DNA of 36,045 bases. It comes from Phycisphaerae bacterium (GTDB taxonomy: Bacteria; Planctomycetota; Phycisphaerae; JAAYCJ01). Positions 1 to 36,045 of this stretch are shown in pieces; the stretch's first letter is position 1, and each line of letters begins with the position of its first letter. Location: NCBI GenBank assembly GCA_012729815.1, contig JAAYCJ010000047.1:1-36045 (forward strand), given 5' to 3'. The position numbers and the translations under genes were made by a program. The notes beneath the pieces are model-generated. The model was not told the origin of the DNA and did no database searches. It saw only the letters and a list, made by a program, of their open reading frames with translations.

Positions 1-1547
1 TGGCCCAGTCGCAGGAACTGCTGATGGAGTTGAAGGGGTTCGCGGCGGCGGGCAAGCCGGTATTCGCCCATAGTGATACGAGCATGGGGCCCAGCTACAT
101 GGTGACGTTGCCGGCGCGGCGGATCGCGATGACTCCGGGCGCGACGCTGATGCTGTTCGGGGTGAATGCCCAGATGCTGTACTTTCGCGGGCTGATGGAC
201 AAACTCGGGATCGAGGCCGAGGCGATCCACATGGGGCAGTACAAGCTGGCGGCTGAGCCGTTTACGAACTACGAGCCGTCGGACGAGATGATCGAGCAGC
301 TCACAGCCCTGGTGGACGGCATCTATGGGCAGAGCGTGGCGGCGATCGCGGAAGGGCGCGGTCTGACGGCTGAGCAGGTGCGGGCGCTGATCGACGACGG
401 GCCGTATTTGGCCGAGAACGCGGTGGAGGCGGGACTGATCGACGCGGTGGCCCATCGCAGCGATTTCCTGGAGAGCGTACGGGAGGAGACGGGTGGGTAT
501 CTGGTGTACGACTACGGGCGGGCCAAGCCGCCGCAGATACGGCCGGGGCTGGCCGGGCTGATCCAACTGCTGACCTCGTTTGGAGCAGGCGGAGCGGTCG
601 AGGCGGAGAATAAGGTCGCGATCGTGCTGGTGGATGGGATGATCGTGGAGGGCGAGAGCGAGGAGTATTTCGGGGCCGACGGGACAGCGGGCAGCGAGAC
701 GCTTCGCAAGGCGTTCCGCGACATCGCCCGCGACCGGACGTACAAGGCGGTGGTGGTTCGGATCGACTCGCCGGGCGGGTCGTCGACGGCCTCGGAGATC
801 ATCTGGCAGCAGATTCGCGACGCGGCGGAGGACCTGCCGGTGGCGGTGTCGATGGGATCAGAGGCGGCCAGCGGCGGATACTACATCGCGGTGGCGGGTC
901 AGCGTATTTTCGCGGATTCGGCGACGATCACGGGATCGATCGGGGTGATCACGGGCAAGCCGATCTTCACGGAGATGCTGAACAAGCTCGGGGTCAACAC
1001 GTTCAGCGTGAGCCGCGGCAAGAACGCGGACCTGTTCGATCCGTTCTCGCGGTTCTCGGAGCACGGGCGCGAGACGCTGCTGCGGCAGATCGAGCGGATT
1101 TACGACCTGTTCGTTCAGCGGGTCAGGGAAGGGCGCGGCGAGCGGGTTGAGGACGTGGAACGTCTGGCCACCGGTCGGGTGTATACGGGGGCGGAGGCGG
1201 TGGAGCTGGGTCTGGTGGACGAGATCGGCACGCTGGCCGACGCGGTCGACTGGGCGGCGAGCGAGGCGGAGCTGGAGACGTACCAGGCGGTGCTGCTGCC
1301 GAAGCCCAAGAGCCTGCCGGAGATCATCCTGGAGAGCATCGGCTACGACGTGGACCCCGAGGCCCGGATGATGGGGCTGGCGGCGGCGCAACTGGCGCCG
1401 CAGGGCGGGGTGTTTGGGTCGTTGGCCGCCTATAATCTGCTTGCGGGCGGGCGGATGGATGCGCTGGCCCGCGTGTCGGTGGCGATCCGGCTCCTTGGAA
1501 GGGGCGACGCGCTGGCGCTTTGTCCGTGCCGCATCCGATGCGAATGA
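1..1547 (+). CDS. sppA: Signal peptide peptidase SppA, 67K type (5' end missing)
   Basis: Membrane-associated serine protease of the S49 family, which degrades cleaved signal peptides and some membrane proteins. The reading frame is open from base 3, so the N-terminus lies left of the window; the first internal ATG is at base 24. Both tandem S49 domains are visible. The N-terminal one carries the general-base lysine in the motif GQYKLAAEPF (codon about 74 from base 24). The C-terminal one carries the nucleophile serine in ASGGYYIA (codon about 283), preceded by IDSPGGSS. This two-domain Lys/Ser arrangement is the E. coli 67K form rather than the short SppA36K form. The stop lies 7 bases before the lnt start, so the two are probably co-transcribed. 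Family assignment is firm; only the missing start is uncertain. Confidence 0.93.
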   Translation, partial: AQSQELLMELKGFAAAGKPVFAHSDTSMGPSYMVTLPARRIAMTPGATLMLFGVNAQMLYFRGLMDKLGIEAEAIHMGQYKLAAEPFTNYEPSDEMIEQLTALVDGIYGQSVAAIAEGRGLTAEQVRALIDDGPYLAENAVEAGLIDAVAHRSDFLESVREETGGYLVYDYGRAKPPQIRPGLAGLIQLLTSFGAGGAVEAENKVAIVLVDGMIVEGESEEYFGADGTAGSETLRKAFRDIARDRTYKAVVVRIDSPGGSSTASEIIWQQIRDAAEDLPVAVSMGSEAASGGYYIAVAGQRIFADSATITGSIGVITGKPIFTEMLNKLGVNTFSVSRGKNADLFDPFSRFSEHGRETLLRQIERIYDLFVQRVREGRGERVEDVERLATGRVYTGAEAVELGLVDEIGTLADAVDWAASEAELETYQAVLLPKPKSLPEIILESIGYDVDPEARMMGLAAAQLAPQGGVFGSLAAYNLLAGGRMDALARVSVAIRLLGRGDALALCPCRIRCE

Positions 1548-1554
1548 TAGTCTG

Positions 1555-3273
1555 ATGAAAGCAGCGGCTCAAGGAAAATCGAGACTGGCGAAGGCGTGGA
1601 CGGCGGTGCTGACGTGGCAGAACGCTGTGTACCTGGGCCTCGCGTTGACCAGCGTACTGCTCTACTCGGCGGCGTACCCGCCGGTGGAGTTGTCCGGGCT
1701 GGCGTGGGCGGCGCTGACGCCGTGGCTGATGGTGGTTTTCATCTGTCCACCCGGGCGGCAGGTGATCATCAGCGCCATTGCGGGGATGGCGTTTTTCTTT
1801 CTGAATGTCTGGTGGATCGCACCGGTCACCATTCCCGGGTATATCACGATGAGCATCTACCTGGGGCTGTACTGGGCGTTGGCGGGTTGGGTGATCCACC
1901 GGCTGGTCAGGGTCAACCATTGGCCGGCGTTCGTGGCGGTTCCGGTGGTCTGGGCGGGGCTGGAGTATCTTCGGGCTTGGATGGTCACGGGTTTTCCGTG
2001 GTTCTTTCTGGGGCATTCGCAGGTCCGGAACCTGGCGATCATCCAGGTGGCGGATCTGGTGGGGGCGTATGGGGTGACGTTCCTGGTGGCGATGGTCAAT
2101 GGATTCTTCGCCGAGTTGATTTACCAGGTGTACTCGGGAGGCTGGCGGACGCGGCGCGGGGTGGTGGCGATCGCGGTGGTGCTTCCGCTGTTGAGCGGGG
2201 CGTTCATCTATGGAGTCTGGCGGCTGGGACAGGACACGGTGTACGCGGGCCCGCGGCTGGCGGTGGTTCAGGAGGATTTTCCGCTGACCGTCAACGGCGA
2301 GAGTCCCAGCCTGGGCAAGTCGCTTTCGGCGCATCTGAAGATTTCGCGTGAAGCGGCAGGGCAGGGCCCGGCGATGATCGTGTGGCCGGAGACGTCGATC
2401 GGCATCTCGCTGAATCCGGAATACCGTACGCATCCGACGGAGGACGAGGACCTGCGGGACGTTCAGGGGCTCAGCCAGCAGGTGTACGACGTGCTGAGCG
2501 AGCACGCCCGCGAGGCGCAGGCCCATCTGATCGTGGGCGCGATCAGCAAGGAGTTCAACACGCCCGGCACGTATCCGGAGGTCAACAAGTACAACTCGGC
2601 CCTGGTCTTCGCGCCGGACGGCGAACTGGCGGATCGCTACGACAAGATTCACCTGGTGCTGTTCGGGGAGTTCGTGCCGTTTCGGTACAGCGTTCCGCCG
2701 CTGTACCGGTTCCTCAACGAGAACATGACGCCGTACGGCCAGGGCGGGTATGAGTACAGTCTGACGCACGGGCAGGAGGTCAAGCGGTTTGAGCTGACAG
2801 CGGGCGGCGAGAGCTATCGCTACGGGGTGGCGATCTGCTACGAGGACGCGATGGCGTACCTGATCCGGCGGTTTGTCAGTCCGGAGAACGACCGCAAACA
2901 GATCGACTTTCTCATCAACATCAGCAACGACGGGTGGTTCAACCACAGCGCGGAGTTGCCGCAGCACTTGCAGATTTGCGCCTTTCGGGCGGTTGAGAAC
3001 CGTGTGGGCATCGCCAGGTCGGTCAACACGGGGATCAGCGGGTTCATCGACCCGACGGGCCGGATCGATGAGGTGGTGGGCAACGGGGCGTACGGGCGGG
3101 GCACGCGCGGATCGGTGGTCCGGGCGATCAAGCTGGACAAGCGGGTTTCTTTTTACAGCCGATACGGCGACTGGTTTGCTATAATCTGCCTGGCGGTGAC
3201 GGCGGCGGCGGCGGTCAAGGCCGACGCCGCATTCGGGAGAGTTTTGGGTCGAAGGACAACCACAACGCCATGA
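1555..3273 (+). CDS. lnt: Apolipoprotein N-acyltransferase Lnt
   Basis: Transfers the third acyl chain to the N-terminal cysteine of lipoproteins in the inner membrane, the last step of lipoprotein maturation in diderms. The 572-residue protein has six or seven N-terminal membrane segments, then a periplasmic nitrilase-like domain, then a C-terminal membrane segment. The nitrilase triad is visible as Glu279 (WPETS), Lys364 (YDKIH) and Cys428 (AICYED). The family motif GFPWFFLGHSQ is also present. A longer in-frame start at 1414 would overlap sppA and adds residues unlike the family, so ATG 1555 is chosen even though no strong ribosome binding site precedes it. The stop overlaps the next gene's start (ATGA), which indicates translational coupling to a lipoprotein that is a plausible substrate. 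Confidence 0.93.
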   Translation: MKAAAQGKSRLAKAWTAVLTWQNAVYLGLALTSVLLYSAAYPPVELSGLAWAALTPWLMVVFICPPGRQVIISAIAGMAFFFLNVWWIAPVTIPGYITMSIYLGLYWALAGWVIHRLVRVNHWPAFVAVPVVWAGLEYLRAWMVTGFPWFFLGHSQVRNLAIIQVADLVGAYGVTFLVAMVNGFFAELIYQVYSGGWRTRRGVVAIAVVLPLLSGAFIYGVWRLGQDTVYAGPRLAVVQEDFPLTVNGESPSLGKSLSAHLKISREAAGQGPAMIVWPETSIGISLNPEYRTHPTEDEDLRDVQGLSQQVYDVLSEHAREAQAHLIVGAISKEFNTPGTYPEVNKYNSALVFAPDGELADRYDKIHLVLFGEFVPFRYSVPPLYRFLNENMTPYGQGGYEYSLTHGQEVKRFELTAGGESYRYGVAICYEDAMAYLIRRFVSPENDRKQIDFLINISNDGWFNHSAELPQHLQICAFRAVENRVGIARSVNTGISGFIDPTGRIDEVVGNGAYGRGTRGSVVRAIKLDKRVSFYSRYGDWFAIICLAVTAAAAVKADAAFGRVLGRRTTTTP

Positions 3274-4286
3274 AACGTCACGGACGATGGTTCATCTGCC
3301 TGCTGGTCGGACTGGCGGCGGGATGTGCGCAGGTTCGGCCGCTTGGACCGGTGAATCCCGATCAACTGGCGGTTCGGGCGCGGCTGACTCTGGTCAACGC
3401 GATGGACGACCCGTCGCCGTTGATTCGGGCCCATGCGATCGAGGCGTTGGGCGAGGCGGGCCAGAGTTCGTCGGTGCAGTACGTCCTCATGGGATTGAGC
3501 GACAAGTATTGGGGCGTACGGTTTGCCGCGTGCATGGCTGTGCTTCGGATGCGGTATGAGCCGGCCAAGGGGTTGCTGGTCGAGAAGACGCGCGACCCGA
3601 ACCGGTCGGTTCAGGCGGCGGCGGCTGGGGCATTGCACGTGTTGGGCGATCAGCAGTACACGAGCATTCTGGGCGATACGCTGTTCGACAAGGACCCGGT
3701 GGTGCGGCGCAACACGGCGATGGTGCTCGGGCGGATGGGCGAGCCGGCGGCCAACAAGCTCCTGAAGCGGGCGCGGCTCCGCGACAAGGACCTGTCGGTC
3801 AAGCTCCAGGTGCTCGAGGCGATGACGGTTCTTGGCGATCGGCGGTCGCAGCGCCTGATGCTCAACTACTGCCGCAGCGGATACGACGATGAGATCGCGC
3901 TGGCGGTGCTGGCCCTGGGCCAGGCCAACTGCCAGGAGGCCAGGGAGCAGATCGTCTACGTGTTTGAGGATTCGAGCCGTTCCGGTCGTCTGGGGATGCG
4001 GCTGCTGTCGGCCCGCGCGTTGGCCATGCTGGGCGATGAGCGAGGTCGCGAGGATGCCCGCGGCGCCCTTGGCTATCGCCGCAGTACCAGTGCGACAGTA
4101 TCAGCACAGCAAATACGGCATCTGGCCGCGCTGGCACTGGCCGCGATGCCCGATCCGGACGATCTGCCGTACCTTGGGCCGTTACTGGACGATCCGGATC
4201 CTGATGTTCGGATCGCCGGCGCGCTGGCGATCCTGAAATCGGCGGGAAAAACGGCGGCGGCGGCGTCGCCCGCGCCTAGAATTTGA
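3270..4286 (+). CDS. HEAT-repeat lipoprotein
   Basis: A 338-residue predicted lipoprotein. The signal peptide ends in LAAGC with the lipidation cysteine at residue 19. The rest is built of helical HEAT/PBS-like repeats, recognisable from recurring segments such as RAHAIEALGEAG, VQAAAAGALHVLGD, VVRRNTAMVLGRMG and VRIAGALAILKSAG. Such repeats form a curved solenoid that usually binds other proteins. No catalytic motif is visible. The start codon overlaps the lnt stop by four bases, so it is very probably made from the same mRNA as the acyltransferase. The precise role is unknown; a scaffold or adaptor in the envelope is an inference. Lipoprotein and repeat calls are strong, function is not. Confidence 0.85.
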   Translation: MKRHGRWFICLLVGLAAGCAQVRPLGPVNPDQLAVRARLTLVNAMDDPSPLIRAHAIEALGEAGQSSSVQYVLMGLSDKYWGVRFAACMAVLRMRYEPAKGLLVEKTRDPNRSVQAAAAGALHVLGDQQYTSILGDTLFDKDPVVRRNTAMVLGRMGEPAANKLLKRARLRDKDLSVKLQVLEAMTVLGDRRSQRLMLNYCRSGYDDEIALAVLALGQANCQEAREQIVYVFEDSSRSGRLGMRLLSARALAMLGDERGREDARGALGYRRSTSATVSAQQIRHLAALALAAMPDPDDLPYLGPLLDDPDPDVRIAGALAILKSAGKTAAAASPAPRI

Positions 4287-4335
4287 CACAGCGGCAGTGT
4301 ACCCGCGTTTGATGTCCGACCCGACGAGTTTCGTA

Positions 4336-4364
4336 TTGAATCGTCGATCCAACAGCAGTAATGT
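4336..4364 (+). promoter_or_regulatory. Sigma70-like promoter for the S55 peptidase unit
   Basis: TTGAAT at 4336-4341 and TAATGT at 4359-4364 are separated by 17 bases in the 114-base gap after the HEAT gene. The predicted transcript would start near 4371, about 30 bases before the ATG. The same hexamer pair type (TTGACT with TAATGT) occurs before the GH42 gene. Confidence 0.45.
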
Positions 4365-4400
4365 AGGTATATAAAGACACGCAACCCCCGAGGGCTAAAG

Positions 4401-6326
4401 ATGCGCATGACCAACCTTCGCCTTCCCGGTTCCGCCCTTGTTCTGGCCGTGGTTGTGTGGCTGGGCGCCGTTCCCAGCCTGGCCGCTGAGCGATCCAGCT
4501 ATTTCGACCCGGCGCGGCACATGGGGCTGGACAAGGTCAAACGCGGGATGAAGGGCTACGGCCTGACCGTGTTCGCGGAGAACAAGATCGAGCGGTTCGA
4601 CGTGGAGATCGTGGACGTGGTCCACAACTTCGGGCCGAAGTTTGACGTGATCCTGGTCAAACTCCGCGGGCACGAGTTGGAGCGGACGGGCGTGATCTCG
4701 GGCATGAGCGGATCGCCGGTCTATCTGACCGACCCGGAGGACGGGAACGACAAACTGATCGGGGCGATCGCCTATGGCTGGGAGTTCAACGCGCCCGGTC
4801 CGCCGATCGGCGGGGTTCAGCCGATCGAGCACATGCTGGACGTGGACGTGTCGGCCAAGCCGAGCGGTCAGCAGGTGGTTTCGACGCATCGGCCCGGCGT
4901 GTTGACGCGGCAGTTGCTCAGCCGTCTGCCCGGAACGAGCCTGATGACCGATGAGGGCCGTCAGGGCCGGTTTGCGATGGCGGGTCTGATCGATTTGACC
5001 GACGCGCAGACGCCGGCGGCGGGCGGTTTGTCGAAGGCCGCTTCGTCATTCAACCCGGGTCTGGTTCCTCTGGCGACGCCGCTGAGCGCGGCTGGGCTGG
5101 ACCGCGGGTTGTTTGCGGCGCTGGCGGAGAGTCTGGGCGGCTACAACATGCTGGCGGTGGCGGCGGGCGGCGCCGGATCGGCGCCGCAAGGCGCGCCGAA
5201 GATGGAGCCGGCGGGCGTGCTCGGCATTCCGTTCGTTCAGGGCGACCTGGCGCTGGACGGGATCGGCACGATCACCGAGGTCATCGGCGATAAGGTCTGG
5301 GCGTTCGGGCATTCGATGTTCGAGCAGGGCGAAATCGAGATGCCGATCTCCGGCGGCTACATCCACAGCATCATTCCGAACCAGATGTCGTCGTTCAAGT
5401 TCGGTTCGTGCGGCGAGCCGATCGGCACGCTGCGCAGCGACGAGCGGGCGGCGGTGCTCGGCGTGGTCGGCAAGAGCCCGAAGATGATCGACCTGTCGGT
5501 CCGCGTGGATCTGGACGGGGCCGTTCGCGAGTACAACTACCAGTTGGCCACGCATCACGAGTTTCTGCCGATGCTGACGTTGATCTGCGCGGCGAACTCG
5601 ATCATGGCCCACCACAACCTGCCCGAGCTGCACACGGTGGAGTACAAGGGCTCGGTGGCGTTCGACGGTCTGGGCCGCATCGAAGTCGGCAGCGTCAGCA
5701 GCATGATGTCGATCATGCCGATGCTCACTGACGTGGTGGACCCGATCGACCTGATGCTCAACAACCCGTACTCGCGGGTATTGCCGGACCGGATTGACCT
5801 GGACGTCAAGATCCGGCCGGAGTGCTGTCTGACCTCGGTCATCCAGGCCCGCACGGACAAGGAATGCTACAAGCCGGGTGAGACGGTCCGGATCGACCTG
5901 GACCTTCAGAAGTACCGTGGCGACCGGTTCAGCCATCGGATCGAGTACACGATTCCGAAGGACCTGCCGGACGGGCGGTACGATCTGGTCTTGGGCGGAC
6001 TGAACGCGGCGATCCTCGCCGACCGGCAGAACTATCCGCACCTCTACGCCCCACAGTCAAGCCAGGGGTTGTTCCGGCTGGTCGAGCACGTCAGCCGGAT
6101 ACGCGGCGACTGCCTGTACATAGCCCTGAATAACCGCCGATCCGGCATGGGCATCAGCACGCACGCGCTGCCCGATCTGCCGGGCTCGAAGCTGGCACAG
6201 TTCGAGGCGGCCGATCCCGGCCTGGTCAAGCGCATCAACTCGTGGCAGGTCGTCACCTTCCCGGCGGATTTCTACATGAGCGGCGTTCAGAAGTTCGCCA
6301 TCGACGTCTCACGCGAAAAAATCTAG
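4401..6326 (+). CDS. Secreted SpoIVB-like peptidase S55 domain protein
   Basis: A 641-residue exported protein with a signal peptide of about 29 residues (cleavage near PSLAA). Residues about 40-145 contain the S55 hallmark, with KRGMKGYGLTVF leading to GVISGMSGSPVY and LIGAIAYGW; Ser103 aligns with the nucleophile of GDSGGP-type proteases. Residues about 281-360 carry the second part of the fold: GDLALDGIGT, then WAFGHSM with His304 in the position expected for the catalytic histidine, then SFKFGS and IGTLRSDERAAVLG. The C-terminal 250 residues look like beta-rich domains. In SpoIVB the histidine comes before the serine; here the order is reversed. A GAGGG site 6 bases before ATG 4401 supports the start, and ATG 4407 is an alternative. 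The product is probably periplasmic. No sporulation role is implied. Confidence 0.82.
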   Translation: MRMTNLRLPGSALVLAVVVWLGAVPSLAAERSSYFDPARHMGLDKVKRGMKGYGLTVFAENKIERFDVEIVDVVHNFGPKFDVILVKLRGHELERTGVISGMSGSPVYLTDPEDGNDKLIGAIAYGWEFNAPGPPIGGVQPIEHMLDVDVSAKPSGQQVVSTHRPGVLTRQLLSRLPGTSLMTDEGRQGRFAMAGLIDLTDAQTPAAGGLSKAASSFNPGLVPLATPLSAAGLDRGLFAALAESLGGYNMLAVAAGGAGSAPQGAPKMEPAGVLGIPFVQGDLALDGIGTITEVIGDKVWAFGHSMFEQGEIEMPISGGYIHSIIPNQMSSFKFGSCGEPIGTLRSDERAAVLGVVGKSPKMIDLSVRVDLDGAVREYNYQLATHHEFLPMLTLICAANSIMAHHNLPELHTVEYKGSVAFDGLGRIEVGSVSSMMSIMPMLTDVVDPIDLMLNNPYSRVLPDRIDLDVKIRPECCLTSVIQARTDKECYKPGETVRIDLDLQKYRGDRFSHRIEYTIPKDLPDGRYDLVLGGLNAAILADRQNYPHLYAPQSSQGLFRLVEHVSRIRGDCLYIALNNRRSGMGISTHALPDLPGSKLAQFEAADPGLVKRINSWQVVTFPADFYMSGVQKFAIDVSREKI

Positions 6327-6354
6327 TACCGCAGCTATAGCAGGAGCACAGACG

Positions 6355-8604
6355 ATGAAGAATCTTGCCGTGGCGATGCTCGCCGTGTTGCTGGGCCTCT
6401 CGCAGGCCGCCGCCGTTTCCACGAGTTTTTTCGAGGACACCGAGGCGGCGGACTTCAAGAAAGGGCAGTACGAGGACGTCCTGATCAGCAACGCCGGGTA
6501 TATCGCGCTCGGGCTGACCAGCGAGGTGCTGCTGGGCGACCGGGCGGACGTCAGCGCGGTCTACGCGATCGACCAGCTCAGCGATGGCGCGGTCGTGGCG
6601 GGCACCGGTCCGGACGGCAAGGTGTTCAAGCACGTGGACGGGGCGTGGCAGGAGCTCTTCAAGGCCGATCAGCCTTACGTGGTTTCGATGGCGGTTGGCG
6701 CTTCGGACAAGCTGTACGTGGGCACGGCGGGCGACCAGGGGTTGATCTATGAGATTGCGCCCGACGGCCAGAGCAAACGGATCTTCCAGCGGGAGGGAGT
6801 CAACTACATCTGGGCACTGCTGCTGGTGGATGGCGGCCGACTGCTGGCGGCGACGGGGCCCAACGGGCAGGTGTTCCAGATCGACGAGTCCGGGGCGAGC
6901 GAGGTTTTCTCGTGCGAGCAGAAGAACATCATCGCCATGACGGGCGGGCGCGAGGGCATGGTATACCTCGGGACGGACACGGACGGAATTCTGTACGTGC
7001 TTGAGCCGGATGGCGGAAAGTACCGCTCGCGGGCATTGTACGACGCGCAGGAAGACCAGATTTCGGCGTTGACCGCCGATCCGGACGGGATCGTCTATTT
7101 CGCGACGGCTTCGGGCAAGGCGGCGCCCGGCGAGGCGAGGGCGTTCCTGGAGCGGGCGCCCGGTTCGCCGGCCACGCAGCCGAGCGGCGCGTCGGGCTCG
7201 GGGGCGGAGAACTCGGGCAACGCGAACCAAACCACCATGGCGGCTCCGAGCCGTTCGGCCTCGTCATCACCGGCGATGGGGCGAGTGCCTTCGGGCAACG
7301 GGAAGCAGAACGCGGTGTACCGGCTGGACCGGCTGGGGTTTGTCAACGAGGTCTACCGCGACCAGCTTGATTTCAACGATCTGCTCTTCCACGACGGCGC
7401 GCTGTACGCGGGCACGTGGCCTGACGGCTGGGTGTTTGAGATTCTGCCGGAACGTGAAGAGGTCCGGACGGCGGCCAAGGCCGAGGCGAAATTCGTCTAC
7501 GATCTGGCGCCGGGACGGAACGACGCGTTGTTGGTGGCGACCGGATCGCCCGGCGGCGTGATACGGCTGGGACCGGGTCTGGCCGGCACGGGCACGTTCA
7601 CCAGCCAGGTCTTCGACGCCGAGCAGATCGCGGGATGGGGCAACATCTTTGGCGAGTTCGCGGACGCCTGCGCTCCGGATGTCTGTCCGCAGGTCCAGAC
7701 CCGCAGCAGCGCCATTCAGGATGACGACGACCCGGCCTGGTCGGCTTGGTCGGAGCCGCGGAGCCTTTGCGAGCCGCAGCGGATCCTTTCGCCGAGCGGG
7801 CGGTTCATCCAATACAAGATCACGTTCGCTCCGAAGGGCGATGCGACGGCGAGGCTTTCAGCGGTGAAGATCGCATACCTGGTTCCCAATCAGCCGCCGC
7901 TGATCGAGAGTCTGCAGGTGCTGCGGCCTGGCGAGCGTCCGGGCGGCAACAAGATGAACAGTGTTCCGCCGCCGCCGCAGCCGCAGCCGAACGGACCGGC
8001 GCCGAAGCTGCGTCAGTACAAGCTGATGTGGAAGGCGAGCGACGCCAACGGCGACACCCTCACGTATGACCTGTACGCCCGTCTGGCCGGCGCGCCGTAC
8101 TGGTTCCGGATCGACCAGGATCTTCAGCCGACGAACTACCAGTGGGATCCGACGGCGGCGCCGGACGGCGAGTACATCTTCAAGGTCGTCGCCTCGGACC
8201 GCCAGGACAATCCGCCGGACATGGCGATGGAAAGCGCGCGGGTTTCGGATCCGGTGCTGGTGGACAACACGGCGCCGCGGGTGGTGGGCCTGGAGACGGA
8301 GCGGCTTGAGACGGGCGATCTGCTGGTCAAGGCCAATCTGGTGGACGAGCTGTCGCTGATCGAGAAGGCCTACATCCGCATCAACGCGCAGGATGAGTGG
8401 CTCTACCTGGCCCCGGCGGACGGGATCTACGACAGCAGGAGCGAGTACGTGGAGACGATCGTGCCGGTTCCGGATGAGGGGCCGGTGCTGATCTCCATCA
8501 AGGTTGACGACGACAGCGGCAATACCGGATTTGGCCAGATGATCGTCCCGGAGGCGGTGCCGGTTCCGGCGCAAACGGCGGCGGAGGCCAGCGAGCAGAC
8601 GTAG
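6355..8604 (+). CDS. Secreted propeller-like protein with C-terminal Fn3/Ig-like region
   Basis: A 749-residue protein with a clear signal peptide (about 20 residues, ending SQAAA). Residues about 60-480 show repeated units of the form GxxPDGxVFxxxxG and YVGTAGDQGLIYEIxPDG, typical of beta-propeller blades. A low-complexity Ser/Gly/Ala/Asn-rich insert follows at about residues 255-310. Residues about 500-720 resemble two Fn3 or cadherin-like beta sandwiches (KLMWKASDANGDTLTYDLYAR, then DGEYIFKVVASDRQDNP). No enzyme motif is evident. It lies 28 bases behind the S55 peptidase gene with a GGAG ribosome binding site, so the two probably form an operon. It could be a substrate, inhibitor or partner of the peptidase; this is inference only. 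Confidence 0.72.
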   Translation: MKNLAVAMLAVLLGLSQAAAVSTSFFEDTEAADFKKGQYEDVLISNAGYIALGLTSEVLLGDRADVSAVYAIDQLSDGAVVAGTGPDGKVFKHVDGAWQELFKADQPYVVSMAVGASDKLYVGTAGDQGLIYEIAPDGQSKRIFQREGVNYIWALLLVDGGRLLAATGPNGQVFQIDESGASEVFSCEQKNIIAMTGGREGMVYLGTDTDGILYVLEPDGGKYRSRALYDAQEDQISALTADPDGIVYFATASGKAAPGEARAFLERAPGSPATQPSGASGSGAENSGNANQTTMAAPSRSASSSPAMGRVPSGNGKQNAVYRLDRLGFVNEVYRDQLDFNDLLFHDGALYAGTWPDGWVFEILPEREEVRTAAKAEAKFVYDLAPGRNDALLVATGSPGGVIRLGPGLAGTGTFTSQVFDAEQIAGWGNIFGEFADACAPDVCPQVQTRSSAIQDDDDPAWSAWSEPRSLCEPQRILSPSGRFIQYKITFAPKGDATARLSAVKIAYLVPNQPPLIESLQVLRPGERPGGNKMNSVPPPPQPQPNGPAPKLRQYKLMWKASDANGDTLTYDLYARLAGAPYWFRIDQDLQPTNYQWDPTAAPDGEYIFKVVASDRQDNPPDMAMESARVSDPVLVDNTAPRVVGLETERLETGDLLVKANLVDELSLIEKAYIRINAQDEWLYLAPADGIYDSRSEYVETIVPVPDEGPVLISIKVDDDSGNTGFGQMIVPEAVPVPAQTAAEASEQT

Positions 8605-8687
8605 GCCGCGGTCCAGATCGGCGTGAACATCAAACATCGCGGCGAGAACTGCTCCGCCAAGGATATGAACCGTTTGCTTTGACGGTG

Positions 8688-8705
8688 GATCGCCGGCTGG
8701 CGATC
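8688..8705. terminator. Small hairpin between convergent genes
   Basis: A perfect 7-base inverted repeat (GATCGCC / GGCGATC) with a 4-base loop lies at the convergent ends of the propeller gene and spoVG, overlapping the spoVG stop codon. No U-tract follows on either side, so it would be at best a weak or factor-assisted terminator. Confidence 0.3.
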
Positions 8706-9171
8706 AGTGCTTGGCGGTTCCGCCGCGTTCCTCGGGCTCGTGCCCTGTGTCGTATCCGTAGTCTTCGTCCATGCGGGTGGGGACGTAGTCCGGAGACTTG
8801 GACCTCTCCAATTCTTTTTCATAGGCGTCCAGGACCGCGTCCTGAATCCGCTGACGGCACTGGGGGTTGATCGGGTGCGCCACGTCGGCGTGAAGCTTGA
8901 CGCGCCCGGTATCGTCCTTGGGAACGCGGGCGTCGGGCAGGCGGGTTCCGCACTCGTTGCAGAATTTGGCCCGCAGATGGTTCTTGGCGCCGCATCGCGG
9001 GCACTTGTCGGCGAGCTTGCGGGAGGGCATGGCCACGAAGGGGCCCGACGCACCGTCAATCACCTTGATGTCGCGAACCACGAACTCTCCGTCCAGCGTG
9101 ACGGTGCAGAAAGCCTTGAGGCGTTCGGCCCTGATGTCCACCAGCTTGACCTTCACTTCGGTTACTTGCAT
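8704..9171 (-). CDS. spoVG: SpoVG family RNA/DNA-binding regulator with inserted zinc ribbon
   Basis: A small nucleic-acid-binding regulatory protein. Residues 1-52 match SpoVG closely (VTLDGEFVVRDIKVIDG, FVAMPSRK), and residues about 95-118 give the rest of the core (DVAHPINPQCRQRIQDAVLDAY). In Bacillus SpoVG these are joined by a short loop. Here the joining segment is about 40 residues and contains CPRC-x10-CNEC (Cys57, Cys60, Cys71, Cys74), a classical zinc ribbon. The acidic, disordered C-terminus is usual for the family. Start ATG 9171 has a GAGGG site 7 bases upstream. It is 28 bases downstream of ispE, the same order as in many Gram-positive genomes, and is probably co-transcribed. 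Family call is firm; the target nucleic acid is unknown. Confidence 0.92.
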   Translation of the reverse strand: MQVTEVKVKLVDIRAERLKAFCTVTLDGEFVVRDIKVIDGASGPFVAMPSRKLADKCPRCGAKNHLRAKFCNECGTRLPDARVPKDDTGRVKLHADVAHPINPQCRQRIQDAVLDAYEKELERSKSPDYVPTRMDEDYGYDTGHEPEERGGTAKH

Positions 9172-9199
9172 CGTTGAGCCCTCGAGAAGTTCCTCTCCG

Positions 9200-10126
9200 T
9201 CACCATGGGTTGTTTCTGACCAACCAGGTGGCCAGATGCGGGTGTGAGCGATTGATCCGCCGCCTCAGTCGATCGGCCTGGTCGCGAGAGTCGAGGATCG
9301 CGAACATGGCCGTTCCCGATCCGGACAGCCGGACGGGCGTTTCCGACAGCGATTCAAGTTCCTCACGAAGCTTGCCCAAATCCTGATTGGCGCGAAAGGC
9401 CGCGGCCTCCAGATCGTTGCGGAAACGCTCCGCCGCTTCGGAGGCTCGTTGGCCCGGAAGCTCTCGCGCCAGATCGTCAGCCAGTCCCAAACAGCAGGGA
9501 TCGCTCACCCGATGGTAACGGTATACCTGTTCTGTCGCCAACCGCTCGACCGGCTGGATGACCACGGCCCAGAAGTCCCAGCCGTCCAGCGGTTCCACCA
9601 ACTCACCTCGACCCCGGCAGATCGCCATGGGGCCCAGGAGGAAGAATTTGACGTCCGAACCCAGCACCGCGGCGACTTCGCCGAGGCGCTCCGGGTTCAG
9701 GTGGAGATCCCAGAGCTCGTTGAGACCCACCAGGGCCGCGGCGGCGTCCGCACTGCCGCCTCCAAGCCCGGCCTGCATGGGAATGTGTTTTTCGAGATGA
9801 ATCGCTACGGCCGGGCTGACCCTTCCGTACCAAGCCAGCAGCGAGGCGGCCCGGTAGATCAGGTTGCGGCTGTCGGTGGGTACGGCCGGGTCGTCGCAGG
9901 TAATCCGGATTCCCGGGTCCGACCGGCAGACGCGCAGCGTGTCAGACAGAGTGATGGTGGTCATCAGGCTTTCGAAGGCGTGATAGCCGTCGGGACGCAA
10001 TGCGCCCACGGCCAGCGAGAGATTCAACTTGGCCGCGGCACGAACCAACAACTCGCCGTCGACTTGCCGAAGACGCGGTCTTAACGCCACACTGTTGTCC
10101 ACGTCGCCCTGATGCACGGGGCACAT
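9200..10126 (-). CDS. ispE: 4-diphosphocytidyl-2-C-methyl-D-erythritol kinase IspE
   Basis: Phosphorylates CDP-methylerythritol in the MEP pathway for isoprenoid precursors. GHMP-kinase motifs are all present: RAAAKLNLSLAVGALRPDGYH near the N-terminus, the ATP-binding loop PMQAGLGGGSADAAAAL, and the C-terminal RLSGSGTAMFAI. Two starts are possible. GTG 10156 has no good ribosome binding site, whereas ATG 10126 has GAGG spaced 6 bases and is preferred (308 residues). Even this start leaves about 25 residues before the conserved core, more than in E. coli IspE. It is the first gene of an ispE-spoVG unit driven by a near-consensus promoter about 170 bases upstream. Confidence 0.92.
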   Translation of the reverse strand: MCPVHQGDVDNSVALRPRLRQVDGELLVRAAAKLNLSLAVGALRPDGYHAFESLMTTITLSDTLRVCRSDPGIRITCDDPAVPTDSRNLIYRAASLLAWYGRVSPAVAIHLEKHIPMQAGLGGGSADAAAALVGLNELWDLHLNPERLGEVAAVLGSDVKFFLLGPMAICRGRGELVEPLDGWDFWAVVIQPVERLATEQVYRYHRVSDPCCLGLADDLARELPGQRASEAAERFRNDLEAAAFRANQDLGKLREELESLSETPVRLSGSGTAMFAILDSRDQADRLRRRINRSHPHLATWLVRNNPW

Positions 10127-10297
10127 AACGGACCTCGTCAACGAATCGATAGCCACACTGTTATTCCAGGCCTTTTCTCAATCCTCCCGAACGGTCATGT
10201 ACAGCAGCGAGAGAAACTCCCCGCCGCACATCTCAACATGCGAATCCCCGAGAGGTCTGTCGAAGGTGAATATTCAAAAGAGGTCGCTTGATAACTG

Positions 10298-10325
10298 ATT
10301 CTAACAAAAAGATAAGTAGTGTCAA
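10298..10325 (-). promoter_or_regulatory. Near-consensus sigma70 promoter for ispE-spoVG
   Basis: On the minus strand, TTGACA (10320-10325) and TAGAAT (10298-10303) are 16 bases apart, in an AT-rich island within GC-rich DNA. The transcript would start near 10291, leaving a leader of roughly 165 bases before ATG 10126. Confidence 0.65.
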
Positions 10326-10335
10326 CTGGCCACTG

Positions 10336-10377
10336 GCATTAATTTCAGCGAAAAAACACCAGTAAATGTATTAATGC
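10336..10377. promoter_or_regulatory. Inverted repeat just upstream of the ispE promoter
   Basis: GCATTAAT (10336-10343) and ATTAATGC (10370-10377) form an 8-base inverted repeat around a 26-base AT-rich spacer. It sits about 45-87 bases upstream of the predicted ispE transcript start, and downstream of the metF-type gene. It could be an operator for a dimeric regulator or part of the end of the preceding transcript; neither is proven. Confidence 0.3.
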
Positions 10378-10438
10378 ACGGACATTGCCGATCCGGCTAG
10401 GCATATGACAGATTCCTCAATCCATGTAGACCAACGGT

Positions 10439-11998
10439 CTATTTATTCGAGGGGTTGTCGTCGGTCTGCGGTTTGGGCAATCCCAGGGCGCGATGGTCAC
10501 GGTTGGCCGCCATGCTGATCCAACTGCAGGTGTGCTTGAGGGCCACGTTCTTGGCGGGTATGAAACTCTGTGCCACCTTGCCCATGCCTCCGGCGTGGTG
10601 GGCCTGGCGGTAGATCTTGACCCAGGCGCAAGTGACGCCGGGCCGGACCTCGCATTCGTCGCCGACCTTGGAGCCGCCGCAGGGGCCGTTGGGCAGCTTC
10701 TTGGCGCAGGAGGCCTCGACGCAGACGTAGGCGGTCTCCGGAAGGGAGCAGGAGCCGCAACCCTGGCACTGGACCAGTGGGTACTTGCAGGCCCGCTCGA
10801 AGCGGTACATGGACCCGCGAAGCCACCGCCGACGGTCGGCACAGAGGCACAGCCGCTGCATCCGGCCGCCGTTGGTCATGCTGCCGCTGAAGAACACATC
10901 GTGGATCGCCTGCATGAAACGGTACTTGAGGGACGCGCCGGCCGGGGCGTCGACGGAAGTCTCTTCGCGGAGGTTGAGGCCGTTGCCGTCGGGTTTGAAC
11001 CAGTAGAAGCCGTTGGCGGGCGCGGTGGCGACGGGTTGGCCTTCCGGCGTCTTCCAGAGCTCTTGCCACTGGGTCCAAAGCTGGTCGCCTGAGCGGGTGG
11101 CGGCCATTTCATCGGCGGCGTCGAGGACGGCTTTGATGTTGGCTGGGCTTTTGATCCCGCCGATGTGGACGCCGGCGTAGCCCCAGGTCCGGCAGAGGGC
11201 GACCTGGAGGGCGAGGATCCGGGTTCGTCGGCCCTTGCCCTTGTCCGGATCGGACGAGAGGCCTTTGAGGAACTCATGCATCGCCTCGGTGGCGACCACG
11301 CCAGGAAGCTCGTCCTGCAGGGCCAGCTTGGCCAGGACAGCGGTCGGCCAGTAGAGGGCCTGAACGATGGGGGCGCCGATGCCCTGGGTCTGGGCGAACA
11401 GGATCAACTCGTGGACCTTGCGCATGTCGAGGCCGACCTGGTTGTAGATCGCGTCGCAACCGCGGTCGAGCTTCTTCTGCATCTTGATGTACTGCATGGT
11501 CTGGGCGGCGACGGAGTACTTGAATGAACTGACGGCTCCGGCCACAAAGAGGTCCGGGCTGGTCTGCTTGGCGAAGTCAATCGCCTGGACAGAATCGGTG
11601 AAGCCGGCGGGAACGAGGATAATGGGGTCCTCGAGTTCGGAGCGAGGTTCGTCACCGGTGATCATCAGGGCGTTTTGCAGGCCGTGGTCGATCAGCCGCT
11701 GAAGCTGTTCCCGCAGGTTGTCCTGATTGCGGTTCTTGCCGGAGATGTGGACCAGGGGCATTTTGCCGCTGACGGCGGCGGCGCGGACGGCCAGATCGAC
11801 GGTGTCGTGGGTGGTCAGCGATGGCACACGATCGGTCAGGGCCATGCCGGCGACGCGAGTGTCCTGGCCGACGAACTCAGCCAGTTTGGCCAGGTCGTCG
11901 GCGAAGGGTTCAGCGACGTCGGGGACGGTGTACTCGACGGTGATCGTGAAGGCACCCGACGTTCCCAAGCCCGGTTTGAGCAAGTTTTCCGCACCCAT
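10439..11998 (-). CDS. metF: Methylenetetrahydrofolate reductase with C-terminal cysteine-rich MTHFR_C/MetV-type domain
   Basis: Interconverts methylene- and methyl-tetrahydrofolate. Of 519 residues, about 1-300 form the MetF TIM barrel (FTITVEYTVPD at the N-terminus, then a mid-domain NALMITGDEP). Residues about 385-485 form a cysteine-rich domain with eleven or so Cys, including QCQGCGSC, CVEASC, PCGG and GVTCAW. This resembles the MTHFR_C domain of acetogen MetV subunits, which contact MetF and can hold metal or Fe-S centres. Fusion of the two is the notable point. ATG 11998 has a GAGGAG site 6 bases upstream; the longer frame from 12055 lacks one. It lies about 100 bases behind a pterin-binding methyltransferase, so the pair probably handles the methyl branch of one-carbon flow. 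The electron donor cannot be told from sequence. Confidence 0.85.
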   Translation of the reverse strand: MGAENLLKPGLGTSGAFTITVEYTVPDVAEPFADDLAKLAEFVGQDTRVAGMALTDRVPSLTTHDTVDLAVRAAAVSGKMPLVHISGKNRNQDNLREQLQRLIDHGLQNALMITGDEPRSELEDPIILVPAGFTDSVQAIDFAKQTSPDLFVAGAVSSFKYSVAAQTMQYIKMQKKLDRGCDAIYNQVGLDMRKVHELILFAQTQGIGAPIVQALYWPTAVLAKLALQDELPGVVATEAMHEFLKGLSSDPDKGKGRRTRILALQVALCRTWGYAGVHIGGIKSPANIKAVLDAADEMAATRSGDQLWTQWQELWKTPEGQPVATAPANGFYWFKPDGNGLNLREETSVDAPAGASLKYRFMQAIHDVFFSGSMTNGGRMQRLCLCADRRRWLRGSMYRFERACKYPLVQCQGCGSCSLPETAYVCVEASCAKKLPNGPCGGSKVGDECEVRPGVTCAWVKIYRQAHHAGGMGKVAQSFIPAKNVALKHTCSWISMAANRDHRALGLPKPQTDDNPSNK

Positions 11999-12032
11999 GA
12001 CATACTCCTCAAGGCGCACAATATCCGCAAGG

Positions 12033-12050
12033 CCCGGAATACTTTCCGGG
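12033..12050 (-). promoter_or_regulatory. Hairpin in the methyltransferase-metF spacer
   Basis: CCCGGAA and TTCCGGG form a perfect 7-base stem with a 4-base loop about 35 bases upstream of the metF-type start. No U-tract follows, so an mRNA-processing or stability element between the two cistrons is more likely than a terminator. Confidence 0.35.
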
Positions 12051-12099
12051 TCCACACAATCTTAGGATGGTTTCGGTCGACTGGATCCTCAGCGGATGG

Positions 12100-12888
12100 T
12101 CAGATTCTGTCGCTCCGACCGGCTTCGATATAGTTCATTCCCATCTGATCGAGCCCGAGGATGACCTCGGCGGCCATGACCAGGGGCAACGTTCCTTCGA
12201 CGGTGGGATCGATGATGACCGAATCGAGACCCGCCCCGATGGCCAGGACCAGGTAGGCCTGGTTGACCCACTTGCGTTTGGGCAAGCCGTAGCTGGAGTT
12301 GCTCACGCCGCCGGTGATGTGAAGCTGGGGCCATTTCTGGCGCATCCACCGGATGGCCTGGAGGACGTCGAGGCCGGCGTTGGCCTCGGTATAGACGGCG
12401 AGGAAGCAGGGATCGACGTAGATTTCATCGATTTTCTTGCCGGCATCCTGGAGCTTGCCGATCAGTTCCTCGGCCCGCTGCTTGCGGTCGTCGAGGGAGG
12501 TCGGGACGCCGGCGTCGCTCATCAGCAGGGCGATGACCCCGCATTCGTGATCCTTGACGAGGGGCAGATACTGCTCGAGACGGTCCTTTTCGAGAGAGAC
12601 CGAGTTGATGATGGGCTTCTGCTTGACGAGCTTGAGGCCTTCCTGAATGGCTTTGGGATTGGCGCTGTCGAGCACCACGGGAAGGTTGACGGTCTCCTGG
12701 ACGATTTCGAGGAGCCAGCGGACGGTTTCGATTTCGCCGGTGGGATGTCCGCCGTTGATGTCGAGGTAGGCGGCGCCGGCTTGGGCTTGGATGCTGGCCA
12801 GGTCCGCGACGGCGTGGCGATCCCTGGCCTCGATGGCCGCTCCGACCTGTTTGCGCGTCGCGTTGATCTTCTCACCGATGATGATCAT
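12100..12888 (-). CDS. Methyltetrahydrofolate:corrinoid methyltransferase family protein (AcsE/MeTr-like)
   Basis: A 262-residue single-domain pterin-binding TIM barrel, the size of AcsE/MeTr and of MtvB-like corrinoid methyltransferases. Motifs include IIIGEKINATRK at the N-terminus, AYLDINGGHP, PVVLDSANPKAIQEGL, INSVSLEKDR and GGVSNSSYGLPKRK; the Asn of the last motif aligns with the residue that contacts N5 of the folate in the Moorella enzyme. There is no cobalamin or homocysteine domain, so it is not MetH. A GTG at 12891 is only 3 bases from the AAGGAG site, while ATG 12888 is 6 bases away and is preferred. The downstream metF-type gene would supply methyl-THF. The corrinoid partner is not in the window, so whether this serves acetyl-CoA synthesis or methylotrophy is open. 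Confidence 0.85.
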   Translation of the reverse strand: MIIIGEKINATRKQVGAAIEARDRHAVADLASIQAQAGAAYLDINGGHPTGEIETVRWLLEIVQETVNLPVVLDSANPKAIQEGLKLVKQKPIINSVSLEKDRLEQYLPLVKDHECGVIALLMSDAGVPTSLDDRKQRAEELIGKLQDAGKKIDEIYVDPCFLAVYTEANAGLDVLQAIRWMRQKWPQLHITGGVSNSSYGLPKRKWVNQAYLVLAIGAGLDSVIIDPTVEGTLPLVMAAEVILGLDQMGMNYIEAGRSDRI

Positions 12889-13057
12889 CACGTGCTCCTT
12901 GATCGCTGGATCGCGGTATGCTGCCGTCGTTGGAATACAGAATACCGGCGTGTCCGCGGGAAGGCAAGCACAAATTATCCAAAGTGGATTTAATTGGGCG
13001 AATCGGCGATACTGGGGGATGTGAGGGGATCCTGAGGCGGGCGAATCAAAGAAGCAG

Positions 13058-13107
13058 AAGCTCCGGTTTCCGGCCGCAAGGGATGGTGCGAACGGGAGCC
13101 GGAGCTT
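13058..13107 (-). terminator. Stem-loop downstream of the small lipoprotein gene
   Basis: AAGCTCCGG (13058-13066) pairs with CCGGAGCTT (13099-13107), and six further pairs including wobbles extend the stem around a 20-base loop. On the minus strand it is followed by a moderately U-rich run (about 13043-13057). A second, 7-base hairpin (TGGGTTC / GAACCCA, 13112-13128) lies between it and the lipoprotein stop. Confidence 0.45.
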
Positions 13108-13143
13108 ACGTTGGGTTCGGAGAACCCAGATCGTCGGGCCTGA

Positions 13144-13323
13144 CTATGCGGGGGCTCCGAGGATTGGGGTGATCAGCAGGGCGAAAACGTCCTCGATGGT
13201 CCCCGCGATCACGTTTGACACGGCGGTGCAGACCGCGTCGTTGACGTCACAGTCCAGGCAGGTGCAGCCGGTCATCGCCAGACCCATCACTGCCGCCATC
13301 GCTCGAAGTGCGCGAGCCTTCAT
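13144..13323 (-). CDS. Small 59-residue lipoprotein
   Basis: A very short gene: MKARALRAMAAVMGLAMTGC then 39 residues. The N-terminus is a lipoprotein signal peptide with basic residues, a hydrophobic stretch and the lipidation cysteine at residue 20. The mature part starts CTCLDCD and has a fourth cysteine at residue 32, then a hydrophobic, probably helical tail (VIAGTIEDVFALLITPILG). The ribosome binding site AAGGAG lies 5 bases before the ATG, and a good promoter precedes it (TTGCAT-17-TATAAG). Hairpins follow the stop. These four signals together make it a credible gene despite its size. I do not recognise a family. Small cysteine-bearing lipoproteins with hydrophobic tails are common in Planctomycetes-type genomes. 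Confidence 0.72.
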   Translation of the reverse strand: MKARALRAMAAVMGLAMTGCTCLDCDVNDAVCTAVSNVIAGTIEDVFALLITPILGAPA

Positions 13324-13365
13324 AGAGTCTCCTTTCGTGAAAACCCGGATCTCAACATTGAGAAA

Positions 13366-13394
13366 CTTATACTGTCAATTTGTCAGGAATGCAA
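13366..13394 (-). promoter_or_regulatory. Sigma70-like promoter for the small lipoprotein
   Basis: On the minus strand, TTGCAT (13389-13394) and TATAAG (13366-13371) are spaced 17 bases apart. The transcript would start near 13359, giving a 36-base leader that contains the AAGGAG ribosome binding site. Confidence 0.55.
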
Positions 13395-13451
13395 CGAAAA
13401 CCTGACCCGAAGCCGAGAGAGATTCTTACTTAAATGTCTGGGCGCCAATGT

Positions 13452-13594
13452 GTAACGAAAGTGTCTGGGTCTGCGTGTGTCCTTGCTCGCGGCCCCGTTA
13501 TGGAATTCACAACCTTTTATCCTGCCTACGTTTAAGCCGCAGTTCGGTGTCCCTGCCTTGATGCTGCTATCAGTGTTAGTTACACTTTCGTCAC
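13452..13594. repeat. Inverted-repeat pair resembling a MITE or transposon remnant
   Basis: The gap 13395-13673 has no convincing gene. Within it, GTAACGAAAGTGT (13452-13464) and the minus-strand copy GTGACGAAAGTGT (13582-13594) match at 12 of 13 bases in inverted orientation, with 117 bases between. TGTCTGGG also occurs twice as a direct repeat (13435-13442 and 13463-13470). Base composition is less GC-rich than the flanks. No transposase is present and I see no obvious target-site duplication, so this is at most a non-autonomous or decayed element. Confidence 0.35.
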
Positions 13595-13673
13595 TTGTCG
13601 GTAGGGGACTGCAGAATATTCTCCGGTTTCGCCGTGTCACCTGGGTGGGCTCCGGATATCCGTGGCCACGTTG

Positions 13674-14642
13674 TTACCACGCCCACGAGAGGGCCATGCC
13701 GCCCCAGAACTGGTCTTCAAGCCCGGTGTGCTCGGCCGATTCGGTAGGGCAGGTGTAGAAGAGCATGCCGCTGATGGCCACGGTTCCGGCCCATTCGGGC
13801 AGATGGAGCAGGGAGGTCATGTCGTAGGTCAGGTCGAGGCCCAGCTGGGTGTAGGCGTAGCGGAAGTCATGGTCGTCAGTGCCCAGGAGGGGTCCCAGGT
13901 AGCTGCCGTCGATGGCGAAGATCGCTGAGGGAGTCAACACCAGGTCGTCAGTGAGGGCAAAGGGGTGATTGATTCCAAACTCCATCCAGGCGCCGCGGGC
14001 GAGTTGCATGTCGTGGGCGAGGAAGAAGGACGGGTTGAGGATGCCGTCTTCGCCTTCGTAGCCGACCGATCGCCACATCCAGGCGTCGTTGTGCTCGAGC
14101 CTGACGAACCACTCGTGGGTCCGGTCGTTGTCGCCGACGCCCTGGACGTTGGGGAACACGAACATGGTCCATCCGAGGGTGGCGGTGGTGGCGATCCGTT
14201 CGAGGTCGTAGCTCCACCAGATGGTGTAGTCGATTTCCTGAGTGTTGTCGGAGGTGGTCGGGTTGATCTTCTCCTGGTCGGCATACCACTCGAAGAAAGT
14301 GTCAAACCCGACGGTGCCGTACTTGCCGCCTTCGCCCAAGGGGACACCCATGGTGGTGACGAGCTGATGATTGGGCTTTTCCCGGCCTTCCCTCTCGTAT
14401 TCGGAGAAGTTGATGCCGCGGAAGATGTAGTCGCTGAGCAGATAGGAGGTAACTCCCAGGCCGACGGGCCTTCCCGCTTGCGGCTCCTCGACCGCGGTTT
14501 GGGGCTCGGTCACTTCTTCGACCCCTTCGGTCAGGCCAGGTTCCTTGACCTCTTCGCCGACGGCCGGAGCGGCCAAGGCGGCCAGCAGCAACAGGACCGC
14601 CGGAGCGGTCAGGGAGGGACAGTTACGCAGGTTCGATCTCAT
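13674..14642 (-). CDS. Outer-membrane beta-barrel protein, TorF/Gcw_chp porin-like
   Basis: A 322-residue protein with a signal peptide (residues 1-28, LLLLAALAAPAVGEE) and then an acidic linker rich in Glu and Val. The barrel begins with VTSYLLSDYIFRGINFSEYERE, like the SDYVFRG opening of Gcw_chp/TorF-type putative porins. Alternating hydrophobic and polar strands with many aromatics follow, and the protein ends in the aromatic residue pattern GMALSWAW expected for BAM-inserted barrels. ATG 14642 with GGAGG 7 bases upstream is chosen over the longer frame from 14753, whose extra residues look non-coding. It implies an outer membrane. The transported substrate cannot be inferred. No neighbouring gene is clearly linked. 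Confidence 0.75.
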   Translation of the reverse strand: MRSNLRNCPSLTAPAVLLLLAALAAPAVGEEVKEPGLTEGVEEVTEPQTAVEEPQAGRPVGLGVTSYLLSDYIFRGINFSEYEREGREKPNHQLVTTMGVPLGEGGKYGTVGFDTFFEWYADQEKINPTTSDNTQEIDYTIWWSYDLERIATTATLGWTMFVFPNVQGVGDNDRTHEWFVRLEHNDAWMWRSVGYEGEDGILNPSFFLAHDMQLARGAWMEFGINHPFALTDDLVLTPSAIFAIDGSYLGPLLGTDDHDFRYAYTQLGLDLTYDMTSLLHLPEWAGTVAISGMLFYTCPTESAEHTGLEDQFWGGMALSWAW

Positions 14643-14969
14643 CAGAGTGCCTCCAAAAACTCGCGGACACCAAGGCGCCGGTTGCCGCGACCGTACGGCA
14701 CGGTTGCGGTGTTGACGCCAGTCAGCGGCCGATGCCGGCCGTGATAGCACCATCAGGGACTGCCGTCCGCCGACCGCTGAGGGCGACGGGCGTCCGCTCC
14801 GCTTGGTGGCGAAGCCGTCGCGTTAGTGAATAGCAACGGCTGTGCCAGAGGCTGGAAAAAGAATCCAGAGCCTGTTACGGCACCAGAGAGGCAGCTTGGC
14901 GGCTTGATGATGGTGGCGACGTTGTACGGTTTTGTAGCCGGCGGGCTCGGATCGACGTTTTTGTCGATG
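14643..14969. other. Hairpin-rich intergenic region
   Basis: This 327-base gap separates the unassigned large gene from the porin-like gene, both on the minus strand. It has no convincing ORF. It contains several hairpins: 14685-14709 (CCGC-x-ACCGT loop ACGGT-x-GCGG), 14727-14740 (GGCCG loop CGGCC), 14842-14883 (GTGCC/GGCAC enclosing CTGGA/TCCAG), and 14951-14968 (ATCGAC/GTCGAT) beside the upstream gene's stop. The last two may end the upstream transcript and the first two lie in the porin leader. It matches no riboswitch class I know. Confidence 0.4.
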
Positions 14970-17003
14970 TCAGCGACCGGACAGGATCAGCCAGTCATTG
15001 CCGACCATTTCCGTCGTCACAGCCATTCGGCGTGGATCGGTAAATCTGACGCTGACGGGGCAGTCGCGGCCGTGGAGGGCCTGGGACCAGTCCAGGGAGG
15101 TCCACCCCTGGGGTACGAGCAGTTCGATGCGGTCGTAGACTTCGAACATGGCGTTGGCCAGGAAGATGGTTTTGACGTCGGCTGAGGAGCGAGCGGAGAT
15201 GTAGACCCACGGTGCTTCGACCAGACGGGGCAGGTTGGCGGCTGCCCCAAGTTCTTCGAGCCATTGGTCAAGCCAGAGCTTTCGGAATCGCGTGTAGAGG
15301 CGGATCGGCGGTGGCAGGGGGGTGGGCAGGACGATGCCTTTGCCGCCGCGGTCATTGGCGTAGGCGTAGCTGCCCGTACCGAGCGGCTGGAGGTCGGCGT
15401 CCAGGACACGGGTCTTGGGTTGGGCGGATGGGGCGGTCTGATAGAGGGCGATCCGGTAATCGGGATCCTCGTCGATCGCGTTGATGCTGGCGCGCTGCGG
15501 GACCCTGTCCGGCGGGACTTCGAGGGCTTCTTCAAGGATGAAGGGGCGCTCGTGGTGGCCCAGACGGGTGAGGGCTTCCAGACCGATCAGTCGGCCGAGG
15601 CCGCGCCGGTGGATAATCTCAGCGGCGATCGCATCGAGGAGGACGGTGTTGTGGGAAAGCAGGTTCTCGAGGGTGTCCTGGGCGAAGGTCCAGACGGAGG
15701 GTCCGGCCAGCGCGCAGAGGCGGTCAGGGCCGATGCGGTCACAGCGGGTTTGGACCGTGCAAGGATAACCGCAGGCCTGGAGATAGGTGAACCATCCGTA
15801 GTGAATGGTTGGGATGTGGAATGGGTTGGGCGAGCCGGAACCCGGAGCGGCTGAGGCGGTTCCCAGCGGTTGGAGGCAGAGGACACCGAGCGGTTGAGTG
15901 TCGCGGACCTGTTCCCGGAGAGTCAGGAGCTTGTCCTTCTGCGCGGCAAGCATGGGAGCGACCGTCGGTTCACTGACCGGTCCGCTGCCCAGGAAATCGA
16001 GCACGTCGAGGGTCAGGCCGTCGCAGCCGCCTTCGATGGCGAAGGCCATCTGCATGGCGGTCTGCTGCGAGGACTTGGTGAAGCGGGACGTGGGGGCGTT
16101 TTCGAGTTCGAAGAAGGTTTTGGTCCCTCTGGGCAGGGCGTTGAGGGTGGCTGAAAGGTTGCCAGCGGGGTCGATGATCCCGTTGCGGCTGGCTTCGGCG
16201 TATCCGGCGGCGTGGGGGCGGACCGGAACCCGTTGCGGACCGCCGAGGGTTTCGATGAGAGTGGCCCAGTCGCGGCCTTCGACGTCGTGGCAGGCCATGT
16301 GGCTGGTCATGAGGCCGAGCGTGATCCGCGGGTCGATGGCGTCCATGGCCTGACGAAGCTGACGGGCGATGTCGATCTGGGTTCGGCTCATCAGTCGCTG
16401 CCAGATGAGGCGGTCGCCGTGGACCTTGTCGGCGGCGTTGAGGTTGGCCAGCAGTTCCTGGCGGCTGGCCGCCTCGGCGCCGCAGCGGCGGAGTTCGCGG
16501 ATGTGCTCGTCGCAGAAGCACCCGCCCCAGGCCCCGTAGCCGTGGTTGTGGAAGCGGAAGTCATCCTCGATCCAGAGGGTTCGAAAACCGGCTCCGGCGA
16601 AATCGGTGAAGGCGTTGACGAAGAGCCTCTGCCACTGCGGGCAGAGCGGGCAGGCGACGGAGAGGCAGGTCTGGCCGGTGTCGAGGACCATGCGGCGATA
16701 GTGGAGATCCAGACTGCGGCGGCCGCGGTCGATGTGCAGGAGGGTGTGCCAGGGGTTGATGCTGGCGGCCAGGCCGGCCTGCTCGACGATGGCTTTGGCC
16801 TCGGCGGCGAAGTCGAGCCAGGGGCGGTAGTCGCTCTGGCGCCACTGGCCGCGGTTGTACTCCTCGGGCAGGAGGAAGAACATGACTTCGTCAATTTTGG
16901 CGTCGCGGCAGAACTGCTGGAGGCGGTGCAGACGCTGCGGTCTGACCTCGACGGGCTCTGGCGGCAGTGAATAGCGGATGATGTAGAGATTCGGCCGGTT
17001 CAT
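14970..17003 (-). CDS. Uncharacterised protein, probable TIM-barrel glycosidase-like fold
   Basis: A 677-residue protein without signal peptide, so probably cytoplasmic. It opens with a beta strand and helix (PNLYIIRYSLPPEPVEVRPQ). Strand-end acidic motifs suggest a glycosidase TIM barrel: RTLWIEDDFRFHNHG around residue 150, ITLGLMTSHMACHD around 230, and TKTFFELENAPTSRF around 300. CFCDEHIREL resembles a pattern seen after the acid/base region in GH42/GH10-like proteins. A middle alpha/beta region (residues about 390-520) could be a glutamine-amidotransferase-like domain as in GH42, and the C-terminal 150 residues look beta-rich. ATG 17003 with GAGGA upstream is chosen over the frame start at 17099. 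I cannot name the family or substrate. It is divergent from the cytidylate-kinase-like gene. Confidence 0.6.
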   Translation of the reverse strand: MNRPNLYIIRYSLPPEPVEVRPQRLHRLQQFCRDAKIDEVMFFLLPEEYNRGQWRQSDYRPWLDFAAEAKAIVEQAGLAASINPWHTLLHIDRGRRSLDLHYRRMVLDTGQTCLSVACPLCPQWQRLFVNAFTDFAGAGFRTLWIEDDFRFHNHGYGAWGGCFCDEHIRELRRCGAEAASRQELLANLNAADKVHGDRLIWQRLMSRTQIDIARQLRQAMDAIDPRITLGLMTSHMACHDVEGRDWATLIETLGGPQRVPVRPHAAGYAEASRNGIIDPAGNLSATLNALPRGTKTFFELENAPTSRFTKSSQQTAMQMAFAIEGGCDGLTLDVLDFLGSGPVSEPTVAPMLAAQKDKLLTLREQVRDTQPLGVLCLQPLGTASAAPGSGSPNPFHIPTIHYGWFTYLQACGYPCTVQTRCDRIGPDRLCALAGPSVWTFAQDTLENLLSHNTVLLDAIAAEIIHRRGLGRLIGLEALTRLGHHERPFILEEALEVPPDRVPQRASINAIDEDPDYRIALYQTAPSAQPKTRVLDADLQPLGTGSYAYANDRGGKGIVLPTPLPPPIRLYTRFRKLWLDQWLEELGAAANLPRLVEAPWVYISARSSADVKTIFLANAMFEVYDRIELLVPQGWTSLDWSQALHGRDCPVSVRFTDPRRMAVTTEMVGNDWLILSGR

Positions 17004-17034
17004 GATTGATGGTCCTCGATCAAGATCTCCGGCC

Positions 17035-17062
17035 ATTATATCGTTTGGTCGGGCGGCGTCGA
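17035..17062 (-). promoter_or_regulatory. Promoter with perfect -10 for the unassigned large gene
   Basis: Minus-strand TATAAT (17035-17040) is preceded at 16 bases by TCGACG (17057-17062). The start near 17027 gives a leader of about 24 bases. Confidence 0.5.
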
Positions 17063-17108
17063 GGGCGAAGCGTTTCGGCTGCAGTTTTCGCTGTCGCACT
17101 GGTGTTTT

Positions 17109-17137
17109 TTTACTTACAATAACAATAGGCCTAGAAT
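17109..17137 (+). promoter_or_regulatory. Sigma70-like promoter for the cytidylate-kinase-like gene
   Basis: TTTACT (17109-17114) and TAGAAT (17132-17137) are 17 bases apart in a locally AT-rich stretch. The transcript would have a leader of about 100 bases before ATG 17245. Confidence 0.5.
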
Positions 17138-17244
17138 TCCTTGGGCGGGCTTGTGGCGGACCGATGCGAAGGCGGACTTATCGGACGGTGTGACGGGGAA
17201 TCATCGGACGGTTCCCGTCGTGGATCAGGATAAGGAGTATCGGC

Positions 17245-17976
17245 ATGAATACGAGCGGCACCGGTATATCGGCCCTGGTCGAGCGCCAGATGCGGGCGTG
17301 GGAACTGGCCCGCGAACGCTCGCGGAAGGAAGGGGAGGCGCCCTGCGCCAAACCGGTGAAGTTCTACATCGCGATCTCACGCGAGTGCGGCGCCTCCGAC
17401 GACGCGATTGTGCCTCTGGTGGTCGAACGGACGGGATTCCAGAAGTTCGACAAGGAGATTCTCAACTACATGGCCGGCGAGGACGACATCCGGCACAAGC
17501 TGTACGAGACGCTGGACGACCGGACGGTCGGATGGATCGAGGACGTGGCCAGTTCACTGACGTTTGGGCCGGCGGTGGGACAGGTGGAGTACTTCAAGCG
17601 GTTGTCGCGAGCCCTGCTGGCGATTTGCCACAACACGCACGCGATCATCCTGGGTCGCGGGGCGAACTTCGTTTTGCCGCGGGCGTGCGGGTTGGCGGTG
17701 CGTCTGGTGGCGCCGGAGGACTACCGGCTGGAGCGTTACGCGAAGGCGACCGGATTGGACGCCAAGGAGGCCAAGCGGGAGATGCGGAAGGTGGACGCCA
17801 GCCGCAGCCAGTTCATCGAGACGCACTTCGGCAAGTACGCCTACGACCCGCGGCGGTACGACCTGGTGGTCAATGTGGCGCAGTTCGGCGTCGTCGAGGC
17901 GGCGGACCTAATCGTCCACGCCGCGCGGGCCAAGGCCGGCGAGGAATTGAGGCTGCCGGTGGAGTCGAGCACCTGA
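17245..17976 (+). CDS. Cytidylate kinase-like family protein (Cytidylate_kin2), degenerate P-loop
   Basis: A 243-residue protein of the Cytidylate_kin2 type. The family frame is seen in FYIAISRECG (residues 40-49), FDKEILNYMA (68-76), HAIILGRGANFVLP (about 132-145) and the later LVAPEDYRLERYAK. Typical members have a glycine-rich SREYGSGG loop for ATP; here the equivalent reads SRECGASDD, missing the two glycines that hold the phosphate. About 38 extra residues precede the first strand. ATG 17245 has AAGGAG 7 bases upstream. Ten bases downstream is a membrane-anchored protein, then mutS2. Fold assignment is good, but nucleotide kinase activity is doubtful and CMP as the substrate is not implied. 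Confidence 0.78.
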   Translation: MNTSGTGISALVERQMRAWELARERSRKEGEAPCAKPVKFYIAISRECGASDDAIVPLVVERTGFQKFDKEILNYMAGEDDIRHKLYETLDDRTVGWIEDVASSLTFGPAVGQVEYFKRLSRALLAICHNTHAIILGRGANFVLPRACGLAVRLVAPEDYRLERYAKATGLDAKEAKREMRKVDASRSQFIETHFGKYAYDPRRYDLVVNVAQFGVVEAADLIVHAARAKAGEELRLPVESST

Positions 17977-17986
17977 GAGGAATGGC

Positions 17987-18406
17987 ATGGGACGAGCAAG
18001 CAATCGGCGGAAGCTGAGCTACAAGCCGGTGATCATCGTGGCCGCGGTGGCGTTTCCGGTGTTGGCGTTGATGGCGTGGGCGTTGTGGCCGAGGCCGGAG
18101 GAGAAACTGGTTTTCGAGAAGGGGCCGGATTTTGCGGCGGTGCTCAGCGAGCACGGGACGTTTCACGTCGGGTGGGCGACGAACGCGGAGTCTCACTCCA
18201 TGCTGTTCTACCGTTTCGAGCCGGGTCAATCGTACCGGACGATCGCTTCGGGGCCGGCGCGGGAGCACCGGGTGGCGGTGCCGGGTCGGGCGGGCCAGCA
18301 GGTGGAGTTCCACGTCGAGGCTTCAGGGTTGAGGCAGACGATTGATTCCGACGTATACCGGGTGACGCTTGAGGTCCCACCCGCCAGTCAGGCCGCCGGG
18401 CCGTAG
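17987..18406 (+). CDS. Small membrane-anchored protein with beta-sandwich-like domain
   Basis: A 139-residue protein. A basic N-terminus (GRASNRRKLSYK) is followed by one hydrophobic segment (residues about 14-34, PVIIVAAVAFPVLALMAWAL), then about 100 residues outside the cytoplasm. The latter part has alternating strands (FHVGWATNAESHSMLFYRF, EHRVAVPG, VEFHVEASG, DVYRVTLEVPP), which suggests an Fn3 or purple-acid-phosphatase N-terminal-like sandwich. GAGAGG lies 6 bases before the ATG. It sits between the kinase-like gene (10-base gap) and mutS2 (8-base gap), so all three are likely one operon, with no evident functional link. I do not recognise a named family. Confidence 0.65.
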   Translation: MGRASNRRKLSYKPVIIVAAVAFPVLALMAWALWPRPEEKLVFEKGPDFAAVLSEHGTFHVGWATNAESHSMLFYRFEPGQSYRTIASGPAREHRVAVPGRAGQQVEFHVEASGLRQTIDSDVYRVTLEVPPASQAAGP

Positions 18407-18414
18407 CAGGATTC

Positions 18415-20328
<1,914 letters not shown>

Positions 20329-20355
20329 TCGGCGCATGGCTGGTCCGCAGAATTG

Positions 20356-21294
20356 ATGGGACGCATGGCTGACGATCTTAAGGAGACAATCCGGCAGGCG
20401 GCGTTTGAATTGGGGTTCGATCTGGCGGGTATTTCGGCGCCGAGAGTCGAGTCGCGGTATCGCGAGGCGTATCTGGACTGGATCGAGCGGGGGCGGCAGG
20501 GCGGGATGGGCTACATGGCGCAGAATCTCGATAAGCGGCTCGATCCGGGCCGGCTCGTGGCTGGGGTTCGGTCGGTGCTTTGTCTGGGAAGCAGCTACCA
20601 TCAGGAGGCGGCGACCCCGGATGGCGGCGGGCGGGTGGCGATGTATGCGTGGGGAAGGGACTATCATCGAGTGCTCAAGGACCGGTTGCGGCGGTTGGCC
20701 GTGCGGCTGAGCGGGATGGCGGGGCGGGAGGTGCGGTATCGGGCGTTTGTCGATAGTGCGCCGGTGCTGGAGAAGGCGTTGGCGGAGCAGGCGGGACTAG
20801 GATGGATCGGGTCGAACGGGTGCCTGATCAACCGGCGGCTCGGTTCGTTCTTCTTTCTGGCTGAGTTGTTTGCTGACCTGGAACTGCCGGTTGACCAGCC
20901 GGCGAAAAACCACTGCGGTGCGTGCCGCAGATGTGTGGATGCGTGTCCGACCGGGGCGATTGTCGCGCCGGGCGTGGTGGATGCGCGGCGGTGCATTTCG
21001 TATTTGACGATCGAGCATCGGGATCGGATCGATCCGACGCTGGCTGGGAAGGTCGGGCCCTGGATCTTCGGCTGTGATGCGTGTCAGGCGGTCTGTCCCT
21101 TCAACCGCTTCGCCAAGCCAACCCGAATTGACGAGTTTCGGCAGCACCGCTTGGGTCCGCGGATTGATCCGGCGGAGGCGGCGCGATGGACGGACGAGCA
21201 GTATGAAGCCCGCACCGCCGGTTCCGCCGGTGCTCGCGCGACGCTGGAGATGTGGCGGCGCAATGCCGGTCTTGTCGCCGGGCCGGGCGATTGA
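20356..21294 (+). CDS. queG: Epoxyqueuosine reductase QueG
   Basis: Catalyses the last step of queuosine synthesis in tRNA, reducing epoxyqueuosine with cobalamin and two [4Fe-4S] clusters. The protein is about 312 residues, shorter than E. coli QueG because C-terminal HEAT-like repeats are absent. The N-terminal cobalamin-binding part has LGFDLAGISAP, SYHQE and MYAWGRDYHRVLK; the catalytic-type Asp lies in RAFVDSAPVLEKALAEQAGLGWIG. Cluster ligands are CGACRRCVDACPTGAI and CDACQAVCPFN. The start is uncertain: ATG 20356 and ATG 20365 are both possible, neither with a good ribosome binding site. It lies 27 bases behind mutS2. Cobalamin dependence fits the corrinoid-type methyltransferase elsewhere in the window. 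Confidence 0.92.
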   Translation: MGRMADDLKETIRQAAFELGFDLAGISAPRVESRYREAYLDWIERGRQGGMGYMAQNLDKRLDPGRLVAGVRSVLCLGSSYHQEAATPDGGGRVAMYAWGRDYHRVLKDRLRRLAVRLSGMAGREVRYRAFVDSAPVLEKALAEQAGLGWIGSNGCLINRRLGSFFFLAELFADLELPVDQPAKNHCGACRRCVDACPTGAIVAPGVVDARRCISYLTIEHRDRIDPTLAGKVGPWIFGCDACQAVCPFNRFAKPTRIDEFRQHRLGPRIDPAEAARWTDEQYEARTAGSAGARATLEMWRRNAGLVAGPGD

Positions 21295-21319
21295 CGTTCC
21301 TGACAGGCTCTGATAGCAT
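21291..21319 (+). promoter_or_regulatory. Sigma70-like promoter for the ceramidase-like gene
   Basis: TTGACG (21291-21296) and TAGCAT (21314-21319) are 17 bases apart; the -35 box overlaps the queG stop codon. The leader carries a GC-rich inverted repeat (TCGCGC/GCGCGA, about 21331-21352). Confidence 0.45.
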
Positions 21320-21376
21320 GCCCGCGGTTGATCGCGCGTCTTGTTTGCGCGAGCACGGATTGGACGGAGCATGGTC

Positions 21377-22633
21377 ATGAGGGTTGGTGCGGCGGTCGTT
21401 GATATCACTCCGGAAGTCGGCTGCGAGCTGTCGGGGTATGTGGCGCGGGTTCAGCCGTCGGTGGGCGTGCACAGCCGGCTGTTCCTTCGGGCGCTGCGTA
21501 TTGACGACGGGACGACGCGGTTGCTGTGGCTTCACGGCGATCTGGTGGGTTTGGACGCGGAACTGGCGGCGGCGATCAAGGCGCGGGTCGGAGCGGTGGT
21601 GAATCTGCCGCCGGAGCACATCGTGGTGTCGGCGACGCACACGCATGCGGGCCCGTGCACGATCAAACTCATCAACTGCGGCGACTACGATGAGGCGTAC
21701 GCCGAGCGGCTTTGCCGGTGGTGCGTGGAGGCCGGCCGGCGGGCGATGGAAAAGCCGGTGGACGTCGAGATGCGGTTCGCGCAGGTCCGGTGCGATCTGG
21801 CGGTGGATCGGCGCCAGCAGGCGTCGGCCCATACAGACCCGGTTCTGGGCGTTCTGGCGTTCTGCCGTCCGGACGGCGGCTGTGTCGCGGTGGTGGCGAA
21901 CTATGCGATGCACAACGTCGCGCTGGGACCGGAGAACCGGCATATCAGCGGCGATGTGGCTGGACAGGCGGTGGCCAGGCTTCAAGAGCGGCTGGCGGGA
22001 CGGCCGGTGGTGCTGTTTACCAACGGGGCGTGCGGGAACCTGAATCCGCCGAGTCGTGCGGATTTCGAGCAGGCGGAACGGTGGGGCGATCAGTTGGCTC
22101 AGACGGTTGCGGAGGCACTTGACCGCAGTGAACGGACGTCAGATCAGCGTCTGCGGGTCGCTTCTGATGTTGTGGATGTTCCGCTGGACGCGATGGACGC
22201 CTCGGCGATCGAGGCGGTGGTTGACCGGCTGGAGCGTGGCTGTTGCGGGCAGACCGGGTACGTGGCGGACCGGATTCGCGAGGCGGGGCGGATCTGGCGG
22301 CGGCGGATGCTGGAGCGGATCGAGTCGGGCAAGTTGCCGACGTCCGCGCGGATGCCTCTGACGGTGGTGTCGTTGGGCGGGACGGTTTGGCCATGCCTGC
22401 CGGCGGAGGTTTTTTCGATCATGACAGCTCAGCTTCGGGAGGCGTGCGCACGACCGTTGCAGTTGGTGGGTTTTGCCAACGGGGATATCGGGTATCTGCC
22501 GACGCGGCAGGCGTACAAGGAGGGCGGATACGAGACGGAGTCGGCGTTTGTATTCTACGATTCGTTTCGGCCGGCGGTGGGGGCGTTTGAGGATGTGCGG
22601 GATCGGATCGTAAGGTTGATCGGGTCGGTGTAG
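21377..22633 (+). CDS. Neutral/alkaline ceramidase N-terminal-domain-like protein
   Basis: A 418-residue protein of the neutral/alkaline non-lysosomal ceramidase-like family. It opens with MRVGAAVVDITPEVGCELSG, the family's usual start. Zinc-site-like histidines are seen in SATHTHAGPC and NYAMHNVAL, and FTNGACGNLNPPS corresponds to the family's GNxGDVSPN region. True ceramidases are secreted and carry a further C-terminal domain; this protein has no signal peptide and ends after the first domain. Many Planctomycetes carry such truncated paralogues with unknown substrates, so hydrolysis of an amide-linked lipid is unproven. ATG 21377 has GGAG 7 bases upstream, better than ATG 21371 or the longer frame from 21341. 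It has its own promoter. Confidence 0.8.
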   Translation: MRVGAAVVDITPEVGCELSGYVARVQPSVGVHSRLFLRALRIDDGTTRLLWLHGDLVGLDAELAAAIKARVGAVVNLPPEHIVVSATHTHAGPCTIKLINCGDYDEAYAERLCRWCVEAGRRAMEKPVDVEMRFAQVRCDLAVDRRQQASAHTDPVLGVLAFCRPDGGCVAVVANYAMHNVALGPENRHISGDVAGQAVARLQERLAGRPVVLFTNGACGNLNPPSRADFEQAERWGDQLAQTVAEALDRSERTSDQRLRVASDVVDVPLDAMDASAIEAVVDRLERGCCGQTGYVADRIREAGRIWRRRMLERIESGKLPTSARMPLTVVSLGGTVWPCLPAEVFSIMTAQLREACARPLQLVGFANGDIGYLPTRQAYKEGGYETESAFVFYDSFRPAVGAFEDVRDRIVRLIGSV

Positions 22634-22657
22634 CGGAGCATCGCGGAGGCGTCGCGG

Positions 22658-23911
22658 TTATCCGGTGTAGCAGACGCCGGCGACGGCGCCGGTCATCATG
22701 GAGGCGATGGTGCCGGCCAGGAGAGCCCGCCAGGCGACTTTGGCCAGGTCTTTTCTGCGTTCGGGCACGAGGGCGGCGGTGCCCCCGATATAGATTGCGA
22801 CGGAGGCGACGTGGGCGAAGCCGCAAAGGGCGTAGACGGAGATGAGGGCGGCGCGCGGACCGATCAGGCCGTCGCGGGTCCAGGCCGCCAGGCGGTTGTA
22901 GCTGACGACCTCGGTGGCGATGGTGCGGGTGCCGAGCAGCTCGGCGACCTTGTCGGCGTCGTCCCAGGGAACGCCCATCATCAGGGCGAAAGGGCGGAAC
23001 GCGTAGCCGAGCAGCGTCTCCAATTGCACATTGGCCAGCCAGCCGAGCAGAGAATTGGCCACCGCGAGCAGGCCGAGGAACGCGATGAGCAGGGCGACGA
23101 TGCCGACGATCAGGCGGACGCCGTCCATGGCCCCGTTGATGACGGCGTCGGTGGCGCTGCTGTGACCGGCGGTGTGGACGGGCGGAACGTGGCCCATGGT
23201 CTCGGGTCGGCCGTCTTCGGGCCAGACCAGTTTGGCGGCGACGAGTGCGGCAGGGGCGCCGAGGACGGAGGCGGCCATGAGGTGGCCGGCGGCGTCTTCG
23301 ACCACGCCGGTCAGGTAGGCCACGTAGAGGGCCAGGATGTTGGTGGCCACGGTAGAGAGGCCGGCGGTCATCAGGGCATGGAGCTCCGAGTCGGTCATCT
23401 TCAGAAGGTAGGGTCGGATAGCGGTCGCCGATTCGACGCCGGTGAAGATCTGGCCGGCGGTGTACAAGGCCTCGGCCCCGGAGACCCGCATGGTCCTGGC
23501 GAAGACCCAGGCGAACGCGCGGACCACAGCGGGCAGGATCCGCAGGTAGTAGAGCAGGGCCATGAAGGCGGAGAAAAAGATGATGACGGGAAAGCCCTGG
23601 AAAATCAGGAAGAAGCCCAACGACCGCCGATCCGGCGGGCTGATCGCCAGGTTGCCGAAGACGAACTCGACGCCTTCATTGCCCAGGGCGATCAGGCGGA
23701 CGATGGTTTGACCGGCGGCCCAGAGGGCGTCGCGACCGACCGGTGACTGGAAGACGAACAGGCCGAACGCCAGTTGCAGGACGGTGGCCCAGACGATCAG
23801 CCGCCAGTTGACGTTGCGCCGGTTGCGCGAGACCGCCCACGCGGTCGCCATCAGTCCGAAGAGCCCAGCCAGACTTACCAGGTTGTAGATCGTCACGTTC
23901 GTCTCCGCCAT
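22658..23911 (-). CDS. CNT-family nucleoside transporter (NupC-like)
   Basis: A concentrative nucleoside transporter of about 417 residues that imports nucleosides with a cation gradient across the inner membrane. Around ten hydrophobic segments are present. Family motifs include GQIFTGVESATAIRPYL (substrate/ion site with the conserved Glu), LTAGLSTVATNILALYVAYL-like core helices, and YALCGFAHVASVAIYIGG near the end. The start ATG 23911 is chosen because the residues before it in the longer frame (from 23965) look unrelated, though its ribosome binding site is weak. A promoter with a consensus -35 lies just upstream, divergent from the GH42 gene. The gene is convergent with the ceramidase-like gene (24-base gap). 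Confidence 0.88.
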   Translation of the reverse strand: MAETNVTIYNLVSLAGLFGLMATAWAVSRNRRNVNWRLIVWATVLQLAFGLFVFQSPVGRDALWAAGQTIVRLIALGNEGVEFVFGNLAISPPDRRSLGFFLIFQGFPVIIFFSAFMALLYYLRILPAVVRAFAWVFARTMRVSGAEALYTAGQIFTGVESATAIRPYLLKMTDSELHALMTAGLSTVATNILALYVAYLTGVVEDAAGHLMAASVLGAPAALVAAKLVWPEDGRPETMGHVPPVHTAGHSSATDAVINGAMDGVRLIVGIVALLIAFLGLLAVANSLLGWLANVQLETLLGYAFRPFALMMGVPWDDADKVAELLGTRTIATEVVSYNRLAAWTRDGLIGPRAALISVYALCGFAHVASVAIYIGGTAALVPERRKDLAKVAWRALLAGTIASMMTGAVAGVCYTG

Positions 23912-23936
23912 TCGCCGTTTTGCCGCTTGCCCTGCC

Positions 23937-23965
23937 AGTATCCAGCGGGTGGTTGCGGGTGTCAA
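23937..23965 (-). promoter_or_regulatory. Promoter for the nucleoside transporter
   Basis: Minus-strand TTGACA (23960-23965) and GATACT (23937-23942) are separated by 17 bases. The start near 23930 gives a leader of only about 20 bases. Confidence 0.45.
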
Positions 23966-23981
23966 GGATTGCGGTCGCGGC

Positions 23982-24010
23982 TTGACTATCAGGCGATGCC
24001 GCCGTAATGT
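23982..24010 (+). promoter_or_regulatory. Promoter for the GH42 gene
   Basis: TTGACT (23982-23987) and TAATGT (24005-24010) are 17 bases apart. It is divergent from, and does not overlap, the transporter promoter. Confidence 0.5.
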
Positions 24011-24051
24011 GAGCGGCGGTTGCGGCGCCGGAGCTTTTTCCGAGGGTCATC

Positions 24052-26235
24052 ATGATTGAGGAAGGCAGGACGTTTGTCTACGGGACTCACTACTGGCGGC
24101 CGCCCACGCCGCTGCGAGATACGCACGAGCGGAACCTGGCCCACATCAAGCACGACCTGGGGTTTGACCTCGTCAAGTTCCGGATGCTGTGGAACTGGCA
24201 CCATCGGGAGCCGGAGCGGTTCGCGTTCGACGAAGTCCACGAGATGTTCGACATCTGCGACCGGATCGGGCTGGCGGTGCTGATCGAGGTGAACCTGGAG
24301 TCGGCGCCATACTGGCTGGAGCGGGTTCATCCGGAGGCGAGGTACGTCAACGCCAACGGCCGGGCGATCGAACTGGGCAGCCAGGAGGCGACGCCGGGCG
24401 GCGGGCATCCGGGATTGTGCTTTCACCATCCGACGGTGGTCGAAGAGGCCCAGAGGTATCTGGTGCGGTTGGTGGACGAGTTCAAGGGGCGGCCCAGCCT
24501 GTACGCCTATGACTGCTGGAACGAGCCGCACCTGGAGCCGGCGTGGTGCAATATGATGTGGGGAAACACGGGCGATTTCACATTCTGCTACTGCGACGGT
24601 TCGCGGCGGGAGTTTCGGCAGTGGCTCCAGGGCGTCTACGGTGAGATCGACGTGTTCAACGAGGCGTGGGGCCGGGCGTACACGGATTTCGAGCAGGTCA
24701 GTCCGCCGATTCTGCAGGGGAACTATGCCGACTGGCTGGACTGGTTTCGGTTCTGGTTCGATTCACTGGCCGAGAACATGGCCTGGCGGGTGCGGACGAT
24801 CAAGGGACGCGATCCGAATCGGCAGGTCATCAGCCATTCCGGCGCGGTGCCGCCGGTGTTGCCGCGGGCGGGCGCGGTGATCCACAACTGGAAGTTCGCC
24901 GAGCCGGTGGACAAGTGGGGTACGAGCTTCGCGCCGCAGGCGTTCGGCTGGCCGCTCTCGACGTGCGCAATGGTGGCCGAGGTGACGCGCGGGGCGGCGC
25001 GGGGCAAGGACTTCTGGATCAGCGAAATGCCGGGCGGGGCGTCGAACATACGCGGTTTCCGCCGGAGTTGGCCGCCGCAGCCGGAACACTACCGGCTGTG
25101 GAACTGGTTGACGGCGGCTCACGGATCGCGAGGAACGATGCACTGGTCGTATCTGCCGGAGCGGACGGGCCAGGAGGCGGGCGGGTACGGGATGATGCGG
25201 CCGGACGGGACGGACAATCCGCGGTCGTTGGCGATCGCCGAGACAGCGCGGCGGCTGAAGCGGCACGAGGACGTGATCATGGGCTGGACGCCTCCGACGC
25301 AGGTGGCGGTGCTGTACGATCCGGACATATCGAGCCTGCTGTTCGCAATGGAGTTGACGGATGAGAGGTACGGCAAGACGCACACCGGGTACTACCGGGC
25401 GATCTGGTCGGCGGACCTGCTGGCGCGGTATCTGACGCCGGAGACGCTGGATGACGTGCGCGAGCCGGTGCTGATCGCGCCGATGATGCTGGTGATGGAC
25501 GATGCGACAGCGGAGAAGCTGGCACGGTACGTACGGGACGGCGGGACGCTGATCCTGGAGACGCGGACCGGGCTTTTCGACCGGCACGGGTACATGCGGG
25601 CGACGCTGCCGGCGGGGGCGCTGGCGGAAGCGGCGGGCGTGGTCGAGGGCGAAGCGGTCTGTTCGGATCCGGAGAACCAGCCGACGGTTCCGACCGCGGA
25701 CGGGCGGATTCTGGTCGATCCGGACGCCGACCTGCCCGATCTGGACCCGATTTCGCTGGGTCCGCCGATCGCGTTCAGCGAACCGGTCAAGACCTCGGTT
25801 CGGGCACATGGCTACCTTGCCCCGCTGGAACTGCGCGGAGCGAGGCCGATCGCGGCGTGGGGGAGCCTGACGCTTGGCGCTCACCATGCGTACGGGCGTG
25901 GGCAGGTGTATACGATCGGCACGTACCTGGGACTGGCGATGGACAAGCGGATCGCCGAAGCGGTGGACCTCGTGCGGACGATCCTGTTGAGGCACGCGAG
26001 GCCGGTCGTTCGCGGCAACCGGCTTCGGCCGCGGATGATCGGAGATGGCGAGCGGGCGATTCTGGCGGTGTTCAACGACCATCGGCGCGAGGCGGTCACG
26101 GAGGCGGTGCCGGTTCCGGAGCGGTATATGATGGCGACGGATCTGTATACGCGTGAGGCGGTGGCCGTGGTCGGTCAGGCCGTGGAGTTGACGGTTCCGG
26201 CTGAGGATTGCCGGATTCTGCTGCTGGAGCGGTGA
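24052..26235 (+). CDS. Glycoside hydrolase family 42 beta-galactosidase
   Basis: A retaining beta-galactosidase of clan A, 727 residues, close to the family norm. The TIM barrel covers residues about 8-385: the N-terminal YGTHYWRPP, the acid/base Glu158 in DCWNEPH, and the nucleophile Glu325 in WISEMPGG. Residues about 400-610 form the trimerisation (glutamine-amidotransferase-like) domain, seen from VAVLYDPD to EKLARYVRDGGTLILETRTG. A small C-terminal beta domain ends the protein. No signal peptide is present, so it acts on imported oligosaccharides. A GAGGG site 5 bases before ATG 24052 supports the start. It has its own promoter and no adjacent sugar transporter. Specificity beyond beta-galactoside-like substrates cannot be told. 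Confidence 0.92.
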   Translation: MIEEGRTFVYGTHYWRPPTPLRDTHERNLAHIKHDLGFDLVKFRMLWNWHHREPERFAFDEVHEMFDICDRIGLAVLIEVNLESAPYWLERVHPEARYVNANGRAIELGSQEATPGGGHPGLCFHHPTVVEEAQRYLVRLVDEFKGRPSLYAYDCWNEPHLEPAWCNMMWGNTGDFTFCYCDGSRREFRQWLQGVYGEIDVFNEAWGRAYTDFEQVSPPILQGNYADWLDWFRFWFDSLAENMAWRVRTIKGRDPNRQVISHSGAVPPVLPRAGAVIHNWKFAEPVDKWGTSFAPQAFGWPLSTCAMVAEVTRGAARGKDFWISEMPGGASNIRGFRRSWPPQPEHYRLWNWLTAAHGSRGTMHWSYLPERTGQEAGGYGMMRPDGTDNPRSLAIAETARRLKRHEDVIMGWTPPTQVAVLYDPDISSLLFAMELTDERYGKTHTGYYRAIWSADLLARYLTPETLDDVREPVLIAPMMLVMDDATAEKLARYVRDGGTLILETRTGLFDRHGYMRATLPAGALAEAAGVVEGEAVCSDPENQPTVPTADGRILVDPDADLPDLDPISLGPPIAFSEPVKTSVRAHGYLAPLELRGARPIAAWGSLTLGAHHAYGRGQVYTIGTYLGLAMDKRIAEAVDLVRTILLRHARPVVRGNRLRPRMIGDGERAILAVFNDHRREAVTEAVPVPERYMMATDLYTREAVAVVGQAVELTVPAEDCRILLLER

Positions 26236-26261
26236 GGGACGTTTGCCCTGTCGTTTTGCGT

Positions 26262-26290
26262 TTGATTCGCCTTTGGGCGGCATTTAACAT
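26262..26290 (+). promoter_or_regulatory. Promoter for nnrE
   Basis: TTGATT (26262-26267) and TAACAT (26285-26290) are 17 bases apart. The transcript would start near 26297, about 29 bases before ATG 26326. Confidence 0.5.
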
Positions 26291-26325
26291 GGGTGAAATA
26301 CACGGGTAATCACGGGGGTGTTGAG

Positions 26326-27000
26326 ATGGAAAAGCGAATTCTGACCCGAGAGCAGGTCCGCAGCATCGACAAGCGGGCGGTCGACGAATACGAGATGCCC
26401 AGCATCATCCTGATGGAGAATGCCGGGCGGAGCGCAGCCGACCTGATCCGGGCCGACTACGACAAGCTGGCTGTCAAGCGGGTAGCGGTCTTTGCCGGAC
26501 CGGGCAACAACGGCGGCGACGGGTTTGTGATCGCCCGGCACCTGCATAACGCCGGATGGCGGGTGCGGGTCATTCTGACGGTTGCCGAGTCGCAGCTCAA
26601 GGGCGACGCGCAGACGAACTACCGGATCATCCGGCACGCGGCAATTCCGATCGAGACGGTTGACGTCGCGGATGGGACGCTTAAGTGGACGGAACTGGTG
26701 GTCGACGCGCTGTTGGGGACGGGGTTTTCCGGCGAGGTGCGTTCGCCGCTGGATGAGTTGATCGACAAGATCAACGACTCGGGCAAACCGGTGATCGCGG
26801 TGGACACGCCGTCGGGCTTGGACTGCCAGACGGGCTGGCCAGCCAGGAGCGCCATTCGGGCGTCGATGACGGTGACGTTCGTCGCGATCAAGTCGGGTCT
26901 GGTCGAGCAGACCGCACAAGGATACGTGGGCAACGTGGTGACGGCGGATATCGGAGTACCGAAGGAACTGATCGACAAAGTCACCGCGGGCGGGTCCTGA
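26326..27000 (+). CDS. nnrE: NAD(P)H-hydrate epimerase (YjeF_N domain)
   Basis: Repairs damaged NAD(P)HX by interconverting its R and S epimers. The 224-residue protein is a YjeF_N Rossmann-like domain alone. Motifs seen are ILMENAGRSAADLI, VFAGPGNNGGDGFVIARHL, VDALLGTGFSGEVRSP and VIAVDTPSGLD. The dehydratase (carbohydrate-kinase) domain fused in E. coli YjeF/Nnr is missing, so a separate dehydratase must lie elsewhere. ATG 26326 is chosen because the residues from the upstream frame start (26293) fall beyond the family's normal N-terminus and would overlap the predicted transcript start. pdxJ follows about 100 bases later with its own promoter. Confidence 0.9.
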   Translation: MEKRILTREQVRSIDKRAVDEYEMPSIILMENAGRSAADLIRADYDKLAVKRVAVFAGPGNNGGDGFVIARHLHNAGWRVRVILTVAESQLKGDAQTNYRIIRHAAIPIETVDVADGTLKWTELVVDALLGTGFSGEVRSPLDELIDKINDSGKPVIAVDTPSGLDCQTGWPARSAIRASMTVTFVAIKSGLVEQTAQGYVGNVVTADIGVPKELIDKVTAGGS

Positions 27001-27042
27001 TCGGCTTGGTTTTGGCGGGCGCAGTCGCTCGGGGCAAAAGCG

Positions 27043-27071
27043 TTGCCATCGGCCGGGTTCGGTCTTATGAT
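27043..27071 (+). promoter_or_regulatory. Promoter for pdxJ
   Basis: TTGCCA (27043-27048) and TATGAT (27066-27071), each five of six to consensus, are 17 bases apart in the nnrE-pdxJ gap. Confidence 0.6.
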
Positions 27072-27101
27072 AGGGGGGTCTTGTGAACCAGGAGGCAGAC
27101 T

Positions 27102-27830
27102 ATGGCTGGTTTGGGCGTGAATATCGACCACGTCGCGACGGTTCGTCAGGCCCGTCGGACGGATGAACCCGATCCGGTATGGGCGGCCGTCGAGGCGGAA
27201 CTCGGCGGGGCCGACGGGATCACCGTGCACCTGCGCGAGGACCGGCGGCACATCAATGACCGGGACGTCGAGCTGCTGCGGCGGACGGTGGCGGTCAAGC
27301 TGAACCTGGAGATGTCGATCCAGCCGAAGATCGTATCGATCGCGGCCGACGTGAAACCCGACCAGTGCACTCTGGTGCCTGAAAAGCGAGAGGAGATCAC
27401 GACCGAGGGCGGCTTGGACGTGGTGAAGCTCAAACGGCGGGTCGGTGTGGCGGTGGACCGGCTGCACAAGGCCGGGTGCGAAGTCAGCGCGTTCATCGAG
27501 CCGGCCGAGGATCAGCTTCGGACGTGCGCCAATCTCGGATTCGATGCGGTGGAACTGTGGACCGGTGGTTTCGCGAATGCCAAAACCTCCAGGGCCAGGC
27601 AACTGGCCCTGGGGGCGCTGGCCAAGTCGCTCGACCTGGGCCTGGAACTGGGGCTGGTGGTTCACGGCGGGCACGGACTGACGTATCGGAATATCGAGCC
27701 GGTGGCGCGGATGCCCGGTTTTGCCGAATTCAATATCGGCCATACGATCATTTCGCGGGCGGTCTTTGTCGGCCTCCGTGAGGCGGTTCGCCAGATGAAG
27801 GAACTGCTGATCCGGTTTGGGCCGAAGTAG
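27102..27830 (+). CDS. pdxJ: Pyridoxine 5'-phosphate synthase PdxJ
   Basis: Condenses 1-deoxy-xylulose 5-phosphate with 3-hydroxy-1-aminoacetone phosphate to pyridoxine 5'-phosphate (DXP-dependent vitamin B6 route). At 242 residues it has the usual length. Motifs are [15 protein letters not shown] at the start, [44 protein letters not shown] and [13 protein letters not shown], with [16 protein letters not shown] at the end. An AGGAGG site 6 bases before the ATG is the strongest in the window. dapA follows after 29 bases and probably shares the transcript. Along with ispE, this gene shows that DXP is made in the cell. Confidence 0.96.
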
Positions 27831-27859
27831 GTTTTCGATCTTTGGAGGTTACGACAGAG

Positions 27860-28735
27860 ATGTTCAGCGGAACGTACGTCGCGCTGGTTACGCCGTTCAA
27901 GAACGGCAAGGTCGATTTCAACACGCTCGATCGGCTGGTGGACATGCACGTGGAGGCGGGAATCGCCGGAGTCGTCCCGTGCGGGACGACCGGCGAATCG
28001 CCTACGCTCGACCACCAGGAGCACGATCAGGTCATCGAACGCGTGGTCAAGCGGGCGGGCAAGCGGATCCACGTGATGGCGGGGACCGGGTCGAACTCGA
28101 CGGCCGAGGCGATCCAACTTACCAAACACGCGGAGGCGGCGGGTGCGGACAGTTCGCTCCAGGTCGCCCCGTACTACAACAAGCCGACGCAGAAGGGGCT
28201 CTACGAGCACTACAAAGCGATCGCGGAGTCGACGTCGTTGCCGATCGTGATCTACAACATTCCCGGCCGATGCGGCGTCGAGATTGCGGTCGAGACGCTG
28301 GTCGAGCTGTCGAGGATCAAGAACATCGTCGCGGTCAAGCACGCGACCGGTTCGATGGACGGGGCCTCAGCCCTGCGGACGGCGTGTGACCTGGAGATCC
28401 TCTCGGGCGACGATTCGATGACGCTGCCGCTGATGAGCATCGGCGGGACGGGCGTGATCTCGGTGATCGCCAACGTCGTCCCCGGCGACGTGAAGGCGAT
28501 GACGGACGCGGCGTTGGCCGGCGACTTCCGGACGGCGGAGCGGCTTCACCGCAAGATGTTCGCCCTGGCCAAGGGCATGCTGTCGCTGGCGACAAATCCG
28601 ATCCCGGTGAAGTCGGCGATGGCGATGCTGGGAATGTGTGAGGGAGAGCTTCGACTGCCGCTGTGGCCGATGGATGAGCCGCAGCAGAAGAAGCTGCGGG
28701 CGGCGTTGGTGGAGTATGGGTTGCTCAAGGGATGA
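27860..28735 (+). CDS. dapA: 4-hydroxy-tetrahydrodipicolinate synthase DapA
   Basis: Condenses pyruvate and aspartate semialdehyde in the lysine/diaminopimelate pathway. The 291-residue TIM barrel has VALVTPFKNGKVD at the N-terminus, the pyruvate-binding GTTGESPTL, the proton-relay Tyr132 in VIYNIPGR, and the Schiff-base Lys160 in IVAVKHATG. In most DapA the lysine is followed by Glu (KEATG); here it is His, which also occurs in some annotated homologues and does not remove the catalytic residues. ATG 27860 is preferred to TTG 27842; GGAGG lies 11 bases upstream, slightly far. It follows pdxJ closely and is followed by a lipoprotein gene 25 bases later. Confidence 0.94.
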   Translation: MFSGTYVALVTPFKNGKVDFNTLDRLVDMHVEAGIAGVVPCGTTGESPTLDHQEHDQVIERVVKRAGKRIHVMAGTGSNSTAEAIQLTKHAEAAGADSSLQVAPYYNKPTQKGLYEHYKAIAESTSLPIVIYNIPGRCGVEIAVETLVELSRIKNIVAVKHATGSMDGASALRTACDLEILSGDDSMTLPLMSIGGTGVISVIANVVPGDVKAMTDAALAGDFRTAERLHRKMFALAKGMLSLATNPIPVKSAMAMLGMCEGELRLPLWPMDEPQQKKLRAALVEYGLLKG

Positions 28736-28760
28736 AAGAACCTTTTAGAAGGGGAGATAC

Positions 28761-29312
28761 ATGTCCAGGTACAGACGGCTGTTGGTGCTGATCGCGATGC
28801 CGGTGGTTCTGTCGGGCTGCTCGACTGCGGCCAAGGAGGCCTACTATACGGTTCGCGGTCCGCAGGCGAACGTTCTGGTCATTCGTCCGGTGGCGGATAC
28901 CCTGGCCGGGTATGACAGTTTCACCGTCGAGCCGATCGTCAGCGAGTTGGAGGGGGTGCTGCCGGCTGGGACGCCGCAGCTCGTCCAGGATCGGATCGCG
29001 GTCCGGCTCCAGCGCAAGACGCGGTTGGAGAACACCGGCTCGAGGCCGATCGTGATCAAGGGGCAGATCGTGTACGCCGAGATCAAGGGGATCGGCGGCA
29101 CGCTGGCCAGTCCGGGACAGGAGTTGGTCTGCCACATCGCCCTGTTCGACTCGGCTGACAACCTGCTGGGCTGGGCCGCCATCGCGGGCAAGACCAAATC
29201 GCGCGTGCGCGGAACGCTGGACGAGGACGCCTTGGCCGAAGGGGTCGCCAAAGGGGTCGAGGAGTGGCTGACCGACAACGGCGTTCCGGACCGTGAAGAG
29301 GACAAGGAGTAG
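28761..29312 (+). CDS. DUF4410-like lipoprotein
   Basis: A 183-residue lipoprotein. The signal peptide ends in VVLSGC with the lipidation cysteine at residue 20. The mature domain runs from YYTVRGPQANVLVIRP to EEWLTDNG and alternates strands and helices: a start with 'YDSFTVEPIVSELEGVLP', a middle with RPIVIKGQIVYAEI, and helix EDALAEGVAKGVEEWL at the end. This layout is like DUF4410-type envelope lipoproteins, but the match is by eye and not firm. A purine-rich GGGGAG site is 4 bases before the ATG. It is probably on the pdxJ-dapA transcript. Function is unknown. Confidence 0.7.
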   Translation: MSRYRRLLVLIAMPVVLSGCSTAAKEAYYTVRGPQANVLVIRPVADTLAGYDSFTVEPIVSELEGVLPAGTPQLVQDRIAVRLQRKTRLENTGSRPIVIKGQIVYAEIKGIGGTLASPGQELVCHIALFDSADNLLGWAAIAGKTKSRVRGTLDEDALAEGVAKGVEEWLTDNGVPDREEDKE

Positions 29313-29373
29313 CCGTCGTAGCGGCACAGAACGCGTGGAAGACGGGGAGACCTGCCCGGAGAGCGGATTCGCA

Positions 29374-29402
29374 TCGAAACCGCCGGCCGTTCCTGCTACA
29401 AT
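29374..29402 (+). promoter_or_regulatory. Promoter for the DUF202 gene
   Basis: TCGAAA (29374-29379) and TACAAT (29397-29402) are 17 bases apart; the -35 hexamer is identical to that proposed for ribBA. The leader would be about 32 bases. Confidence 0.45.
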
Positions 29403-29440
29403 TGGCGTGTTCGTTTACGACGGCGTTCCGGAGAGCCAAG

Positions 29441-29782
29441 ATGTCCAAGACCCCCTATTCCGCATTCGCGAACGGTAACCTGATCCTGCGCGACCTGCTG
29501 GCGATCGACCGGACGGTGCTGGCCAACGAGCGGACGTACCTGGCGTACGTCCGGACGGCGCTGGCGTTGATCATCACCGGGGCGTCGTTCATTCACTTTC
29601 TTAACTGGATTCCGGGGCAACTGGTCGGCTGGGCGATGGTCCCGATGGGCGTGGTCATCCTGGTCATCGGAACATGGCGATATCGCCAGGTCAAGATCGA
29701 CATTGAGCAGGTTCGCAACCTGCCTCCGCATCCCAACTATGCCGCAACCGGGCAGAAAACCGGCGACGAGGCGGATATTTAA
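29441..29782 (+). CDS. DUF202 family membrane protein (YidH-like)
   Basis: A 113-residue inner-membrane protein. The hallmark of DUF202 is present as LANERTYLAYVRTALALIITG (residues about 28-48), followed by a second hydrophobic segment (LVGWAMVPMGVVILVIGTW). The soluble N-terminus is short and the C-terminus is hydrophilic and cytoplasmic. ATG 29441 with GGAGAG 5 bases upstream replaces the longer frame from 29402, which would start upstream of the predicted transcript start. The GH38 gene follows by 24 bases. The molecular function of the family is not established. Confidence 0.88.
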   Translation: MSKTPYSAFANGNLILRDLLAIDRTVLANERTYLAYVRTALALIITGASFIHFLNWIPGQLVGWAMVPMGVVILVIGTWRYRQVKIDIEQVRNLPPHPNYAATGQKTGDEADI

Positions 29783-29806
29783 CCCCACTTCTGAAGGTTC
29801 ACCGAC

Positions 29807-32281
29807 ATGAAAACGATGCATCTGATCTGCAATGCGCACCTGGACCCCGTCTGGCTGTGGCAATGGCCGGAGGGCGCAGCCGAGGCGGTTTCGACATTCC
29901 GCGTGGCCGCCGACCTGTGCGAGCGGTTCGACGCCTTCATCTTCAACCACAATGAGGTGATCCTGTACCGCTGGGTTGAGGAGTACGAGCCGCCGTTGTT
30001 CGCCCGCATCCAGGACCTGGTGCGCCGCGGACGGTGGCACATCATGGGCGGATGGCATCTTCAGCCGGACTGCAATATGCCGTGCGGCGAGTCGTTCGTC
30101 CGGCAGGGCCTGACGGGCTTGGGCTATTTCCGCGAGAAGTTTGGCATCCGGCCGACCACGGCGATCAACTTCGATCCGTTCGGCCACTCGCGCGGGTTGG
30201 TCCAGATTCTGGCGAAGCTCGGGTACGATTCGTACCTGATCTGCCGGCCGGACCAGCGGCAGTGTCCGCTGCCCGCGGACGTGTTTCGGTGGGTCGGGCT
30301 GGACGGTTCCACATTGGTGGTTCATCGTTCGGCCGGCTACAATTCGCACCTGGGCCAGTCGCGTGAGAGAGTGGAGAGCCATCTGCGCGACCAGGCGGAG
30401 CGGGCGGTCGGCATGACGCTGTGGGGAGTGGGGAACCACGGCGGCGGGCCGTCGCGGTTGGACCTGGAGCAGTTGACGGAACTGATCGGCCGTACGCAGG
30501 AGCCGGCGATCCGTCACTCGACGCCGGAGGCGTACTTCGCCGAGCTGCGCGAGGGCGGTCCGGACCTGCCGCGGGTGGAGAAAGACCTGAATCCGTTCTC
30601 GGTCGGTTGCTATACATCGCAGATCCGCGTCAAGCAGGGGCACAGGCGCCTTGAGAACGAGCTGTACGCGACGGAAAAGATGCTTAGCGCCGCGGCGCTG
30701 CAGGGGCTGCTCGCGTATCCGCGGGCGGAGCTGGACGAGGCCCTGGCGGACCTGTTGACCTGCCAGTTCCACGACATCCTGCCGGGTTCGTCGATCGAGC
30801 CGGCCGAGGCGGACGCCCTGCGCCTGATGGATCATGGGCTGGAGATTCTCTCCCGCCTCAAGGCGCGGGCGTTCTTCGCGCTCGCCTCGGGCCAGCCGAA
30901 GGCCGAGCCGGACCACTACCCGATCCTCGTTTACAACCCGCATCCATTCCCGGTCGAGGCGGTGCTTGAGGCCGAATTTCAGCTTGCCGACCAGAATTGG
31001 AAAGACGAGTTCTCCATGCCGGTGGTGTGCCGCGACGGCGAGTCAACGCCGTGCCAGCCGGAAAAGGAGGAGGCAAACCTCAACCTCGATTGGCGCAAAC
31101 GCACGGTGTTCTCGGCCACGCTGGCCCCTTCGCAGATGAACCGGTTCGACTGCACGATCAAGGTTCTGCCGCGAAAGCCAAAACCGAGCGTCAAGGCCCG
31201 CGAGGGCATCTTTGCGTTCGAGACGGACGACCTGGACGTTGCCATCGGTGCGCGGACGGGACTGATCGAGCGCTGCCGCATCGGCGGAGTCGACGTCCTG
31301 AAAGCCGGAGCGGGCGCGGGTCTGGTGATCGCCGACAACGAGGACTCGTGGGGAATGACGGTCGATCGGTTCGAGGAGGTCGTCGGGGCTTTCAAGCTCG
31401 CCTCAGCCGGGCAGGCGGCGAAGATCGCGGGCGTTCGCAGGACGCGACTGGCCCCGGTGCGGGTGATTGAGGACGGCGACGTTCGCACCGTCATCGAATC
31501 GATCTTCGTCTACGGCAACTCGGCGCTGGTGCAGCGGTACAAGCTGCCGAAGCGCGGGCGGCAAATCGAGTTGGAGCTTCGGGTCCATTGGAACGAGAGG
31601 AACCGAATGCTCAAACTGACGCTGCCCAACATGCTGGAAGGGATCGAGTTCATCGGGCAGACCGCCTATGGCCATCAGCCGTTGCCCGCCGACGGACGCG
31701 AGGCGGTGGCCCAGAAGTGGGTGGCGGTGCTGGACCAGCGGCGCGACGTGGCGCTGACGTGCATCAACGAAGGGACGTACGGATGCGACTGCCGCGACGG
31801 CGAATTGCGGCTTTCGCTGCTGCGGTCGGCGGCCTATTCCGGCCACCCGATCCTGGATCGGCCCATCGTCCCGCAGGATCGGTACCTCTCGCGGATCGAC
31901 CAGGGTCTGCGGACGTTCCGACTCGTCCTCTCAGCCGGTCCGGTTGAAGGCGAGTTGGAGACGATCGATCGCCGCGCGCTGGCGTACAACGAGAAGCCGT
32001 ACGTTCTGGCGTTTTCGCCGTCGGGTCAGGGCAAGACGCTCGAGTCGCTGGCGACACTGTCGGATATGGCGGTGCAGATCGCCGCGTTCAAGATGGCGGA
32101 GAAGGGCGACGCCTTTGTCATCCGTCTGTTCAACCCGACCGCCGGGCCTCGTCGGACGACGTTGCGGCTGCCGATCCTCAACTTGGAACAAGACGTTTCG
32201 CTGTCGGCTTTTGAGATCCGGACGCTGAAGCTTGACGCGAAGGCGCGGACGCTGGCCGAGTCGACATTGCTTGAGGACTGA
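29807..32281 (+). CDS. Glycoside hydrolase family 38 alpha-mannosidase
   Basis: A retaining, zinc-dependent alpha-mannosidase of 824 residues without signal peptide, so cytoplasmic. The N-terminal catalytic domain has the zinc ligands His11 and Asp13 in NAHLDPVWLWQW, and the nucleophile Asp123 in INFDPFGHS. LWGVGNHGGGPS near residue 210 carries a further metal/substrate His. A helical bundle (about residues 280-360) with CQFHDILPGSSI matches the family. The C-terminal half is the GH38 beta-sandwich region (with EDSWGMTVDRFEE and TYGCDC). A GAAGG site lies 9 bases before the ATG. The stop is 10 bases from the convergent ribBA stop, and a small 5-base stem lies in between. Substrate linkage cannot be determined. 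Confidence 0.92.
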   Translation: MKTMHLICNAHLDPVWLWQWPEGAAEAVSTFRVAADLCERFDAFIFNHNEVILYRWVEEYEPPLFARIQDLVRRGRWHIMGGWHLQPDCNMPCGESFVRQGLTGLGYFREKFGIRPTTAINFDPFGHSRGLVQILAKLGYDSYLICRPDQRQCPLPADVFRWVGLDGSTLVVHRSAGYNSHLGQSRERVESHLRDQAERAVGMTLWGVGNHGGGPSRLDLEQLTELIGRTQEPAIRHSTPEAYFAELREGGPDLPRVEKDLNPFSVGCYTSQIRVKQGHRRLENELYATEKMLSAAALQGLLAYPRAELDEALADLLTCQFHDILPGSSIEPAEADALRLMDHGLEILSRLKARAFFALASGQPKAEPDHYPILVYNPHPFPVEAVLEAEFQLADQNWKDEFSMPVVCRDGESTPCQPEKEEANLNLDWRKRTVFSATLAPSQMNRFDCTIKVLPRKPKPSVKAREGIFAFETDDLDVAIGARTGLIERCRIGGVDVLKAGAGAGLVIADNEDSWGMTVDRFEEVVGAFKLASAGQAAKIAGVRRTRLAPVRVIEDGDVRTVIESIFVYGNSALVQRYKLPKRGRQIELELRVHWNERNRMLKLTLPNMLEGIEFIGQTAYGHQPLPADGREAVAQKWVAVLDQRRDVALTCINEGTYGCDCRDGELRLSLLRSAAYSGHPILDRPIVPQDRYLSRIDQGLRTFRLVLSAGPVEGELETIDRRALAYNEKPYVLAFSPSGQGKTLESLATLSDMAVQIAAFKMAEKGDAFVIRLFNPTAGPRRTTLRLPILNLEQDVSLSAFEIRTLKLDAKARTLAESTLLED

Positions 32282-32291
32282 GCCGGATCGG

Positions 32292-33551
32292 CTAGTCCAG
32301 CAGGTGGCCCATCTTGGTCTTCTTGGTGGCCTGGTAGTGCCGGTTAGCGGCCTGCGGCGGGATCTGGATCGGGGCCTGTCCGACCACCTTAAGGCCGTAG
32401 ACTTCGAGACGCGAAGTCTTCTTGGGGTTGTTGGTGAGGATCCGCACCTGTCGGCAGCCGAGGTCGCGGAGGATCTGGGCGCCGATGCCGTAGTCGCGCC
32501 GGTCGGCTGCGAACCCGAGTCGCAGGTTGGCCTCGACGGTGTCCAAGCCGCGTTCCTGGAGGGCGTAGGCGTGGAGCTTGTTGGCCAGGCCGATGCCGCG
32601 CCCCTCCTGCCTCAGGTAGACGACCGCCCCTTCGCCAGCCTCGGCGATCATCTTCATGGCGGACTGCAACTGCTCGCCGCAGTCGCACCGCATCGAGGCG
32701 AACACGTCGCCGGTGAGGCACTCCGAGTGGACCCGCACGAGGACCGGACGGTCGACCACCACCGGTTCGCCCTGCTCGTCGAGGCGGCCCAGTTCGCCCA
32801 TCGAAAGGGCCACGTGCGTGTGCTCGTCGGCCGGGCAGTGGTAGGCGGTCAGTTTGAACTCGCCGAACGGCGTGGGCAGGCTGACCTGTTCGATTCGTTT
32901 GACCAGGTGTTCCCGCTGCATCCGGTGCTGGATCAGGTCGGCCACGGAGCATATCCGCAGGCCGTGGCGCGTGGCGAACTCGATCAGGTCGCCCATGCGG
33001 GCCATGGTGCCGTCTTCGTTCATGATCTCAATGATGACCGCAGCGGGCTTGAGGCCGGCCAGGCGCGCCAGGTCGACCGAACCTTCGGTCTGGCCGGCTC
33101 GCACGAGCACGCCGCCGTCGCGGGCTCGCAGAGGGTTGATATGCCCGGGCCGGGTGAAGTCGGCGGCTTTGGCGTCGTCGGCGACCGCCCGCAGAATCGT
33201 CGTGGCGCGGTCGGAGGCGGAGACGCCGGTGGTCACGCCGAAACGGGGAGCGGCGTCGATGGTCACGGTGAACGCGGTGGCCATGGGGGCTGAGTTGTCC
33301 GGAGTCTGCGGATAGAGGTTCAGGCGGTCGCACATCTCAGCGGACATGGCCAGGCACAGGACGCCGCGGGCGTGCTTGAGCATGAAATTGACAAACTCCG
33401 GGCGCATCGCCTCAGCGGCGCAGACCAGGTCGCCTTCGTTCTCGCGGTGCTCGTCATCCACGAGGATGATCATCCGTCCGGCAGCCAGGTCGGCGGCGGC
33501 CTCGTCCACGGTCGCGAATACGTCTTTTCCGTTGTCGTCGGGGGTGGTCAT
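32292..33551 (-). CDS. ribBA: Bifunctional DHBP synthase / GTP cyclohydrolase II RibBA
   Basis: Supplies both precursors of riboflavin. Residues about 12-215 are the 3,4-dihydroxy-2-butanone 4-phosphate synthase, with [33 protein letters not shown] and [24 protein letters not shown]. Residues about 216-415 are GTP cyclohydrolase II, with [22 protein letters not shown] (the zinc cysteines) and [20 protein letters not shown]. At 419 residues it has the normal length. ATG 33551 has GGAG 6 bases upstream. The promoter leaves a leader of about 26 bases, too short for an FMN riboswitch, so any flavin control must be by another means. Divergent from the MgtC-like gene. Confidence 0.96.
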
Positions 33552-33583
33552 GGCTTACTCCACGGCATTCGCTCAAAAACAAA

Positions 33584-33612
33584 ATTATAGCGGAAAACCG
33601 CCCGGATTTCGA
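33584..33612 (-). promoter_or_regulatory. Promoter with perfect -10 for ribBA
   Basis: Minus-strand TATAAT (33584-33589) and TCGAAA (33607-33612) are separated by 17 bases; the transcript would start near 33577. Confidence 0.55.
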
Positions 33613-33621
33613 TACGGTCGC

Positions 33622-33650
33622 TTGAACCGGTCTTAATAAAACGTTAACAT
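33622..33650 (+). promoter_or_regulatory. Promoter for the MgtC/SapB family gene
   Basis: TTGAAC (33622-33627) and TAACAT (33645-33650) are 17 bases apart; the leader would be under 20 bases and contains the GAGGAGG ribosome binding site. Confidence 0.5.
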
Positions 33651-33673
33651 AATTCCTCCGAGGAGGTACCGCC

Positions 33674-34372
33674 ATGAGCCTGTTCCTTTCCGCTGCGACG
33701 TTTTCTGAGAACTACGAGGTCTTTACCCGACTGGTGTTTGCCGTGGCCGCCGGGGCGTTGGTGGGCATCGAGCGGGAGTATCACGGTCGTCCGGCGGGTC
33801 TTCGGACGCACATCCTGGTGACGCTTGGGGCCGCCTTGGTGGCGGTGATTTCCACGGAGCTTCCGACGATGAGCCTGGGGTCGCAGGAGACGCTGCGGGT
33901 CGATCCGGGCCGGATTGCCGCGGGCGTGGTCACCGGCATCGGCTTTTTGGGCGCCGGAGCGATCATCCGTATCGGCGTGACCGCCCGCGGTCTGACCACG
34001 GCGGCGTCGCTGTGGTGCATGGCCGGAGTGGGCATGGCCTTTGGGTTCGGTTTCCACGTGGTTGGCTCGGCGGCCGTGGTGCTGGTTCTGATCACGCTGT
34101 TTCTGATCGGGGCGGCGGAAAAGGGGATTGCGCGGCACTGGTACAAGACGGTGGAGGTGACGGTCGATGGGCCGATGAGCCACATCGATGACTTGAACGG
34201 GCGGTTCAAGAAGCACGACTGGCGGATCATCGACCTGAAGATCAGCAAGCGCAAGGAAGAGCCGGTTCTGAAGCTGGCCTATGACATGCGGCTGAACGCC
34301 AAGCACGACGTTGAGACGCTGGTTGGCGTGCTCAGCGAAGTCGACTTCGTGCGAGATTTCAGCGTCAGTTGA
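33674..34372 (+). CDS. MgtC/SapB family membrane protein
   Basis: A 232-residue inner-membrane protein. Motifs of the family are VGIEREYHGRPAGLRTHILV, GVVTGIGFLGAGAII and GLTTAASLWCMAGVGMAFG. There are about five hydrophobic segments, then a soluble C-terminal ACT-like domain of about 85 residues (from YKTVEVTVDG to FVRDFSVS). MgtC proteins are linked to growth under low magnesium and to modulation of ATP synthase; which of these applies here is unknown. A GAGGAGG site is 7 bases before the ATG. The stop is followed by an imperfect stem-loop with a U-rich tail. Confidence 0.9.
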   Translation: MSLFLSAATFSENYEVFTRLVFAVAAGALVGIEREYHGRPAGLRTHILVTLGAALVAVISTELPTMSLGSQETLRVDPGRIAAGVVTGIGFLGAGAIIRIGVTARGLTTAASLWCMAGVGMAFGFGFHVVGSAAVVLVLITLFLIGAAEKGIARHWYKTVEVTVDGPMSHIDDLNGRFKKHDWRIIDLKISKRKEEPVLKLAYDMRLNAKHDVETLVGVLSEVDFVRDFSVS

Positions 34373-34394
34373 TCGACCGGCCGGGTAGGATCAA
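34369..34394 (+). terminator. Possible intrinsic terminator after the MgtC-like gene
   Basis: TTGATC (34369-34374) pairs with GATCAA (34389-34394) around a GC-rich centre that can form further pairs. Downstream, about 34401-34412 is moderately U-rich. The stem overlaps the MgtC-like stop codon. Confidence 0.4.
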
Positions 34395-34423
34395 ACCTCG
34401 CTGTCTTTGTTTGGGATGCGCCC

Positions 34424-35341
34424 GTGTCTGAGAACCTCACATTGCCGGCCGGCGGGTTCGGCCCGCGTCAACTCGACTATCAATGGTACGATGCCATCCG
34501 CGCCGAGTTGGTGCGCGGGCGGATCGCGGGGGCCGGGCGGGTGCTCGACGTGGGCTGCGGATGCGGCGGGACGTTGTTGGGGTTGGCCAAGCGCATCGAG
34601 GAAGGGGTCGGCGTCGATATCGACGGCAATGAGATCGCCCATGCCGAACGGGCCCGCAAGCGGCGCAAGGTTCGGAACGTGCGATTTGAGGTGGCGGACG
34701 CGGCGGAGCTTCCGTTTGCCGCGGGGAGTTTCGATGCGGTGCTCCTGCTGGGCGACGTGCTGACGTTTGCCGGTCTGTATGGCAAGCACGAGCGGGTGGT
34801 CAGTGAGGTGCGGCGGGTGCTGCGGACCGGCGGCGTGGCGGTCCATGAGAGCACCAATTGGGATTGGGCGTATCGCAATTCGCCGACGAGGGGCGTTTCG
34901 TTCGGGCGAACCGGCGACGGCGGATTCACGATGCTCCGCGGGCGCCGGAGCGAAGCGGGGCTTGAGGTCGGCCGGGAGTATCGCGTGCGGCCGGACACGC
35001 GGCTGCACCGATGGCTCGCCGGCCAGGAGTGGCCGCGGGATGATCGGGCCAGGTTGCAGATGGACGAAGCGGCGGCAATCTCGCAGCGGGATTTGGAGTT
35101 CGTGGGCCTGCGGCGATGCCGGCATTACCGCGGTCGGGATCTGATTCGTTTGTATCGCCGGGCCGGGTTCGGCGAGGTCAGGACGGTGGCCTACGGCCAG
35201 ACGTACGACATCGCGGTGGAAGCGGGCCTCGACGAGGAGTTGTGGCCGGATCAGCGGGAGGCCCTGGCCAAAGCGGAGGCGGCGATCGTTTCGAGGTTGA
35301 GCCTCGGTAGCGGACCGTGGCTGTTTCTGACGGCCAGGTGA
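34424..35341 (+). CDS. Class I SAM-dependent methyltransferase
   Basis: A 305-residue protein, starting at GTG 34424 in the absence of an upstream in-frame ATG. The SAM-binding motif I is VLDVGCGCGGTLLGLAKRI (residues about 40-58); the acidic end of strand 2 is GVGVDIDGNEI; motif II/III regions are VADAAELPFAAGSFDAVLLLGDVL and VLRTGGVAVHEST. The C-terminal 130 residues have no named domain; they contain DEAAAISQRDLEFVGLRR and end in a strand-rich tail. The substrate cannot be predicted (metabolite, lipid or natural product). A second methyltransferase follows 34 bases downstream and probably shares its transcript. Confidence 0.82.
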   Translation: MSENLTLPAGGFGPRQLDYQWYDAIRAELVRGRIAGAGRVLDVGCGCGGTLLGLAKRIEEGVGVDIDGNEIAHAERARKRRKVRNVRFEVADAAELPFAAGSFDAVLLLGDVLTFAGLYGKHERVVSEVRRVLRTGGVAVHESTNWDWAYRNSPTRGVSFGRTGDGGFTMLRGRRSEAGLEVGREYRVRPDTRLHRWLAGQEWPRDDRARLQMDEAAAISQRDLEFVGLRRCRHYRGRDLIRLYRRAGFGEVRTVAYGQTYDIAVEAGLDEELWPDQREALAKAEAAIVSRLSLGSGPWLFLTAR

Positions 35342-35375
35342 AGCCGGTATGACGCTTTGTGAGCCGGAGCAGGAC

Positions 35376-36045
35376 ATGGACGTGAGACGGTCGGCGGATT
35401 TCTACAACGCAGCGGGAGTTTGCGAGATGACCGATCCGGCCAGTGAGGCGTCGGCGTTCGCGGTCCAGAAGGTCCACGAGCCGCTGGCCCGGGAGATCCG
35501 GCCGGGCATGCGAACGCTCGATCTGGGCTGTAACGCCGGGCGGTTCTGCTTTGCCATGGAGGAGATGGGGGCGGTTCCGGTTGGGATCGACTGTGCGAAT
35601 GTTCCGCTGGAGCATGCGCGGTTGCTGGCGGCAAAGCGGGGGAGCAGGTGCCGGTTCGTTCTGGGCGATCTGAACCACCTGCCGTTCGGGCCGGACGCGT
35701 TCGATCTGGCGGTATTCCCGCAGAACATCATCGAGCACAGCTACGATGCGGTTGATCGTCTGGCCGCTCGATTGACGACGGTGCTTCGCCCGGGTGGGAA
35801 GTTGTGCGTCTCGGCCAGAGACGAATTGCTCAAGCATGGTGGCGATCGGGAGTTCCTGGATCGCTACGATGCGGCGACGGGCAGAGTTGCTACGGTGTAC
35901 ACGATTCCCGGGAAGGGTGAGTTCGAGGGGAGCTGCCACTTCTGGACGGCGGCGTTCGCCGTTCACGTGATCGGCCGGCGCCTGAGGCCGACAACGGTCC
36001 GGCAGTTGCCGAACGGCCTGTTCTGGCTGGTCTTTGTCAACGACA
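35376..36045 (+). CDS. Class I SAM-dependent methyltransferase (3' end missing)
   Basis: The frame is open to the right edge, so the gene is cut. Motif I is TLDLGCNAGRFCFAMEEMG (residues about 43-61), then VGIDCANVPLEHARLLA, a conserved GDLNHLPFGPDAFDLAVFPQNIIEH and VLRPGGKLCVSARDE, so the Rossmann fold is complete. After it the chain continues with FEGSCHFWTAAFAVHVIGRRLRP. ATG 35376 is chosen because GGAG lies 6 bases upstream; ATG 35349 would add nine residues. It follows the other methyltransferase directly but the two are not close copies: motif I reads LDLGCNAGRF here and LDVGCGCGG there. Substrate unknown. Confidence 0.78.
   Translation, partial: MDVRRSADFYNAAGVCEMTDPASEASAFAVQKVHEPLAREIRPGMRTLDLGCNAGRFCFAMEEMGAVPVGIDCANVPLEHARLLAAKRGSRCRFVLGDLNHLPFGPDAFDLAVFPQNIIEHSYDAVDRLAARLTTVLRPGGKLCVSARDELLKHGGDREFLDRYDAATGRVATVYTIPGKGEFEGSCHFWTAAFAVHVIGRRLRPTTVRQLPNGLFWLVFVND

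Follow-up and report, generated by a model that had tools for sequence, protein, structure and literature searches.

A SpoIVB-related (S55) peptidase from a planctomycete with its two half-barrels in exchanged order: a probable ancient circular permutation of the clan PA fold

In SpoIVB of Bacillus subtilis, His236 precedes Ser378. The window analysed here, a stretch of 36,045 nucleotides from a Phycisphaerae genome, contains a peptidase gene of the same general kind whose translation (ORF 4401-6326) places GMSGSPVY at residues 101-108 and WAFGHSM at residues 300-306, so that Ser103 comes before His304, as the preliminary description had claimed. This locus raises the question of whether the two catalytic halves of an S55 peptidase have been exchanged along the chain and, if so, whether the protein would still operate as a serine peptidase and by what route the new order arose. 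The features on which the answer depends are the following:

4401..6326, + strand: permuted S55-type peptidase gene, an ORF of 641 aa with an ATG start, matched by PF05580 at residues 52-125 and modelled with AlphaFold2 (AF2)
4401..4484, + strand: probable signal peptide, residues about 1-28, assigned by inspection (hydrophobic helix 10-22 in the model, then SLAAERS)
4527..4838, + strand: Ser barrel, residues 43-146, counterpart of the clan PA C-terminal barrel by AF2 strands, VIA and HHalign
4701..4718, + strand: GMSGSP motif, residues 101-106, with the predicted nucleophile Ser103 at 4707-4709
4839..5201, + strand: variable linker, residues 147-267, which connects the former C-terminus with the former N-terminus and contains a short conserved beta-alpha-beta element at 221-255
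5202..5474, + strand: His barrel, residues 268-358, counterpart of the N-terminal SpoIVB barrel by AF2 strands, Foldseek and HHalign
5304..5312, + strand: FGH motif, with the predicted general base His304 at 5310-5312
5439..5441, + strand: Asp347, proposed as third member of the triad at the place held by Asp102 in chymotrypsin, aligned with SpoIVB Asn290
5481..5822, + strand: beta-grasp-like domain, residues 361-474, from weak VIA matches
5826..6323, + strand: MG2-like beta-sandwich with helical inserts, residues 476-641, from VIA and a sub-threshold Pfam MG2 match

The source genome (5.47 Mb, 367 contigs) has a single copy of the peptidase detectable with PF05580. Upstream on the same strand, at 24-4286 (+) of the window, lie genes for a SppA-like signal peptide peptidase, an apolipoprotein N-acyltransferase and a HEAT-repeat protein, an envelope-flavoured cluster which is unconserved among distant relatives of the peptidase locus. 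No sporulation genes occurred among the neighbour genes examined. The ORFs at 12067-12993, 13674-14753, 14970-17099 and 18388-20667 (308 to 759 aa) gave no Pfam match at E 0.01.

Relatives were collected at 80 loci on GTDB contigs and, in addition, in whole genomes belonging to the same class, the same phylum and two other phyla, and 178 distinct proteins made up the conservation set. In all 178 a single Ser barrel comes first and a single His barrel second, so the order proposed from the single sequence is fixed in every homologue examined; the distance between Ser and His varies from 148 to 222 residues, as expected of a linker. No intermediate of permutation by duplication, which would carry one His or Ser barrel too many, was found among these sequences, and the long versions (L105, L109, L212 and L213) also have one barrel of each kind and no other. 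One of them, the 1006-aa frame of L212 (G137:C89), is planctomycete and carries about 470 extra residues ahead of the Ser barrel, with a propeller ORF next to it. A second PF05580 match in genome G009 (L211, 853 aa) was rejected as a family member, being an HtrA-like protein with a weak match only. The same alignment bears on a rival reading, an ordinary peptidase in the SpoIVB order whose true histidine lies ahead of Ser103. No conserved histidine stands there, the highest column reaching 22% (residue 95) against 100% at position 304, and the 42-residue stretch from the signal peptide to the barrel is too short for a further barrel. Conservation refutes this reading, which is now scarcely credible.

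The relationship to SpoIVB was examined at several levels. PF05580 matches the peptidase at E 8e-9 and 36.3 bits (curated cut-off 25), covering only positions 123-192 of the 210 in the profile, which correspond to the Ser part, with no full-length collinear match; 77 of the 80 relatives match at E 0.01, their span being confined to about 92-209 of the profile. As a control, a SpoIVB from a Monoglobus plasmid covers PF05580 from 2 to 209 as one piece. The SpoIVB equivalog model TIGR02860 is matched at 312-377 of 402 with 31.9 bits, its cut-off being 305. As the protein lacks a collinear domain match and stays below the equivalog threshold, it is not a plain member of the S55/SpoIVB family.

Direct comparison used as references the B. 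subtilis sequence of PDB 9lnf (motif mutated) and three clostridial SpoIVBs from plasmid records. With phmmer, residues 45-127 of the peptidase were placed on positions 223-300 of the 9lnf chain and, weakly, residues 287-344 on positions 121-178, the two blocks thus lying in exchanged order. HHalign of the 80-sequence profile with the four SpoIVBs gave the same arrangement, pairing residues 55-123 with 9lnf 228-292 (97.8%) and residues 284-359 with 9lnf 114-202 (26%, pairwise E 7e-4). When the halves were run separately, the probability was 98.4% for the Ser half and 60.5% for the His half (pairwise E 8e-5), and the linker and C-terminal part showed no match to SpoIVB (0.1-0.2%). An HMM of the His half, searched against 10,004 sequences of which all except the SpoIVBs were shuffles, ranked three of the four SpoIVBs within the top four (E 0.003 to 0.2). 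From these block matches and HMM results, homology with SpoIVB can be regarded at the sequence level as certain for the Ser half and as moderately supported for the His half.

In clan PA proteases, the first barrel carries His at its third strand and Asp at its sixth, and the second barrel carries Ser at its fourth (PMC6524800). An AlphaFold2 model of the peptidase, computed with the 80-sequence alignment (pLDDT 88.6, pTM 0.88), contains a Ser barrel with strands at residues 51-60, 62-78, 81-89, 106-110, 117-127 and 136-141, Ser103 lying just before strand 4, and a His barrel with strands at 273-281, 284-295, 298-301, 310-325, 332-347 and 352-356, where His304 follows strand 3 and Asp347 ends strand 5, just before strand 6. 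The modelled barrels thus display the clan PA strand pattern with the barrels exchanged. Together with the fixed order and the relationship of both halves to those of SpoIVB, the two barrels support the permuted S55 fold that had been suggested for this protein.

A related reading is an oligomer with swapped domains, in which each active site joins a Ser barrel and a His barrel from different subunits, although the genetic order would be exchanged in this case as well. The long flexible linker (residues 147-267), whose pLDDT is low at 151-220 and which is ordered in the model at 221-255, would permit such a swap; however, the single-chain model packs confidently without a partner, and neither the fixed single-copy barrels nor the fusion to a propeller protein described below gives any hint that an oligomer is needed, which makes this arrangement quite unlikely. 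Mean-field covariation on the 178 sequences (Neff 147) agrees weakly with barrels packed against each other: of the 128 strongest pairs, 14 join the Ser and His barrels where 9.2 would be expected, an enrichment comparable to that of some other domain pairs, and these 14 include pairs around Asp347 (140-348, 148-351 and 72-348) and others where the His barrel begins (123-275 and 125-272).

Structural searches were made with each half. Residues 38-154 were aligned by VIA-align with the C-terminal barrel of DegQ (Z 7.3, rmsd 2.8, 103 aligned residues) and also with the C-terminal barrels of AlgW, norovirus protease and SpoIVB (313-426; Z 6.1, 27% identity). When the His barrel was modelled alone (pLDDT 94), Foldseek ranked SpoIVB 9lnf at the top (prob 1.00, 18% identity, 94 columns) and placed several clan PA proteases after it, amid mixed matches. 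VIA set the same barrel on the C-terminal barrels of Spl proteases, with Z up to 7.5, a placement that cannot assign barrel identity because both clan PA barrels are homologous and share one fold. Queried with the whole model, the fold search aligned just one of the barrels, which is what sequential aligners would be expected to do.

These results also bear on independent assembly, by which two clan PA half-barrels would have been joined in the opposite order, or SpoIVB itself would be the rearranged protein. The similarity of the clan PA barrels to one another, in ancestry and in structure, leaves room for this idea, as does the merely moderate likeness of the His half to SpoIVB. However, SpoIVB is the best real match for both halves, by sequence and by Foldseek, the signatures GxGTxT...GH and GMSGSP...GA are common to the two proteins, and the His barrel comes first in every other clan PA family (PMC6524800), which indicates that the swapped order is the derived one. 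Independent assembly is thus considered unlikely, and circular permutation of an S55-type ancestor is preferred.

Beyond the barrels, VIA paired residues 361-472/474 weakly with the beta-grasp that ends staphylococcal superantigen-like proteins (Z 5.2-5.6), and residues 476-641 with MG domains from complement C3/C5 and from alpha-2-macroglobulin (Z about 5.1-5.5); as these Z values are low, the names beta-grasp-like and MG2-like describe fold only. A local resemblance to SpoIVB had suggested residues 361-400 as a relic of a second Ser barrel, a candidate rejected at an HHalign probability of 0.1%, the region being predicted as beta-grasp-like.

The residues invariant in all 178 proteins are Ser103, Gly104, Ser105, Pro106, Gly303, His304, Gly342 and Asp347, and the sole other acidic position conserved above 85% is Asp282. 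His304 and Asp347 are 43 residues apart, a spacing kept in 174 of the proteins and changed to 44 in the remaining 4; in chymotrypsin the corresponding distance is 45 (57 to 102). Many secreted clan PA proteins are pseudoenzymes, and the peptidase might accordingly be a non-catalytic scaffold that has retained S55-like motifs, but Ser, His and Asp never vary across the many phyla sampled. This makes a scaffold very improbable, and the protein very likely works, as predicted, as a clan PA serine peptidase.

The third residue of the SpoIVB triad is disputed. In the crystal structure, Asp363 lies about 24 A from His236, and Thr393 was proposed to fill the role (PMC12502668). Both HHalign and HMMER align Asp347 of the peptidase with SpoIVB Asn290 in a gap-free block (IGTLRSDERAAVLG / IGDINRNSPFGIFG), and this position is occupied by Ser in one of the three remaining SpoIVBs and by Asn in two. 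The alignment of an invariant Asp347 with Asn290 suggests that the permuted branch of S55 keeps the usual clan PA aspartate and that SpoIVB probably replaced it. Mention of Asn290 was found neither in the crystal paper (PMC12502668) nor in a further SpoIVB paper, and the invariance of Asp347 provides a direct prediction on the disputed triad.

By submitters' titles, the permuted peptidase occurs in Planctomycetota, Acidobacteriota, Myxococcota, Gemmatimonadota, Poribacteria, Sumerlaeota and Latescibacterota, and further in WOR-3, Zixibacteria, Cloacimonadota, a Spirochaetes MAG and others. The preliminary description had placed it in a non-sporulating diderm lineage; the permuted form itself is borne out, but its confinement to one such lineage is not, given the many phyla. 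Frequencies differ among groups. In Acidobacteriota (the phylum of L052, by title), 112 of 119 sampled genomes carry it. The phylum to which L090, a Myxococcales MAG, belongs has it in 25 of 78 genomes, the window's phylum in 38 of 149, and the near relatives of the source genome in 41 of 61. In the 119 genomes sampled from each of Planctomycetota and Acidobacteriota, all PF05580 matches fall in the Ser part (within 92-209), and no collinear full match was found. No SpoIVB relatives were found in viral contigs.

A tree of 80 rows, in which the window lies among Planctomycetota, requires 12 changes of phylum label, against a minimum of 11 and a mean of 34.7 after shuffling. Such sorting by phylum points to an old permuted form that was passed down mostly within phyla. 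Two loci, L074 (titled Latescibacterota) and L083 (titled Gemmatimonadota), are nearly identical, indicating that at least one of these public labels is probably wrong.

Directly downstream of the peptidase lies its most constant neighbour:

6355..8604, + strand: partner gene, encoding a secreted beta-propeller and Ig-like protein of 749 aa, with a homologue conserved downstream across phyla

A propeller homologue is present directly 3' of the peptidase on the same strand in 61 of the 75 loci with enough sequence, the gap being usually within 60 bases or replaced by an overlap, and no other neighbour gene is as constant. Most partners contain, according to Pfam, propeller repeats (Reg_prop) and bacterial Ig-like domains, and phmmer linked the partner in the window to the PQQ-type propeller 3hxj. 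In L109 (= L214; titled Chloroflexi bacterium), peptidase and propeller are fused at 5989-9864 into one ORF of 1296 aa, with the peptidase at residues 4-608 and the propeller at 666-1295. Constant adjacency and this fusion constitute good evidence of a functional pair, in which the propeller protein probably binds, presents or regulates the substrate. The conserved partner defines a widespread, uncharacterised envelope protease system.

The best explanation, held with high confidence, is that the window encodes an exported clan PA serine endopeptidase related to S55 (SpoIVB), with half-barrels exchanged by an ancient circular permutation and a predicted conventional triad. The chain would run from the Ser barrel through a linker of roughly 120 residues to the His/Asp barrel, and then to the beta-grasp-like and MG2-like domains. 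The two barrels would pack face to face as in SpoIVB, bringing Ser103, His304 and Asp347 together as a putative charge-relay triad at their interface. The permutation may have been a single event in a deep ancestor, followed by inheritance within phyla, and its outcome would be a two-gene unit with the secreted beta-propeller/Ig protein. The wider proposal, which combines a phylum-deep natural permutation, a full S-H-D triad, an envelope protease-propeller system and the loss of the triad Asp in SpoIVB (now Asn290), is considered reasonably probable as a whole. A permutation stable in several phyla, and nearly universal in sampled Acidobacteriota, suggests that the chymotrypsin fold tolerates half-swapping, and the family offers a natural test of how chain order matters for zymogen-like activation and for the interface between the barrels.

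Proteins named "SpoIVB peptidase S55" were noted as widely present in Acidobacteriota (PMC8841776). These are very likely the permuted family, because all PF05580 matches sampled in that phylum are permuted, and the permutation explains why databases annotate such proteins from half a domain. In the literature found, neither the permutation nor the propeller partner is mentioned for these annotations, and no relevant report of permuted chymotrypsin-like proteases or of permuted S55 was found in the open-access literature. Compared with SpoIVB of B. subtilis (MEROPS S55, 9lnf), the peptidase has in common the GMSGSP nucleophile motif, the GxGTxT...GH histidine motif and two beta-barrels, both halves being detectably homologous. 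It differs in the exchanged order of the barrels, in having beta-grasp-like and MG2-like C-terminal domains and no PDZ domain detectable by Pfam, in its invariant Asp347 where the four SpoIVBs compared have Asn or Ser, and in lacking the Thr393 of the proposed SpoIVB triad, replaced by Ala or Tyr. With other clan PA proteases, such as DegQ/HtrA, Spl and the 3C proteases, the modelled protein shares two six-strand barrels, with His after strand 3 and Asp before strand 6 of one barrel and Ser before strand 4 of the other; in those proteases, however, the catalytic residues follow one another along the sequence as His-Asp-Ser, and in the permuted peptidase as Ser-His-Asp.
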